Below are positions 1 to 64,000 of a stretch of 64,000 bases of DNA, one piece after another. The DNA comes from Hypericibacter adhaerens (GTDB taxonomy: Bacteria; Pseudomonadota; Alphaproteobacteria; Dongiales; Dongiaceae), in contig NZ_CP042582.1 in assembly GCF_008728835.1 (NCBI RefSeq), positions 4,757,001 to 4,821,000 on the forward strand, given 5' to 3'. Numbering within the stretch: the first letter of the stretch is position 1; each line of letters begins with the position of its first letter. The translations under genes were made by a program, and so were the position numbers. Under the pieces are notes generated by a model. It saw nothing but the letters and a program-made list of their open reading frames with translations, searched no databases and was not told where the DNA came from.

Positions 1-346
1 TCAGGTTCCAGTCGCAAGCTGGTGCGACGGCCCGCAAGCTTGATGTTGCGTACCTGCGGCCGCCGTCGCGACAAATCGATTGTCATGGTTGTGTTTTTTG
101 ATTGTGTTGAAGCCCCGTTCGGCAATCTACAACCCAGCGACGGACGGTCCAAACGGATTCTTGTCATGGTTGTCGAGCCGCAAATGCTCCTTTCGTATGA
201 GAATTGAATCGCGATGCCGGACACGGCGAGCGACGCGCGCGATGGCGAGTCATGCCGCGGGCATGCGCCCCTGACACGCCGGTGTCGCGGCCGATACTGA
301 ATGGTCAGTTAATTAAAAACCGCCGTCAGCCTCCGGCGCGCCGGGC
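1..346. other. intergenic stretch, no gene supported
   Basis: I see no convincing coding region here. Small open frames on the plus strand have no Shine-Dalgarno sequence and encode low-complexity arginine-rich peptides. A 13-bp direct repeat (ttgtcatggttgt) occurs at about 80-92 and 161-173; its meaning is unknown. The last part is downstream of the minus-strand bolA gene. Confidence 0.5.
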
Positions 347-634
347 CTACCCGGCCGTACGGTGTTCCCCGGGCGCTGTCAGGCGAAGCGACAGCGCATG
401 GACCGGTCCAGCCAACTCGGCGGCAAGAACCGCATGCACCCGCCTTTGCCGCTCGACGCGCGACAGCCCGGCGAAGGCGGCCGATTCGACTTCGACGCGG
501 AAATGGCTCTCGCCCCCCGCCCTGGCCCCGGCATGGCCGGCGTGAAGCCCGGACTCGTCGATGATGGACAGATGCGTCGGGCTCAGCGCCTGCCGCAGCT
601 TGGTTTCGATCGCCTGTGCCACCGGCTTGTCCAT
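347..634 (-). CDS. bolA: BolA family protein
   Basis: A 95-residue protein of the BolA/YrbA family. In alphaproteobacteria these proteins work with monothiol glutaredoxins in iron-sulfur and iron regulation. The sequence shows the BolA pattern: an N-terminal helix (residues 1-15), a loop with a histidine (HAGH at about 31-34), the SHFRVEVES strand at about 52-60, and a helix with a VHAVL-type motif. The frame stays open far upstream, but homology begins at this ATG. A J-domain gene and cobS follow about 1.4 kb away on the other strand, a layout common in alphaproteobacteria. Family is sure; exact partner is inference. Confidence 0.88.
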   Translation of the reverse strand: MDKPVAQAIETKLRQALSPTHLSIIDESGLHAGHAGARAGGESHFRVEVESAAFAGLSRVERQRRVHAVLAAELAGPVHALSLRLTAPGEHRTAG

Positions 635-826
635 CGGCCCGGGATTTCCTGTCTGATGAAGAGGTCGCCGCCCGGCTTCGGGATCTTGCCGCCGGGTTAG
701 CGAACGACCTGTGCTTTCGGTCAGGGCGGCTTTACCCTCGGGGGCCGAGCGAATCAACCCTCCGCGCCCGGACCGGCGCCTCGGCCCACCCGATTCCGAA
801 ATCCCGGAAAGACCCTCTGTCCCCCC

Positions 827-1744
827 GTGACCGTCAGCACTTCCGTCAGCGAGCATCACGATCGCCGCGGCGCCTTCCTGCTCCTGGGCGCCATCGTCCT
901 GCTGTGGGGCATCAACTGGCCGATCATGAAGGTGGGGCTGAGCTCGATCCCGCCTTTCTGGTTCGGCGGGCTCCGGTTGCTGCTGGGCTCGGCCTCGCTG
1001 TTCCTGCTGCTGGGCGCGCGCGGACAGCTCGCCCTGCCGGCGCGCGGCGACTGGCCGCTGATCGCCAGCGTCGGCCTGCTGCAGATGGCGGGCTTCCTGG
1101 CGCTGGTGAATACCGGGCTCCTCCATGTGCCCGCCGGCCGTTCCGCGGTCCTTTGTTATACGACGCCGCTCTGGGTGGCGCCGGGCGCCGCGCTGCTGCT
1201 GGGCGAAAAGCTGAGCGGGCGCAAGCTGGCGGGGCTCGCGCTGGGGCTGGTGGGGCTGCTCGTCCTGTTCCAGCCGGGAAGCTTCGACTGGTCGGACCGG
1301 CCGGCCCTTCTCGGCAATGCGTACCTTTTGGGCGGCGCGCTGCTCTGGAGCTTCACCATTCTCCATATCCGCGGCCGCCGCTGGCAGGGTTCGGCTCTGG
1401 CTCTCGCGCCCTGGCAGCTCCTGGTCGGTGCCGTTCCCTTGCTGGCGGTCGCGGCGCTGACCGAAGGCGGCCCCGCCGTCATCGACTGGAATCCCGGCAG
1501 CCTGCTGGTGCTGGCCTATAACGGGCCGGTCGCCTCCGCCTTCTGCTATTGGGCGGCGGTCGTCGTCACCCGCCGGCTGCCGGCGCTGACGGCGTCGCTC
1601 GCCTTCCTGACCGTGCCGGCCATGGGCCTGGCGAGCTCGGCCCTGGCGCTCGGCGAACGTCCCGACGCCTCGCTTCTCGGCGGGTTCGTCCTGATCCTGA
1701 TCGGTCTCGTTCTGGTCGAGACGCGCCGCAAGCAACCCGCATAG
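827..1744 (+). CDS. DMT/EamA-family transporter
   Basis: A 305-residue inner-membrane protein of the drug/metabolite transporter superfamily. It contains about ten hydrophobic segments arranged as two EamA repeats, roughly residues 15-145 and 155-300, each ending in a Gly/Leu-rich helix. The first helix carries the typical WGINWPIMK motif seen in EamA proteins. Such proteins export amino acids, purines or other small metabolites, and substrate cannot be predicted from sequence. The chosen start is a GTG at 827. It is divergent from bolA with about 190 bp between them, so the two may share a promoter region. Confidence 0.85.
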   Translation: MTVSTSVSEHHDRRGAFLLLGAIVLLWGINWPIMKVGLSSIPPFWFGGLRLLLGSASLFLLLGARGQLALPARGDWPLIASVGLLQMAGFLALVNTGLLHVPAGRSAVLCYTTPLWVAPGAALLLGEKLSGRKLAGLALGLVGLLVLFQPGSFDWSDRPALLGNAYLLGGALLWSFTILHIRGRRWQGSALALAPWQLLVGAVPLLAVAALTEGGPAVIDWNPGSLLVLAYNGPVASAFCYWAAVVVTRRLPALTASLAFLTVPAMGLASSALALGERPDASLLGGFVLILIGLVLVETRRKQPA

Positions 1745-1991
1745 CCGGCGAGGCGGCGCTGCCGGCCCCGCGTCATGCGACAAGCGGGCGTGCCGATCTG
1801 GATTGCACCGCCGCGCATCACCATATCCGTTTCGTCCCGTGCATAATGTCATCGCAACAATCCGCGCTTAACGTCGTGGCAATCCTCCGGGGCGCCTCAT
1901 GACGCCGGGGCCAGGGTTGTCCGGAACCGGCGCCGGGACGCGGGAAGGGGGTCGGCTTGCAAGGCTGGCGAGGCCTGCCCATACTCTGCTG

Positions 1992-2567
1992 ATGCCAAGA
2001 CCTAAGATCATGTTCCAATGGGAGGATGAGGCGGCCACGGAACCCGTGGCACCGCGTTGCGATCATATGGATTGCGCCGAGCCCGGCCTCTACCGGGCGC
2101 CGAAGTCGCGGGACCGGCTCAACGACTACTTCAATTTCTGCCTCGAGCATGTGCGGGCCTACAACAAGGCCTGGAACTATTTCGAGGGGATGGGCACCGA
2201 GGATATCGAGCGGCAGATCCGGCGCGACACGGTCTGGGACCGCCCGACATGGCCGCTCGGCGGCTGGCGCATACCTCCCCAGCCGGACGTGGCCGCCGCT
2301 TTCCGGCGCGCCATGGGCCTGGACGAGGGAAACGAGCCGGCGAGCGAGGCACGCAGCCACGGACCCAAGCTTGGCGTCGCCGAGCAGCAGGCGCTGCGGG
2401 TCCTGGAGCTCAAGCCCGGCGTCACCTGGGACGAGATCAAGGCCCGCTACAAGGGACTTGCCAAGCAGCTTCACCCCGACGCTAATGGCGGCGACAAAAC
2501 GGCCGAAGAGCGCTTGAAGCTCGTCAATCAGGCCTACAGCACGCTCAAGCACAGCGCGCTGTTCTGA
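1992..2567 (+). CDS. J-domain (DnaJ-like) protein
   Basis: A 191-residue protein with a C-terminal J domain at about residues 130-190, including the HPD motif (LHPDANGG) needed to stimulate Hsp70 ATPase, and the LVNQAYSTL helix. The N-terminal 120 residues hold conserved Cys/His positions ([11 protein letters not shown] at about 21-31) that look like a small metal site. The frame opens upstream at 1899, but the first conserved methionine is MPRPKIMF, which I take as the start. It lies 50 bp upstream of cobS and is commonly found next to cobST in alphaproteobacteria, which suggests a chaperone role for the chelatase; that role is inference. Confidence 0.85.
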
Positions 2568-2617
2568 CGAAAAGCAGCGGGTTCTCCGCCCGCTTGGTGA
2601 TCTGCGGAAAGAGACGA

Positions 2618-3610
2618 ATGGCAACCGAAAGCACGACGACCAACGGGCGCCCGCAATTGCCCGACATCACCATTTCTGTCCAGCAGACCTTCGGTCTGGA
2701 ATCGGACATGCAGGTGCCGGCCTTCAGCCAGCCCTCCGAGCACGTGCCGGACGTGGACGAAGCCTATCGCTTCGATCACGACACCACGCTCGCGATCCTG
2801 GCTGGCTTCGCCTACAACCGACGCGTCCTGATCCAGGGCTATCACGGCACCGGCAAGTCGACCCATATCGAGCAGGTCGCGGCGCGCCTCAACTGGCCCT
2901 GCATCCGCGTCAATCTCGACAGCCATATCAGCCGCATCGACCTGATCGGCAAGGACGCCATCGTGCTGCGCGAAGGCAAGCAGGTGACCGAGTATCGCGA
3001 AGGTCTCCTGCCCTGGGCGCTGCAGCACCCGACGGCGCTCGTGTTCGACGAGTATGACGCGGGCCGCCCCGACGTGATGTTCGTGATCCAGCGCGTGCTC
3101 GAGGTCGAGGGCAAGCTGACGCTGCTCGACCAGAACAAGGTGCTCCGTCCGCATCCGGCCTTCCGGCTGTTCGCGACCGCCAACACCATCGGCCTCGGCG
3201 ACACCTCGGGGCTCTATCACGGCACGCAGCAGATCAACCAGGGCCAGATGGACCGCTGGAACATCGTCACCGTGCTGAACTATCTGCCGCACGACGACGA
3301 GGTGAACATCGTCCTCGCCAAGGCGCCGACCTACGACAACGACCAGGGCCGCAAGACCATCTCGGCCATGGTGGCGCTGGCGGATCTCACTCGCTCCGGC
3401 TTCATCGCCGGCGACATCTCGACCGTCATGTCGCCGCGCACGGTGATCACCTGGGCGGAGAACGCGCGGATCTTCAACGACGTCGCCTTCGCCTTCAAGG
3501 TGACGTTCCTCAACAAGTGCGACGAGATCGAGCGCGCGACGGTGGCCGAGTACTACCAGCGCTGCTTCGGCACCGAGCTGAAGCAGACCGGCAAGACCCA
3601 GCTCGTCTGA
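2618..3610 (+). CDS. cobS: cobaltochelatase subunit CobS
   Basis: A 330-residue AAA+ ATPase of the aerobic cobalamin pathway. Together with CobT and CobN it inserts cobalt into hydrogenobyrinate a,c-diamide at the cost of ATP. The Walker A motif is GYHGTGKST at about residues 80-88 and the Walker B is LVFDEYDAG at about 141-149, followed by sensor residues near FATANT. The start at 2618 has a good ribosome site (ggaaagag), better than the upstream GTG at 2594. cobT starts 22 bp downstream, so the two are almost certainly one operon. Length and motifs are normal for the family. Confidence 0.96.
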
Positions 3611-3632
3611 TCGCGTCGGCGCCCGCCCGCCC

Positions 3633-5501
3633 ATGGCCCAGAACGAGAGCGCAGTCGAGGCCTTCCGGCGCGTGACCGCCGCCGCGATGCGCGCGATCGC
3701 GCACAAGACCGAGCTCAACGTGACCTTCGCGCCCGGCCAGCACGGGCTCGCGGGCAACGAGGCACGCCTGCCTTTGCCGGCGCGCGACCTGCCCAAGACC
3801 GAGGTCGCCCAGGTCCGCGGCGAGGCCGACGCGATCGCGCTCAAGCTCAGGCTCCACAACGCCGAAACCCACCGCCGCGAAGCGCCCCGCACCGAGATGG
3901 GGCGCCAGATCTTCGACGCGGTCGAGCAGGCCCGCGTCGAGGCGGTCGGATCGCGCCACATGTCGGGCGTCACCGACAACCTGGCGGCGGCGCTCGACGA
4001 GCATTGCCGGCAGCGCGGCTATGCGCGCGTGACCGAGCGCGAGCAGGCGCCGCTCTCCGAGGTGCTGCGGCTCCTGGCGCGCGAGGCGATGACCGGCCAA
4101 GCAGTGCCCAAGGCCGCCAAGCGCATCGTCGATCTCTGGAAGCCGGTGCTGGGCGACAAGGTGCTGGGCGATCTGACACGGATGGCCGATGCCGCCGACG
4201 ATCAGCGCGCCTATGCCAAGGCGACGCGCCAGATGCTGTCCGATCTCGATGTGGATCTGGGGCCGGAGGACGCGCAGCCCGAGGATTCCGAGGAAAACGA
4301 CCAGGACGACCAGAACGACGATACCGACCAGACCAAGGGCGAAGGCGGCGAGCAGCAGAAATCCGAAGCGGCCGCGATGGAGACCGAGGCCGGCGATCGC
4401 GGCCAGGACGATGCCGAGGCGCAGGAGACCGAGACCTCCTCCGACGAGATGGCCGATGCCGAGGAGGAGGCGCCGGGCCGCCCCGGCCGGCCGCCGCAGT
4501 CCGATCTCTCGAACCGCAGCAACGAGCCCACCTACAAGGCCTATTGCACCGATTACGACGAGATCGTCGAGGCGGCCGACCTCTGCGATCCCGACGAGCT
4601 CGGGCGCCTGCGCCAGCTGCTCGATCAGCAGCTCCAGCATCTCCAGGCCGTCGTCGGCAAGCTCGCCAACCGGCTGCAGCGCCGCCTGATGGCGCAGCAG
4701 TCGCGCTCCTGGGAGTTCGATCTCGAGGAAGGCCTGCTGGACAGTGCGAAACTGAGCCGCGTCGTGGTCAACCCGGTCCTGCCGCTCTCCTACAAGCGCG
4801 AGAAGGACATGGAGTTCCGCGACACGGTGGTGTCGCTCCTCATCGACAATTCGGGCTCGATGCGCGGCCGGCCGATCACGGTCGCGGCCATGAGCGCCGA
4901 CATCCTGGCACGCACGCTCGAGCGCTGCGGCGTCAAGGTCGAGGTGCTGGGCTTCACCACCCGCATGTGGAAGGGCGGCCAGTCGCGCGAGCGCTGGCTC
5001 GCCGGCGGCAAGCCCGCCAATCCGGGCCGGCTCAACGACCTGCGCCACATCATCTACAAGAGCGCCGACGCGCCCTGGCGGCGCGCGCGCAAGAGCCTCG
5101 GCCTCATGCTGCGCGAGGGCATCCTCAAGGAGAACATCGACGGCGAAGCCCTGCTCTGGGCCCATGAGCGGCTGCTGGCGCGCCCCGAGCAGCGCCGCAT
5201 CCTGATGGTGATCTCGGACGGCGCGCCGGTCGACGATTCCACCCTCTCCGTCAATCCGGGCAACTATCTCGAGCGCCATCTGCGCGAGGTGATCGACTGG
5301 ATCGAGACGCGCTCGCCGGTCGAGCTGGTCGCCATCGGCATCGGCCATGACGTCACGCGCTATTACCGGCGCGCCGTCACCATCGTCGATGCCGAGCAGC
5401 TCGGCGGCACGATGATGGAGAAGCTGGCCGAGCTGTTCGACGAGGCCCAGGCGCAGCCGAAGAATCAGCGCGGCCGCACGCGCCGCACCGCCCTCCATTG
5501 A
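3633..5501 (+). CDS. cobT: cobaltochelatase subunit CobT
   Basis: A 622-residue partner of CobS in cobalt insertion. The N-terminal part (1-200) is a CobT-specific helical domain. A strongly acidic linker rich in Asp, Glu and Gln spans about 210-290. The C-terminal half is a von Willebrand A domain with the metal-ion site DNSGS at about 404-408, which ligates Mg2+ and docks onto the AAA ring. The large subunit cobN is not in this window, so the chelatase must be completed from elsewhere. Its stop codon overlaps the possible start of the following esterase gene. Confidence 0.96.
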
Positions 5502-6559
5502 GCGCCGTGAGGCGGCACCGCCCCATCCGCGGGCGTGCCGTTCTCAGCTACATCCTTCGTTCGGCGCTGCTGGCGCTCGTCCTCGCCTTCGCGGTGCCGA
5601 CGGCGCCGGCGGCCGACGAGGCGCCGCTCAAGACGCTGCCGGTGCCGCTCGATCCGATGCATCCGGCGATCACGAGGCTCGGCGCCCTCGACTATGTCGC
5701 GGGCTTCGTGCTGATGCCGGCCCCCACCCTGCTCGCGACCAAGCCCGCGGCACCCTGGGGCGGGCTCTCGGACATGATGCTGGCGCCCGACGGCACGGCG
5801 CTTCTGAGCGTCGCCGATATCGGCTGGTGGTGGCGCCTCACGCTTACGCGCGACGCGCAAGGGCGGCTGACCGGCGTGCCCACGGCGGAAGCGGCACCGC
5901 TGCGTGACCTGGTCGGCGCGCCCCTGGTCAAGAAATTCGAGTCCGATGCCGAATCGATGACGCGGCTCGCGGACGGCCGTTGGCTCGTCGGGTTCGAGCG
6001 CGATCACCGGATCTGGAGCTATCCGGGCGCCGATGCCGCCGTGAGCCTGCCCGAAGGGCCCGCGACCTCCTTCGGCGCGCCGGCCGAGATCCGGGACCTG
6101 CCTGAGAACAACGGCATCGAGGCGATGGCCGAGCTGCCCGGCGGGCGGCTGCTGATGCTGGCCGAGGGCGAGGAGGATGCGCCTGGCGACGGCAAAGGCT
6201 GGATCGGCAAGCCCGGTGCCTGGAGCCCGGTGACGATCCGGCGCAGCGACGGCTTCCGCCCGACCGCGCTGGCCGCGCTCCCGTCGGGCGGCGTTCTTCT
6301 GCTCGAGCGTTATTTCACCAAGGCAAACGGACCCGGCGCGCGGATCTCCTACCTGCCCGCCGCCTCGCTCGCCGGCAATGCCCGCCTGGAGCCGACGCTG
6401 CTGGCCGAATGGCATCTGCCGCTGACGGTCGACAATTTCGAATGTCTCGCCGTGACGCCGGCGCCCGAGGGCGGCTTCTATATTTTCGTGATGTCCGACG
6501 ACAACCAGAACCCGCTCCAGCGCACGCTGCTGCTGCAGTTCCACTGGGCGGGGGCGTAG
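5498..6559 (+). CDS. secreted esterase-like phytase-family protein
   Basis: A 353-residue exported protein. Residues 14-38 form a hydrophobic signal peptide ending at an AAD-type cleavage site. The mature part has the features of the esterase-like activity of phytase family (a beta-propeller fold): [22 protein letters not shown], broken over residues about 84-105, and the downstream NNGIEAM segment. The start is either a TTG at 5498 that overlaps the cobT stop, or a GTG at 5507. The overlap suggests co-transcription with cobST, but no role in B12 synthesis is known. The substrate cannot be predicted. Confidence 0.8.
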
Positions 6560-6593
6560 CGCAGAAAGACCGAGCCTCGGCGTTGCTCCTATT

Positions 6594-6675
6594 CGTCATC
6601 CCCGCGAAAGCGGGGATCCAGATCAACGCTTGGTGTGCTGGATCAAGATGGATCCCCGCTTTCGCGGGGATGACG
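6594..6675. repeat. 82-bp paired palindromic repeat, copy 1
   Basis: The element begins with cgtcatccccgcgaaagcgg and ends with its near-perfect reverse complement, with about 28 bp of looser sequence between the arms. Each arm is itself a small palindrome (ccccgcgaaagcgggg). Identical-length copies lie at 48069, 49745 and 60231. It sits between the esterase and cysH stop codons, the convergent position typical of REP-like elements and possible terminators. Confidence 0.92.
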
Positions 6676-6708
6676 TGGGAATATGTCCGGGTCGCTCTTT
6701 CGCTCGGC

Positions 6709-7545
6709 TCAAATCTGATAGTCGAGATGGATGCCGCATTCGCGCTTGTCGGTGCCGGACCAGCGGCCGTCGCGCGCGTTCTCGCCCGCCTGGATGGGCC
6801 GCGTGCAGGGCGCGCAGCCGATCGAGGCATAGCCTTCGTCGAACAGCGGGTGCTGCGGCAGGCGGTAGCGCTTGAAGGCCGCCTGCACGTCGGCGGAGGT
6901 CCAGCTCGCCAGCGGATTGATCTTGATCTGCCCGTTGGAGGCCTCGGCGAAGGGCAGTGCGCTGCGCTCGGCCCCGTGATAGCGCTTGCGGCCGGTGATC
7001 CAGGCGTCGAAGCCCTTGAGCGCGCGCTCCAGCGGCCGCACCTTGCGCAGCGCACAGCAGCGGTTGGGATCGCGCGACCAGAGATCGCCGTCAGGATCCT
7101 CGGCCGCGACTCCCGCCGCATCGGGCTCGATCGAGCGCAGGTCGGTGAGCCCGAAGCGCTGGCTGAGGATGTCCCGATACATCAGGGTCGCGTCGAAATG
7201 CTTGCCCGTCTCAAGGAAGATCACCGGCACCGACGGATCGATCTCCGCCACGAGCTGGAGCACGATCGCGGCCTCGGCGCCGAAGGAGGAGACCACGGCG
7301 ATGCGCCCGGGAAAGAGGTCGCGGATCGCGGTCGAGAGGATCTTCGAGGTGTTCATGCCGAGGAAGCGGAGATCGAGGTCCGCCGCATAGGCCGCCAGCG
7401 GCGAGCGCTTCGCCTTGGCCGGCGCCGCCATGCCCTCGAGCCCGGCGAGGCTCTCCATCACCGGATCGGCCTTGGCGGCCGGGGCCGGCGCCGGCTCGGT
7501 GAAGCTGCGGCTGGCGCAGTCGGCGAACATCACGTCCATGGGCAT
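6709..7545 (-). CDS. cysH: adenylylsulfate (APS) reductase, CysH family
   Basis: A 278-residue enzyme of assimilatory sulfate reduction that reduces activated sulfate to sulfite using thioredoxin. It carries the paired cysteines CCALRK and CAPC that bind a [4Fe-4S] cluster in plant-type APS reductases, the P-loop-like SSFGAEAA, and the catalytic cysteine in the C-terminal ECGIH motif. An upstream ATG at 7581 exists, but the ATG at 7545 has a GAGGAG ribosome site and is preferred. The N-terminal 45 residues are a variable extension. It probably feeds sulfide to the MetA/MetY route near 28-30 kb. Confidence 0.92.
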   Translation of the reverse strand: MPMDVMFADCASRSFTEPAPAPAAKADPVMESLAGLEGMAAPAKAKRSPLAAYAADLDLRFLGMNTSKILSTAIRDLFPGRIAVVSSFGAEAAIVLQLVAEIDPSVPVIFLETGKHFDATLMYRDILSQRFGLTDLRSIEPDAAGVAAEDPDGDLWSRDPNRCCALRKVRPLERALKGFDAWITGRKRYHGAERSALPFAEASNGQIKINPLASWTSADVQAAFKRYRLPQHPLFDEGYASIGCAPCTRPIQAGENARDGRWSGTDKRECGIHLDYQI

Positions 7546-7642
7546 GCCACTCCTCGCGAGGCCCTCTTGGCCTCTTCCCATTAGCTGTGATCGCCGGGTC
7601 GCGGGTCAAATGAATTACCCTGCTTGTTCGTGATTATTTTTA

Positions 7643-7663
7643 TAACACTTATACCACGTGTTA
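7643..7663. promoter_or_regulatory. inverted repeat upstream of cysH, candidate operator
   Basis: An AT-rich island, unusual for this GC-rich chromosome, lies about 100 bp upstream of cysH. It holds the inverted repeat TAACAC-N9-GTGTTA. Position and composition suggest a promoter or binding site for a sulfur regulator. No regulator can be named from the sequence. Confidence 0.35.
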
Positions 7664-7790
7664 AATATGGTGAAGCAGCAGTAAGAGTTTGATGCTGAAT
7701 AAGAATGATCGCCGGAAGCGTTTACATCGGCTCAGACTTGAACCGGGCTGCAGCGCCCGTCCCCGGCATCGCCGGTTCCCGGAAAAGCGA

Positions 7791-7818
7791 ATGCCGCCCG
7801 TTTGGACCCGGGCGGCAT
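7791..7818. terminator. hairpin terminator downstream of rpmB
   Basis: A perfect 10-bp stem (atgccgcccg / cgggcggcat) with an 8-nt loop. A T-tract follows on the plus strand and a weaker one (ttcgctttt) on the minus strand, so it could end rpmB transcription from the right and act in both directions. The rest of the 7546-7878 gap shows no gene. Confidence 0.6.
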
Positions 7819-7878
7819 TTTCGCCGTCTTCAGAGAGGGAGATTGACGGCCCCTCGGGGCCGAAACCCGTGAAAGGCC

Positions 7879-8178
7879 TCAGGCGGCCTTCTGCTGCTTG
7901 GCGAGCGCCTTCTCGATCCGCTTCTTCAGCCGGCGTGCGTCGTCGGACAGGCGCGTATCGGCGATCCCGAGCAGATAGGCGTCGATGCCGCCATTATGCT
8001 CGACCGTGCGCAGCGCATTGACGCTGAGGCGGATATGGACGACGCCACCGAGCGCATCGCTCACGAGCGACGCCTGCTGCAGGTTGGGCATGAACCGCCG
8101 CTTGGTCTTGTTGTTGGCGTGGCTCACATTGTGGCCCGACTGGATGCCTTTGCCGGTCAAGGGGCAGCGGCGCGCCAT
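7879..8178 (-). CDS. rpmB: 50S ribosomal protein L28
   Basis: A 99-residue ribosomal protein bL28. It begins with MARRCPLTGK and shows the SGHNVSHANNKTKRRF segment diagnostic of the family, followed by the alphaproteobacterial C-terminal extension (to about residue 99) that ends in an alanine/lysine-rich helix. It has only one of the zinc-ribbon cysteines, so it looks like the C-minus type. It is a single gene with a hairpin downstream, as is usual in alphaproteobacteria. Confidence 0.97.
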   Translation of the reverse strand: MARRCPLTGKGIQSGHNVSHANNKTKRRFMPNLQQASLVSDALGGVVHIRLSVNALRTVEHNGGIDAYLLGIADTRLSDDARRLKKRIEKALAKQQKAA

Positions 8179-8331
8179 GGCTAAGTCCTTCTTTTAACAG
8201 AAATTTACCGCCTGAACCCGATGACGGAGCCCGGCGGCGAGGCGCGTGTTTTACGGCAGCCCCACCCCTGCCGTCAACCCCGGCGTCGGGGCAGGTCGTC
8301 GCGGGCCGGAAGGCGGCGGCCCCGGGAAGGG

Positions 8332-9321
8332 TCAGCCCTTGCGAAAGGCCGCCAGCAGCACCGCCGCCGCGGCCGGCGGGCTCACCCGGCCGGCGGCCAC
8401 CTGGGTCTCGAGCTCGGGCAGCCGCCCGGCCACCTCGGGATGGGCCTTGAGCGCCGCCAGGAGGTTCTCCGAAAGCTCGCTCCAGAGCCAGCTTCGGGCC
8501 TGGGCCGCGCGCCGGCGGCCGCGGGCGCCGCTGGTTTCCGCTTCCCGGGCCGCCGCCTCGACCGCCTGCCACAGCGCGGCAATGCCCTTGCCGGTGACGG
8601 CCGAGACCTCCTGCACCCGCACGGCCCCCTCGGCCGCCGGCCGCAGCAATCGCAGCGCCGCCTGATAGTCGGCCGCCGTCCGTCCGGCGACCGCCTCGAG
8701 ATCGCCGTCCGATTTCGTCACCACCACCAGATCGGCGAGCTCGACGATGCCACGCTTGATGCCCTGGAGATCGTCGCCCCCGCCCGGCTGCACCAGCAGC
8801 AGGAACAGGTCGACCATGTCCGCGACCGCGGTCTCCGACTGGCCGACGCCCACCGTCTCGATCATCACGAGATCGAAGCCGGCGGCCTCGCAGACCAGCA
8901 TCGCCTCGCGCGTACGTCGCGCGACGCCGCCGAGCGTCTCGCCCGCCGGCGACGGCCGGATGAAGGCCGCCGGATGACGCGACAGCTCCGCCATGCGCGT
9001 CTTGTCGCCCAGGATCGAGCCGCCGCTCACACGCGAGGAAGGATCGATCGCGAGCACCGCCAGCCTGTGGCCGGCGCCCACCAGATGCAGCCCGAAGGCC
9101 TCGATGAAGGTCGATTTGCCCACGCCCGGCGGCCCCGAGATGCCGAGCCGCAGCGCGCGGCCCGTGGCCGGGAGGAGCTTCTCGATCAGCCGATCGGCGG
9201 CGGCGCGGTCGGCGGGACGGTTCGATTCCACCAGCGTGATGGCGCGGGCGAGCGCGCGCCGGTCGCGGGCCTCCACGCCCGCGGCCAGCTCCATCAGCGA
9301 ACGCTCGGAATCGCCGCTCAT
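8332..9321 (-). CDS. meaB: methylmalonyl-CoA mutase-associated GTPase MeaB
   Basis: A 329-residue G3E-family GTPase that guards and reloads adenosylcobalamin in methylmalonyl-CoA mutase. Visible motifs are the P-loop GPPGVGKS at about residues 62-69, the ETVGVGQSE switch segment at about 155-163, and the TKSD base-recognition motif. Length is normal. The mutase itself is encoded about 7 kb away on the same strand, separated by unrelated genes, so the pair is near but not an operon. The frame opens slightly upstream, but MSGDSERS fits the family. Confidence 0.95.
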   Translation of the reverse strand: MSGDSERSLMELAAGVEARDRRALARAITLVESNRPADRAAADRLIEKLLPATGRALRLGISGPPGVGKSTFIEAFGLHLVGAGHRLAVLAIDPSSRVSGGSILGDKTRMAELSRHPAAFIRPSPAGETLGGVARRTREAMLVCEAAGFDLVMIETVGVGQSETAVADMVDLFLLLVQPGGGDDLQGIKRGIVELADLVVVTKSDGDLEAVAGRTAADYQAALRLLRPAAEGAVRVQEVSAVTGKGIAALWQAVEAAAREAETSGARGRRRAAQARSWLWSELSENLLAALKAHPEVAGRLPELETQVAAGRVSPPAAAAVLLAAFRKG

Positions 9322-9345
9322 GACTCAATCACCGCTCATGAACCG

Positions 9346-11229
9346 TCATCGCCCATGATTCCCCCTCGCCCGCAAAGCCGGCTCCGGCGTCACCACCGGC
9401 GCCTCGCCGCCCGTTTCACCGTTCATGGGCTTGCGGGCCTGGGCCTGCTGGCGCGCCCACATGGTGGCATAGATGCCGCCCTGTGCCAGCAGCGCTTCGT
9501 GACGGCCGCGCTCGACGACGCGGCCCTCCTGCAGCACCAGGATCTCGTCGGCATGGACCACGGTCGACAGCCGGTGGGCGATGACCAGCGTGGTGCGGTC
9601 GGCCGAGACCTCGGCCAGGCTCTGCTGGATCTCCTTCTCGGTGCCGGTATCGAGCGCCGAGGTGGCCTCGTCGAAGAGCAGGATCGCCGGGCCCTTGAGG
9701 ATGGTGCGCGCGATCGCGACGCGCTGCTTCTCGCCGCCCGAGAGCTTTAAGCCCCGCTCGCCCACCTTGGTCTGGTAGCCGTCGGGAAGGCCCGTGACGA
9801 AATCATGGATGCGCGCGAGCCGCGCCGCCGCCTCGATCTCCTCGCGCGTCGCGGAAGGCCGGCCATAGGCGATGTTGTAATAGACCGTGTCGTTGAAGAG
9901 GACGGTGTCCTGCGGAACGATGCCGAGCGCCGCGCGGAGCGAGACCTGCTGCACCTCGCGCAGGTCCTGGCCGTCGATCAGGATGCGGCCGGCATCGACG
10001 TCGTAGAAGCGGAACAGCAGCCGCGAGATCGTCGATTTGCCGGCGCCGCTCGGCCCCACCACCGCCACGGTCTGGCCCGGCGCCACGCGGAAGGAGACAT
10101 CCTTCAGGATCGGCCGGCGCGGGTCATAGCCGAAATCGACGTGATCGAAGACGAGCTCGCCGCGCTCGACGACCAGCGGCGGCGCGCCCGGCCGGTCCGG
10201 CACCTCGACCGAGAGGCCCAGGAGCGCGAACATCTGCTCCATGTCGATGAGCGACTGGCGCAGCTCGCGATAGACGGTGCCGAGGAAGTTGAGCGGCAGG
10301 TAGAGCTGGATCAGATAGGCGTTCACCAGCACGAAGTCGCCCACGGTCATCTGATGCGCGACGACGCCCTGGGCCGCCATGCCCATCATCAGGGTCACGC
10401 CGACGGCGATGATGCCGGCCTGGCCGATATTGAGGAAGGAGAGGCTGACCCGCGTCTTGATCGCGGCCTTCTCGTAGGACTGCAGCGCCACGTCGTAGCG
10501 GCGCGCCTCGTGCTCCTCGTTGCCGAAATACTTGACCGTCTCGTAGTTGAGCAGGCTGTCGATCGCCTTGGTGTTGGCCTCGCTGTCGCTCTCGTTCATG
10601 CGCCGGCGGTATTTGAGCCGCCATTCCGTGACGAAGAGCGTGTACCAGATGTAGGAGCCGATCGTGACCGCGGTCACCAGCGCGAACCAGACATCGTAGA
10701 GATGCCAGAGCACGATGCAGACGAGCCCGATCTCCACCAGCGTCGGGAACACGTTGAACAGCATGAAGAACAGCAGGAACTCGATGCCTTTCGCGCCGCG
10801 CTCGATCGCGCGCGAAAGGCCGCCGGTCTGGCGATCGAGATGGAAGCGCAGCGAGAGCCGATGCAGATGGCGGAAGGTCTGCAGCGCCACGCGCCGGATC
10901 GCGCGCTGCGCCACCTTGGCGAAGACGGCGTCGCGCAGCTCGGCGAAGATCTGCGCCATGACGCGCACGAGGCCGTAGGCCAGGAGCAGGCCCAGCGGCA
11001 GCGCCAGCGCCGTCCCGGTCACGCCCAGCGCATCGACCATGCGCTTGAACAGGATCGGGACATAGAGGTTCGCGACCTTGGCGAGCACCAGGCAGAGCGA
11101 GGCCAGCATCACGCGTGCCTTGAGCTCGCCCTCGCCCTTGGGCCAGAGATGCGGCAGGAGCGACTTCAGCGCCGACCATTGTCCGCGATAGCTCGAACGG
11201 GCGGCAGTCGATGCGACGGGAGGAACCAT
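9346..11229 (-). CDS. atm1: ABC exporter, Atm1/HMT1 family
   Basis: A 627-residue half-transporter with six predicted membrane helices (about 40-320) fused to an ATPase domain (about 360-590). The nucleotide-binding domain has Walker A GPSGAGKST, signature LSGGEKQR, Walker B ILLFDEATSALD and the switch histidine in IAHRLST. The helix segment with YFGNEEHE is characteristic of the Atm1/ABCB7 group, which in alphaproteobacteria exports glutathione-linked metals or a sulfur compound linked to Fe-S biogenesis. meaB begins 25 bp after its stop, so they may be co-transcribed. Substrate is inferred from family. Confidence 0.9.
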   Translation of the reverse strand: MVPPVASTAARSSYRGQWSALKSLLPHLWPKGEGELKARVMLASLCLVLAKVANLYVPILFKRMVDALGVTGTALALPLGLLLAYGLVRVMAQIFAELRDAVFAKVAQRAIRRVALQTFRHLHRLSLRFHLDRQTGGLSRAIERGAKGIEFLLFFMLFNVFPTLVEIGLVCIVLWHLYDVWFALVTAVTIGSYIWYTLFVTEWRLKYRRRMNESDSEANTKAIDSLLNYETVKYFGNEEHEARRYDVALQSYEKAAIKTRVSLSFLNIGQAGIIAVGVTLMMGMAAQGVVAHQMTVGDFVLVNAYLIQLYLPLNFLGTVYRELRQSLIDMEQMFALLGLSVEVPDRPGAPPLVVERGELVFDHVDFGYDPRRPILKDVSFRVAPGQTVAVVGPSGAGKSTISRLLFRFYDVDAGRILIDGQDLREVQQVSLRAALGIVPQDTVLFNDTVYYNIAYGRPSATREEIEAAARLARIHDFVTGLPDGYQTKVGERGLKLSGGEKQRVAIARTILKGPAILLFDEATSALDTGTEKEIQQSLAEVSADRTTLVIAHRLSTVVHADEILVLQEGRVVERGRHEALLAQGGIYATMWARQQAQARKPMNGETGGEAPVVTPEPALRARGNHGR

Positions 11230-11541
11230 GGCGCGGGTAGGGCTTTAAGCGTGTGGGATCGGAACATCCCTAGCACGAAACCGTGGCTGGTCGTTGAAGG
11301 TGTTTTCCTTCCTCTCCGCCCGCGATCCTCCTACGCGCTTTGCGCTTCGGAGGACAGAGCGGGAGATCGAGCAGGGCCTGCCCTCCGCAGCCCATGGGGC
11401 GAAGGAGGGTGAGGTGAGTAGTGAAGCTTGTGGCGCTCTCGCCGGAGAGAGCCCCCTCATCCAGCTCCGGCTCGGGTCTCCGCTTCGCTTCGACCAAGCC
11501 TGCGCGTCCTTCTCGCCCTTGCCGGGGGAGAAGAAGCAAGA
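11230..11541. repeat. intergenic region with C/G-tract repeat remnants
   Basis: No gene is supported. The stretch contains degenerate pieces of the dispersed intergenic repeat seen elsewhere (catccagctccggctcggg, ttctcgcccttgccggggga) and an inverted pair around tcctcctacgcgctttgcgc ... gcgaaggagggtgagg. It separates the acyltransferase-like gene (stop at 11542) from the ABC exporter start and may act as a terminator. Confidence 0.5.
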
Positions 11542-12219
11542 CTAGCTGTTCTCGCCCTTTTCGCCGCGCTCGAAGAAACGGTTGAGCACGGTGGCCTTGC
11601 GCTTCTTGCCGTTCTCGTATTCGCGCATGAAATAGATCGGCCGGTCCGGATAGAGCCTGCGCGCCTCGCGGATCAGGTGCAGCGTGACCGTGGTGCCCGG
11701 CGAGACGAAGGTGATGAGCACGCAGGAATCGCCGCCGGTGCACTCCTGATAGGTGGGGATGTAGCTGCGCTCCATCCAGGCTTCGGCGACCTTCTGGTCG
11801 CATTCGGCCCAGCCGATATAGCCCACCGGCTGCTTCCCGCGGAAGGTGAAGAGATAATGGCCGCGCCGGATCTGGCCGCGGATGACGCCGGTGAGCTTGC
11901 CGAACCTGAAATTGCTGAAGGGCGGCCGCGTATGAAGCAGCTCGGTCGCGAGCCCCAGCGCCAGCACGCGGTTGGGCAGCTTGCGGCTCACCAGCGGCTC
12001 CTTGCCCTCGGCCGCCGGCACCGGCGCGATGTCGGAGCCGAGGAAGGCCGTGCCCTGGACGTTGGGAATGGCGCGCGGCGCGGCCGGGCCGCCGGCCGGC
12101 CGTTTCGCGGCCGCCGGGTTGGCGGCGGCAGGATTGCGCGGGCCGGGGCGCGGGGCACCCGGGCGCTGCGGCTGCGGTTGCGGCGCACCCGGCGGGCGCT
12201 TGGGCTTAGGCGGCTCCAT
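11542..12219 (-). CDS. RTX-toxin lysine-acyltransferase-like protein (HlyC fold)
   Basis: A 225-residue protein. Residues 1-65 are a Pro/Ala-rich, probably disordered tail. Residues 80-215 resemble the HlyC/toxin-activating lysine acyltransferase family: the ELLHTRPPFSNF segment holds the histidine equivalent to HlyC His23, followed by GHYLFTFRGKQPVGYIGWAE and a TGGD...SPG segment. By my alignment the HlyC catalytic Asp92 position is threonine (about Thr170). No RTX toxin or type I secretion genes are nearby. The ATG at 12219 has an AAGGAG ribosome site and is preferred over a TTG two codons earlier. It follows the giant coiled-coil gene by 38 bp. Family membership is likely; function is open. 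Confidence 0.7.
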   Translation of the reverse strand: MEPPKPKRPPGAPQPQPQRPGAPRPGPRNPAAANPAAAKRPAGGPAAPRAIPNVQGTAFLGSDIAPVPAAEGKEPLVSRKLPNRVLALGLATELLHTRPPFSNFRFGKLTGVIRGQIRRGHYLFTFRGKQPVGYIGWAECDQKVAEAWMERSYIPTYQECTGGDSCVLITFVSPGTTVTLHLIREARRLYPDRPIYFMREYENGKKRKATVLNRFFERGEKGENS

Positions 12220-12257
12220 GGCCAACTCCTTGCGGCGGCATCTTCAGGGCCGGCAGA

Positions 12258-15200
12258 TCAATGCGGCGCGCTGCGGCCGATCGAGCGCGACAGAACTAGG
12301 TAAAGCTTGCCTACATCGGCGGTGATGAAGGCGGCGTTAAGCACGCTTTCCGGATCGGCTTCCTGCGCCTGCGCCAGCAACTCCTCGAACCGCTCCATGT
12401 AACGCTCGACCATGTCGCGGAAGCGGTCGTCATCCTTGTAGCGCTGCTCGATGGCGGGCACCAGATAGCTGTCCTTCCCGCGGAACAGGCGGCGCGCGAA
12501 GATCGAACGGTCGCCCTTGTGGTAGTCCTTCCACACATCGGCCGGCACGTCGGTCTCGAGCAGCTTGCTGATATCCATGGCGAGCGAGTTGAGCTCCTCG
12601 ACCATCACCGCCGCCGCGCGCAGGAAGAGATCGCGGGTGACGTTCTCCTGCACGCGCTTCAGGTTCTGGACCTGCGTCTCGGCGGCGCTGGTGGAGCGCG
12701 CCAGCTGCTGGCTCTGCTGGTCGAAGCGCTGCGCCAGCTCGCCCACCTGGCCGCCGATGCGCTCGACCGTCTCGGTCAGGAACTGGGCCCGCTCGCCGAA
12801 GGTGGCGCCGATCTCGTTGGTGCGGCGCACTACATAGTCGGTGGCTTCCACCAGCTTCTCGGTGCGGCCGTCGAGCGTGCCGCCCGCCTTGTCGAGCCGC
12901 TCGGCCACCTGGTCGCCGAGCTGGGTCAGGAGCTGGATCTGGCTCTCGAGCTCGCCCTTGATCGCCGCGGTGTCGGCCCGGGCGCCGGCCGCGACCGAGG
13001 CGAAGCTTTCCGACTGGCCGCGCAGGCTGTCGCGGATCATGTCGACGAGCTGGCCCACCTGGGTCGAGAGCTGGCCCAGCTCGGTGAGCTGGTCCTTCAC
13101 CACGCCGCGCACCGCCGCCACCTGCATCGCCGCGCGCCGCGCCATGCCGACCAGCCGCTCGGTGTCGCCGCGGAAGGTCTCGGCGATGGCGCGCGAGTTG
13201 CGCGAGGCCTCCTCGGCGGCATTGACGAGATCGGCCTTGAGCGTGCCGACGATGCGCTCGAGCTCGCCGATGCGCACGGCGCTGACGCCCGTGGTCTCGC
13301 CCAGCGCATCCGACAGCTTCCCGATCGCCTCGCGCGCCTGCTGCTGCGCGGTGAAGGCGCCGGTCGCCACCGCCGCGAGCCGCGCCGCCTGGTCCGAGAA
13401 GAGCCGGCCGGCATTCTCGATCTTGCCGGCGCCGTCGGCCGCGGTGGCGCCGATCCGGTCGGCCTGGTCGCGGCCGGCCATGATCATGCTGTCGATCTTC
13501 TCCAGCATGGTGTCGGTGCTGCGCTTGTATTCGAGGAGCTTGGTCTCGGCCTGGCGCAGCGCTCCCTCCATGCGCTCGCCCGAGGCCGACGAGGCCTGCT
13601 CGATGCCGGTGGCCTGTTCGGCGAGCGCGCGCCGGAGCTTCTGTGCCTCCTCGGTGCTGTCGCGCCAATGCAGCCCGATGCGATCGGTTTCGCTGCCGAC
13701 CGATTCGAGCAGGCGCTGCGCCTCGGCGGAGAAGTCGGCCGCCGCCGCCGCGAGACGCCGGCGCATCTCCTCGCCCTCGCCCTGCGCGCCCACCGCGAGA
13801 TCGGCGAGCAGCGCGCCCCCCGCCTGGCGGAACTGGGCCAGCGCCGCCTCGAGCTCGCCGCGCAGCGACACCGCGTTCGCCTGGCCCTCGTTGCGCAGTG
13901 CCACGGTCGCGGCGGTGACGTCTTCCATCTGGCGCGCCAGCGAAGCGCCCAGCGCCGCCGCCTCGCCTTGGGCCGCGGCGGATTGCGCCTGCACGGCATT
14001 GGCCTGGCGCGTGAGATCCTCCGAGAGGGCCTTGGCATTGGCGGCACTCTCGGTCGCGATCGCGCGCAGATGGTCGAGCGCCTGGTCGAAGGGCCGGCGC
14101 ATCGCAGCCGCGGTGTCGTCGGCGAGCCGCCCCAGCGCCTGGCCCGCCGCGGCCGCTTCGTCGCGGGCACCCTGGCCCACCTGCTGCAGCGTCTGCGCGC
14201 TCTCGGCGGCGGTGGCGCGGAAATGCTCCAGCGTCTGATCCATCGGGCGGCGCATGGCGCTCGCCGTCTCTTCCGCGAGCCGGCTCAGCGCGGCGCCGGC
14301 GGCGATGGCCTCGTTGCGGGCCGTCTGGCCCGTCTGCTGGAGGGTCGCCGTGCTGTCGGCGGCGGTGACGCGGAAATGCTCGAGCGCCTGGTCCATCGAC
14401 CGGCGCAGGGCGTCCGCCGTCTCTTCCGCCAGCCGGCTCAGCGCACCACCTGCCGCCGTGGCTTCGTCGCGCGCCGTCCGGCCCGTCTGCTGCAAGGTCG
14501 CGGTGCTGTCGGCGGCGGTGGCGCGGAAATGCGCGAGCGCCTGCTCCATCGACTGGCGCATCGCGCTCGTGGTCTCTTCCGCGAGCCGGCTCAAGGCCGC
14601 GCCCGCCGTGGCGGCCTCGTCGCGGGCCGTCTGGCCCGTCTGCTGCAATGTCTGGGTACTGTCCGCCGCGACCGAGCGGAGATGCGCGAGCGTCTGGTCC
14701 AGAGGCTGGCGCATCGCGCTCGCCGTTTCCTCGGCAAGCCGGCTCAACGCGGCCCCGGCCGCGGCCGCCTCGTCGCGGGCGCTCTGGCCGGTCCGGGCCA
14801 GGGCCGCAGTGCGCTCCGCGAGGGTGCGCTCGAACTCGGCGCCGGCGGCACCCGCCGCGCGCACCGCCTCGCCGATCTGCGTGGTCTGCTTGTCGGCCGC
14901 CATGAGCCGCGCCTCGATATCGTCGGAGAGCCGCGTCAGGCTGTTGGTGAGATATTCGGTCGAGGCGGCGAGATCGGTCTTGAGGTTCATGGTCGCATCG
15001 TCGGCGGTGCGGCCCAGGGCCTCCATCTGCTGCTGCAGCGTGTTGACCAGCTCGCCGCCGCGCTGCGCGGTGCGGTCGCCCGCCGCCGCCAGCTCGCGCG
15101 CGAGGCGCGCCATCGCCTGCCCGAAGCGGTCGATCGCGGAATCGACCGCCTGGCCCAGCTGCTCCTCCTGCATCTTGATCTCGGCCGCCATGGAGGTGCC

Positions 15201-15857
15201 CTGCTCGAGGGCCCGCGTCACGGCGGCGTCGATCTCGTCGGTGCGCCGCTCCATCTCGCGCGCGATCTGCTCGGTGGCGGCACCCGCAGCCGAGGTGACG
15301 CTGTCGCCATGGCGCCGCACGATCTCGCCCCAATGGACGCGCTCGGCATCGAGCTTGGCCGCCACCTCGCGCGCCGAGGCGATCTCGGCCGCGAGGCCCT
15401 CGCGCAGCTTGTCGGTCTCGGCGCGGGCCTGCTGCACCACCTCGGTCAGCGCCGCCGCCTCGCTCTGGAAACGCAGCGCGAAGCCGCCCAGGAGCTCGGA
15501 GCTCTGGTCGGAAGCCGAGCGCAGCGCCTCGGCCTGCCGCTTCAGCACGGCCCCGGCCGCCTCCACGCGCGTGGCCGCCGTTTCGTCGGGAAAGGTCAGG
15601 AGGCCGAGCTGGCGGTTGATCGCGGCGCCCGCATCGGCCAGGTCGCGCCCGCGGATCCAGTAGAGAAGGAGCAGCCAGAGGAAGGCCAGCGGCGCAAACG
15701 CGCCCGCCATCGCCGCCCCCAGCTCATGGGGCAGCATGCCGCCGACATTGTTCCAGCCGATCTCGCGATCGACGTAAGTCCAGACCAGGGCCAGCCACGC
15801 GACCGTCAGCACGAGGCCGACCGCCGCGCCCAGCCACCGTCCCCCCTTCGCCGTCAT
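12258..15857 (-). CDS. giant membrane-anchored coiled-coil protein, TipN-like architecture
   Basis: A 1199-residue protein with two N-terminal membrane helices (about 8-27 and 46-66), then more than 1000 residues of Ala/Glu/Gln/Arg-rich heptad-like sequence. Residues about 355-610 hold five tandem 51-residue repeats around the core ALSRLAEETASAMR. The last ~130 residues form a distinct, less repetitive, probably helical domain (DVPADVWKDY ... FARRLFRG ... ITADVGKLYLVLSRSI). The architecture matches polarity landmarks such as Caulobacter TipN, and a TipF-like gene lies 6 kb away; this assignment is inference. It could instead be a chemoreceptor-like or cell-envelope scaffold. A GGGGAA ribosome site precedes the ATG. 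Confidence 0.75.
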   Translation of the reverse strand: MTAKGGRWLGAAVGLVLTVAWLALVWTYVDREIGWNNVGGMLPHELGAAMAGAFAPLAFLWLLLLYWIRGRDLADAGAAINRQLGLLTFPDETAATRVEAAGAVLKRQAEALRSASDQSSELLGGFALRFQSEAAALTEVVQQARAETDKLREGLAAEIASAREVAAKLDAERVHWGEIVRRHGDSVTSAAGAATEQIAREMERRTDEIDAAVTRALEQGTSMAAEIKMQEEQLGQAVDSAIDRFGQAMARLARELAAAGDRTAQRGGELVNTLQQQMEALGRTADDATMNLKTDLAASTEYLTNSLTRLSDDIEARLMAADKQTTQIGEAVRAAGAAGAEFERTLAERTAALARTGQSARDEAAAAGAALSRLAEETASAMRQPLDQTLAHLRSVAADSTQTLQQTGQTARDEAATAGAALSRLAEETTSAMRQSMEQALAHFRATAADSTATLQQTGRTARDEATAAGGALSRLAEETADALRRSMDQALEHFRVTAADSTATLQQTGQTARNEAIAAGAALSRLAEETASAMRRPMDQTLEHFRATAAESAQTLQQVGQGARDEAAAAGQALGRLADDTAAAMRRPFDQALDHLRAIATESAANAKALSEDLTRQANAVQAQSAAAQGEAAALGASLARQMEDVTAATVALRNEGQANAVSLRGELEAALAQFRQAGGALLADLAVGAQGEGEEMRRRLAAAAADFSAEAQRLLESVGSETDRIGLHWRDSTEEAQKLRRALAEQATGIEQASSASGERMEGALRQAETKLLEYKRSTDTMLEKIDSMIMAGRDQADRIGATAADGAGKIENAGRLFSDQAARLAAVATGAFTAQQQAREAIGKLSDALGETTGVSAVRIGELERIVGTLKADLVNAAEEASRNSRAIAETFRGDTERLVGMARRAAMQVAAVRGVVKDQLTELGQLSTQVGQLVDMIRDSLRGQSESFASVAAGARADTAAIKGELESQIQLLTQLGDQVAERLDKAGGTLDGRTEKLVEATDYVVRRTNEIGATFGERAQFLTETVERIGGQVGELAQRFDQQSQQLARSTSAAETQVQNLKRVQENVTRDLFLRAAAVMVEELNSLAMDISKLLETDVPADVWKDYHKGDRSIFARRLFRGKDSYLVPAIEQRYKDDDRFRDMVERYMERFEELLAQAQEADPESVLNAAFITADVGKLYLVLSRSIGRSAPH
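14030..14800 (-). repeat. five tandem 153-bp in-frame repeats within the coiled-coil gene
   Basis: Five consecutive units of 153 bp (51 codons) lie inside the long coiled-coil gene. Each encodes a variant of TGQTARDEAATAGAALSRL followed by AEET-SAMR and a QALxHFRATAADS stretch. The central copies are nearly identical while the last one (nearest 14030) has diverged, which suggests recent expansion by unequal recombination. 51 residues is not a multiple of 7, so the heptad register is likely to shift or the segment is an 11-residue-type coil. Confidence 0.9.
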
Positions 15858-16000
15858 GCCGTTCCCCAGAACTCGAACCCCTCAGGCCTGGAGCAAGACC
15901 GGACCCCTCGCGAATCGGGCAAGTCCGCGATTCCGGCTCGGAATCAAATAACTGGAGAATGATTCGCGTATCAAGCCGATTCGGCTTGATCGGACGGATG

Positions 16001-18181
16001 TCAGGCCGCCTTGCGATGACGGCGGATCATCTCGATCATCTCGGCCGCGGCCAGCGGGATGTTGGTTCCCGGACCATAGATCGCGGCCACGCCCGCCTTG
16101 CGCAGGAAGTCGTAATCCTGCGGCGGAATGACGCCGCCGGCGACCACCAGGATGTCGCCCGCCCCGGCCTTGCGCAGCGCCTCGATCAGCTGCGGCACCA
16201 GCGTCTTGTGGCCCGCCGCCTGCGACGAGACGCCGATCACATGCACATCGTTCTCGATCGCCTGGCGGGCCGCCTCCTCCGGGGTCTGGAACAGAGGCCC
16301 GATATCGACGTCGAAGCCCATATCGGCGAAGGCGGTCGCGATCACCTTGGCGCCGCGGTCATGGCCGTCCTGGCCGAGCTTGACCACCAGCAGGCGCGGG
16401 CGCCGGCCGGTCGCGTCGATGAAGGATTTGACCTCGCGCTGGATCTTCTGGAAGCGCTCGTCGCCCGCATAGGCCGCGCCATAGACGCCGCTGATGGAGC
16501 GGGTGGCGGCACGATGGCGGCCGAAGACCTGCTCCAGCGCCGCCGAGATCTCGCCGACCGTGGCCCGCGCCCGGGTCGCCTCGACCGCCAGCGCCAGCAG
16601 GTTGCCCTCGCCCGAGCGCGCCGCCTCGGTCAGCGCCGACAGCGCCGCCGCGACACGGGCGCCGTCGCGCGTGGCGCGGACGCGCTCGAGCCGCGCGATC
16701 TGCTGCTCGCGCACCTTGCTGTTGTCGATATCGAGCACATCGACCTGGGCGGGCTCGGCGGCGCGGTATTTGTTGACGCCGACGATGACCTCCTCGCCGC
16801 GATCGACCCGCGCCTGCCGGCGCGCCGCCGCCTCCTCGATCCGCAGCTTCGGCATGCCGGTCTCGACCGCCTTGGTCATGCCGCCGAGCGCTTCGGTCTC
16901 CTCGATCAGCTTCATCGCCTCGGCGGCGAGGCTCGCGGTCAGGCGCTCGACATAGTAGCTGCCGCCCAGCGGATCGACGACATGGGCGACGCCGCTCTCC
17001 TCCTGGAGGATGAGCTGCGTGTTGCGCGCGATGCCGGCCGAGAAGGGCGTGGGCAGGCCCAGCGCTTCGTCGAAAGAGTTGGTGTGGAGCGACTGTGTGC
17101 CGCCCAGCACCGCCGCCAACGCCTCGACCGTGGTACGGATCACGTTGTTGTAGGGATCCTGCTCGGTGAGGCTCACGCCCGAGGTCTGGCAATGCGTGCG
17201 CAGCGCCAGCGAGGCGGGATTCTTGGGCTCGAACTGCTGCATCAGCTTGGCCCAGAGCAGGCGGGCCGCCCGGAGCTTCGCGATCTCCATGAAGAAGTTC
17301 ATGCCGATGGCGAAGAAGAAGGAGAGGCGCGGCGCGAAATCATCGATCTTGAGGCCGCACGACAGGGCCGCGCGCACATATTCGACGCCGTCGGCCAGCG
17401 TGAAGGCCAGCTCCTGCACCGCCGTCGCCCCCGCCTCCTGCATGTGATAGCCCGAGATCGAGATCGAGTTGAACTTGGGCATGTGCTGGGCGGTATAGGC
17501 GATGATGTCGGCCACGATCCGCATCGAGGGCTCGGGCGGATAGATGTAGGTGTTGCGGACCATGAACTCCTTGAGGATGTCGTTCTGGATCGTGCCGGAG
17601 AGCTTCGCCGGCGGCACACCCTGCTCCTCGGCGGCGACGATGTAGCCCGCCAGCACCGGCAGCACCGCGCCGTTCATGGTCATGGAGACGCTCATCTTGT
17701 CGAGCGGGATCCCGTCGAACAGGATCTTCATGTCCTCGACGGAATCGATCGCGACGCCGGCCTTGCCGACATCGCCCATCACGCGCGGATGGTCGGAATC
17801 GTAGCCGCGATGGGTGGCGAGATCGAAGGCGACCGAGAGGCCCATCTGCCCCGCGGCCAGGTTCTCGCGATAGAAGCGGTTGGAATCCTCGGCCGTGGAG
17901 AAGCCCGCATATTGCCGGACGGTCCAGGGCCGGTTGGCATACATGGTGGCGCGCGGCCCGCGCAGATAGGGCGGGAAGCCCGGCAGGCTCTGGGCCGCCT
18001 CCAGCCCCTCGAGGTCGGCGGCCGTGTAGAGCGGCTTCACCGCAATCCCCTCGGGCGTGTTCCAGATCAGGCTGTCGGCCGGCTGGCCGCCCAGCTCCTT
18101 GCCCGCGAGAGACGCCCAGTCGGCGAGAGATTTCTTCGGAAAATCAGGCAATTCCCAGCTCCTGCCATCGGAGTGCTGCAT
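16001..18181 (-). CDS. mutB: methylmalonyl-CoA mutase large subunit
   Basis: A 726-residue B12 enzyme that interconverts methylmalonyl-CoA and succinyl-CoA. The N-terminal TIM barrel binds the CoA ester (residues about 50-560; [18 protein letters not shown] and [12 protein letters not shown] are diagnostic). The C-terminal Rossmann domain has the base-off B12 motif DGHDRG, with the following SSQAAGH and VVAGGVIP loops. The ORF is open to 18325, but MQHSDGRSW is where homology begins. No small subunit (mutA) or epimerase adjoins it. The enzyme depends on cobalamin, whose synthesis genes cobST and chaperone meaB are also in this window. Confidence 0.96.
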
Positions 18182-18323
18182 TGCGGCAAGTATAGCGGAG
18201 GGGACTCCGCCGCGTCCATGCGGAGAGGCCGGGCCCATGGCCGGAGCCCCGATTGCCAGGATCGGGGCGCCTCGCCATAGTCCGCCCGGTCTATCCGATC
18301 GCCCCGCAATCATCCTTACGGTC

Positions 18324-19508
18324 ATGCCGCCCGATCAAGCTCCCGCCGCCAATCGTCCCGACTATGGCCGGCGGCTTCTGCCGCTCTGGGCGCTCGATCC
18401 GGCGATCGCCTATCTCAACCATGGCGGCTATGGCGCCACGCCGCACGAGGTGCTGGCCGAGCAGCAGCGCTGGCGGCTCGAGCTCGAGCGCGGCCCCACC
18501 CGCTTCATGCAGAAGACCCTGCCCGAGGCGCTCCGGGCCAACGCGGCCGAGCTCGCGCGCTTCCTCGGCGCCGATCCCCAGGATCTCGTCTTCGTCGAGA
18601 ACGCGACCCAGGGCATGAACGCGGTTCTGCGCTCGCTGGAATTTTCGCCCGGCGACGAGCTCCTCACCACAACCCATGTCTATAACGCCGTGCGCAACAC
18701 CATGCGCCATCTCGCGGAGCGCTTCGGTGCGACCTACATCGAAGCGCCCCTGCCCTACCCGATGACCGATGCGCAGCAGGCGATCGATGCGCTCACCCCC
18801 CACATCAACGCGCGCACGAAGCTGCTCGCGCTCGATCTCGTCACCTCGCCCACGGCGCTGATCCTGCCCGTGGCGGCGCTGGCGGCGAAGGCGCGGGCGG
18901 TGGGCGCCCGCGTGCTGGTCGACGCGGCCCATGCGCCGGGCCAGATCGAGTTCGACCTGCCGGGCCTCGGCGCCGACTATGTCACCGGCAATGCGCATAA
19001 ATGGCTGTTCGCGCCCAAGGGCACGGCCTTCCTCTGGGCGCGACGCGACCGGCAGGCGGGGCTGCATCCGACCACGATCTCGCACGGGCTGGGTCAGGGC
19101 TTCATCGCCGAGTTCGACTGGGTCGGCACGCGCGATCCCTCGGCCTGGCTCGCGACCGGGGCCGCGATCGCCTTCTATCGGCGCATGGGCGACGGCGCCA
19201 TCCGCGCCCACAACCATGCCCTGGCGAACGAGGCCGCGACGCTGCTGTCGGCGGCGCTGGGCGGCGAGGAGGGCCAGTCGCCCCGCTTGCGCGGCGCCAT
19301 GGCGACGGTACGGCTCGAAGGCTTCGAAGGCCAGGACCGGCCCGCGGCGCTCGCTCTCAACGACCGACTCTGGCGCGAACATGGCATCGAGGTGCCGATC
19401 ATCCCCTTCGGCGGCAGCCTCTGGGTGCGGGTCTCGGCGCAGATCTATAACGAGATCGAGGATTACCGCCGGCTGGCGGACGCGCTGCTGACGCTGCGCG
19501 GCGCGTAA
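18324..19508 (+). CDS. class V PLP-dependent aminotransferase (isopenicillin-N epimerase-like)
   Basis: A 394-residue fold-type I PLP enzyme. The N-terminal [11 protein letters not shown], the cofactor aspartate in VDAAHAPGQ, and the Schiff-base lysine in [12 protein letters not shown] place it in the class V family nearest to isopenicillin-N epimerase or cysteine-desulfurase-like lyases. The substrate is not predictable. The start is the ATG at 18324. It is divergent from the mutase gene with about 140 bp between starts. Length is normal and the active site is complete. Confidence 0.88.
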
Positions 19509-19511
19509 TAC

Positions 19512-20069
19512 TCAACGCGCCGCGTGACGTGCCGTTCGGGCCGGTTTCGCCGGCGGCGGCACCAGCGCCTGGCGGCGTTCGTCGCCTTCATGCGCCAGCG
19601 TCCGGGTGCGGCGGTCGGGGCCGGTATAGTGATCGCTCTGGATGAAGGGGCGGGCGTCGCTCAGCACCCAGAGCACGCGGCTCATGATCGCCTGCACCGA
19701 AGCAGGCTTGGCGAGGAAGGCGTTGATGCCGGCATCTCGCGCACCCTTGACCCGCATGACGTCCGACTGCGCGGCCATCATGATCAGCGGCGTGCGCGCG
19801 AGCACGCCGTCCTCGAGCGAGCGCACCGCGCGCGCGAAATGGCTGCCGCCCTCGGGCTTCACCGTCCAGTCGACGAAGATGAAATCCGGATGGATGCGCC
19901 GCAGCTCCGTCAGGCCGGCTTCGCCGTCCTTGGCGACGACCAGGTCGCGGATGTTCATGTCCGTGAGGACGCGCTTCAGGATCGCCTGCATATGCGGGCT
20001 GTCGTCGACGATCAGGACCTTGAGCGCGCTCAAGATGCGCCGCGGTGCGGATGGAATCGAAGAGCTCAT
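19512..20069 (-). CDS. response-regulator receiver protein with altered switch residue
   Basis: A 185-residue CheY-like protein. The receiver domain covers about 16-135, with acidic pocket VDDS (21-24), phospho-acceptor Asp67 in FVDWT and the conserved Lys121 in AKPAS. The usual Thr/Ser of the MTA motif is alanine here (MMAAQ, about 97-101), so the signalling switch may be altered. A Pro/Arg-rich tail contains GPDRRTR. No DNA-binding output domain and no histidine kinase are adjacent. It is convergent with the aminotransferase gene, stop to stop with 3 bp between. Confidence 0.85.
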   Translation of the reverse strand: MSSSIPSAPRRILSALKVLIVDDSPHMQAILKRVLTDMNIRDLVVAKDGEAGLTELRRIHPDFIFVDWTVKPEGGSHFARAVRSLEDGVLARTPLIMMAAQSDVMRVKGARDAGINAFLAKPASVQAIMSRVLWVLSDARPFIQSDHYTGPDRRTRTLAHEGDERRQALVPPPAKPARTARHAAR

Positions 20070-20185
20070 GGCCGGTTCCAGGCATCCATTCCCGGCCCCG
20101 AGCCTAGGAACCTTGTCATGAATCGCCGGTTAACCGCGCCCGGGAATCCCGCCCACGGCCCGAAAACGCCTGTTATTTCAATCCG

Positions 20186-20734
20186 CTATTTCTGGCCCAT
20201 CAGGGCGTCGATGGCGGCCTGGGTGACGCGCCGCGAGGGCTCGCCCTGGACGATGCCGCCGGCCTCGGCCACCAGCTCCTGCAGGCGCTGGGCATCGGTC
20301 GCGATGGCGGCGAAGGCCTCCGGGTCGTTCTTCTCGATCGCGTCGCGGGCCTGCTTGATGGCGCCCGCGACCAGCGCGTTCATCTCCGCCACCACCAGCT
20401 CGAAGCCGATGCGGAACGGCGTGGGCGACAGGCGATAGGCCTCGATCGCCAGCTCCGCGTAGGAAAGGCCGCTGGCACGGAAGTGATCGGCATAGCTGAG
20501 CGGCTTCCAGGCCGCGAGATCCTCCAGGCATTCCGGGCTGTCGGCCAGAATCTCGAGCAGCATGGCGGGTTCGTTGAAGTGGTTGAGATAGTCGGTCGCC
20601 AGGAACGATTTCGGATGGATCGGCGTCTCCGCCAGCTTCGCCCGCAGCCGCGCATGCGGATCGGCGGCGGCGCCGGGCGCGGCGCCGGTCATCCCGCCGG
20701 ACACGGGTTCTGGCGATGACGGGAAAGCGGACAA
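20186..20734 (-). CDS. conserved hypothetical protein
   Basis: A 182-residue soluble protein that I do not recognise. It is predicted mostly helical, with a flexible N-terminus (Pro/Gly/Ala, 1-25), a conserved-looking core (TDYLNHFNEPAMLLEIL at about 47-63) and a C-terminal helix ending ALMGQK. No membrane segment, signal peptide or catalytic motif is seen. It lies alone between the receiver gene and the HAD hydrolase gene on the same strand. Codon use and amino-acid composition fit a genuine gene of this genome. Confidence 0.7.
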   Translation of the reverse strand: MSAFPSSPEPVSGGMTGAAPGAAADPHARLRAKLAETPIHPKSFLATDYLNHFNEPAMLLEILADSPECLEDLAAWKPLSYADHFRASGLSYAELAIEAYRLSPTPFRIGFELVVAEMNALVAGAIKQARDAIEKNDPEAFAAIATDAQRLQELVAEAGGIVQGEPSRRVTQAAIDALMGQK

Positions 20735-20893
20735 GCGAGCCGGCCCCTCTCAGGCTTGTTCACGGGGACGCAGGATTCCCGGCCCCGCGGGACCCACGCG
20801 AGCCTGGACCGGCGATGGTAGGGAGAACGCGGTGAAGAAACGGCTAAGCCGGCTCGGGCCCGCCCGATGGCCGCTCTGTGTTCCTTGGCCGGA

Positions 20894-21787
20894 TCACCAG
20901 CCAAACCGGGCCATCAGGAGGCCGGGCCGGGCCGCCGAGCTGTCCAGCAGCCGGCCCACCCGCGCCGGATCGACGGCGGCCGCGGCGATGCTCTCGGGCC
21001 CGCCGAGCTGCTCCTCGAGGATGCCGCCCAGGATCAGCAGGCTGTCGGTGCCGGCCGCGGCGGCGCCGGCGATGTCGGTGCGCAAGGAATCGCCCACGGC
21101 GAGAATCCGTGTGGCGGCCATTCCCCCCAGCGCCGCGAAACAGCGCCGATAGACACCGATATGGGGCTTGCCGTGATAACGCACCCGCCCGCCCCGTTCC
21201 TCATAGGCGAGCGCGATGGCGCCGGCGCAGATCTCGCGCGCCTCGCCCCGCATCACCTCGAGATCGGGGTTGGCGCAGACCATCGGCAGCCGACGCCGGA
21301 TCGCCGCCTCGAGCAGCGGCTGGAACTTCTCGAGCTTGTCGCCGGGCCCTTCGATGCCGAGCGCCAGGATGAAATCGGCCTGCGCGACCTCCGTGACGGT
21401 GGTGACGCCGAGCCCCTCCAGCATGCCCGCATCGCTGGGCGCCATGATCGGCAGGCAGCGCCGCCCCAGCCCTTCGAAGAAGGGCGTGTCGAACGCCTTC
21501 ACGTCGTGCCAGGTGGCCTCGCCCGAAGTGATCAGCCCGTCATAGAGCGACCGCTCGATGCCCATGGCGGTGAGCCGCCGCTCGGCCTCGGCCGACCGGC
21601 GCGGCGCGTTGGAGAGCAGCAGCACCTGCTTGCCCCGGCGCTTGAGCTCGGCGAGGCAGGCGACCGCCGCCGGGTAGGGCCTGACGCCGTTATGCATCAC
21701 GCCCCAGAGATCGACCAGGTAGCCGTCGTAGCGATCGGCGACCGGCGCCAGGCCGGCGATGAAGGGCGGAAGCGTGGAGACGGTCAT
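20894..21787 (-). CDS. HAD-superfamily class IIA hydrolase
   Basis: A 297-residue phosphatase-like protein of the HAD IIA group (NagD/PGP type, the alphaproteobacterial subfamily with an altered nucleophile motif). Motif I is VDLWGVMHNG, which has Asp followed by Leu-Trp as in this subfamily, motif II is LLSNAPR (Ser where Thr is usual), and the Lys of motif III and the acidic motif IV (VGDSLRTDIAGA) are present. Probable sugar-phosphate or nucleotide phosphatase; the substrate is unknown. It is a single gene with clear start MTVSTLPP. Confidence 0.85.
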   Translation of the reverse strand: MTVSTLPPFIAGLAPVADRYDGYLVDLWGVMHNGVRPYPAAVACLAELKRRGKQVLLLSNAPRRSAEAERRLTAMGIERSLYDGLITSGEATWHDVKAFDTPFFEGLGRRCLPIMAPSDAGMLEGLGVTTVTEVAQADFILALGIEGPGDKLEKFQPLLEAAIRRRLPMVCANPDLEVMRGEAREICAGAIALAYEERGGRVRYHGKPHIGVYRRCFAALGGMAATRILAVGDSLRTDIAGAAAAGTDSLLILGGILEEQLGGPESIAAAAVDPARVGRLLDSSAARPGLLMARFGW

Positions 21788-21895
21788 GAAGGAATTCGCG
21801 AGGAAAAGGAAGCTTGGGCGGCCCTAGATGCCCGATCGCGGCGGGCGGGCGCAAGAGCGCCGTGAACCCGGGCGATTGCCGCGCTCGGAACGCGC

Positions 21896-23137
21896 TCAGA
21901 AATCGAGGCGGGAGAGGCGCGGCTCGCCGAAGAGATAGCCCTGGCCGTAATCGATGCCGAGATCGAGCAGCTCGACCAGCATGGCGTCGGTCTCGACCTT
22001 CTCGACGATCAGATCGAGGCCCGCCACATCGAGCTTGCGCTTGACCATTTCCGGGTCCTGCTCGGCGATGCCGAGCGGCGGCGGGATCAGGCGGTTGGCG
22101 TCGACCTTGACGTAGCGGAAGTTGCGGCGCGCCAGCTCGATCGCGTCGAACTCGAAATCGGTCACCTGGTCGAGCGAGAAGCGGAAGCCGAGCGCCGCCA
22201 GCTTCTCGAGATCGCGCTCGAGATCGGGATCGTGGCGCTCGACCGCGGCCTGCGGGAACTCGAACACGATCGAGGAGGCGATGGCGCTGTGCTCGGCAAG
22301 CAGCGCGATGAACTGCTTGAAGAACTCGCGATCCTGCAGCGAGCGCGGCGAGATGTTGCAGAAGAAGCCCGCGCTCATGTTGCGGTCATAGAGCTTGCGC
22401 ACGATCTGGATGCAGCGGAACAGCAGGATGTTGTCGATCGCCGTGATCATGCCGCTGCGCTCGGCGACGCCGACATACTGCTCGGGCAGCACCATGGCCC
22501 CGTCGCCCGCCGGGATGCGGGTGTAGCATTCGAAGAAGCGGCGCTTGCGCTGCGGCAGGCTCACCACCGGCTGGACCCAGAGCTCGACGCGGTTGTCGCG
22601 CAGCGCCGCCTCGACCGAGGCCAGGATCTTGCGCTCGTCGAAATCGCGGCGCACCGGCGCCGGCGCGCGCGCGATCACGGCCGCGACCGGCACACCGCCC
22701 GCCTGGGCGGCCGCGGCCGGTGCCGCCTCGCCCGCGGGCGCCTCGATGGCGCTTTCGCCGGTGCGCGAGGCATAGAGCCGCTCGATCAGCGATTGCAGCA
22801 GCTTCACCTCGGCCACGACGGTCGAGACGCCGGTATCCTGCTGGCGCTCGCGCAGGGCTTCGCGCATCGCGTCGGCCTCGTCGCGCAGCCGCAGCAGTTC
22901 GCGGCTCTGGTCGCGCAGCGTGCGCGCCACATCGGCGCGATCGGCCTCGGCCGCGCGCAGGGCGGTCCGCGTCGCCAGCATCTGATGCAGCGCGAGCCCG
23001 ACCAGCAGCACGAAGGCGCCCCAGAGCAGGCCCGGGCCCAGCAGCAATGCCGGCGCGCTCTGCGGCAGCGCATACGCGGCGGCGACCGCGGCGGCGGCAT
23101 AGAGCAGGAACAAGGAGACGTGGCGGATCAACGACAT
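21896..23137 (-). CDS. membrane-anchored pseudo-EAL protein, TipF-like
   Basis: A 413-residue protein. Two membrane helices lie at about 6-25 and 29-52, a coiled coil at about 55-105, an Ala/Pro linker, and an EAL domain at about 170-410. The EAL signature reads FECYTR instead of EAL, and the DDFG motif reads DQVTDF, so phosphodiesterase activity is unlikely. NISPRSL and YGQGYLFGEP remain typical of the fold. The layout matches Caulobacter TipF, a c-di-GMP receptor for flagellum placement, and a TipN-like protein is encoded nearby. The upstream frame is open to 23434, but the membrane helix begins just after the ATG at 23137. TipF identity is inference. Confidence 0.82.
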   Translation of the reverse strand: MSLIRHVSLFLLYAAAAVAAAYALPQSAPALLLGPGLLWGAFVLLVGLALHQMLATRTALRAAEADRADVARTLRDQSRELLRLRDEADAMREALRERQQDTGVSTVVAEVKLLQSLIERLYASRTGESAIEAPAGEAAPAAAAQAGGVPVAAVIARAPAPVRRDFDERKILASVEAALRDNRVELWVQPVVSLPQRKRRFFECYTRIPAGDGAMVLPEQYVGVAERSGMITAIDNILLFRCIQIVRKLYDRNMSAGFFCNISPRSLQDREFFKQFIALLAEHSAIASSIVFEFPQAAVERHDPDLERDLEKLAALGFRFSLDQVTDFEFDAIELARRNFRYVKVDANRLIPPPLGIAEQDPEMVKRKLDVAGLDLIVEKVETDAMLVELLDLGIDYGQGYLFGEPRLSRLDF

Positions 23138-23222
23138 CGCGGAGGGTCTGTCCCGGCTGATGAAGCTCCGGAGAGTGCCGCCAAGATGGCCGTCAAAGGC
23201 TTGATTTATGCTTAACGCAGCC

Positions 23223-24311
23223 TTAAGCGGCGGGCCCCGCAGGAACCTTCGGCCGCTGGCCCGACCCCACCGCCTGGGCGAGGCTGGAGAAGCCGTCGCG
23301 CCGGAGCGCCTCGGCGAGCTCGCGCTTGATCCGGCCCACCAGCCCCGGTCCGTCATAGACCAGCGCGCTATAGAGCTGCACCAGCGAGGCGCCGGCGCGG
23401 ATCTTGGCATAGGCATCGGCGCCGCTGGCCACACCGCCCACCCCCATCAGCGGCAGCCGGCCCTGGGTCAGCCGGTACATCTCGGCCAGGAGATCGGTCG
23501 AAGGCTGGAACAGCGGCGCGCCGGAGAGGCCGCCCGCTTCGTTGCGCGCGGGGCTCTTGAGCGAGGCCGGCCGCGCGATCGTGGTGTTGGAGACGATGAG
23601 CCCGTCTAGCCCCGAGGACATCGCGACCGCGGCGATGTCCTGCTTGTCCTCCGGCTGCAGGTCGGGCGCGATCTTGACCAGAAGCGGCGGCGGCGCCTCG
23701 GGACAGGCCCGATCACGCGCAGCCTTCACCGCCGCGATCAGCGCCGCCAGGGGCTCGCGCCCCTGAAGCGCCCGCAGGCCCGGCGTGTTGGGCGAGGAGA
23801 CATTGACCACCAGGTAGTCGGCGTGGCGCGCCAGCGCCTGCACGCCCGCCACATAGTCGGCGGCCGCGTCGGCGCTGTCCTTGTTCTTGCCGAGATTGAC
23901 ACCCAGCGGGCCCGGCAGCACCCCGCGACTCGACAGGCGGCTCGCCACCCTATCGACCCCGTCATTGTTGAAGCCCATGCGGTTGATGATCGCCCTGTCC
24001 TCCGAAAGTCGGAACAGGCGGGGCTTGGGATTGCCAGGTTGGGGCCGCGGCGTGACGCTGCCGATCTCGGCAAAGCCGAAGCCCAGCCCGAAAATGCCAC
24101 GACAGGCCTCGGCGTTCTTGTCGAAGCCGGCCGCCATTCCGATCGGGTTGGCAAAGCGCCGGCCCCATAAATGGCTTTCCAGAATGGAATCCTCGGCCTC
24201 GCGCGCCTGCGGCCCCAGTCCCGCCGCCAGCAGGCGAACCGTGAGCCGGTGCGCCGTTTCCGGCGCCAGCAGCCGCAGAAAATCCGTGGCTAAAGATGAA
24301 AAATCAGTCAT
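23223..24311 (-). CDS. pyrD: dihydroorotate dehydrogenase (quinone), class 2
   Basis: A 362-residue membrane-associated flavoenzyme that oxidises dihydroorotate to orotate in pyrimidine synthesis and passes electrons to ubiquinone. Diagnostic motifs are GMAAGFDKN, the catalytic-serine segment NVSSPNTPGL and the FMN-binding GVGG...GADAYAKIRAGA region. The N-terminal helix (1-30) is the membrane and quinone contact of class 2 enzymes. The start MTDFSSL at 24311 is chosen because homology begins there; the frame is open to 24389. It is divergent from a LexA-like regulator. Confidence 0.96.
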   Translation of the reverse strand: MTDFSSLATDFLRLLAPETAHRLTVRLLAAGLGPQAREAEDSILESHLWGRRFANPIGMAAGFDKNAEACRGIFGLGFGFAEIGSVTPRPQPGNPKPRLFRLSEDRAIINRMGFNNDGVDRVASRLSSRGVLPGPLGVNLGKNKDSADAAADYVAGVQALARHADYLVVNVSSPNTPGLRALQGREPLAALIAAVKAARDRACPEAPPPLLVKIAPDLQPEDKQDIAAVAMSSGLDGLIVSNTTIARPASLKSPARNEAGGLSGAPLFQPSTDLLAEMYRLTQGRLPLMGVGGVASGADAYAKIRAGASLVQLYSALVYDGPGLVGRIKRELAEALRRDGFSSLAQAVGSGQRPKVPAGPAA

Positions 24312-24442
24312 GACCGGGCTTGATTCAACCTTCTGATAGCTTTGAACAATTGGGTCAAGATGGGAATAAAAGACCCGGAACGGGATCATATTGACCGGTG
24401 CGGCAGGAACGATGTTGACGCCCGACCGGAACGGGGTTTAAA

Positions 24443-24469
24443 GACGCAAGCATCAACGTAACGTGCGTC
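24443..24469. promoter_or_regulatory. inverted repeat between pyrD and the S24-like regulator
   Basis: A 6-bp inverted repeat, GACGCA-N15-TGCGTC, lies about 80 bp upstream of the regulator start in the 240-bp divergent region. It is a candidate operator for the adjacent HTH protein. The same region is lower in GC than its surroundings. The call rests only on position and symmetry. Confidence 0.25.
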
Positions 24470-24551
24470 GAAGCAATCAACGGAAGGCACGGTGGAGGGG
24501 CCCGTGCCGGAGAGGATTTGATTCGCGCTTGTTGTCAGCGAGGGAGAGATA

Positions 24552-25184
24552 ATGTTGCGACACGCGGATGTGTGGCGAGCGATCGACAGACTGGCCGGCA
24601 AGCATGGCATGAGCCCCTCAGGATTGGCCCGTGCCGCCGGATTGGATGCGACGACCTTCAACAAGAGCAAGCGCAAGAGCCCTGAAGGCAAGCTGCGCTG
24701 GCCCAACACCGACAGCCTGGCTCGCATTCTTGAGGCGACCGGCGAATCACTCAACAGCTTCGTGAGCCTGATCGGTCCTTCCGGCGGCACTGCCGACCGG
24801 CGGACCTTGCCGATGCTGGGCTATAGCGAGGCCGGCAAGTCAGGGCTGTTCGACGAGACCGGCTTCCCGACGGGACGCGGCTGGGGCGAGTTCGAGCTGC
24901 CCACGGTGACCGAGATCGGCGCCTACGCGCTGAAGGTCGGCGGCAGCGGCCTCGAGCCGACCTACCGCTCGGGCGATCTCCTGATCGTCTCGCCGGCGGC
25001 ACCGATCCGGCGCGGCGACCGCGTCGTGATCAAGAACCGCAAGGGCGACGTCGCGGTGCGCGAGCTGGTGCGCCGCACGGCCAAGCGGATCGAGCTGCGC
25101 TCGCTCAACTCGGCACGCGAGGACCGGGCCTATGCCCCGGACGAGCTGCGCTGGATGGCGCGGATCATCTGGGTCAGCCAGTAA
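24552..25184 (+). CDS. HTH-S24 (LexA-like) regulator without catalytic dyad
   Basis: A 210-residue regulator with an N-terminal XRE-type helix-turn-helix (about 5-70; SPSGLARAAGLDATTF is the recognition region) and a C-terminal S24/LexA fold (about 85-205; EPTYRSGDLLIVSP). In cleavable relatives the fold has GDSMEP with a nucleophilic Ser and a Lys about 35 residues later. Here the segment is GSGLEP, so the Ser position is Gly133, and the Lys position is Arg170. Self-cleavage is therefore unlikely. GGGAGAG precedes the ATG closely and supports this start. Targets are unknown; the neighbour pyrD is a candidate by position only. Confidence 0.85.
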   Translation: MLRHADVWRAIDRLAGKHGMSPSGLARAAGLDATTFNKSKRKSPEGKLRWPNTDSLARILEATGESLNSFVSLIGPSGGTADRRTLPMLGYSEAGKSGLFDETGFPTGRGWGEFELPTVTEIGAYALKVGGSGLEPTYRSGDLLIVSPAAPIRRGDRVVIKNRKGDVAVRELVRRTAKRIELRSLNSAREDRAYAPDELRWMARIIWVSQ

Positions 25185-25460
25185 CGTCCCTTCGCCGATC
25201 GATAGCGGACGGGCGGCATCGCCGGGCGGCCTTCTCGGGCTGCGACGCGATGTCGCCCGTTCGCTTCTCCGCCGGAGGTCCCCGCGTGAAGCCGGATGAC
25301 GATCGTGCAAATGTCGCGGTGACATTCGCGTGAGGAAACTCCGCATGCGCGCCGCGCAAGGAGGCCTTGCCGGGCGGTGAGTTTCGTGTGACCGGGTGAA
25401 CCGGTATGCTGGCGACCAACGCACGGCAAAACCACAAGACACACCTCCACGAGAAAAACC

Positions 25461-26324
25461 ATGGGCAAGGCTCACGAGGCACCTTCGATCAACGCGCAGC
25501 ATTTCATCGACGGGAAATGGGTCACCGGCGACCCCTTGCTCATGAGCGCCTGGTCGCACGCGATCTGGATGGGAGCCGCGATCTTCGACGGCGCGCGGGC
25601 CTTCGAGGGCGTCACCCCGGATATCGATCTCCATTGCCAGCGCGCGATCCGCTCCGCCGCGGCGCTGGGCCTCGCCTCGCCGATGAGCGCCGGCCAGATC
25701 GAGGAGATCCTGCGCGAGGGCATCGCCAAGTTTCCCAAGGGAACGCCGCTCTATCTGCGCCCCTTCATGTGGTCCGAGGACGGCTTCATGGCGCCCGACC
25801 CGGCCTCGACCCGGATCGCGATCTCGGTCGTGGAATCGCCGCTGCCCGAGCCCAAGGGCTCCTCGGCCTGCGTTTCCAAGTGGCGCCGGCCGAGCCCCGA
25901 GACGGCGCCCACCAACGCCAAGGCCGTGGCGCTCTATGCCCAGGCCGGACGCGCCAGCGCCGACGCCCGATCCCGCGGCTTCGACGAGGCCGTGATGCTC
26001 GATCCGATGGGCCATGTGGCCGAGTTCTCGAGCTGCAACATCTGGATCGCGAAGGACGGCGCGGCGCACACGCCGGTGCCCAACGGCACCTTCCTCGCCG
26101 GCATCACCCGCTCTCGCGTGATCAAGCTGCTGCGCCAGGCGGGCATCGAGGTCTATGAGCGCAGCCTCACCTACCAGGAGGTGATGGACGCGGACGAGGT
26201 GTTCTCGACCGGCAATTACGGCAAGGTCCTGCCCGTGACCAACATCGAAGGCCGCCCTCTGCAGCCGGGTCCCGTCTACCAGCTCGCGCGGCACCTCTAT
26301 TGGGACTTCGCGCACGGGAAGTGA
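25461..26324 (+). CDS. branched-chain-type aminotransferase (class IV, fold type IV)
   Basis: A 287-residue PLP enzyme of the class IV family (BCAT/D-amino-acid aminotransferase/ADC lyase group). It shows the N-terminal IWMGAAIFDGARAFEG loop, the catalytic lysine in TNAKAVALYAQ, and the FDEAVMLD...VAEFSSCNIW cofactor-binding region with its conserved glutamate. It probably transaminates branched-chain or related amino acids. A single gene with a 276-bp upstream gap in which no gene is visible. Family is clear; exact substrate is not. Confidence 0.87.
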   Translation: MGKAHEAPSINAQHFIDGKWVTGDPLLMSAWSHAIWMGAAIFDGARAFEGVTPDIDLHCQRAIRSAAALGLASPMSAGQIEEILREGIAKFPKGTPLYLRPFMWSEDGFMAPDPASTRIAISVVESPLPEPKGSSACVSKWRRPSPETAPTNAKAVALYAQAGRASADARSRGFDEAVMLDPMGHVAEFSSCNIWIAKDGAAHTPVPNGTFLAGITRSRVIKLLRQAGIEVYERSLTYQEVMDADEVFSTGNYGKVLPVTNIEGRPLQPGPVYQLARHLYWDFAHGK

Positions 26325-26367
26325 CGGGGCGCGAGCCCAGGGCCGTCGGCATCGGGGGACGCGGCGG

Positions 26368-27990
26368 GTGGCTGCTTCATACGACTACATCATCGTCGGC
26401 GCCGGCTCGGCCGGATGCGTGCTCGCGAACCGGCTGAGCGCCGACCCGGGCTTGCGCGTGCTGCTGGTCGAGGCCGGCGGGCACGATGACCGCCTGATCA
26501 TCCGGATGCCGGCGGCCTGCGCGCTGGCGGCGCGCGATCCCCGGTTGGACTGGGGCTATGCCAGCGAACCGGAAGCCACCTGCGGGAACCGCCGCATCCT
26601 GCAGCGCCGCGGCAAGGTGCTCGGCGGCTCCTCCTCCGTCAACGGCATGGTCGCGAACCGCGGCAACCCGCGCGACTACGATGCCTGGGCGGCGGAAGGC
26701 CTGCCGACCTGGTCCTTCGCCCATTGCCTCCCCTATTTCAGGAAGATGGAAAGCTTCGCGGGCGGCGCCGACGCGTGGCGCGGCGGCGACGGTCCGCAGT
26801 CGATCGAGCGCTGCGCGGCGACCCATCCTCTCTATCAAGCCTTCCTCGAAGCGGGCGCGCAGGCGGGTTACGCGCGGACGGAGGACCAGAACGGCGCCCG
26901 GCACGAGGGCTTCCATATCGCCCAGAGCTTCACGCGCCGGGGCCGCCGCTGCAGCACGGCGACCGCCTATCTGCATCCGGCCCGCCATCGGCCCAACCTG
27001 ACCGTTCTGAGCGAGACCCTCGTGCGACGGATCCTGTTCGACGGCAGGCGCGCCGTCGGCATCGAGGCGCAGACGGCCGGAACGATCGCCCGCCACGAGG
27101 CCTCGCGCGAGGTCATCCTGTCGGCGGGCGCCATCAACTCGCCGCAGCTTCTGCTTCTCTCCGGCGTCGGGAACCCGGCGCAGCTTCGATCCCACGACAT
27201 TCCCGTCGTCGCCGAGGTGCCTTCCGTCGGGCAGCATCTCGAGGATCACCCGATCGTCCCGATCCAGTATGCGACGCCCGAGGGCCTGTCCCTGTCGCAT
27301 CGGTTCAAGGGCGCGAGGCCTTACGCGATCGGTTTGCGCTGGCTCCTCTCCAAATCGGGGCTCGGCGCCTCGACCCTGTGCGAGGCCGGCTGCTTCTTCC
27401 GCTCGTCCGACGCGGCCGGCTATGCCGACATCCAGCACGAGTTCTATCCGCTAACGGCCATGATGGGCGAGGCCGAGGCGAACTTCGACGACGGCTTCAT
27501 GTTCTCCATGGGCCTGATGCGGCCCGAATCGCGCGGTGCCGTGACCATGAAGTCCGCCGACCCCACGACGCCCCCCGCCTTCGCCTTCAACTACTTCGCC
27601 GCGGAAAGCGACCGGCGGATCATGATCGACGGCCTGCGCCGCACCCGGGAGATGGCGGCGCAACGGGCCTTCGACGGCATGCGGCAGGGCGAGATCATGC
27701 CCGGACCCGACGTCCGGTCCGACGACGAGATCATGGCCTGGATGCGCAGCGCGGTGACGACGGAATATCACCCCTGCTCGTCCTGCCGCATGGGTATCGG
27801 TGAGGACAGCGTCACCGACGGCGAGGGCCGCGTCCACCAGACCGAGGCCCTGCGCGTCGTCGATGCCTCGATCATGCCGCACAACGTGACGGCCAACCTG
27901 AACGCACCGGTGGTCATGATCGCGGAGAAGCTCGCCGACGCGATCCTCGGCAAGAGACCCTTGCCGCCGAGCCCCCTGGTGCCCCGCTAG
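26368..27990 (+). CDS. GMC-family FAD oxidoreductase (choline dehydrogenase-like)
   Basis: A 540-residue flavoprotein of the glucose-methanol-choline oxidoreductase family. The dinucleotide-binding GAGSAGCVLANRL is at residues about 11-23, the signature GKVLGGSSSVNGM at about 82-94, and the catalytic histidine lies in TEYHPCSSCRMG near the C-terminus, followed by the second conserved His in SIMPHNVTANLNAP. Substrate is an alcohol, possibly an aliphatic or polyol compound; choline is not assured because bet genes are absent. The start is a GTG at 26368, 43 bp after the aminotransferase gene. Its stop codon overlaps that of metA. Confidence 0.9.
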   Translation: MAASYDYIIVGAGSAGCVLANRLSADPGLRVLLVEAGGHDDRLIIRMPAACALAARDPRLDWGYASEPEATCGNRRILQRRGKVLGGSSSVNGMVANRGNPRDYDAWAAEGLPTWSFAHCLPYFRKMESFAGGADAWRGGDGPQSIERCAATHPLYQAFLEAGAQAGYARTEDQNGARHEGFHIAQSFTRRGRRCSTATAYLHPARHRPNLTVLSETLVRRILFDGRRAVGIEAQTAGTIARHEASREVILSAGAINSPQLLLLSGVGNPAQLRSHDIPVVAEVPSVGQHLEDHPIVPIQYATPEGLSLSHRFKGARPYAIGLRWLLSKSGLGASTLCEAGCFFRSSDAAGYADIQHEFYPLTAMMGEAEANFDDGFMFSMGLMRPESRGAVTMKSADPTTPPAFAFNYFAAESDRRIMIDGLRRTREMAAQRAFDGMRQGEIMPGPDVRSDDEIMAWMRSAVTTEYHPCSSCRMGIGEDSVTDGEGRVHQTEALRVVDASIMPHNVTANLNAPVVMIAEKLADAILGKRPLPPSPLVPR

Positions 27991-28916
27991 GCCGACAAGG
28001 GCGATTCCAGCCGCGTGGCGGCCGCCGGCCGCGCGCGCGGCACGCGATCGAGCGAGGCCAGCCAGTTCTCGAACAGCGCCGCGGCCGCGAAGTGCCAGCT
28101 CTTGATCGGCGTCGCGTCGGGGTCGTTGCCGGGGAAATAGTTCACCGGAACAGACGGCGCCTCGCCCGCCGCGAGGTCGCGCCGATACTCGCGCGCCAGC
28201 GTGTCGGCGTCGTACTCGAAATGGTTGAAGACGCAGACGGCGCGATTGCCCGCATCCTCGACCAGGCAGGGGCCCGATTCCGCCGACGCCAGCACCGTCA
28301 CCAGGCTCGATGTTCCGGCCGCGCCGTCGATGCAGGATTCGGTGTGGCGCGAGACGGGAACGACGAAGCGCGCGGGCAGCCCCGCCGCGAGCGGCGATTC
28401 CGGCGCCGTCACGTGATGCCCATAGAGGCCGGACAGCTTGGCCGGCAGGACGCGCTTGCCGATGCCATGGAACCGGTAGAGCGCCGCCTGCGCGCCCCAG
28501 CAGACATAGTAGCCGCTCCTCACCTGGAGCCGCGCCCAGTCGAGGATCCGGCAGAGCTCGGGCCAGTAATCGACCGCCTCGAACGGCATCTGCTCGACCG
28601 GCGCGCCGGTGACGATCAGCCCGTCGAGACCCTGCCGCGCCACGCTCTGCCAGGGCCGGTAGAAGGCGCCCAGATGGCAGGCCGCGGTGTTGCGCGGCTG
28701 GTGCGTGGCCGGGACCGTGAGCAGGAGCTCGATCTCCCGCGGTCCCGATGCCAGCAGCCGCGCGAACTGGAGCTCGGTCGCGAGCTTGTCCGGCATCAGG
28801 TTGAGAAGCCCGATCCGCAAGGTCCGGCCATCGGATCGCGGCGCCCACCGCACCTCGAACCCCTCCTCCGCGAGCACGGCCCCCGCGGGCAATCCCTCGG
28901 GAAGAACGATGGACAT
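27987..28916 (-). CDS. metA: homoserine O-acyltransferase, MetA type
   Basis: A 309-residue enzyme that activates homoserine with succinyl- or acetyl-CoA at the start of methionine synthesis. It has the class I amidotransferase-like fold of MetA: the catalytic cysteine in YYVCWGAQAALY, the LSGLYGHHV segment, and the histidine/glutamate in FNHFEYDADTL. The acyl donor cannot be read from the sequence alone. Start MSIVLPEG at 28916 has an AAAGGAG ribosome site, so the open frame to 29024 is not used. metY lies 200 bp upstream on the same strand, so the two give homocysteine by direct sulfhydrylation. Confidence 0.93.
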   Translation of the reverse strand: MSIVLPEGLPAGAVLAEEGFEVRWAPRSDGRTLRIGLLNLMPDKLATELQFARLLASGPREIELLLTVPATHQPRNTAACHLGAFYRPWQSVARQGLDGLIVTGAPVEQMPFEAVDYWPELCRILDWARLQVRSGYYVCWGAQAALYRFHGIGKRVLPAKLSGLYGHHVTAPESPLAAGLPARFVVPVSRHTESCIDGAAGTSSLVTVLASAESGPCLVEDAGNRAVCVFNHFEYDADTLAREYRRDLAAGEAPSVPVNYFPGNDPDATPIKSWHFAAAALFENWLASLDRVPRARPAAATRLESPLSA

Positions 28917-28958
28917 GCTGCTGCTCCTTTGAATGGCAGGTGACGGTCCGCACGCTTG

Positions 28959-29088
28959 AATCCCCTCCCCCAACTTTTGGGGGAGGGTTGGGGAGGGGGC
29001 TGCTCGGTCTTGGCCGCTTCGCATCCCAACGAGATCACAAACCGAGTCATCCCCCTCCCCGCCCTCCCCCCGCGAGGGGGAGGGGATT
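28959..29088. repeat. C/G-tract palindromic repeat pair
   Basis: Two copies face each other between metA and metY. Each contains aatcccctccccc, a short stem and gggggaggg with the flanking word gctgctcgg or accgag. Similar elements occur at 35152-35336, 46800-47028 and partly at 33311 and 56537. They are probably dispersed REP-like elements with terminator or mRNA-end functions. Confidence 0.8.
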
Positions 29089-29118
29089 CATTGGCCTCGC
29101 CACATGCGGTCGTCCTGC

Positions 29119-30438
29119 TCAGGCGGCGGAAGCCAGGCCCGACACCGTGGCCGCCAACGCCTGGTTCAGGTCCGCCAGGATGTCGTCGATATGCTCGATC
29201 CCGACCGAGAGCCGGACATAGCCGGGCGTCACGCCGGTCGCGGCCTGCTCCGTCGGCGTGAGCTGCGAGTGCGTCGTGCTCGCCGGATGGATGGCGAGCG
29301 AGCGCGCATCGCCGATATTGGCGACGTGATAGAAGAGCTTGAGCGCGTCGATGAAGCGCCTTCCGGCTTCCTCGCCGCCCTTGAGCTCGAACCCGACGAG
29401 CCCGCCCAGGCCGCCCTTGAGATAGGTCTTGGCCCGCCGGCGCTGCTCGGCCTCGGCGTGAAGGCCCGGATGGATCACGCGGGTCACGGCCGAGTGCTTC
29501 TGCAGGAAGTGGGCGACCGCCTCCGCGTTCCTCGAATGCTCGCGCATCCGCAAGGGCAGGGTCTCGAGCCCCTGGATGAACTGGAAGGCGTTGAAGGGGC
29601 TCATCGACATGCCGAGGTCGCGCTGCAGCGTGACCCGCGCCTTGAGGATGTAGGCGATGGGCCCGAGCGGCTTCGCGGCCTGGGTCCAGATCGCGCCGTG
29701 ATAGCTGGGGTCCGGCTGGTTCAGCATCGGGAAGCGGGCGGCATGCTGCTCCCAGTCGAAATTGCCGCCATCGACGATGGCGCCGCCGATCGAGGTGCCG
29801 TGGCCGCCGATATATTTGGTCGTGGAATGGACGACGATCGCGGCGCCATGCTCGATCGGCTTGCAGATCACGGGGGCCGCGGTGTTGTCCATGATCAGCG
29901 GCACGCCCAGCGAGCGGCCGATCGCCGCCACCTCGGCGACGGGGAACACGGCGAGCTTCGGATTGGGCAGGGTCTCGGCATAGTAGGCGCGCGTGCGGCC
30001 GTCGGTGGCGCGGCGGAAGGCCTCCGGATCGGCGGGATCGACGAACCGCACCGCGATGCCCATGGTCGAGAAGGTATGGGCGAAGAGATTCCAGGTGCCG
30101 CCATAGATGTCGGTCGAGCTCACGATGTTGTCGCCGGCATGGCAGATATTGAGGATCGAGATCGCCGAGGCGGCCTGGCCCGAGCTGACCGCCATGGCGG
30201 CGACGCCGCCTTCGAGCGCCGCGAGCTTCTGCTCGAGCGCGTCGCAGGTGGGATTCATCACCCGGGTATAGAGGTTGCCGAGCTCCTTGAGCGCGAACAG
30301 GTTCGCGGCATGCTCGGTGCTCTTGAACTGGTAGGAGGTCGTCTGGTGGATCGGCACGGCGACCGAGCCCGTCACGGGATCGTGGCGCGGGCCGGCATGG
30401 AGCATGAGGGTCTCGGGATGGCTGTTGGCCGTCGTCAT
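29119..30438 (-). CDS. metY: O-acylhomoserine sulfhydrylase (MetY, Cys/Met PLP family)
   Basis: A 439-residue PLP enzyme of the Cys/Met metabolism family. It makes homocysteine directly from O-acetyl- or O-succinylhomoserine and sulfide. Diagnostic features are the N-terminal TLMLHAGPRHDP, YTRVMNPTCDALEQKLA, SSGQAAS, and the PLP lysine in VHSTTKYIGGHG (about residue 208). Long length (about 430) and the conserved C-terminal region fit MetY rather than MetB/MetZ. The start at 30438 follows a GAGAGAC ribosome site. metA follows it on the same strand. Confidence 0.93.
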   Translation of the reverse strand: MTTANSHPETLMLHAGPRHDPVTGSVAVPIHQTTSYQFKSTEHAANLFALKELGNLYTRVMNPTCDALEQKLAALEGGVAAMAVSSGQAASAISILNICHAGDNIVSSTDIYGGTWNLFAHTFSTMGIAVRFVDPADPEAFRRATDGRTRAYYAETLPNPKLAVFPVAEVAAIGRSLGVPLIMDNTAAPVICKPIEHGAAIVVHSTTKYIGGHGTSIGGAIVDGGNFDWEQHAARFPMLNQPDPSYHGAIWTQAAKPLGPIAYILKARVTLQRDLGMSMSPFNAFQFIQGLETLPLRMREHSRNAEAVAHFLQKHSAVTRVIHPGLHAEAEQRRRAKTYLKGGLGGLVGFELKGGEEAGRRFIDALKLFYHVANIGDARSLAIHPASTTHSQLTPTEQAATGVTPGYVRLSVGIEHIDDILADLNQALAATVSGLASAA

Positions 30439-30530
30439 GATGTCTCTCTTGCGGTTGATGGAAAGATCGGAGTGCGGGAGATGGGCCCGGCCGTTGCGGC
30501 GCCGGTCTGCCGGACGGGGCTGCCGGCCCG

Positions 30531-31427
30531 TCAATATCGGAAGTTCGCAGCGACGATGCGTTGCAGCTCCTCGGCCGTGCCGCTCTCGGCCGCGGCGATG
30601 TGATCGGCGACGAGCGGGTCGACGAGCTGGGGATGGGTCAGCGGCGCCATGTGGCCGGCGTTCGGAATCTCGGCGAGCCGCGCGCCGCGGGAGATGGAGG
30701 CCGCGAGAATGCCGGCGATGCGCCGGACGGGCTCGGGCGAGCGCTCGCCCCGGATCAGCAGCGTCGGGCAGCGGATCGCCCGGATCTGCGCGAGCCGGCA
30801 GGGCTCCCGCGCGACGGCGGCGAAGTTGGCAGCCACGCGCAGGATCTGGCCGCAGAGATGCGCCTGCTTGGCCGGATCGAGCCGCGCCCAGCTGCCCTCG
30901 CCGTTCCAGAAATCGACGAAGCCCGCCATGCCGAACTCGGGAACGCCGGCGACGATGGCGTCGCGGATCCTGTTCTCGACCGACGCGACCTGGCGCAGCA
31001 GGCGACGATCGCCCGCATCGCCATCGCGCAGCAGGTAGAAGGCGACGGGCTCGATCAGGCTGAGGCTGCGGACCAGCTCGGGCCGGTTCATGGCGATCGC
31101 GAGCGCCACGGCGCCGCCATAGGAATGGCCGACGAGATGGGCGGGCTCGCCCTGCTTCTCGATGAGCGCGATCGTCGGCGCGGCGTCGGCCAGAAGATCG
31201 CCCGAACTGCCTTGCGCCGCGGTCGAACCGTAGCCCGGCAGATCCGGTGCCAGCACGAGATGCGAAGACGCCAGCCAGGCAGTCAGGCTCTTCCACTGGC
31301 TGCCGCTGCAGCCCGTGCTGTGCAGCAGCACCGCCAGCGAGGCGGGTTCGCGCTCCCGCAGAGCCGGGCGGCAGCGTGCCGGATCAACGGACTGCATCGC
31401 GGCACCGCGAATCTTCGAGACGGCCAT
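30531..31427 (-). CDS. alpha/beta hydrolase
   Basis: A 298-residue hydrolase with an oxyanion-hole region LLHSTGCSGSQW, the nucleophile elbow GHSYGG (Ser at about 120), and the catalytic His in PNAGHMAPLTHP near the C-terminus. This is the general pattern of esterases or haloalkane dehalogenase-like enzymes, with a helical cap between. Substrate is unknown. The start could also be the ATG at 31397 (MQSVDPAR); either choice overlaps the upstream DUF1127 gene. It lies just upstream of metY on the same strand and may be co-transcribed with it. Confidence 0.85.
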   Translation of the reverse strand: MAVSKIRGAAMQSVDPARCRPALREREPASLAVLLHSTGCSGSQWKSLTAWLASSHLVLAPDLPGYGSTAAQGSSGDLLADAAPTIALIEKQGEPAHLVGHSYGGAVALAIAMNRPELVRSLSLIEPVAFYLLRDGDAGDRRLLRQVASVENRIRDAIVAGVPEFGMAGFVDFWNGEGSWARLDPAKQAHLCGQILRVAANFAAVAREPCRLAQIRAIRCPTLLIRGERSPEPVRRIAGILAASISRGARLAEIPNAGHMAPLTHPQLVDPLVADHIAAAESGTAEELQRIVAANFRY

Positions 31428-31626
31428 GGACCGCCGCCGCGATCTGGCGGCGGGTGATGCCGATATCGCGGAGCAGGTGATCGGGGCAGTCCATCAGGTG
31501 ATGGGCGGCCCGGCGCTTCTCGCCGTGATGACGGAGCGCCAGGACGCAGCGGCGCAGCGCGCCGCCCCAGGATTGCAGATATGTCTGCACGACCGAACGG
31601 TCGCGCTCGAGGAAGGTCGAGGTCAT
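31384..31626 (-). CDS. DUF1127 domain protein
   Basis: An 80-residue basic protein. The C-terminal half contains the YjiS/DUF1127 motif with HLMDCPDHLLRDIGITRRQI, the typical Asp-Leu-Gly/Ile turn. Small arginine-rich DUF1127 proteins such as CcaF1 of Rhodobacter bind RNA and affect stress responses; the present role is inference. A strong hairpin lies about 65 nt upstream of its start, and its 3' end overlaps the start of the hydrolase gene. Confidence 0.85.
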   Translation of the reverse strand: MTSTFLERDRSVVQTYLQSWGGALRRCVLALRHHGEKRRAAHHLMDCPDHLLRDIGITRRQIAAAVHGRLEDSRCRDAVR

Positions 31627-32213
31627 GATGATCTCCAGTCGATGGATGACGGCCGGCGGCGGTCTCCTGAGACCCGCTCACTGGCCTTTCGGACGTCGCG
31701 GCAGCGATGCCGCGCGTCCGTCGCTCGGCTGGAAGATTGCGTGGCGCCGTTATCAGGACGATTTCAAAATGCGTGGAAATTGCCGTGGCGGACCATGGTA
31801 ATTTCCGAAAACGGCATGTTCGATTCAGAAAATGAAGCCGCAACCGCGACGACCGCGCCGATCGTTGCGCGCTCGATGTCTTGTGTTTCGATTGTGTCAG
31901 CGCGCGAGAGGGTCGAGCGTCGCGAGTCGGGGGCGCGAGCGACCCGACTCGGAACCGCCGATGGTGGGGAGGAGCCGGGCGCGGGAAGCGCGCGTCGCTT
32001 CCTCGCCTCCCCGGCCCTTGTCCGGCGTTGCGAGAGCGGAACGAAGAAGCGGCAGAGACCGGGGGCTCAAGGACGCCGGGGCGTTTCCGGCCCGGCCCCA
32101 TGCCTCAATTTGCGGCACTTGCCCAGCCATGCTGCTTTGCAGCATCAACCTCTCGGAAAAGTCATATTCCCGTGCTACTCCAGCCCTATAGTCGAGACTC
32201 GGAGAATGGTGCA
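31627..32213. other. 587-bp intergenic region with strong hairpins
   Basis: Open frames here lack ribosome sites and look like shadows of structured DNA. Visible structure: a bulged 12-bp stem at 31691-31719; an inverted repeat GGAAATT-N18-AATTTCC at 31775-31806 that could be an operator; a perfect 9-bp stem (cgagtcggg / cccgactcg) with an 11-nt loop at 31923-31951; and a C/G-rich repeat remnant at about 32005-32100. It separates the divergent DUF1127 and patatin genes. Confidence 0.5.
31691..31719 (-). promoter_or_regulatory. leader hairpin upstream of DUF1127 gene
   Basis: The two arms (ggacgtcgcggca and tgccgcgcgtcc) pair over 12 bp with a single bulged T and leave only a 4-nt loop. It would form in the 5' leader of the DUF1127 transcript, or mark a terminator of a small upstream RNA. 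No T-tract follows on the minus strand. Confidence 0.4.
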
Positions 32214-33338
32214 ATGCGATATGACGCGGCGAAATCGGCGACCGGGTCGGACCCGCTGAAAAGGGTCGAGGGATCGCGGCGGTTCCGGCTTCCGGGCTGG
32301 CGGTCCCGCTCCCTGACGGTGCTCCGGCAGCGCATCGGATGGCGGCGCGAGGCGCCGGTGCGGCCCTTGTCGCTGGCGCTCCAGGGCGGCGGTTCGTTCG
32401 GCGCCTTCACCTGGGGCGTGCTCGAGCGGCTGATCGAGGAGCCGGGCACGCGCTTCGATGCGCTGAGCGGCACCAGCGCCGGCGCTCTCAACGCGGTGGT
32501 GCTGGCCGACGGTCTCGCGACCGGCGGGCCCGAAGCCGCGCGCGAGAAGCTGCAGCGCTTCTGGAAACGGGCCAGCGACGCGGCCCTCTTCACGCCCTTC
32601 GGGCCGCTCGGCAATGCCGGCATGACCGCTTCGGCCGCGACCACGCTGGCGCTCTCGACGCAGCTGGTCTCGCCCTATCAGTTCAATCCGCTGGGCCTCA
32701 ATCCCTTGCGCGCGATCCTGGCCGACCTGGTCGATTTCGAGCGGCTGCGGCAGGCCTCGCCCATGCGCCTTCTCATCGCCGCCACCAACGTGCAGACCGG
32801 ACGGCTCCGCCTGTTCCGCGAGAGCGAGCTCACGCTCGAGATGGTGCTGGCCTCGGCCTGCCTGCCGCTGCTGCATCACGCGATCGAGATCGAGGGCGAG
32901 TGGTACTGGGACGGGGGCTTGAGCGCCAACCCGCCGCTGCGCCCGCTGGCGCTCGAGACGGAGGCGCGCGACCTCGTCATCGTGCAGCTCACGCCCGAGC
33001 GCGTGACGCGTCGGCCGCAATCCTCGCCCGAGATCGCGCGGCGCGTGAACCAGATCTCCTTCAACAACCCGCTGCAGACGGAGATGGAGGCGCTGGCCGA
33101 CCTCGTGGCGCTCTACCGGCGCGAGCCGCTGCTGCTGTCGCGCCGCGACCGCCGGCTGCGGCATCTCAAGCTGCACCGCATCGCCGCCGAGGACGCCGTC
33201 GACGGTCTCGAGCATAGCAGCGCGCTGGCGCTCGACTGGTCGTTCCTGACCCGGCTGAAGGAAAGCGGGCGGCGGGCGGCGGAGACGTGGGTGAAAGCGA
33301 CGTCCCTATCTCCTCCCCCGTCTCCGGGGGAGGATTAA
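32214..33338 (+). CDS. patatin-like phospholipase
   Basis: A 374-residue lipid hydrolase of the patatin/RssA family. The oxyanion glycine-rich motif LQGGGSFGAF (about 56-65), the nucleophile motif GTSAG (about 88-92) and the catalytic aspartate in DGG (about 228-230) are all present, so the Ser-Asp dyad is complete. An arginine-rich N-terminus (about 20-48) precedes the domain. The ORF is open from 31881, but MRYDAAKS is preferred. The final residues SLSPPPSPGED are encoded by a dispersed C/G-tract repeat that overlaps the stop codon. Confidence 0.87.
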   Translation: MRYDAAKSATGSDPLKRVEGSRRFRLPGWRSRSLTVLRQRIGWRREAPVRPLSLALQGGGSFGAFTWGVLERLIEEPGTRFDALSGTSAGALNAVVLADGLATGGPEAAREKLQRFWKRASDAALFTPFGPLGNAGMTASAATTLALSTQLVSPYQFNPLGLNPLRAILADLVDFERLRQASPMRLLIAATNVQTGRLRLFRESELTLEMVLASACLPLLHHAIEIEGEWYWDGGLSANPPLRPLALETEARDLVIVQLTPERVTRRPQSSPEIARRVNQISFNNPLQTEMEALADLVALYRREPLLLSRRDRRLRHLKLHRIAAEDAVDGLEHSSALALDWSFLTRLKESGRRAAETWVKATSLSPPPSPGED

Positions 33339-33350
33339 GGAGGGGGCTGC
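33311..33350. repeat. C/G-tract palindromic repeat overlapping the patatin 3' end
   Basis: tcctcccccgtctccggggg pairs within itself and is followed by the gctgctcg word shared with the other copies. It covers the last codons of the patatin gene, so the insertion has remodelled the protein C-terminus. Confidence 0.75.
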
Positions 33351-33451
33351 TCGCTCTCAGGGACCGTGCAGCCCTCTTCCTCCTTCGCTCTTCGAGCTAC
33401 GGAGGACAGGCCCTGGCCCTCTCCCAGAAGTGGGAGAGGGGACATGGAGCG

Positions 33452-35035
33452 TTACGCCGCCAGGTTCTCGCCCGCGAGCGCGCGCTTCAGGAGGGACTTG
33501 GTCTCGCCCAGGCCGTAGAGGGCGATGAAGCTGCCCATGCGCGGACCCTGGTCCTGGCCGAGCAGCACCTCGTAGAGGCATTTGAACCAGGCGCGCAGCT
33601 CCGGGAAGGGGTGACGCTTGCCGACCTCGTAGACCACGTTCTGCAAGGTCTCGGCATCCGCGTCGGCCGGGAGCTTATCGAGCTCGGCCAGCAGCTCCGC
33701 CAGCGCCTGGCGCTCCATCGCGTCGGGCAGGCGGTATTTCTTCGTGGGCTTCACGAAGTCGCGGTAATAGGCGATCGCATAGCCCGCGAGCTTGTCGAGG
33801 AAGGGGGCCTTCGCCGGCGTGACGCCCGGCGCGTAACGCGAGATGAAGCCCCAGAGCACCGCCTTGTCCTCGGCGTGGCAGACGCTGGCGAGGTTGAGCA
33901 GGATGTTGAAGCTGAGGCCCGGCACCGCCGCGGGCGGCTTGCCGTTGTGGATGTGCCAGACCGGGTTCTCGAGCTGCTGCGCCGGGCTCTCCGCCGGGAA
34001 CTTCTCGAGGAAGGCCAGGTAATCGTCGACCGCGCGCGGGATCACGTCGAAATAGAGCCGCTTGGCCGCGCGCGGCTTCTGATACATGAAGAGCGCGAGG
34101 CTCTCGGGCGGCGCGTAGGTCAGCCACTCCTCGACCGAGAGGCCGTTGCCCTTCGATTTGGAGATCTTCTTGCCCTGCTCGTCGAGGAAGAGCTCGTAAT
34201 TGAAGCCCTCGGGCGGCGGCGAACCCAGGATGCGGCAGATCTTGCCGGCGAGCTCGACCGACGGGATCAGATCCTTGCCCGACATCTCGTAATCGACCGG
34301 GATCGCGTGCCAGCGCATCGCCCAGTCGGGCTTCCATTGGAGCTTGCAGCGCCCGCCGGTAACCGGCAGCTCGATCGTCTGGCCGTCCTCGTCCTTGAAG
34401 GTGATGGTGCCGGCCTTGGCGTCGTGGGCCAGGATCGGCACCTGCAGCACGCGGCCCGAGCTCGGGCTGATCGGCAGGAAGGGGCTGTAGCTCTGCGCGC
34501 GCTCCTCGCGCAAGGAGGGCAGCATCACCTCCATGATCGCGTCGTAATGCGCCAGCACCTCGAGCAGCGCCTTGTCGAAGCGGCCGCTCTTGTACCACTC
34601 GGTCGAGCTCTGGAACTCGTACTGGAAGCCGAAGCTGTCCAGGAAGCCCCGCAGCATCGCGTTGTTGTGATGCCCGAAGCTCTCGTATTTGCCGAAGGGA
34701 TCGGGGATCGCGGTCAGCGGCCGGCCCAGATGCTCGCGCAGCATCTCCTTGTTGGGCACGTTGTCCGGGACCTTGCGCAGGCCGTCCATGTCGTCGGAGA
34801 AGGCATAGAGCTTCGTCGGGATGTCCGACATGCGCTCGAAGGCGCGCCGCACCATGGTGGTGCGCACGACCTCGCCGAAGGTGCCGATATGGGGCAGCCC
34901 CGACGGCCCGTAGCCGGTCTCGAGCAGGACGAAGCCCTTGGCGGGCGCTTTGGCCTTGTAGCGCTCGACCAGCTTGCGGGCCTCCTCGAAGGGCCACGCC
35001 TTTGCCGCCAATGCCAGTTCGCGCTCGCTCGCCAT
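33452..35035 (-). CDS. lysS: lysyl-tRNA synthetase, class I
   Basis: A 527-residue class I LysRS, the archaeal-type enzyme found in many alphaproteobacteria. The HIGH-like motif is HIGT in the [14 protein letters not shown] segment (about 45) and the KMSKS-like motif is KISKSKGN (about 290). It charges tRNA-Lys in the cytoplasm. The start MASEREL at 35035 is where homology begins; the open frame runs to 35098. No class II lysS is visible in this window. Confidence 0.95.
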
Positions 35036-35151
35036 GTCCGGATCCAAACCTGAGAAATAGCCAGGGAAACCCCGCCCAAAAGGCGGGGAGGGCGACACTA
35101 AGGAGAGGGCTTGCGGGCGTCAACGAGGGAAGGTGGCGCAGCGGCTATATC

Positions 35152-35336
35152 AATCCCCTCCCCCGCTCTGCGGGGGAGGGTGAGGGAGGGGGAGGGGGCT
35201 GCTCACGGTTGCCGCATCGCCTTGCTTTGAAAAGCTCGATTACAGGCAATCTGTGAGGAAGGAAGGGGGCAACGGCGCTTGGTTCAAACACCGAGCGGCC
35301 CCCTCCCTGCCGTCCCCCGCGAGGGGGGAGGGGATT
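35152..35336. repeat. C/G-tract palindromic repeat pair
   Basis: Two oppositely oriented copies (aatcccctcccccgctctgc ... and ... cgcgaggggggaggggatt) enclose about 100 bp between the lysS start and the helicase start. Same family as at 28959 and 46800. Confidence 0.8.
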
Positions 35337-35341
35337 AATAA

Positions 35342-38206
35342 ATGAAGCCGCCGCCTCGGCCCTCTATACTGCCCACCCATCCCGGATTCCCCCACGGCAT
35401 GACCGGATCGATCTCGAGCACGCTTCCGCCGCCCCATTCCGCTTTGCGCCTTCCCGATGCGCCGGCCCTGGTCGTGGGCCATGCGCAGGCCGCGATCGCG
35501 AGCCCCGAGGGCGAAGTGCGGCTGGTTGATCTGCCGAAGGCGGCGGCCTTGTTGCGCGAGCGGCCGGCGATCCTGGTCCATGCGCCCGTCACGCTGCGCC
35601 GGCTGGGGCTCGAGGCCTTGCCGGCCTTCGATCTGCTGGAGCTCTTCGCCTTCGTGCGGCCGGCGCGGTTCTGCCTGCCCACGCCGCGCGGCCTCGCCCG
35701 TGCGCTCGACCTGCCGGTGCCGGCCGATCTCGAATCCGAGGCGGGGCTGCTGTTCCGGATCGCGCTGGAACTGCTGGCCGAGCTGGAGGAGGCCTCGGGC
35801 CTGCGGCCGCCGCAGCTGCGCCGCCGCCGGTCCATCGCGGCCGCCATGGCGGCCGGCGGCTGGCGCTGGGGGCCGGCGGCGATGGAGGCGATCGAAGGCG
35901 TCTCGCCGGGGGGCGTGTCTTCGCCCGGCGATGTCGCGTCGATCCACCCGGCGAGTGCGCGCGCGCAGAGCGCGCTCGCGGTGTGGGAGGATCTGCCGGA
36001 ATGGTCCGAGCATGCGCCCGAGCCGCCGCCGGGCCATCTGCCGGTCGAGCCCAACGAGGCGCGCCAGCGGCTGGCGCAGCTCCTGGGCGAGGGCGCCGAG
36101 GCGCGGCCGCAGCAGGCCGACTATGCGTCGGCCGTCACGGCCGCCTTCGCCCCGCGCGAGCGCCAGGGCGAGCCGCGCTTCGTGCTGGCGGAGGCCGGCA
36201 CCGGCGTGGGCAAAACGCTGGGCTATATCGCGCCCGCGAGCCTCTGGGCCGAGAAGAACGACGGCACGGTCTGGATCAGCACCTATACCCGCAATCTGCA
36301 GCACCAGATCGACGGCGAGCTCGACCGGCTCTATCCCGACCCGGCCGAGAAGGCGCTCAAGGTGGTGGTGCGCAAGGGGCGCGAGAACTATCTCTGCCTG
36401 CTCAATCTGGAAGAAGCGGTGCGCGGCCTGCCCACCCGGCCGCAGGATATCGTGTCGCTGGGGCTGATGGCGCGCTTCGCCGAGGCCACGCGCGACGGCG
36501 ACCTGGTGGGCGGCGATTTCCCGGGCTGGCTTTCCGATCTGATCGGCCGCGGGCGGTCGCTCGGCCTCGCCGACCGGCGCGGCGAATGCGTCTATTCCGC
36601 CTGCCCGCATTATCACCGCTGCTATATCGAGCGCTCGATCCGCCGCGCGCGCCGCGCCGACATCGTGATCGCCAACCATGCGCTGGTGATGATCCAGGCA
36701 GCGATCGGACCCGAGGAGCGCTCGCTCCCGCTGCGCTATGTGTTCGACGAGGGCCATCATCTGTTCGATGCTGCGGACGGCACCTTCGCCAGCCATCTGA
36801 GCGGCTTCGAGACGGCGGAGCTGCGGCGCTGGATCTTGGGCGCGGAAGGCCGCGGACGCAGCCGCGCGCGGGGGCTGAAGCGGCGCATCGAGGACCTGGT
36901 CGCGGGCGACAACGAGGCGCTGGAGGCGCTGGAGGCCGCCCTCGAGGCCGCCTCGAGCCTGCCCGGCGAAGGCTGGCACCAGCGCCTGGCCGAGAAGCCG
37001 CGGGGTGCCACCGAGGCCTTCCTCGCCAAGGTCCGCCAGCAGGTCTATGCGCGCGATCCCGACGCCACCAACCCCTACAGCCTCGAGACCGACGTGCTGC
37101 CGATGGTGGAGGGCCTGCAGGAAGCGGGCGCCACGCTGGCCCGCGCGCTGGGCACGCTCGAATTGCCGCTGAAGACGCTGATGGCGCGGCTGGCGGCGAG
37201 GCTCGACGAGGAGGCCGAGGGGCTCGACACGGCGACGCGGCTCAGGATCGAGGCCATGATCCGCGCGCTCAAGCGGCGCGGCACGATGGAGACCGCGGGC
37301 TGGCGCCAGATGCTGGAGGGGCTGGGCAGCCCCTGCCCGCCCGAGTTCGTCGAATGGTTCGGGGTCGAGCGCATCGACGGGCGCGACCTCGATGTCGGCA
37401 TGTATCGCCACTGGCTCGACCCGATGGTGCCGTTCGCGCAGGCCGTGGCCGAGCCGGCGCAGGGGCTGCTCGTCACCTCGGCGACGCTGACCGACGGCAG
37501 CGGCGATATCGAGGCCGACTGGCGCGCGGCCGAGGCGCGCTCGGGCGCGGTGCATCTGCCGATGCCCGCGATCCGCGCGCGCGTGCCCTCGCCCTTCGAC
37601 TATGCCAACCAGACGCGGCTCTTCGTCGTGACCGACGTGCGCAAGGACGATCTGGGGCTGGTGGCCTCGGCCTATCGCGAGCTGATCCTGGCCGCGGGCG
37701 GCGGCGCGCTCGGGCTCTTCACCGCGATCCAGCGCCTGCGCGAGGTCTATCGCCGCCTGGCGCCGGCGCTCGAGCGCCAGGGGCTGCAGCTCCTGGCGCA
37801 GCATGTCGACCCGCTCGACACGGCGACGCTGGTCGACATCTTCCGCGCCGAGGAGAACGCGTCGCTGCTGGGCACCGACGCCGTGCGCGACGGCGTCGAC
37901 GTGCCCGGCCGCTCGCTGCGGCTGGTGGTGTTCGACCGCGTGCCCTGGGCCCGGCCCGACATCCTCCACCGCGCGCGACGCAAGGCGATGGGCGGGAAGG
38001 ACTATGACGACCGGCTGGTGCGGCTGCGGCTCAAGCAGGCCTTCGGACGGCTCATCCGAAGGGCCGACGATCACGGGGTGTTCGTGCTGCTCGATCCGAT
38101 GATGCCGTCACGGCTCAAAGGCGCGTTTCCCGAGGGCGTGGAGCTGAAGCGGGTGGGGCTGGCGGAGGCGGTGGCAGAGACACGGGGGTTTTTGAGTCTC
38201 AGATGA
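35342..38206 (+). CDS. ATP-dependent DNA helicase, DinG/XPD (Rad3) family
   Basis: A 954-residue superfamily 2 helicase. Walker A is AGTGVGKT (about 285-292), the DEAH-box reads DEGHH (about 465), and four cysteines for a [4Fe-4S] cluster lie at YLCLLN and in CVYSACPHYHRC, as in XPD/DinG. The C-terminal helicase domain ends with DRLVRLRLKQAFGRLIRR. An N-terminal region of 200 residues precedes the motor. The start may be the ATG at 35399 (MTGSISS) instead. The last ~200 bp are repeated at 43107-43332, on the other side of the defence island, which marks this gene's 3' end as the insertion point. Confidence 0.92.
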   Translation: MKPPPRPSILPTHPGFPHGMTGSISSTLPPPHSALRLPDAPALVVGHAQAAIASPEGEVRLVDLPKAAALLRERPAILVHAPVTLRRLGLEALPAFDLLELFAFVRPARFCLPTPRGLARALDLPVPADLESEAGLLFRIALELLAELEEASGLRPPQLRRRRSIAAAMAAGGWRWGPAAMEAIEGVSPGGVSSPGDVASIHPASARAQSALAVWEDLPEWSEHAPEPPPGHLPVEPNEARQRLAQLLGEGAEARPQQADYASAVTAAFAPRERQGEPRFVLAEAGTGVGKTLGYIAPASLWAEKNDGTVWISTYTRNLQHQIDGELDRLYPDPAEKALKVVVRKGRENYLCLLNLEEAVRGLPTRPQDIVSLGLMARFAEATRDGDLVGGDFPGWLSDLIGRGRSLGLADRRGECVYSACPHYHRCYIERSIRRARRADIVIANHALVMIQAAIGPEERSLPLRYVFDEGHHLFDAADGTFASHLSGFETAELRRWILGAEGRGRSRARGLKRRIEDLVAGDNEALEALEAALEAASSLPGEGWHQRLAEKPRGATEAFLAKVRQQVYARDPDATNPYSLETDVLPMVEGLQEAGATLARALGTLELPLKTLMARLAARLDEEAEGLDTATRLRIEAMIRALKRRGTMETAGWRQMLEGLGSPCPPEFVEWFGVERIDGRDLDVGMYRHWLDPMVPFAQAVAEPAQGLLVTSATLTDGSGDIEADWRAAEARSGAVHLPMPAIRARVPSPFDYANQTRLFVVTDVRKDDLGLVASAYRELILAAGGGALGLFTAIQRLREVYRRLAPALERQGLQLLAQHVDPLDTATLVDIFRAEENASLLGTDAVRDGVDVPGRSLRLVVFDRVPWARPDILHRARRKAMGGKDYDDRLVRLRLKQAFGRLIRRADDHGVFVLLDPMMPSRLKGAFPEGVELKRVGLAEAVAETRGFLSLR
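37975..38200 (+). repeat. left direct repeat: 3' end of helicase gene
   Basis: This segment, from cgacgcaaggcg to the stop region, matches 43107-43332 in the same orientation. The shared stretch includes aaggactatgacgacc, atccgatgatgccgtc and cggctcaaaggcgcgtt. The encoded peptides agree at 49 of 58 residues by my count. It is the intact copy. Confidence 0.88.
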
Positions 38207-38291
38207 ACCGCGTTAATTTACAGCGCACGCAACTATATGAAACTTATCCCGTATCCACCATTCAAGATCAAACTAGTTGCGTCCAGGTCAG

Positions 38292-40064
38292 TCAGCATAC
38301 ACCAACACCGCTCGCCTTCTTCAAGAAGCGAGAGGGACCGTTACGACTGTTTGAGCTATCAGTGATGTAAAGCAGATACTCTTTGGCGCGCGTAACTCCA
38401 ACGTAAAATAGCCGTTTTGCTTCGTCTATTTCACCTGCACTTGTCGCACGATAATGCGGAATACGGCCTTCGTTTAGGTCCATAATTGCTACGGCGCGAA
38501 ACTCTCGTCCCTTGGCGTTGTGAAGAGATGACAACTTCAGTGCCGAGCCAGGACTGGCGTAGATCCCAAGATCTTCAATCGCCAAGTTCGCAAGATCCAC
38601 ATCGTTGTTACGCATATCGGCTTTCATCTCTTCAACTGCCATCATGAACAAGTCGCGCTCGGCGGGCGCCAAGTAGCCTGCCTCAATTAGTATTTTAGAG
38701 AATTCGCGCGCGGCTGATTCCAGCCAAAGTACGGCCCCTTCGTGCTTCTCATAAAGGGACTGGGCGCACCCCAGCAGCCGAAAAACAACCGCTCTACCGG
38801 CGTAGGAATAAACTTCAAAATGAACGCGTCCGGTCGCGCTAAGGATGGTATGGAAAAGACTGCGCTCAATGGCGCCCAGCGATTGGGGATTAAGCTCCAT
38901 CATGTATCCGCAGACCTGTTCGGCGAGTGGCGCAAAGACTCGGTTTCGACGGTATGGGCGAGCACCCGGCCCAACAATTGACACGCCATATTCTCGGAGA
39001 CGTCGGCCCAGCGGGAACAGGGAATACCATGTTGGCGCGAGGATTGCCGCATCGCCAATAGGAATGCTGCGCCCTTCGAGTGCAGGAAGAAAGAAATCGA
39101 TGATCACGTTAAAGGCCGACGCGCTACTTTTCCATACCGGCTGGATTGTAACATTACGTGTTGGCCCCACCGCGGTCATCGGCGGTGTACGTGGGTAGAG
39201 TAGGTTGGCGTGCGCGACGATGGGTTTGCTACAACGAAAATTGCCTGTCAGCTGTTTATCAGAACGCGCGTGAATCCGCTTAGCGAATACATCTGCTAGA
39301 TCAGGCCGAGCGCCAGCGAAACCAAAGACAGATTGGTAGGGGTCGCCGACAAGCAGGAAGCGCGTCTGTCCCGCCTGCGCGACAAGAGTCAGAATCTCAA
39401 CCTGGATATCTGTAGTGTCTTGAAATTCATCAACCAGAATCCAGGCGAACTTAGCGGAAATGTAACTGAGAATTTCTGTGCGTCTCTGCAGTAGCAGGTA
39501 GGAGTAATACAGTATGTTAGCGAAATCGACTAAGCCTGCCTCGCGCACCCGTTTCCAATACTCTCGTGCCATTTCGGGGGTCAACGCGCCCCGCGTGAGT
39601 GCCGGGCCCACCGCGCTACCGTCTATTCCAACCCGTAACTGCGAGAACTCGTCAAAGTCTTGAAAGTTCAAACGATCTCGCCCGAACTGAGCACATGTTG
39701 CTTTGACGAGTTCTTCAAAGTCGGCGCTATCTGGTGTTAGCACCCGAAAACCATCCTTATATCCCCGAATGAGGTGGCAGAAGGGCCGGAAGATGTGGTG
39801 CAAACAAAAAGAGTGAATAGTGCATATGTCATAGTGCGCATCGTCACCCGGCTGGATATGGTGCAGAAGTCGGGCTTCGATTTCGTGGACAGCAGCATTC
39901 GTGTAGGTAATGCATGCAACAGCGCGCGGGGTGTCGCGCACGTCCTCCACCACGCGCGACAGTTTGGAGACAATGACGCGCGTCTTGCCGCTACCCGGAC
40001 ACGCGGTCAGCATAAGATTCTCGTCGCAACGAGAAGCGTCTAGTTGTTCGGCGGTAAGCTTCAT
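38292..40064 (-). CDS. gajB: UvrD/Rep-like helicase, GajB of a Gabija-type system
   Basis: A 590-residue superfamily 1A helicase. Visible motifs: Q-motif and Walker A (ACPGSGKT, about 22-29), motif Ia ITYTNAA, Walker B VDEFQD (about 210), motif III GDPYQSVFGFAGA, motif IV-like NFRCS, motif V LSSLHNAKGREFRAV and motif VI RLFYVGVTRAKEYL. It overlaps the OLD-family gene upstream by 4 nt, the tight pairing seen in Gabija (GajA-GajB) and in class 2 OLD/helicase operons. In Gabija the complex cuts phage DNA when nucleotides are depleted. Assignment is from pairing plus motifs. Confidence 0.87.
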   Translation of the reverse strand: MKLTAEQLDASRCDENLMLTACPGSGKTRVIVSKLSRVVEDVRDTPRAVACITYTNAAVHEIEARLLHHIQPGDDAHYDICTIHSFCLHHIFRPFCHLIRGYKDGFRVLTPDSADFEELVKATCAQFGRDRLNFQDFDEFSQLRVGIDGSAVGPALTRGALTPEMAREYWKRVREAGLVDFANILYYSYLLLQRRTEILSYISAKFAWILVDEFQDTTDIQVEILTLVAQAGQTRFLLVGDPYQSVFGFAGARPDLADVFAKRIHARSDKQLTGNFRCSKPIVAHANLLYPRTPPMTAVGPTRNVTIQPVWKSSASAFNVIIDFFLPALEGRSIPIGDAAILAPTWYSLFPLGRRLREYGVSIVGPGARPYRRNRVFAPLAEQVCGYMMELNPQSLGAIERSLFHTILSATGRVHFEVYSYAGRAVVFRLLGCAQSLYEKHEGAVLWLESAAREFSKILIEAGYLAPAERDLFMMAVEEMKADMRNNDVDLANLAIEDLGIYASPGSALKLSSLHNAKGREFRAVAIMDLNEGRIPHYRATSAGEIDEAKRLFYVGVTRAKEYLLYITDSSNSRNGPSRFLKKASGVGVC

Positions 40065-41878
40065 TCCTCAGTTAGCCAGTCAATCGCGTCAGATAAGTAC
40101 TGCGGAATAGATGTTGCCTGCTCAACGTGTCGCGCCGCAAGTTGTGCAAAGCGCGCCTTCCCGAACCGCTTGGCTGTATTTAACACTGCGTCACGAAGCG
40201 GATTGAGAATCTTCAACTCATTCTTCTCGTCTTTACCTTCGGCTTCGAGTTTTCCTAAGGCATCTCGAAGACGCTTCGCAACCAGGGGAGCGCCAACATC
40301 GTCCGCAGCGCGGGCAAACATTTCGAGCGTTCCCTTAAACAACAAGGCGCGCTCGAATGTTGTCTTGCACGCAAAGACGCGCACGTAGTCATTTTGCAAT
40401 ACTTTCAAGTTTGGTGGTGGTGGCAGATCATCTTCTGCTTCGGCGTCACTGTGAGCATCGCTGGGCCTGAGATCCCCATCAGTGACGATCGCGCACTTTT
40501 TCGGAAGGGCACCTTTGGAGAAGAGCTTCGAATACGTGTCAAAGTGCACTCCGTAGATAGGGATGACAGAAATACCCAAGCGATCTAAGTCGACACCCTC
40601 TACCTTCTTTATGATTGCGGGAATGAGGAACAACTCAGCGGGACCTTCAACGAGCATGACCTTCCTAGCAAACAGAAGATTAGAACGTGTGGCGTCAAGG
40701 TAGCGCTCCAAATCTGCGACTTCGTTAGCCGCGAGACCGGCATCCACGACTGGCATGGATGAAGCGATGGCTGGTGAACCCACATGCGAGAGCACGACGT
40801 AGGATTTGAGCGGCGCGTTTGCCGTAATGTGTGTGCTATGCGTCGTCAGTACGGATTGGAAAGGCAGGGCGCTCAGTGCCTTGAACAGCGTGATTTGTAA
40901 TTGCGGATGTAGGTGGGCTTCTGGTTCCTCGAAAAGAATAATTTGCCCCGCTGATTTCTGCTGAGCTAGTCGCTTGTGGAAGTACTCAATCAGAATGGAG
41001 ACATAGAGAATATTGTTGAGTCCAAGACCATTTGACGAAGGGTCAAAATTCTGCATGGCCACGTTTGACAGGAGAATACGCAGCGCGCGGACCACCGCTT
41101 GAAACGACGGCTCTGCCAACCCCAACGCCACATCCATGCTGAACGCCGGCCCTGCTACCGTTTTGAACGATTTGTCAATAGCCTTTGCAATTTTACCTAT
41201 GGTATCTGCCCCGGCAATCTCAGCATTTGCTGTACGAAGTGCTTCCAACAGCGCCTCCTGCTCGGCTGGCGCAATCTCCATTGCATCGATCAGACGGGCC
41301 AACGGCGAAGAGCGATATTGGCGTAAGTCGCTTTCGACATCACGGAGCGCTGGGAGGAATACAACTAGAAACGATTGAAGGTCCGAAAATCGAATGGACT
41401 GTCCAAAATCTTGATCCCAAGTCACGTCGGCGAGGTCATGGGAAGGATCGCCGCCTCCTGTGATCTCCCAATGATAGTCGTCGCGAGTGAGTTCGCCGGG
41501 CTCTATCTCACCGGTTTCTAAATCCTCGCGCACTTTTAGTTTCGGGCGATACCGATATGCAAGACGCGCCAACTTCGGCTTACTCTGCCAAGCACCAACG
41601 AGTGCTTCTTCGTTCGTCTTACCGGCAAAACCTGTGATCTCGAGGCCAATCAAAACCTGAGTCGGATGCGAGATGTCTACGCCCGAATGGACGTCATTGG
41701 GTGCAAGCGATCGGAACGCAGAAGACAACCCGGCATCAATACAAAGTCGTATTGCGTGCAGAAAGTTGGATTTGCCAGTGTTATTCTCGCCGACAATGCA
41801 AGTTGTCCCAGCAGCTAGCTGAACATCCAAATGCTCGAATGAGCGAAAATTCCTAATGACAACACGAGCTATCTGCAC
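40061..41878 (-). CDS. gajA: OLD-family ATPase/TOPRIM nuclease, GajA of a Gabija-type system
   Basis: A 605-residue protein with an ABC-type ATPase head (Walker A GENNTGKSN at about 31-39; Walker B and D-loop region ILFEEPEAHLHPQ at about 313-325; switch TTHS) and a C-terminal TOPRIM nuclease (LVEGPAELFLIPAI at about 410-423; VTDGDLRPSD at about 465). This order and length match GajA (about 580 residues). It precedes gajB with an ATGA overlap. A palindrome TGCAGGG-AAAT-CCCTGCA lies 36 bp upstream of the start. The acidic residues of the TOPRIM site appear intact. Confidence 0.88.
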   Translation of the reverse strand: MQIARVVIRNFRSFEHLDVQLAAGTTCIVGENNTGKSNFLHAIRLCIDAGLSSAFRSLAPNDVHSGVDISHPTQVLIGLEITGFAGKTNEEALVGAWQSKPKLARLAYRYRPKLKVREDLETGEIEPGELTRDDYHWEITGGGDPSHDLADVTWDQDFGQSIRFSDLQSFLVVFLPALRDVESDLRQYRSSPLARLIDAMEIAPAEQEALLEALRTANAEIAGADTIGKIAKAIDKSFKTVAGPAFSMDVALGLAEPSFQAVVRALRILLSNVAMQNFDPSSNGLGLNNILYVSILIEYFHKRLAQQKSAGQIILFEEPEAHLHPQLQITLFKALSALPFQSVLTTHSTHITANAPLKSYVVLSHVGSPAIASSMPVVDAGLAANEVADLERYLDATRSNLLFARKVMLVEGPAELFLIPAIIKKVEGVDLDRLGISVIPIYGVHFDTYSKLFSKGALPKKCAIVTDGDLRPSDAHSDAEAEDDLPPPPNLKVLQNDYVRVFACKTTFERALLFKGTLEMFARAADDVGAPLVAKRLRDALGKLEAEGKDEKNELKILNPLRDAVLNTAKRFGKARFAQLAARHVEQATSIPQYLSDAIDWLTEE

Positions 41879-41913
41879 AGCAACCCCTCAATCGCCCTAT
41901 CTTCCGTCGTACG

Positions 41914-41931
41914 TGCAGGGAAATCCCTGCA
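41914..41931. promoter_or_regulatory. perfect palindrome upstream of gajA
   Basis: TGCAGGG-AAAT-CCCTGCA, a 7-bp perfect arm pair with a 4-nt spacer, centred about 45 bp before the gajA start. It is a candidate operator or leader hairpin for the defence operon; no T-tract follows. The region 41879-42080 holds no credible gene. Confidence 0.45.
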
Positions 41932-42080
41932 GAAAATTGAAATTGAGGAAGCACTCTCCAACGACGCAACGCACAAACGAAGAGGCACGACAAATCGAGT
42001 AGGCCCCCATAATCAGCACGAGAGGTTGTTCGAACTGTCAATTCATTTTCTTAATTTTTGAGTGTTTCGGCAATGGATCA

Positions 42081-42770
42081 CTATGGAGGAGGCACGTTGG
42101 GCCAACGTTGCACAATTTCGTGGCATGCTTCCTCAATGTGCTGCCTCCTTCGCTTATAACTTTTGGGCGGCTCAAACATTGTAGCCGTCGGAACATCAAC
42201 GGCATGGCACAGCCGAAGGTCTGGCTTGCCCATTTTCGATAGATGACATTCACAATGCCAATGGATGAGAACCGACAGGTACTCCGCTGAAGCAGCGTTA
42301 AGGGGGTGAGTTTTGGGAAAGCTGAATTTAATACCTCCGACCACTTTAGTGCCCTTCTGCGTGGTTCCCTGCAATACGACCTGAGGCAGAACACTTACAT
42401 CTACACCATTGATCGGAATCGGCATGCTCTGCTGCATTGCCCCAAGTGACTTTTTAAATTTTTCGAAGCTGAGTTGGTTTGAAAGGAGCTTGAAGGACTT
42501 GAGAGCTGCGATGCATAGATCTCTGTTCTGAATCTTGAACTCAGTGTCTGGATTCTCTGCAGCGAGTCTCGCTATGTGTTCATCAATAATCTTGAGATCA
42601 GATTGCCCCTGAGCAACGAACAGCGCGACTGGGCGCTCTGCTTTCCTCCAGCGAACCATTGCGACTTCTTGAGGATACTTTTGCTCCTGAATGATTGATC
42701 GCTTGCGCGCGAACGACGCAGACATATACTCCGCAAGCTTAGTCGCAGTAATACGAGGATCGGTGCGCAT
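42081..42770 (-). CDS. unknown island protein, helical N-terminal domain
   Basis: A 229-residue soluble protein that I do not recognise with certainty. Its N-terminus (ITATKLAEYMSASFARKRS, then IIQEQKYPQEVAMVRWRKAE) resembles a domain of unknown function often seen beside defence genes; this is from memory and not proven. The C-terminal half includes HWHCECHLSKMG, a possible metal-binding cluster. The ATG at 42770 has the strong ribosome site AGGGGGAG 5 nt upstream, preferred over a methionine at 42803. Its start codon overlaps the start codon of the plus-strand neighbour. Confidence 0.65.
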   Translation of the reverse strand: MRTDPRITATKLAEYMSASFARKRSIIQEQKYPQEVAMVRWRKAERPVALFVAQGQSDLKIIDEHIARLAAENPDTEFKIQNRDLCIAALKSFKLLSNQLSFEKFKKSLGAMQQSMPIPINGVDVSVLPQVVLQGTTQKGTKVVGGIKFSFPKTHPLNAASAEYLSVLIHWHCECHLSKMGKPDLRLCHAVDVPTATMFEPPKSYKRRRQHIEEACHEIVQRWPNVPPP

Positions 42771-42783
42771 GGCTACTCCCCCT
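42755..42783. promoter_or_regulatory. overlapping divergent start codons with back-to-back ribosome sites
   Basis: CATG at 42768-42771 gives ATG on both strands. The plus-strand site GAGG is at 42755-42758; the minus-strand site AGGGGGAG covers 42776-42783 within codons 3-5 of the plus-strand gene. Each ribosome site is therefore inside the opposite reading frame. Confidence 0.6.
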
Positions 42784-43074
42784 AAAGTCGTAGACAGTGA
42801 CAATGAACGCTACTTTAGCGGGAAAGCATCTGACGGAACACTGGTTTACGTTGGCCCCGTAACGCAAGAACAGCTGCGCGATGCTAAAGTATCCGGTAAG
42901 TCCACCGGCTATTATCTTTGCGAATTCGATGCGGAGGATCCTTCATCTAGCCTCAACATATTGGCATCGTTCGTATCGCCGGAGGCCGCTTACCGGTTTG
43001 CCGAAGTGCTGGGGTTGTTTGATATGGATCGCCCCATATCGGCCTTTGAAGAAGCATTGAACCTTAGCGACTAG
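42769..43074 (+). CDS. unknown acidic 101-residue island protein
   Basis: A 101-residue acidic protein without recognised domain, predicted mixed alpha/beta (LVYVGPVTQEQL, YYLCEFDAED, SPEAAYRFAEVLGLFD). A GAGG ribosome site lies 10 nt upstream of the ATG. Its start codon and that of the minus-strand neighbour overlap in the same CATG, so both mRNAs must begin inside the other gene. Size and acidity could suit an antitoxin or a regulatory partner, but there is no direct evidence. Confidence 0.6.
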   Translation: MATPPKVVDSDNERYFSGKASDGTLVYVGPVTQEQLRDAKVSGKSTGYYLCEFDAEDPSSSLNILASFVSPEAAYRFAEVLGLFDMDRPISAFEEALNLSD

Positions 43075-43106
43075 CCATAGGCCCGGCCCTACATCCCTCC
43101 AACGCA

Positions 43107-43332
43107 CCCGGCGCAAGGCGCATGGCCAGACGGGGCAAGGACTATGACGACCGACTTGTGCAGCTCTGGCTCAAACAGGCCTTCGGGCGGCTGATCAGCC
43201 GCGCCGACGATCACGGCATGTTCGTGCTGCTTAATCCGATGATGCCGTCGCGGCTCAAAGGCGCGTTCCCGGCGGGCGTCGAACTCAAGCGCATGGGACC
43301 GGCGGGGTAGAGACGAAGGCGTTTCTCGCCGG
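43107..43332 (+). pseudogene. right direct repeat: truncated second copy of helicase 3' end
   Basis: A remnant of the helicase C-terminus starting at ggcgcaaggcg and reading KDYDDRLVQLWLKQAFGRL, then RADDHGMFVLLNPMMPSRL and GAFPAGVELKRMG before an early stop at 43308-43310. Homology to the left copy continues past this stop (tagagacgaaggcgtttct against cagagacacgggggttttt), so a deletion near the end has shifted the frame. The motor part is absent, so it cannot make a working protein. It is likely the displaced original end of the gene or of an ortholog. Confidence 0.85.
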
Positions 43333-43420
43333 GGCGTGAACTCATCCGCACGATCCTGGAACGGCGTGCCGGATGGCTTGGGATATGAACGATCGCCCGC
43401 CGCAAGCGGCGGCATTTCCG

Positions 43421-44335
43421 CTACGCGGCCGATGCGTCCATCTGGATGCGATCCCGGCCCTGGGACTTGGCGGCGTAAAGCAGCCCGTCGGCACGCTTCA
43501 GGATCGCGGCCGGATCTTCCGTGCCCGGATTGCCGTCTGGGCCCGGATTGGCGCGGGTCAGGCCGATGCTCACGGTGAAGGAGATCTTCGCCCCGTCGAT
43601 GTCGACTTCCGTGCCTCTGATGGCCCGAAGCAGCCGGTCGCAGGCCACCCTGGCGCCCCGGACATCCGTCTCCGGAAAGAGGGCCGCGAACTCCTCGCCG
43701 CCCAGGCGCCCCGTCCTGTCGACGGCGCGCAGCTGGCGATCGAAGTGGCGGGCCAGGACGCTCAGCACCCTGTCCCCGGCCTCGTGGCCGTAGGTGTCGT
43801 TGACGCGCTTGAAGCGATCCACATCGATCATCGCCACGGACAGCGGCCGCCCGTAGCGGCGGCTGCGGGCCCATTCGATGTCCAGGCTCTCGAGGAAGTG
43901 GCGCCGGTTCGACAGGCCGGTGAGCGCGTCCGTGTTGGCCTGGGCCTGGAGCGCTTCATAGGCCTGCGTCAGCTCGCGGGTGCTGACCATGCCGACGAGC
44001 CTGTCGCCCTCCAGGACCGGAAGATGACGGATATGGTTTGCCGTCATCAGGGACAGCATGTCGGCGACGCCCTGATGGCCCGAGCAGGTGATGACGGATC
44101 GCGTCATCACGTCGCTGACGGGCCTGTCGGCCACGCCGCCGCCGTATCTGGCGATGGCCCGGGCCAGATCGCGCTCCGAGACGATGCCGACGAGCTTGCC
44201 GCCGTCGTCGGTGACGACCAGGGCGCCCACATTGTGGGACGCCATCCTGCCGGCCGCTTCCCGAAGGGAATCCTCCGGCCGGACGCCCTTCGCGTCCGCC
44301 CCCGCCCTCCCCGCAAGCAGGTCGCGAATCAGCAT
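43421..44335 (-). CDS. diguanylate cyclase with tandem CBS domains
   Basis: A 304-residue cytoplasmic protein. Two CBS domains cover about 1-125 (GALVVTDDGGKLVGIVSERDL and HLPVLEGDRLVGMVSTREL are their cores), followed by a GGDEF domain (about 130-300). The active site reads GGEEF and the inhibitory I-site RAVD sits five residues before it, so c-di-GMP synthesis with product inhibition is expected. CBS pairs usually sense adenine nucleotides. No membrane or receiver domain is present. The start MLIRDLL is clear. Confidence 0.92.
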   Translation of the reverse strand: MLIRDLLAGRAGADAKGVRPEDSLREAAGRMASHNVGALVVTDDGGKLVGIVSERDLARAIARYGGGVADRPVSDVMTRSVITCSGHQGVADMLSLMTANHIRHLPVLEGDRLVGMVSTRELTQAYEALQAQANTDALTGLSNRRHFLESLDIEWARSRRYGRPLSVAMIDVDRFKRVNDTYGHEAGDRVLSVLARHFDRQLRAVDRTGRLGGEEFAALFPETDVRGARVACDRLLRAIRGTEVDIDGAKISFTVSIGLTRANPGPDGNPGTEDPAAILKRADGLLYAAKSQGRDRIQMDASAA

Positions 44336-44515
44336 GGATCAACCTCGCCGATAGGGTCGATCAGCGAATGGAGCCGTCGCGCCAGGATCGCGGGCATAGG
44401 TTAAGAACTGGATACTCGACCAACAGGGCGCCCCCTCGGGGCCGCCGCCTGACGCCGCGCGGCGCCTGCTTCACGGCACCGGGGCGCGCAGACCGGGGGA
44501 AGCCCGGCGATGCCG

Positions 44516-45169
44516 TCACCCGGCTGGCGGCTTGCCGGCGTAAAGCGCCCTTTGCGCGGCGAAGGCCCGCTGGTAGGCGGGCCGCGCTTCGCCGCGAGCG
44601 ACATAGGCCGCCAGGTTCGGAAACTCGTCCAGAAGGCCCGACGGCTTCAGCCGGAGCAGCACCGACACCATCATCAGGTCGCCCGCGCTGAACGCGCCCT
44701 CGAGCCAGCCGGCATCGCCCAGGCGTACGGAAAGCTGCCTCAAGCGGTCGCGGACGCGACCTTCGACCAGCGGCAGGCGCTCCCGGCTCCAGGGCTTCTC
44801 GCCCTCCAGGAGCCTCGCGTTCGCGAGCTCGAGGATCGGCGGCTCCACCGTGTTGAGCGCGGCGAAGATCCAGGTGATCGCGCGCGCCCGCGCATCCCCG
44901 TCCTCCGGCAGCAGGCCCGCATGGCGTTCGGCGATGTGGAGGAGGATCGACCCCGTCTCGAACAGGGCGAGACCGCCTTCCTCATAGGTTGGAATCTGGC
45001 CGAAGGGATGAAGCGCCCGATGCGCGGGTTCCTTCAGCGCAGCGAACGAAACGAGGCGGACCTCGTAAGGCTGGCCCGCCTCTTCCAGCGCCCAGCGGAC
45101 CCGCATGTCGCGCGCCAGTCCCTTGCCACCGTCGGGCGATCGCGCAAAGGCGGTGATGACGATGCTCAT
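44516..45169 (-). CDS. glutathione S-transferase family protein
   Basis: A 217-residue protein with an N-terminal thioredoxin-like GST domain (about 1-85; the cis-Pro and glutathione contacts are FGQIPTYEEGG and ETGSILLHIAE) and a C-terminal helical domain (about 95-210). The N-terminal segment is longer than usual before the first conserved strand. Role is probably detoxification; substrate unknown. A single gene, divergent from the ZIP-like gene. Confidence 0.88.
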   Translation of the reverse strand: MSIVITAFARSPDGGKGLARDMRVRWALEEAGQPYEVRLVSFAALKEPAHRALHPFGQIPTYEEGGLALFETGSILLHIAERHAGLLPEDGDARARAITWIFAALNTVEPPILELANARLLEGEKPWSRERLPLVEGRVRDRLRQLSVRLGDAGWLEGAFSAGDLMMVSVLLRLKPSGLLDEFPNLAAYVARGEARPAYQRAFAAQRALYAGKPPAG

Positions 45170-45363
45170 CCGTGAGGCTCCTCATTGCGGACCTGCCGCC
45201 GGTAAGGCAGTCCCTTGCCATGCGCCCCGATCCGGCCGCCGCCCGCGATCGCCCCGCCGCAGGAGGCTGGACCGATCCTCGCGCGTGACGCCGCCCGGAC
45301 CCCGTTCGGAAGGCTCCGCCTCTCTCCAGCATCCTAGGGGTTCAACAGGCTTCCCTCCAGACG

Positions 45364-46785
45364 GTGAGGCGCGTGGACGTGAGGCCGCGTGACGAAGGCC
45401 TGCCGTTCGGTCATTCTCGAAGCCATAGGGGGCCGGCCAGGCCCCGAGGGAACGGGGCACGGGGCTTGGGCGAGATCGTCACGGTGGCGCTGCTGGGGCT
45501 GGCGGCGACGGCATCGAACCTCGTCGGTGCGGCCTGCGGGCTCTACCTGCGGATCTCCAAGCTGGTGCTGAGCGGCATCCTCGCCTTCGCCGCCGGCGCG
45601 CTCATCAGCGCGCTCGCGATCGAGCTCGCCTTCGGCAGCGCCACGGCGATGCGCAATGAGGGATTCAGCGCCGACCAGGCCTGGTATCTGATCGGCGGCG
45701 GCTTCGCGGTGGGTGCCGTCATCTATTACATCGCCTCGCTGGCGCTGGAGCGCCGGGGCGCCGCGGTCCGCTTCCCGAGCCGGTTCCGCGAATATGCGCA
45801 GAGCCGCCGGCGCCAGGACGCGGGCGAGACGATCCGCCTGCTGGCGAAATGCGATCTCCTGCGCTACCTGCCGCCCGAGCATATCGAGCTGCTGCTGCTC
45901 TGCGTGCAGCGCCGCCGCCTGAAGGCGGGCGAAGTCCTGTTCCGCGCGGGCGACCAGGCCGATGCGCTCTATATCGTCGCCAGCGGCAAGGTCGTGGTGA
46001 GCGAGGACGGCGACGCCGGCGCGCCGGACGGCCGCGCGCTGGCCGAGCTGGGCGAGGGCCAGGCCTTCGGCGAGATGGCCCTGCTGACCGGCGGGAAGCG
46101 GACCGCGACCGTGCGCGCCAGGACGGACACCGAGCTGCTGGCGATCCGCAACGAGGATTTCGCCGAGTTCCTGGCGCAGGATGCGGCGCTCGCGGAGGCG
46201 ATGCGGCGGCTCGGCCATGCCCGCGCGCTCGCCAATCTCAGCGCCGGCGGGGCCCATCCCGCCACCTGGGCCGCGGTCGCCAGCAGCAGCCTCAACCAGC
46301 CGAGCCGGCGCGAGGCGGAGCGGCTGCTGGCCGAGGCCAGCCACGGCGCCGGGCTCGCCATCGTGCTCGGCAACATCCTCGACACGATCCCCGGCTGCCT
46401 CGTGATCGGCGCCAAATATTCAGCGATGCACTCCATCTCGCCGACGCTCCTGCTCGGCATGATCATCGGCGGGCTGCCCGAGGCGGCCGCCAGCGCCAAC
46501 ATGCTGAACCGGGCCGGCTACCGCGACCGCACGATCCTGGCGCTGTGGTCGACCGTGATCGTCACCGGCGTGATCGCGGCCTTGGCCGGCAACCTCCTGC
46601 TCGGCAGCTCGCAGTCGCTGATCCAGTCCTTCTTCCAGGCCGTCGCCGGCGGTGCCGTACTGGCGCTGGTCGCGCATGCGATGATCCCCGAGGCGATCGA
46701 GGAGGCGGGATCGCTGATCGTCCTGCCGACCGTGGCGGGGTTCCTGTTCGCGCTCTATCTGGCGCTGACGGAGAGCTTGGGGTGA
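45364..46785 (+). CDS. ZIP-like membrane protein with inserted cyclic-nucleotide-binding domain
   Basis: A 473-residue protein. Three membrane helices (about 38-58, 67-88, 103-125) are followed by a cNMP-binding domain (about 155-275; the phosphate-cassette region reads GQAFGEMALLTGGKRTATVRA, with Glu and Arg placed as in CRP) and then five further helices (about 320-470), including the ZIP-like segment LVAHAMIPEAIEEAG. The membrane part resembles ZIP-type metal transporters. The start is uncertain: a GTG at 45364 or a TTG at 45466 just before the first helix. It may couple metal transport to a nucleotide signal; this is inference. Confidence 0.75.
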   Translation: MRRVDVRPRDEGLPFGHSRSHRGPARPRGNGARGLGEIVTVALLGLAATASNLVGAACGLYLRISKLVLSGILAFAAGALISALAIELAFGSATAMRNEGFSADQAWYLIGGGFAVGAVIYYIASLALERRGAAVRFPSRFREYAQSRRRQDAGETIRLLAKCDLLRYLPPEHIELLLLCVQRRRLKAGEVLFRAGDQADALYIVASGKVVVSEDGDAGAPDGRALAELGEGQAFGEMALLTGGKRTATVRARTDTELLAIRNEDFAEFLAQDAALAEAMRRLGHARALANLSAGGAHPATWAAVASSSLNQPSRREAERLLAEASHGAGLAIVLGNILDTIPGCLVIGAKYSAMHSISPTLLLGMIIGGLPEAAASANMLNRAGYRDRTILALWSTVIVTGVIAALAGNLLLGSSQSLIQSFFQAVAGGAVLALVAHAMIPEAIEEAGSLIVLPTVAGFLFALYLALTESLG

Positions 46786-46799
46786 AGGGGCCGTGAATG

Positions 46800-47028
46800 A
46801 ATCCCCTCCCCTTGGTGCTTTCTTCACCTCCCCCTTGAGGGGGAGGCTGGGGTGGGGGGTGAGTCACACACTCATTGTCGGCGCGGATGACGCGATCGAG
46901 TGCTCTTGCAGCACCACGTTCTACGATCACCCCCCACCCTAACCTCCCCCTCAAGGGGGGAGGGGATTCACTTGCCGCACCGAGCAGCCCCCTCCCTGCC
47001 CTCCCCCAATAGAAGGGGGAGGGGATTA
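46800..47028. repeat. cluster of C/G-tract palindromic repeats
   Basis: At least three copies of the aatcccctcccc...gggggagg element fill the gap between convergent genes, two of them as an inverted pair with the variant cctcccccttgagggggagg. No gene is visible. Confidence 0.85.
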
Positions 47029-47038
47029 CAGAGAAAGG

Positions 47039-48022
47039 CTAGCTCAGGAAATCCTCGATGTACCCCTTCACGATCGGGTCAAGGCTCTCGTCGGCGGCGA
47101 GGCCGAGGCTCGTGGCGCGTTTGAAGTTCGTGCCCGTGGGCCAGCCGGCGACGATCTTCTGGATGAAGGGGTCGGGAGCGACCGTGATCTCGCCCAGATG
47201 GCGGTTGCCGGCGACGCGCTTGAGGCTCTCGACCATCTCGCCCACCGTCACGTCGAGGCTCGGCAGGCCCACGGCGCGGTCGCTGCCCAGCTTCTCGGGC
47301 GGCAATTCATAGAGGCGGATCATGTTCTCGACCGCCGTGCGATAGCCCGAGACCGGCATCACCGTGTCGAGCGTCACGGGCAGCGCGCAGTCGATGCCGT
47401 TGAGCGGCTCGCGGAACACGCCGCTGGCGAAGCTCGAGGCCGCCTTGTTCGGCTTGCCCGGGCGGATGACGATGGTGGGCAGCCGCACCGAGCGGCCGTC
47501 GATGAAGCCCTTGCGGCTGTAGTCGTTGACCAGGAGCTCGCCGATCGCCTTGGTCACGCCGTAGGTGGTCTGCGGCGTCTGCTTGACGGCGTCGCCGACG
47601 CTGGGCGGCATGCCGTCGCCGCCGAAGACCGCGATCGAGCTGGCGAAGACGAGGCGCGGCCTGGAGCCGCGCGCGCGGGCGGCCTCGAGCAGATGGCGCG
47701 TGCCGTCGAGATTGACCTGCATGGCGAGATCGAAATTCTGCTCGCCCTCCCCGCTCACCACCGAGGCCAGGTGGAAGATGCCGATATCGTCGCGATCGAC
47801 CAGCGCGCGGACGCGGGCCCCGTCCGAGATCTGGCCGGTCTCGATCTTCACGCGCTCGTCGAGGCCCGCGGGCCGCACGGCCGGCGCCACCATGTCGAAC
47901 AGCAGGATCTCGTCGATCCGCTCGGCGTTCCCCGACGGCGCTGTGAGCTGGCCGCGCTTCACCAACGCGCGGGCCAGCATCAGCCCCAGGAACCCCGTGC
48001 CGCCGGTGATGACGATCTTCAT
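47039..48022 (-). CDS. denD: D-erythronate dehydrogenase (SDR-extended), DenD
   Basis: A 327-residue extended short-chain dehydrogenase that oxidises a tetronate (D-erythronate) to 2-oxo-tetronate with NAD. The Rossmann motif GGTGFLG is at residues 7-13 and the catalytic YxxxK is YGVTKAIGE. Family-specific sequence such as IVIRPGKPNKAASSFASGV is present. It is the last gene of the long minus-strand cluster and is separated from otnI by an 82-bp repeat. The pathway DenD-OtnI-OtnK-OtnC gives dihydroxyacetone phosphate from tetronates. Confidence 0.9.
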   Translation of the reverse strand: MKIVITGGTGFLGLMLARALVKRGQLTAPSGNAERIDEILLFDMVAPAVRPAGLDERVKIETGQISDGARVRALVDRDDIGIFHLASVVSGEGEQNFDLAMQVNLDGTRHLLEAARARGSRPRLVFASSIAVFGGDGMPPSVGDAVKQTPQTTYGVTKAIGELLVNDYSRKGFIDGRSVRLPTIVIRPGKPNKAASSFASGVFREPLNGIDCALPVTLDTVMPVSGYRTAVENMIRLYELPPEKLGSDRAVGLPSLDVTVGEMVESLKRVAGNRHLGEITVAPDPFIQKIVAGWPTGTNFKRATSLGLAADESLDPIVKGYIEDFLS

Positions 48023-48068
48023 CGTGGTTTGCTTCCCTTGCGCCTCGTTTTCATTTCATCGCCTTTCT

Positions 48069-48150
48069 CGTCATCCCCGCGAAAGCGGGGATCTATCCTG
48101 ATCCAAGTCGCCAAGCTTTGACGTGGATCCCCGCTTTCGCGGGGATGACG
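48069..48150. repeat. 82-bp paired palindromic repeat, copy 2
   Basis: Same length and arms as the copy at 6594; it lies between denD and otnI within one transcription unit, so it would be present in the mRNA as a hairpin. Confidence 0.92.
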
Positions 48151-48189
48151 AAAGAGTCGCTGTGCCGCCTGAGTGACTCCGCCACGATC

Positions 48190-48996
48190 CTACCGCGCCC
48201 CCCTCGCCCCGATCCCATAGGGTGCCGCCCAGCCGAGCCCTGCGACGGTGTCGCCCTTCGGGCGGTATTCGCAACCGATCCAGCCGTCATAGCCCATCCG
48301 CTCGAGCCCGGCGAAGACCGCGCGGTAGTTGATCTCCTGGCTGTCGTCGGGCTCGTTGCGGCCGGGCACGCCGGCGATCTGGACATGGCCGACGATGTCC
48401 TGGTTGGCGGCGAAATTGTCGAGCAGCCGACCGTGGGTCATCTGCGCGTGATAGACGTCGTACTGCAGCTTGATGTTGGAAGCGCCGACCTCCTCGATCA
48501 CCGAGCGCGCCGCCTGCGGCGTGCCGATCAGGTAGCCGGGAAAATCGACGGCGTTGAGCGGCTCCAGCATGAGGTCGACCTTGACGCTCCGCGCCTGGCC
48601 GGCGGCCCAGCTCAGATTCTCGACATAGACCTCGCGGTGGCGGCGGGGATCGCCCTGGAGCGGCACCAGCCCCGCCATCACATGGATGCGCGGGCAGCGC
48701 AGGGTCTGGGCATAGTCGAGCGCCAGGTCGATCGCGCGGCGAAAATCCGCCTCGCGCCCCGGCAGGCCGGCGATGCCGCGCTCGCCTTTCTCGAAATCGC
48801 CCTGCGCGGCGTTGAAGAGCACCTGCTCCAGCTTCCAGGCCTCGAGCCGGCTGCGGATCTCCGACGCGGCGAAGGGATAGGGAAAGAGGCACTCGACGGC
48901 ATGGAAGCCGACCGCGGCGGCGGCGGCGAAGCGGTCCAGGAATTCGACTTCCTGGAAGATCATGCTGAGATTGGCGGCGAGCTTGGGACCGGGCAT
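48190..48996 (-). CDS. otnI: 2-oxo-tetronate isomerase (hydroxypyruvate-isomerase family), OtnI
   Basis: A 268-residue TIM-barrel isomerase. The conserved acidic and histidine metal ligands are in MLEPLNAVD, QYDVYHAQM, HVQIAG and GCEYRPKG. In the tetronate pathways OtnI converts 2-oxo-tetronate to 3-oxo-tetronate. Glyoxylate-linked hydroxypyruvate isomerase (Hyi) has the same fold, but the neighbours otnC, otnK and denD support OtnI. Stop and start are clear; it starts about 30 bp after otnC. Confidence 0.9.
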   Translation of the reverse strand: MPGPKLAANLSMIFQEVEFLDRFAAAAAVGFHAVECLFPYPFAASEIRSRLEAWKLEQVLFNAAQGDFEKGERGIAGLPGREADFRRAIDLALDYAQTLRCPRIHVMAGLVPLQGDPRRHREVYVENLSWAAGQARSVKVDLMLEPLNAVDFPGYLIGTPQAARSVIEEVGASNIKLQYDVYHAQMTHGRLLDNFAANQDIVGHVQIAGVPGRNEPDDSQEINYRAVFAGLERMGYDGWIGCEYRPKGDTVAGLGWAAPYGIGARGAR

Positions 48997-49024
48997 GGGC
49001 GGGGTTGTTCCTTTAACGGGGCCT

Positions 49025-49657
49025 TCAACTGGGGAAACGCTCGCGCAGGGCCGCGACCTGCTCCGGTGTCAGGAAGCGGGTGCGATGGCCCTGCAGCAAT
49101 AGATAGAGCTTGGCCGTTTCCTCCAGCTCTTCAATGGCCCCCGAGGCCGCTTCGAGCGAAGTGCCCGCCACGACCGGCCCGTGATTGGCGAGCAGCACCG
49201 CATGATGCTTCGAGGCGAGCTTGCCCACCGCCTCGGCCAGGCCCGCATCTCCCGGCGGATAGTACGGCACCAGCGGCAGTCGGCCGACCCGCATGACGTA
49301 ATAGGCCGTGATCGGCGGCAGCACATCCTCGGGATCGAGATGGGCCAGCGTCGAGACCGCGACCGAGTGGGTCGAATGGAGATGGACCACGGCCGCTGCC
49401 TTGGGCCGCTCGCGATACATGGCGAGATGGAGCATCGTCTCCTTGGTCGGCGCGTCACCCGAGAGATGCCGGCCGTCGGGCGCGAGCTTCGAGATCCGCG
49501 CCGGATCGAGATCGCCCAGCGCGACATTGGTCGGCGTCATCAGCCAGCCATCCTCGACCCGGACGCTGATATTGCCGGAGGAGCCGAAGGTGAGGCCGCG
49601 CTGGAAGATCGAGCGGCCGAGCGCGGCGATGCGTTCGCGGGCGTGGGTCTCGGTCAT
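49025..49657 (-). CDS. otnC: 3-oxo-tetronate 4-phosphate decarboxylase (class II aldolase family), OtnC
   Basis: A 210-residue class II aldolase/adducin-family protein. The zinc-binding histidines are in HLHSTHS and the second in LLANHGPVV. The phosphate-binding SSGNISVR loop is at about 29-36. OtnC decarboxylates 3-oxo-tetronate 4-phosphate to dihydroxyacetone phosphate. The start MTETHARE at 49657 is chosen because the preceding 12 codons do not match the family. otnI follows at 29 bp; otnK precedes. Confidence 0.9.
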   Translation of the reverse strand: MTETHARERIAALGRSIFQRGLTFGSSGNISVRVEDGWLMTPTNVALGDLDPARISKLAPDGRHLSGDAPTKETMLHLAMYRERPKAAAVVHLHSTHSVAVSTLAHLDPEDVLPPITAYYVMRVGRLPLVPYYPPGDAGLAEAVGKLASKHHAVLLANHGPVVAGTSLEAASGAIEELEETAKLYLLLQGHRTRFLTPEQVAALRERFPS

Positions 49658-49744
49658 CGCGGGCTGCCTTCCATCGGAATCGAAACGCCTCATTGTATCT
49701 TCCGCATACTCTCATCGCCTTGCCGCTGCGGCGGCGCCCGTCAT

Positions 49745-49826
49745 CGTCATCCCCGCGAAAGCGGGGATCCAAGGTCAAGCTTACGACGCTGGATCGAGAT
49801 GGATCCCCGCTTTCGCGGGGATGACG
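49745..49826. repeat. 82-bp paired palindromic repeat, copy 3
   Basis: Between otnK and otnC; arms identical to the other full copies, spacer different. Confidence 0.92.
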
Positions 49827-49892
49827 AGTGAATGAGTGTGTCGGCTCTCACAAATGTCCAGGTGCCTTCTCCCGCGAAGGGGCTAGAGCACG

Positions 49893-51161
49893 TCATGCCA
49901 GCATCTCCAGCGCCTTGGCGAAGAAATCCGGCCCGCCGAAATTGCCGGACTTGAGCGCCAGCGCCAGCTTCGGCTGGCCGAGGCTGACGGTCCAGGGCAC
50001 GCCCGGATCGATCTGCGAGCCGATCCGCAGCGCGCTTACGCCCAGGCGCTGCACGATGGCGCCCGAGGTCTCGCCGCCGGCGATGACGATCTTGCGCAGG
50101 CCCGCGGCCACCAGGCGCTGCGCGATCTTGGCCAGCGTCTCCTCGATCAGGGACCCGGCCTTCTCGCGGCCCAGCGCCGCCTGCACCTTGGCCACCTCTT
50201 CCGGCGGCGCGCTCGCATAGATCAGCACCGGTTCGCGCGCCATGTGGTTCTGGGCCCAGGCCGCCGCGTCGGCGACGAGATCGCGGCCCTGGGCGAGGGC
50301 CAGCGGATCGAGCGCGAAGGCCGGCCGGCGCGCCTTCCAGGCCGCGACCTGGCCCAGCGTCGCCTGCGAGCAGCTCCCCGACAGCACGGCCGACAGGCCC
50401 TCGATCCGTTCGAGCCTCTCGGGCGGACCGGCCGGCGCCAGGCGGTGCTCCTTCCGGAAATTGGCCGGCAGGCCCAGCGCGATGCCGGAGCCGCCGGTGA
50501 TCAGCGCCAGGTCGGAAGAGGCGGCGCCGATGTCGCGCAGATGCTGGTCCTCGATCGCGTCGACGATGGCGTAGCCATAGCCGTCATGCTGGAGCTGGTC
50601 GAAGGCCTTGCGGATCGCGGCCGGTCCCTGCCGCACGGTGCCATAGGGCACGAGGCCGACCTTGGCCCGGGTCTGGCGGCCCAGCACCCGCACCAGGTTG
50701 GAATCGGTCATCGGCGTCAGCGGGTGGTGGCGCATGCCGGAATCGGCGAGCGCGACATTGCCGACGAAGAGATTGCCCTGGAAGATCGTGCGCCCGTTCT
50801 CGGGAAAGGCCGGACAGGCGATGGTGAAGCGCGCATGAAGCGCCTTCATGAGCGCATCCGCCACGGGACCGATATTGCCGGCGTCGGTCGAATCGAAGGT
50901 CGAGCAATATTTGAACAGGATCTGGCGGGCACCGTTGCGCTTGAGCCAGTCGAGCGCCACCAGCGACTGGCGCACGGCGTCCTCGGGAGGAATGGTGCGC
51001 GACTTGAGCGCGATCACCACCGCATCGGACGGCGGCAGCGCCAGCTCGCGCGCGGGAATCCCGATCGTCTGCACCGTGCGCATCCCCTCGCGCGCCAGCA
51101 TGTTGGCGAGATCGGTGGCGCCGGTGAGATCGTCGGCGATGGCGCCGAGGAGGAGGGTCAT
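49893..51161 (-). CDS. otnK: 3-oxo-tetronate kinase (DUF1537 four-carbon acid sugar kinase), OtnK
   Basis: A 422-residue ATP-dependent kinase. The N-terminal domain begins GAIADDLTGATDLANML, diagnostic of the family, and the C-terminal nucleotide-binding domain has IVIAGGETSGAIVQRLG. It phosphorylates a 3-oxo-tetronate or a close relative such as 3-oxo-isoapionate. The open frame runs to 51254 but MTLLLGAIADD at 51161 is the family start and has a GGAGG ribosome site. The apionate-lactonase-like gene precedes it, which leaves the alternative that it acts on an apionate-derived acid. Confidence 0.9.
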   Translation of the reverse strand: MTLLLGAIADDLTGATDLANMLAREGMRTVQTIGIPARELALPPSDAVVIALKSRTIPPEDAVRQSLVALDWLKRNGARQILFKYCSTFDSTDAGNIGPVADALMKALHARFTIACPAFPENGRTIFQGNLFVGNVALADSGMRHHPLTPMTDSNLVRVLGRQTRAKVGLVPYGTVRQGPAAIRKAFDQLQHDGYGYAIVDAIEDQHLRDIGAASSDLALITGGSGIALGLPANFRKEHRLAPAGPPERLERIEGLSAVLSGSCSQATLGQVAAWKARRPAFALDPLALAQGRDLVADAAAWAQNHMAREPVLIYASAPPEEVAKVQAALGREKAGSLIEETLAKIAQRLVAAGLRKIVIAGGETSGAIVQRLGVSALRIGSQIDPGVPWTVSLGQPKLALALKSGNFGGPDFFAKALEMLA

Positions 51162-51190
51162 GGAGGTCCGTTCATCTTGTCTGTTCTGAT

Positions 51191-51308
51191 CGTCATCCCT
51201 GCGCCCGGATCCGGCCGTAGGCCGGTCCAAGCGTAAACTCCAGCGGGGATCCATCTTGATCCAGGTGACCAGGCTTTGAAATGGATCCCCGCTTTCGCGG
51301 GGATGACG
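51191..51308. repeat. variant of the 82-bp palindromic repeat with insertion
   Basis: The left arm is degenerate (cgtcatccctgcgcccggat), about 36 bp longer than usual, and includes a second small palindrome (ggccgtaggcc). The right arm is perfect. Confidence 0.75.
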
Positions 51309-51318
51309 CGAGACAATG

Positions 51319-53301
51319 TCACCGGCTGCTCCAATCGATCCGCGCCACCGCGTAGGCGCCGAGCCTGAGCGGGGCCTTGAGGTCGAGGGGCTGGGTCGCG
51401 GTCGCGAACCAGGCGGGTTGAGTCACCGCCTCGACGAAGCTCGCCTCGTCCAGCATGCGCAGCTTGGCGGGACCGGCCGGGATGTCGGCCAGCGTCACCA
51501 TCTGCTTCTCGGCCGTCAGGTTGGCGACCCAGAGATGCGTGCCGCCGGGCCCGTGTGCGGCGAGCGCCTCGACCTTGCCGGCATCCGAGGAGCGGGTCGG
51601 GACCAGCGCCTCGCCCGCGGCCGCGGCGAGGTCGGCGATCACATGATAGACGGGGAAGACCGCGGGCTGGCCCTGCCCGTCGAAGAAGGGCTGCGGGGCG
51701 CCCGTCCTGCGATGGACGATGCCGATGGAGCCCGTGGTGGCGCCGAGCGAGACCACCTCGATCCCGCCCTTCGCGAAAGCCGCGATATAGCCGAGGTTCC
51801 AGGCGGCGCCGAAGAGGCCGCGCTGGCGCGGATCCATCTGCGACAGGCAGACCCGCTGGTTCGCGGGGTTGGGCGAGGAGGCGGCGCCGTAGGGATTGTT
51901 GCGGGCGCCGATGGCGCTGGGCCCGACCCAGTAGGGCTTGCCGGCGATGAAGGCGCGGGTCGACTGGATCTGATAGGGCAGCGATTCGAGCGTCTCCATC
52001 ACCGACTTATCGTCGGCCGCATGCACGATCGGGCTCGAGCTGTGGGTCACGTAGTCGAGCAGCCTGGCCGGCGGACGCTTGCGGTTGAGCTCGGTGAAGA
52101 AGGAGAACATGCCGCCGCCGAGCGCGATCCCGGGGAAGAGCTTGCGCGCCGCTTCATAGATCGTCTCCAGCGGCGGCACCTGGGGGCCCTTACTGCCGGG
52201 CAGCACCGCCTTGAGATCGGCCGCGGGCGACACCGCGATCGCGGCAGGCTTGAGGCCACTCTCGCCGAGCGCTTTCGCCAGCGGTGCCAGCTCGGTCGCG
52301 GGGTCGTCCGATTGCCCGGGCAGCACGACCTCCAGCACGATGGCGGCGCCGATCGTCTCGCCGAGCTTCTTCGCGGTGTCGAGTTCCTTGCGGCCATGCC
52401 CCTCGCGCAGATCGATCTCGGCGATCAGAAGCTGCGCGCCGGCCTTCTTCAGAAGATCGGCCGCCGCCAGCGACGCCGCCCCCTCCGCGGCCGGCAATCC
52501 CAACCCGATGCGCGGCAGCTTGGTGCCGGAGGCCTGGCCCAGGCTCACGGTGATGCCGCTCGCGGCGGCGGCGGAAGCGGCTGCCGGGGCCGGGCCGCTG
52601 AAGCTCAGGCTCACCGACTGGGTGAAGCTCTCGCCCTTCTTCAGCGTGTAGGGCCAGGGCAGCGCCAGGGGCCGCACATAGGTCTTGTAGGAGGCGTCGC
52701 ACCAGTTGCGGTGATCCTCCATCTCGAAGGTGTCGCCTTCCATGCGGGTCGTGGCCCAGAGGCCCGGCGCCGCCTCGTGGCTGAGCGCCCGGATATCCTT
52801 GAAGGGCTGCACCGGATCGACGATGGCGGGGAACTTGTCGGTGACCTTGCGCCCGTCCACATGCTCGATCTTGACGGTATGGCCAGCCACGCCCTTGAGC
52901 GGATGGAGCACGACGAAGCCGGTGCGGTTGGTGAGGAAGTCGGTCTCGGGCGTGGCCACCGCCTCGAAGGTCAGCGTCCCGTCGGCCTTGCCAGCGATGC
53001 GCGCGTCATAGCGGATCTTGCGCTTGGCGTCGGAACAGACGGCCTTGTAGGTGACGGTGAAGCCGTCCGCGGCCTCGCTCACCTTCAGGTCGCCGATCGC
53101 CGGATCGAAGGTGCCCCAGTTCTCGTCGCGCACCAGGAAGGCGATGGTGCGCAGGACCTCCACGCCGCCGAAGCGGATGGTGCGCAAGCCGCCGTTCTCG
53201 AGCTCGGCCGTCAGCGGCCCCGCCTTGAGGCTCCGCCCCGCGACATTGGGCTGCTCGGTTCCCGTCAGGATGATCGCGCGCGATGGCGCCGCGTTGGTCA
53301 T
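51319..53301 (-). CDS. apnL: D-apionate lactonase-like protein (ApnL family)
   Basis: A 660-residue protein without signal peptide or membrane segment. The N-terminal ~230 residues look like a beta-rich domain (ELENGGLRTIRFGGVEVLR, FLVRDENWGTFDPAIGD), the middle (about 245-540) a TIM-barrel-like region, and the C-terminal ~100 a small beta domain (LRLGAYAVARIDW). This matches the D-apionate lactonase family known from apiose catabolism, as far as I recall it. The context (sugar importer, DUF1537 kinase) supports hydrolysis of a sugar-acid lactone. Exact substrate is not provable here. Confidence 0.68.
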   Translation of the reverse strand: MTNAAPSRAIILTGTEQPNVAGRSLKAGPLTAELENGGLRTIRFGGVEVLRTIAFLVRDENWGTFDPAIGDLKVSEAADGFTVTYKAVCSDAKRKIRYDARIAGKADGTLTFEAVATPETDFLTNRTGFVVLHPLKGVAGHTVKIEHVDGRKVTDKFPAIVDPVQPFKDIRALSHEAAPGLWATTRMEGDTFEMEDHRNWCDASYKTYVRPLALPWPYTLKKGESFTQSVSLSFSGPAPAAASAAAASGITVSLGQASGTKLPRIGLGLPAAEGAASLAAADLLKKAGAQLLIAEIDLREGHGRKELDTAKKLGETIGAAIVLEVVLPGQSDDPATELAPLAKALGESGLKPAAIAVSPAADLKAVLPGSKGPQVPPLETIYEAARKLFPGIALGGGMFSFFTELNRKRPPARLLDYVTHSSSPIVHAADDKSVMETLESLPYQIQSTRAFIAGKPYWVGPSAIGARNNPYGAASSPNPANQRVCLSQMDPRQRGLFGAAWNLGYIAAFAKGGIEVVSLGATTGSIGIVHRRTGAPQPFFDGQGQPAVFPVYHVIADLAAAAGEALVPTRSSDAGKVEALAAHGPGGTHLWVANLTAEKQMVTLADIPAGPAKLRMLDEASFVEAVTQPAWFATATQPLDLKAPLRLGAYAVARIDWSSR

Positions 53302-53337
53302 GATCCTGGCCCCTCCTCAGGCTCGGGCTTTGCTTTC

Positions 53338-53466
53338 CTCTCCACCCGCATGAGCGGGGGGAGAGGGTAGGGTGAGGGGGGACGTGCAGCAGGCTCCCTG
53401 TCGAAAGCCGGCACTCCATCGCCACCCCCTCACCCTGCCCTCTCCCCCACTTTCGTGGTGGAGAGG
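53338..53466. repeat. facing pair of C/G-tract repeats
   Basis: ctctccacccgcatgagcgg ... and the reverse-oriented ... ctctcccccactttcgtggt lie in the gap between the ABC ATPase and the lactonase-like gene. They are related to the other C/G-tract elements but use ctctccac/gtggagag ends. Confidence 0.75.
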
Positions 53467-53483
53467 AAGGAAATCTCTCTCCA

Positions 53484-54584
<1,101 letters not shown>

Positions 54585-54617
54585 CGTGTCGACGCCTCTC
54601 GCTCGCCCCCGTTCCGT

Positions 54618-55445
54618 TCAGCCTTTCACGGCCCCCATGGAGATGCCGCGCACCAGATAACGCTGCAGCATCGCCACGGCGACGAAGACCGGCACCGTGC
54701 CCAGCACCGACATGGCCGCGATCTTGGCCCAGAAATTCGATTGCCCGCCGAAATAATGCGTGACCTGGACCGGGTAGGTGAGCACCTCGGTGCGGGTCAG
54801 AACGAGGGCGAAGATAAAGTCGTTCCAGGCGAAGACGAAGGTGAAGACCGCGGTCGCGAACAGCCCGGCGCGCGCCATCGGGAACACCACGCCCGTCAGC
54901 ACCTGCCAGCGGCTGCAGCCGTCGACCAAGGCGCTTTCCTCGAGCTCGATCGGGATGTCGGCGATATAGCCGCGCATCATCCAGATCACATAGGGCAGGT
55001 TGAAGGCCGTATAGAGCAGGATCAGGCCCCAATAGGTGTCGACGGCGCCCAGCCACACATAGAGCAGGAAGACCGGAAACACGATCACGATCGGCGGCAT
55101 CATGCGCTGGGAGATGATCCAGATCGCCAGATCGTCGCCGCCGGTGCGGAACCGCACCAGGCTGTAGGCGCAAATCGTGCCGAAGAACATGGCCAGCACG
55201 GTGCTGCAGCCGGCAATGACCAGGCTGTTCCAGACCACGATCACGTCGCCGTCCTTGAACAGCACGGCATAGTTGGCGAACTGGATGTTGGCCGGCCACC
55301 AGACCGGCGGGAAGGCGAAGATCTCGTCCGGCGTCTTGAAGGAGATGATGAAGAGCCAGTAGATCGGAAAGAGGAACACGAGCAGCACGGCGATGACAGC
55401 GGCATAGCGAAGCCCTAGGCGCGTGGTGGCCCGCCGGCTCATCAT
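54618..55445 (-). CDS. sugar ABC transporter permease 2 (MalG type)
   Basis: A 275-residue inner-membrane permease with six helices and the MalG-type EAA loop (ELEESALVDGCSRWQVLTG) at about 167-185. The start is the first of two ATGs at 55445; it overlaps the stop of the partner permease. A long open frame upstream is spurious. The short N-terminal cytosolic part fits the second permease of a CUT1 importer. Confidence 0.93.
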   Translation of the reverse strand: MMSRRATTRLGLRYAAVIAVLLVFLFPIYWLFIISFKTPDEIFAFPPVWWPANIQFANYAVLFKDGDVIVVWNSLVIAGCSTVLAMFFGTICAYSLVRFRTGGDDLAIWIISQRMMPPIVIVFPVFLLYVWLGAVDTYWGLILLYTAFNLPYVIWMMRGYIADIPIELEESALVDGCSRWQVLTGVVFPMARAGLFATAVFTFVFAWNDFIFALVLTRTEVLTYPVQVTHYFGGQSNFWAKIAAMSVLGTVPVFVAVAMLQRYLVRGISMGAVKG

Positions 55446-56353
55446 CGCGCGATCTCCATGCGCTTCAGGAGCCACATCACCACGGCTGTCAGCAAGATGA
55501 TCACCAGGAAGGCGATCGCCGCCGTGTAGCTGATCTCGAACTGCTCGAAGCCCTGGACGTAGGTATAGATCGAGACGGTCTCGGTCATGGTGCCGGGGCC
55601 GCCCCGGGTCAGCGCCCAGATGATGTCGAAGAGCCGCATCAGCTCGAGGCCGCGGATCATCAGCGCCACCGACATGACCGGCCAGATCGCCGGCAGCACG
55701 ATGCGCCGGAACACGGTGCGGTAGGGCGCGCCGTCGAGCTCGGCCGCCTCCAGGAGCGACTTGTCGACGTTGGAGAGGGCCGCCAGCAGGATCAGGAACA
55801 TGAAGGGCGTCCACTGCCAGATCTCGCAGATCAGGATCGCCGGATAGACGGTGTTGGGGTTGACGATCCAGATGATCGGGACCTGATGGCCCGCGAACCA
55901 GGCGATGATCTGGTTGATCGGCCCGAAATGATGGTCGAACAGCAACCGCCAGGTGGCGCCCGAGACGATCGGCGAGATCATGGTGGGCAGCGTCAGCAGC
56001 GCGATGAAGAGGGCGCGGCCCGGCAGCTTCTCGAGGAAGAGATGAGCCAGCAGCAGCCCCAGCGCCAGCTCGATCGGCAGCGCCACCGCCGTGAAGATCA
56101 GGGTATGGGCCAGCGATTCCCAGAGCCGGGCGTCGCGGAACAGGGCCTTGTAGTTGAGCAGCCCCTGGAAGGAGGTGTCCTGGTCGATCATGCCGATGCC
56201 CTGGAAGCTGACCACGGCCGAGTAGATCAGCGGGAAGAGCCCGACCAGCAGCAGCACCAGGATCGCCGGGGCGACGATCAGGTATTTGAAGTTCCGCTCC
56301 AGGAACGGCCCGCGCGCCTGGGCGCGGCGCGACGCGACGGCGGCGGCGGTCAT
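55442..56353 (-). CDS. sugar ABC transporter permease 1 (MalF type)
   Basis: A 303-residue permease with six helices (first at about 27-47). The EAA loop (LLEAAELDGAPYRTVFRRI) is at about 199-217. It pairs with the MalG-type permease, overlapping it by 4 nt, and is preceded by the binding-protein gene with about 250 bp between. CUT1 family by arrangement; cargo as for the cluster. Confidence 0.93.
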   Translation of the reverse strand: MTAAAVASRRAQARGPFLERNFKYLIVAPAILVLLLVGLFPLIYSAVVSFQGIGMIDQDTSFQGLLNYKALFRDARLWESLAHTLIFTAVALPIELALGLLLAHLFLEKLPGRALFIALLTLPTMISPIVSGATWRLLFDHHFGPINQIIAWFAGHQVPIIWIVNPNTVYPAILICEIWQWTPFMFLILLAALSNVDKSLLEAAELDGAPYRTVFRRIVLPAIWPVMSVALMIRGLELMRLFDIIWALTRGGPGTMTETVSIYTYVQGFEQFEISYTAAIAFLVIILLTAVVMWLLKRMEIAR

Positions 56354-56423
56354 GGAAGGGAAGTCCTAAGAATCATCCGGCTCAACTTTTTTCATGTCCA
56401 TTCCCTCCCCATCTCCTTCCTCC

Positions 56424-56507
56424 TGTCATCGCCGGGCTTGACCCGGCGATCCAGGGCGGAAGGGCTGGATCCCCGGGTCCGGCCTCACGGCCGGCCCGAG
56501 GATGACA
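56424..56507. repeat. second type of paired palindrome
   Basis: tgtcatcgccgggcttgacc...gatgaca: the ends match the 82-bp family (gtcatc/gatgac) but the inner stem is cgccgggcttgacccggcg. It probably represents a sister subfamily. It lies between the binding-protein and permease genes. Confidence 0.7.
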
Positions 56508-56536
56508 GCGGGAAGAGCAACCCGATCCATCGCGTC

Positions 56537-56579
56537 ATCCCCCTCCCTCACCCTCCCCCAAAAGCTGGGGGAGGGGATA
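56537..56579. repeat. C/G-tract palindromic repeat
   Basis: Single copy with the stem ccctcccccaaaagctggggg, broken at its loop, just downstream of the binding-protein gene stop. Confidence 0.7.
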
Positions 56580-56609
56580 GGTAGAGAGACACCGTCCCTT
56601 TTCTCTTCC

Positions 56610-58058
56610 TCACATCTGCGGATAGGCGCCGGACTTGGCGGCCCATCCCTGATAGGCGGCCTTCTGCTTGTCGACACCGACCTTCTCGGTGATCGCGTCC
56701 CACTGGGCCGCGATCTTGTCGAGAATGGCCTTGGGATCCTCGCCGCCCCAGAGCGCGGAGATGCCCTGGCGCAGCGCCTCCTCATACTTGTCGGTCTGGA
56801 GGATCGACAAGTCGAGGAGGCCCGTCTCCGAGGCCAGCTTCAAGGTCGCCAGATAGTCCTTGGCGTCCGGCCAGCGCGAGAGATAGGTCGGGTCGGTGTA
56901 GTGCGAGACGCGGAAGGGATCGCGCAGCGTATAGGGGAGCTGGACCCGCTGGGTCGAGATCGCCTTGCTGTTCAGCCACTGGATGAAGAGATAGGCGGCG
57001 TCCTTGTGCTTCGAGGTCGAGGCGACCGAGAGCGCGAAACCCAGCGCCAGCTGCGGATGGCCGCCCGGCGGCAGGGCATAGCCGACCTTGCCGGCGATCT
57101 GGGTCTTGGGCACCCAGTTGAGGGCCTTCTCGTCCTGGCCGTAGCCCGCGGCCCAGCGGCCATAGGGCGGCCAGGAGATGGTCATCGCCGTCTGCCCCGC
57201 CATGAAGGCCGCGAGGTTCTCGACGAAGCCCCAGGTCTCCACGCCCGGCGGCATGAACTTGTTCTCGGCGCGCATGTCGGTCAGGACCTTGACGCCGACG
57301 TCGCTGTTGACCGTGGCCTTCATCGTGTTCGGGTCGAAGAACTTGCCGCCCTCGTTGCGGAAGCGCTCCTGGAACATGAGCTGCGCATAGGGCGCCTGGC
57401 GGAAGAAGGCGGCGCCGTACATCTTCGGCTGGAACTTGTCGGTCAGGAACTGGCCGATCTCGTCGAACTGCTTCCAGGTGGTGGGCGGCGCCAGGTCGTA
57501 GCCGAACTTGGCCTTGAAATCGGCCTGGTTCTGCGGATCGGCGAAGACGTCCTTGCGGTAATACATGATGAAGACGTCGCCATCGTCCGGGAAGCCGTAG
57601 ATCTTGCCGTCGACCGTCATCTGGTTGTCGCGGTAGGTCGGCGCGATCTCCTGCAGCTCGTCGCGGTATTTGTATTTGTCGACGTAGGAATCGAGCGGCT
57701 CGAGCGCGCCGGCCTTGGCGAGGTCGGGCATCCAGGACGGGATCACGTTGAGCGCGTCATAGGCGCCGGTACCAGCCCGGTATTCCTGCATGATCTTGGT
57801 GAACATCTCCTCGGTCGGGACTTCGATCACCTTGACCTTCATGCCGGTCAGCTTCTCCCACAGGGGTCCGGAGAAGTTCAGCGGATCGAGCGACTGGAGG
57901 CCGGCTTCCCAGACCACGGTGATCTCGGTGCCGGCATATTTCTTGGCCGCCTCGGCGGCGATCTCGTCGGCGGATTGCGCCGCGGCACCCGACGACCAGG
58001 CGCCGAGCGCGAGACCGGCGAAGGCGCCGGCCCAGGCGAGCTTCTTCAACAAACTCAT
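56610..58058 (-). CDS. extracellular solute-binding protein (sugar ABC transporter)
   Basis: A 482-residue periplasmic binding protein. A signal peptide (MSLLKKLAWAGAFAGLALG, then a cleavage near AAAQSA at about 25-30) precedes the mature family 1 binding-protein fold (GTEITVVWEAG; PTEEMFTKIMQEYRAGTGAYD). It is longer than typical (about 420) and lacks a lipobox cysteine. It is the first gene of the importer group and is likely to be the specificity determinant. Confidence 0.93.
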   Translation of the reverse strand: MSLLKKLAWAGAFAGLALGAWSSGAAAQSADEIAAEAAKKYAGTEITVVWEAGLQSLDPLNFSGPLWEKLTGMKVKVIEVPTEEMFTKIMQEYRAGTGAYDALNVIPSWMPDLAKAGALEPLDSYVDKYKYRDELQEIAPTYRDNQMTVDGKIYGFPDDGDVFIMYYRKDVFADPQNQADFKAKFGYDLAPPTTWKQFDEIGQFLTDKFQPKMYGAAFFRQAPYAQLMFQERFRNEGGKFFDPNTMKATVNSDVGVKVLTDMRAENKFMPPGVETWGFVENLAAFMAGQTAMTISWPPYGRWAAGYGQDEKALNWVPKTQIAGKVGYALPPGGHPQLALGFALSVASTSKHKDAAYLFIQWLNSKAISTQRVQLPYTLRDPFRVSHYTDPTYLSRWPDAKDYLATLKLASETGLLDLSILQTDKYEEALRQGISALWGGEDPKAILDKIAAQWDAITEKVGVDKQKAAYQGWAAKSGAYPQM

Positions 58059-58188
58059 GGCTTCCTCCCTAGTTGCCCAATTTTTTGGGCTTCACGTGTC
58101 GACCATTGGCTTGATGCAAGTCGCAAGCGGTTCAGAGTGGCGAGGCGGCTTGTTCGGCGATGGTCCTCCTTTGCGGGGCTTTTTCGTT

Positions 58189-59241
58189 CTAGCGACCGAA
58201 GCGCTGGCGGTTGCGCTCCAGCCGCGCTTTCCAGGCGGGCGAGGCGAGCACCGCGCGATTGACGACGCCGCGCGGCTCCTCGCCTTTCATGACGCTGAGC
58301 ACGGCACGGATATCGGCGGCGCCGTTGCCGGCGAAGCACTGGTCGGTCCAGCAGAGCGCATGCGGCGCCAGGATCACGTTGTCGAGTCCAAGAATCGGGT
58401 CCTCGATCGAGGGCGGCTCCTGTTCCAGCACGTCGAGCCCGGCGCCGGCGATGCGCCGCTCCTGCAGCACCTTCGTCAGCGCCTTCTGATCGACGATCGG
58501 GCCCCGCGCCGTGTTGATGAGATAGGCGGTGGGCTTCATCAGGCCGAGGCGCTGCGCATTGACGATATGGCGCGTCTCGGGCGTCAGCGGGCAGTTCACC
58601 GTCAGCACGTCGGCGCGCCGGAACAGCGTCTCCAGATCGACCAGCTCGATGCCGAGCTCCGCCGCGACCTTCCTGTCGGCGAAGGGATCGTGGGCGATGA
58701 AATGCATGTCATAGGGCCTGGCCAGCCGGAACAGCTCGGCGCCGATATTCCCGATGCCGATCGAGCCCAGGGTGCGGCCGACCAGGCCCACGCCCATATG
58801 GTCGACGCGGCGCGCGAAACCCTCCGGTCCCTCGCGGGTCAGCCGGTCCTTGGTCATGAGCTTGCCCGTCAAGGCCAGCATGAGCGTGACGATCGAGACC
58901 GCGACCGGGCGGCGCACGCCGTCGGGCGTGATGGCGAGCGCGATGCCGGCCCTGGTGCAGGCCTCGGTATCGACATTGTCGTAGCCGACGCCGAAGCGCG
59001 CGACCAGGCCCAGGCGCCCGTTGGGATGGACGCTCTCGGCCGCGAAGCGCGGCATCAGCAGGATCAGCGCATCGACATCCGCCATCTGCGCCGCGGGAAT
59101 CGGGTTGGCCGGCTCCAGGAACAACGTTTCGACGCCGGGTGCCGAGACGAGCGGCCCCAGGTCGAAATCCGGAAAGGTCGGCGAGCCGTCGGGCTTCCTG
59201 AAATCGCCCGAAAGGGCCACGCGGAAGGGGGCGGCGCTCAT
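58189..59241 (-). CDS. D-isomer specific 2-hydroxyacid dehydrogenase
   Basis: A 350-residue NAD-dependent dehydrogenase. The Rossmann motif GIGNIG (about 177-182), the catalytic Arg in NTARGPIVD, the Glu in LDVLEQEPP and the His in APHALCWTD are all present. It may oxidise or reduce a sugar-acid intermediate or its C2/C3 fragment (e.g. glyoxylate/hydroxypyruvate type). It begins 8 bp before the end of the aldolase gene's downstream gap and is co-directional with it. Confidence 0.9.
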   Translation of the reverse strand: MSAAPFRVALSGDFRKPDGSPTFPDFDLGPLVSAPGVETLFLEPANPIPAAQMADVDALILLMPRFAAESVHPNGRLGLVARFGVGYDNVDTEACTRAGIALAITPDGVRRPVAVSIVTLMLALTGKLMTKDRLTREGPEGFARRVDHMGVGLVGRTLGSIGIGNIGAELFRLARPYDMHFIAHDPFADRKVAAELGIELVDLETLFRRADVLTVNCPLTPETRHIVNAQRLGLMKPTAYLINTARGPIVDQKALTKVLQERRIAGAGLDVLEQEPPSIEDPILGLDNVILAPHALCWTDQCFAGNGAADIRAVLSVMKGEEPRGVVNRAVLASPAWKARLERNRQRFGR

Positions 59242-59248
59242 GGGCGGC

Positions 59249-60109
59249 CTACGGCTTCTTCTTGGCGCGCTTGGCGGGTGCCGGTGCGGCCGGTGCCGCG
59301 GCGATCTTGGTCCGGCGTGCGGCCCCGGCCCGTCCCTCGCAGGCCTCGCGCAGCTTGCCCAGCGCCTCGGCCAGCGCGTTATGCAGCACCCAGACGTCGC
59401 CCGAATAGCAGATGAAGTCGAAGCCGATGCCGAAGACGTCGATTCCCGTCTCGACGTTCGGCACCAGGCGGCCCAGCGCCTTGCCATGCTTCTTCGTGGC
59501 GGCGGCCACCTTCTGGATCGCCTCGGTGAAGATAGGGTTGCCGAACTGGCCGGGAATGCCGAGCGAGGTCGAGAGGTCGAAATGCCCGACCCAGAGGCAA
59601 TCGACGCCGGGGACGGCCGCGATCTTGTCGGCGTTCTTGACGCCCTCGGCCGTCTCGATCTGGCAGAAGAGCGTGGTGCGGCGGTTGGCGGCGGCCTGCT
59701 TCTTGGCGGTGTCGCCCGGGCGGTAGTTGTCGTGGGCGACCTGCAGCGCCACGCCGCGCTTGCCGTCGGGATAGTATTTCATGCAGTCGAGGATGGCGCG
59801 CGCCTCTTCGGCCGAGCCCACCATCGGCACCATGATGCCTTCGGCCCCCATGTCGCAGGCGCGCGCGATATGGTCGTAGTTCTTCGACGGGACCCGGCAG
59901 ATCACCGCCACGTCCGCCGCCTCGAAATAGCGGATGGCGCTCTTGACCGTCTCGAAGGAGAAGCCCGAATGCTCGAGGTCGAACAGCACGAACTCCCCGC
60001 CCGCCGACTTGACGATATGGCCGATGCCCGGGGTGGCGAACTCGACGATGAAATGGCCGAGCTTGGCCTTCCGGGTGCGGGCCATCTGCTTCAGGCTGAG
60101 GCGTTCCAT
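59249..60109 (-). CDS. HpcH/HpaI family aldolase
   Basis: A 286-residue metal-dependent class II aldolase. The family motifs are visible: FVLFDLEHSGFSFE, the metal-binding Glu in QIETAEGVKN and the GHFDLSTSLG loop with its aspartate. Such enzymes cleave 2-keto-3-deoxy sugar acids to pyruvate and an aldehyde. A C-terminal tail of Ala/Lys/Pro repeats (about 260-286) is unusual. The start MERLSLKQM at 60109 matches the family; the frame is open to 60172. Confidence 0.9.
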   Translation of the reverse strand: MERLSLKQMARTRKAKLGHFIVEFATPGIGHIVKSAGGEFVLFDLEHSGFSFETVKSAIRYFEAADVAVICRVPSKNYDHIARACDMGAEGIMVPMVGSAEEARAILDCMKYYPDGKRGVALQVAHDNYRPGDTAKKQAAANRRTTLFCQIETAEGVKNADKIAAVPGVDCLWVGHFDLSTSLGIPGQFGNPIFTEAIQKVAAATKKHGKALGRLVPNVETGIDVFGIGFDFICYSGDVWVLHNALAEALGKLREACEGRAGAARRTKIAAAPAAPAPAKRAKKKP

Positions 60110-60230
60110 GCTGCGTCGGTTCCTTCTGCTGTCGAACGTCCCCTCTTCGCCCTCAGGCCAGGGCACATACACATTTCTCTGCCTCTGCGGGCATTGCGGT
60201 TCCCGACCGATTTCGAGCCGTTGCCCCTAT

Positions 60231-60312
60231 CGTCATCCCCACGAAAGCGGGGATCCAACGTCAAGCTCGGCGCGTTGGATCAAGATGGATCCCCGCTTTC
60301 GCGGGGATGACG
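60231..60312. repeat. 82-bp paired palindromic repeat, copy 4
   Basis: Between the aldolase and monooxygenase-fold genes. One substitution in the left arm (ccccacgaaagcgggg) breaks the inner palindrome. Confidence 0.9.
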
Positions 60313-60383
60313 GAGGAGTGAACGCACTTGCTCCTGGCGATGTGTGTATGCCTTAGCCTCCTCAAGAGGGACGTCACTCTCAC

Positions 60384-60689
60384 TTATTGCGATCCGGCAA
60401 AGACCAAGGCGTAGTCGGTGACGATCTTTTCGGCTACCAGCGGCGCGCTCGCCTCGTTGAAGGCGAGGAAATGCGCCGATTTCAGATGCGCCTCGAAGGC
60501 GGCGCGGTCCTCATAGATCTCGTAGAGGACCACCCGGTCCTGCTCCTTCGGCGGCTCCAGCACGTCGAACTGCCGGCAGCCCGGCTCCTCGCGCACGGAG
60601 GTCCGTGCGTTCTCGTCAATCAGCCGGCGGAACGACGCCTTTGCTCCGGGCTTCAGGTGAAACGCCACCATGATCACGTAGCCCGCCAT
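60384..60689 (-). CDS. antibiotic-biosynthesis-monooxygenase-fold (ABM/YgiN) protein
   Basis: A 101-residue protein with the dimeric ABM ferredoxin-like fold: VIMVAFHLKPGAKASFRRL, the PGCRQFDVLEP strand and the DRAAFEAHLKSAHFLAF helix. Related small proteins act as quinol monooxygenases, lactone isomerases or in rhamnose-type mutarotation; in sugar-acid clusters a role on an aldose or lactone is possible. It overlaps the end of the GntR regulator gene by 74 bp, so the regulator and this gene are co-transcribed. Confidence 0.85.
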   Translation of the reverse strand: MAGYVIMVAFHLKPGAKASFRRLIDENARTSVREEPGCRQFDVLEPPKEQDRVVLYEIYEDRAAFEAHLKSAHFLAFNEASAPLVAEKIVTDYALVFAGSQ

Positions 60690-61407
60690 GCTCCCCTCCC
60701 TGCTCGCCCACCACCTGCCAGTAAAGGCCCGCCACCTGGTCGAGATGCGCGCGGATCACGCGCTCGGAACGGTCGGGATCGCGCGCGGCGATCGCCTCGG
60801 TGATGGCCAGGTGTGCGCGGTACGCGATCTCGTTCTGCCCGGGATAGGTGAGCGTGATGGTGCGCTGCTCCATCAGCCATTCGGCGATGGCGGCGTGGAT
60901 CGCGGTGAAGATCGGGTTGCGCGGGATCACGGCCAGCACATAGTGGAAGGCCATGTCGGTCTGCTCGAAGCGGCGGATATTGCCGATCGACAGGCGGTTC
61001 TCCTCGAGCGCGCGGCGCAGGTCGCGCAGGTCGCTCTCGCTCGCATGCTCGGCCGCGTGGCGCGCGAGCCCGATCTCGAAGAAGGTGCGCGCCTGCTGGA
61101 AATGCCGGATGCCGTCGGGCTCGGAGAGCATGAGCCGCGCGGCCCCGGCAAGCGATTCGATCACGAGCTTGGGCGTGGGACGCGTGACGCGCGCGCGCTC
61201 GCCGCTCGAGACCGCGACCAGCCCCATGGTCTGGAGCGAGAACAGCGCCTCGCGCACGGCCGGCCTTCCGACCCCGAACTGCTTCATCAGATCGCGCTCG
61301 GAGGGGAGCTGGTCCCCCGGCTGATAGCCGCCCTCCTGGATCATGGCCTCGAGCCGGGCCGCGACCTCCTCGGACAGTTTGCGCCGGCGGATGGGGCTGA
61401 CTTGCAT
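60616..61407 (-). CDS. FadR-subfamily GntR transcriptional regulator
   Basis: A 263-residue DNA-binding protein with an N-terminal winged helix (about 8-75; LPSERDLMKQFGVGRPAVRE is the recognition part) and a C-terminal FCD effector domain (about 95-230), in which the acidic and histidine metal ligands occur (FHYVLAVI, AHLAITEAI). FCD regulators of this type bind sugar acids. It heads the minus-strand catabolic cluster, and TGGTATC repeats just upstream of its start suggest autoregulation. Its 3' end overlaps the next gene by 74 bp. Confidence 0.92.
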   Translation of the reverse strand: MQVSPIRRRKLSEEVAARLEAMIQEGGYQPGDQLPSERDLMKQFGVGRPAVREALFSLQTMGLVAVSSGERARVTRPTPKLVIESLAGAARLMLSEPDGIRHFQQARTFFEIGLARHAAEHASESDLRDLRRALEENRLSIGNIRRFEQTDMAFHYVLAVIPRNPIFTAIHAAIAEWLMEQRTITLTYPGQNEIAYRAHLAITEAIAARDPDRSERVIRAHLDQVAGLYWQVVGEQGGEHGGLRDHGGVSPEARSKGVVPPAD

Positions 61408-61443
61408 TGGTATCCTTGGTATCTGGTCTACCGTTTATACCAG
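61408..61443. promoter_or_regulatory. candidate GntR operator upstream of its own gene
   Basis: TGGTATC at 61408-61414 and again at 61417-61423, then TGGTCTACCG at 61424-61433 and TATACCAG near 61437-61444. The pattern resembles the TGGTnnACCA operators known for FCD-type GntR regulators. It touches the start codon, so it would act by blocking initiation or is read from upstream. No other gene is visible in 61408-61685. Confidence 0.55.
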
Positions 61444-61685
61444 TCAGGGCCGACGCTAGGGCGACCGGTTCAGGCCGGTCAAGCCGGCGCAGAGCCGGTT
61501 CAGAAATTGCCTGTGGAAAACCCTGCCGCAGATCCGTTGCCGGGCTCCCCGTCGCGGTTATCCGCGCTGCAAGGGCGTTGTTTCCCTCGGCGTCAGAGGC
61601 CTGCAAGCGGCAGCGACCGGGCGTCGCTTGCCATCCACCCACCCGGCTTCTACATAGGGGGCCGCCCAATTCAGAGGGGAAGAGA

Positions 61686-62096
61686 ATGGCGAAGATCAGC
61701 CACCATGCCGCGCTCATCTACACCATGGTGATGGTGTCGGCATCCGACCGGAACATGACCGATGCCGAGCTGGCCTCGATCGGCGACATGGTGCTGCATC
61801 TGCCCGTGTTCGAGGATTTCGACCGCAAGAAGCTGACCAGGGTCGGCGCCGACTGCGCGAGGCTGCTGCAGGAAGACGACGGTCTGGAGCAGGCCTTCGC
61901 GCTGATCAAGAAGGCGCTGCCGAAGAAGCTGCGCGAGACCGCCTATGCGCTCGCCTGCGAAGTGGCGGCGGCCGACGGCAAGGCGACGCAGGAAGAGCTG
62001 CGGCTGCTCGAGCTGATTCGCGATCATCTCAGCATCGACCGGCTGACCGCGGCCGCCATCGAGCGCGGCGCCCGCGCGCGGCACCAGACGGTCTAG
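61686..62096 (+). CDS. TerB-like (tellurite-resistance fold) protein
   Basis: A 136-residue all-helical protein with the TerB signature: YALACEVAAADGKATQEELR with the acidic D/E residues for a metal, followed by LLELIRDHLSID. The usual TerC/TerD partners are absent. Role unknown, perhaps stress or metal related. The open frame extends to 61407, but an AGGGGAAGAG ribosome site places the start at 61686. Confidence 0.88.
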   Translation: MAKISHHAALIYTMVMVSASDRNMTDAELASIGDMVLHLPVFEDFDRKKLTRVGADCARLLQEDDGLEQAFALIKKALPKKLRETAYALACEVAAADGKATQEELRLLELIRDHLSIDRLTAAAIERGARARHQTV

Positions 62097-62156
62097 AGCC
62101 AACGGCACAGCGGCGGCACCGCCTCTTCCTGCCCGATCCGTCCGTCCCGCCCTTTC

Positions 62157-62184
62157 CGTCATCCCCGCTTTCGTGGGGATAACG
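62157..62184. repeat. half-element of the 82-bp palindrome family
   Basis: A single arm, cgtcatccccgctttcgtgg and its complement gggataacg, without the second arm. It lies between the TerB-like gene and petA. Confidence 0.75.
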
Positions 62185-62362
62185 GTGGGGGGCCCGCTCC
62201 TCTGCCTTAAGAATGCGTCATGAACGGGACATCGTGACGCGCCCGGTCTTTCGCCCCGGGAACGCCCCACCAAGTGACCTGACAGCAGCACCCTTTGAGG
62301 GTGGCAGGAACCTCCGCGAGCGCGGCCGACCAATCCCGCGGCTGGCGGGGAAAGGAGCGTCC

Positions 62363-63016
62363 ATGCCCGTGCAGTACGTCCCTCATGCGCCGCGCCCGGA
62401 AGGGTCGGCGGCACCCGGCACGGCAACGCGCCGCGACTTCCTCTATCTCGCGACGGCGGCGACCACGGCCATCGGCGTGATCTCGCTGGCCTGGCCCTTC
62501 ATCGACCAGATGGACCCGTCCGCGGACGTGATCGCGGCCGGCGGGCCGCTCACGGTCGATCTCTCGAAGATGCAGGCCGGGCAGCAGATCGTGGTGACCT
62601 GGCGCGGCCGACCCATCTTCATCGTCCGTCGCACGCCCGAAAGCCTGACCACCCTCAAATCGCCCGAGCTGCTGGCAAGACTGCGCGACCCGCAGTCGCA
62701 GTCGCACCAGCAGCCGCCTTATGCGGCGAACTGGTCGCGCTCGGCCAAGCCGGAATATGCGGTGCTGGTGGGGATCTGCACACATCTGGGCTGCGTGCCG
62801 TCGTTCCGCCCCACCGTGACGGCGGATTGGCCCGGCGGCTATCTCTGCCAGTGCCATGGCTCGAAATACGACCTGGCGGGCCGCGTCTATCGCGGCGTGC
62901 CGGCACCCCTGAACCTGCCGGTCCCGCCCTATCGTTTCGACAACGACGCGACGCTGGTGATCGGCGAGAACCCGCAAGGCACCGAGTACGCGCTCGAGGA
63001 TGTCGAGCAGCTGTGA
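62363..63016 (+). CDS. petA: ubiquinol-cytochrome c reductase Rieske subunit
   Basis: A 217-residue Rieske protein of the bc1 complex. A twin-arginine-like signal ([17 protein letters not shown], about 22-38) doubles as the membrane anchor. The [2Fe-2S] site is complete: CTHLGC and CQCHGSKYD. An AAAGGAG ribosome site supports the ATG at 62363. In most alphaproteobacteria petB and petC follow; here a convergent Sel1-repeat gene ends 51 bp downstream, so this petA stands alone. Confidence 0.95.
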
Positions 63017-63067
63017 GAGCGCCGGCGCGCGCTCACGAGCGCCCGGCGGCGGTCTCGCTCGGCGCTG

Positions 63068-64000
63068 CTACAGCCGCTGCGCGGTGACGCTGGCGCCCTG
63101 CTGGTTGGTGCCGACGAGCGAACGGCCGTCGCTGGAGAGCTGCAGCTTGTCGACGAAGCCGTTGCTCCAGGTGAGCGTGTAGCTGCCGCCCTCGCAGCTC
63201 CAGCGGCCGGCCGGTACCGGCGTGCCGCCGGTGGCCTGCTGGAAGCTCAGGCCCCCGTCGGGCGCGGCGCCGACGACGCCGCCGATGAACCAGTTCCAGT
63301 TCCCGACGATGCCGCTGCAGGCGTCGCCATTGCTGGCGAGGTTGCCGCCGCTGCCCAGGCTCGCGAGCGCCTTCTTCGCACCCGTATTGCCCTTGTCGGC
63401 CGCCTTCTGGTACCAGCGCCTGGCTTCCTCGATATCCTTCGAAACGCCGAGGCCCTGGGCGTAGATATCGCCCAGATCCTTCATCGCCCAGGACACGCCG
63501 CCATCGGCCGCCAGGCGAAGAAGGCGCTGAGCTTCCGCGTAGTCCTTCGGGACGCCGTCGCCCTGCATATAGAGCTCGCCCAGCGCGGCCTGCGCATCGG
63601 CATAGTTCTGGTCCGCCGCTGCCTTGTACCAGCGGACCGCCTCGGCGATGTTCCGCGTCTCGCCGTCGAAATCCTCGTCACCATAGTCGTAGGCGGAAGC
63701 GAGATCGTACTCGCCCCAGGCGAGGCCCTGATCGGCCGCCTTCTTGAACCAGCGCATCGCCTCATCGTAGTCGGGCGAAACATCGCCATAGCCGAAGTAG
63801 TAGAACTCGCCCACGACGGTCTGCGCCCGGGCGTCGCCTCGCTCCGCCAGCGGCTTCGCCAGACCGAAGGCCTTCTTGTCGTCCTCGGCGTCATAGGCGT
63901 CGAGCATGGCCTGAACATCCGCCGAGACCGGTGGCGTCGTGCCGGCCCCGGGGTCGCCGGAGGCGCCGCCGAGATTCGCGAGCGCCTTCTTGGCGTCCTC
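63068..64000 (-). CDS. Sel1-repeat protein, 5' end outside the window
   Basis: At least 310 residues. A methionine at 63907 looks like a start, but the frame stays open upstream to the window edge and continues another repeat end (EDAKKALANLGG), so the gene is partial at its 5' end. At least four Sel1 repeats of about 36 residues are visible (AMRWFKKAADQG, AVRWYKAAADQN, AQRLLRLAADGG, ARRWYQKAADKG). The C-terminal ~80 residues are a separate beta-rich domain (CSGIVGNWNWFIGG). Sel1 proteins scaffold protein complexes or signalling; no specific role can be given. Signal peptide is not visible in the window. Confidence 0.88.
   Translation of the reverse strand, partial: EDAKKALANLGGASGDPGAGTTPPVSADVQAMLDAYDAEDDKKAFGLAKPLAERGDARAQTVVGEFYYFGYGDVSPDYDEAMRWFKKAADQGLAWGEYDLASAYDYGDEDFDGETRNIAEAVRWYKAAADQNYADAQAALGELYMQGDGVPKDYAEAQRLLRLAADGGVSWAMKDLGDIYAQGLGVSKDIEEARRWYQKAADKGNTGAKKALASLGSGGNLASNGDACSGIVGNWNWFIGGVVGAAPDGGLSFQQATGGTPVPAGRWSCEGGSYTLTWSNGFVDKLQLSSDGRSLVGTNQQGASVTAQRL

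Follow-up and report, generated by a model that had tools for sequence, protein, structure and literature searches.

In the alphaproteobacterium Hypericibacter adhaerens, a complete pair of Gabija defence genes lies between the intact end of a DinG/YoaA-like DNA helicase gene and a second, truncated copy of that same end. On balance, the cassette was probably acquired horizontally and entered between the helicase gene and the next gene downstream through a recombination event that had its anchor in helicase sequence, with an illegitimate junction on the far side. The analysis covered a stretch of 64,000 nt, referred to here as the window, from the 5.87-Mb chromosome (GCF_008728835.1, NZ_CP042582.1, positions 4,757,001-4,821,000), and the features that matter for the argument are collected in Table 1.

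Table 1. Features of the helicase-Gabija region, in window coordinates.
Feature	Coordinates	Strand	Evidence or remark
DinG/YoaA-like superfamily-2 DNA helicase gene, intact, 954 aa	35342..38206	+	PF13307 1.4e-22
Left repeat copy, functional helicase 3' end	37942..38165	+	BLASTN and ungapped/gapped alignment
gajB, UvrD-like helicase, 590 aa	38292..40064	-	PADLOC GajB PDLC00130 3.5e-270; PF00580; Walker A GSGKT and DEFQD
gajA, OLD-family ATPase with TOPRIM nuclease domain, 605 aa	40061..41878	-	PADLOC GajA PDLC00092 1.1e-289; AAA_15 PF13175 and OLD-like TOPRIM PF20469
Orphan ORF, 240 aa	42081..42803	-	no credible family
Orphan ORF, 127 aa, or shorter from ATG 42769	42691..43074	+	no matches
Right repeat copy, 5'-truncated, frameshifted helicase 3'-end remnant	43074..43338	+	BLASTN and alignments
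CBS-GGDEF diguanylate cyclase gene, right edge of variable region	43421..44335	-	common to same-genus genome G001

The events that would produce this arrangement can be set out in a few steps. The incoming DNA, a linear fragment or an excised circle for which we infer a closely related strain as the donor, would have carried the cargo downstream of a helicase 3' end. A crossover would have taken place inside the homologous helicase sequence, and the far side would have been closed by an illegitimate join, either in the resident helicase end or at the joint of the circle. This would leave the helicase gene intact and, after it, the cargo and a 5'-truncated helicase-end remnant that later decays. 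The signature of homology-facilitated illegitimate recombination is present, with an intact helicase on the left and variable truncation points on the right, and from it we infer the crossover itself.

The helicase was matched by the YoaA model NF053712 at 1.4e-74, which is under that model's cut-off, and orthologues are present in 29 of 41 relatives. It is the last ~225-260 nt of the gene that are repeated. BLASTN aligned 37942-38165 with 43074-43305 in the same orientation over 232 columns (81.0% identity, E ~1e-55); the ungapped core is 195 nt long at 81% identity, and gapped alignment carries the recognisable homology of the right copy to ~43338. The first-pass annotation had reported the same-orientation repeat, with the left copy intact and the right one truncated and diverged, and was correct in this apart from coordinates that were off by up to about 35 nt. 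The right copy has suffered a 7-nt insertion, a 1-nt insertion and a 7-nt deletion, and what can be translated from it is 74% identical to helicase residues 868-941. Only two matches to the helicase end exist in the whole 5.87-Mb genome, namely the left and right copies themselves, which leaves no better-matching paralog, and an origin of the right copy from another helicase paralog was ruled out.

The interval between the copies spans 4.9 kb and has a GC content of 51.9%, compared with 68.6% in the remaining window. It had been described at first sight as a lower-GC Gabija-type cassette, and both parts of that description are borne out, by these figures and by the PADLOC matches. GajA carries the motifs GENNTGKS, EEPEAH, VEGPAE and DGD, and both proteins had matches in the PDB (3.5e-16 for GajA and 1.8e-17 for GajB). 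As in known Gabija systems, both genes are intact, stand in the canonical gajA-gajB order on one strand with a 4-nt overlap, and retain their nucleotide-binding and TOPRIM motifs. The pair is thus, by its sequence, intact and complete, and homology predicts an anti-phage role. The two genes themselves do not differ from the known systems; the difference lies in the two orphan ORFs, for which the two closest plasmid-borne Gabija loci inspected have no annotated counterpart alongside. These ORFs, next to gajA, overlap on opposite strands and are essentially without library relatives: searches of Pfam, PADLOC, NCBIfam and PHROGs gave the longer one no credible family, and its single plasmid match was partial, at 36%. 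The 127-aa ORF stops exactly where the right copy begins, its stop codon falling on this right junction, and is possibly a gene that was cut there. As for the source of the Gabija genes, no near relative was found among viral contigs, and the plasmid relatives are at most 54% identical over their full length.

The cassette was compared with the sole other genome of the genus (G001) and with the family. In G001, a single helicase end and the CBS-GGDEF gene are separated by 1.1 kb containing a flavin-reductase gene, with synteny to its locus L111 restarting at window position 43407, and neither Gabija genes nor a second helicase-end copy are present. No full-length GajA was found in the other 16 family genomes, where the best match was partial and ~32% identical. 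The island and its two copies are not a trait of all close relatives, and a gain in the H. adhaerens lineage is supported, Gabija being missing from G001 and throughout the rest of the family. To the left of the helicase, lysK is retained in several relatives, and the right-hand neighbours differ between genera. The intergenic DNA of G001 does not align beside the right copy, which may or may not lie in its native flank.

The same kind of scar is present in two more lineages. A DNA-level search of the 96 relatives whose sequence continues for 600 nt or more beyond the helicase yielded one extra case, Azospirillum cavernae, and a protein search took in 387 genomes of the class, 225 of them with the helicase tail. 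A nearby second copy was found in three of these 225 tail-bearing alphaproteobacteria: the window, A. cavernae and G159. In A. cavernae (L040), the helicase stop is followed by a low-GC stretch and then by another, frameshifted helicase end (89% over 194 nt), which within its family is seen in A. cavernae itself and in no other of the 82 genomes. The stretch holds a single 182-aa orphan gene (12988-13536, ~37% GC) for which no family was found, and which is a candidate for cargo of an unrecognised family. In G159 (L223), the repeat (90% over 210 nt) extends ~70 nt past the stop into terminator-like sequence, and a ParD antitoxin gene lies between the copies. Directly after the right remnant there is a low-GC ORF of 421 aa without a known family (3765-5030), possibly a second, older cargo. 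In the sister genome G485, this ParD gene comes after one helicase end, and a second tail is missing from the remaining ~0.5 kb of the contig; such a layout is plausible as a donor-type arrangement. In another sister, G239, PDC-M07A/B stands behind the orthologous helicase (PADLOC 1e-195 and 1.6e-66) and synteny restarts at an AEC transporter gene after it; the locus (L241, 621-2623) comprises the complete PDC-M07A/B defence candidate and a 53-aa ORF. Two further candidates, G061 and G112, were rejected as scars, their second matches being other DinG-type genes on other contigs. As a control, the lysK tail had more than one match in 6 of 317 genomes, wherever the second match lies.

The distribution of differences over codon positions bears on where the second end came from. 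Of the 17 coding sites that distinguish the two G159 copies, 14 are third positions (p = 5e-5). Such a bias means that the right copy diverged inside a working gene and that the two ends are two alleles, as a self-duplicated non-coding tail cannot yield it; at the level of sequence, it is thereby demonstrated that the import in G159 brought its own helicase end. The window copies differ at 18, 12 and 30 sites over codon positions 1, 2 and 3 (third positions, 30 of 60). Changes private to the left copy fall 2/2/8 and those private to the right copy 14/8/16, with third positions making up 16 of 38 (p = 0.16). The right copy appears to have decayed unconstrained, as non-coding DNA, for most of the time since the copies split. 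A. cavernae is an intermediate case, with p = 0.12 for a third-position excess among right-private changes. The left end of the window helicase has a third-position identity to G001 of 0.78-0.88, not below the value for the remainder of the gene, and no mosaic break is apparent; if this end came with the cargo, then the donor would have been a close relative. The first-pass annotation had proposed that the donor DNA brought its own helicase end and had read the divergence of the copies as the mark of a foreign donor. The former holds in G159 and is plausible yet unprovable in the window, where the even spread of right-copy changes and the absence of a mosaic break against G001 leave an allelic donor undemonstrated. 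The latter does not stand in the window, given the same even spread and a left end that is no more diverged from G001 than the rest of the gene.

Because the right copy in the window decayed mostly as non-coding DNA, an imported end and a local duplication cannot be separated there. The helicase end might have been copied in tandem through replication slippage or end-joining, with cargo entering between the copies or at the same time, and the spare end decaying afterwards. The lack of a significant third-position enrichment among right-private changes in both the window and A. cavernae is in keeping with such a course, as are the 16 sites shared by left and right copies in the window, versus 10 shared by the right copy and G001. 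It is nevertheless excluded in G159 by the codon positions, it does not account for the precise placing of low-GC foreign cargo between the two ends in the window and in A. cavernae, and no convincing truncated gene-end duplication of the same kind was found elsewhere in 1.53 Mb of these related loci. A local self-duplication is thus considered unlikely as the origin of the window repeat, and import anchored in the helicase remains the preferred account.

It had also been argued at first pass that the repeat is too long and too diverged for an att site. Length and divergence alone do not exclude one, as phage 21 and e14 integrate in the 3' end of a protein gene, icd, supplying a new end and leaving a long diverged repeat. 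The resemblance is close, in that a gene end of a few hundred nt is directly repeated with a functional left copy and a right remnant, but the helicase scars have neither integrase nor shared crossover core, and their cargo amounts to one to four genes. An att site is made unlikely instead by the missing integrase and the three different junctions: the right copy begins 261 nt ahead of the stop in the window, 195 nt in A. cavernae and 141 nt in G159, and no identical core is shared at these junctions. No integrase was found in the cassette or the window, the nearest in this genome being ~43 kb off, nor within 10 kb of the helicase in ~100 relatives; the one in A. cavernae is 10.5 kb away, in a prophage beyond the core genes sdhCDAB. 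No tRNA or Rfam element lies near the cassette. Site-specific integration was rejected on these grounds, and the differing junction points, together with the missing integrase, speak against one site-specific enzyme. An older event could be imagined, in which an integrase-borne element targeted the helicase 3' end, carried a replacement end and later lost its integrase and the rest by deletion. The expected geometry would be just what is seen, an intact gene with an element-borne end, cargo and a truncated native end, and, like typical att sites, the helicase end varies little in DNA sequence from one relative to another. For such a remnant, however, the three scars would have to start at different gene positions without a common core, none of the ~100 relatives has an integrase close to the helicase, and the cargo is down to one gene in places, so that this history is given even less credence than a local duplication.

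The cargo on the 3' side of the helicase varies, with Gabija in the window, a flavin reductase in G001, PDC-M07 in G239, ParD in G159 and G485, and an orphan gene in A. cavernae. The suggestion of the first reading that this gene end is a hot spot for defence genes gains from this variety and from the scar in two more lineages, but not from the wider survey. Among 134 ORFs downstream of the helicase in 53 relatives, PADLOC gave only two weak matches, one viperin-like and the other mad2-like, and at 81 loci there was no low-GC excess downstream compared with upstream (p = 0.67). A class-wide defence hot spot was ruled out by these two tests, and the idea holds only as sporadic recurrent insertion at a low scar rate (3/225). 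The rarity of defence genes and the lack of low-GC enrichment would also fit a coincidence of unrelated events at a generic permissive site, with repeated tails as chance survivors of larger rearrangements, but the independent occurrence of three such scars behind one gene renders this highly improbable. Beyond the single insertion in the window, the helicase 3' end could be a recurrent integrase-free docking site, at which a helicase piece serves as the homology arm of the cargo, defence or toxin-antitoxin genes are added, a functional helicase is always restored and insertions might even stack; this broader proposal is a tentative and rather doubtful one.

Helicase-anchored recombination has counterparts among described systems. 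Homology-facilitated illegitimate recombination has been shown in E. coli conjugation (PMC3240628), and was proposed, and noted as rare, for Vibrio T6SS effector-immunity arrays and for Rhs loci with displaced 3' ends (PMC5361080). Those arrays share with the helicase scars one conserved anchor side, adjacent cargo, old 3' ends displaced downstream as orphan fragments and the lack of a site-specific recombinase (PMC5361080). Their anchor, however, is a toxin gene whose 3' end varies, whereas here it is a conserved DNA-repair helicase that keeps its function and is unrelated to the cargo. The core defence hot spots cDHS1 and cDHS2 of Pseudomonas aeruginosa lie between conserved genes and are occupied in most isolates (PMC10250203). 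There too, the defence genes between a given pair of core flanks vary among related strains, whether or not mobile genes can be recognised, but the helicase site is sparsely occupied by defence genes, in few genomes, and its scar reveals the entry route.

How defence genes enter chromosomes without an integrase or transposase is an open question, and a scar that retains both gene ends is a record of the route. These cases suggest that gene ends can anchor the import of defence and other cargo without an integrase. The codon-position test separates imported from self-duplicated gene ends, and genome scans for truncated ends behind intact genes would quantify integrase-free acquisition and could flag new defence cargo.

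Two other features of the window may be mentioned. A gene for a coiled-coil-like protein of 1199 aa (12258-15857, minus strand) contains ~4.7 tandem units of 153 nt (51 aa), 79% alike, at 14075-14793. A GC-rich, palindrome-like intergenic element of ~45 nt recurs, at 35292-35336, just before the helicase start, and at 46924-46968 and 46981-47025.
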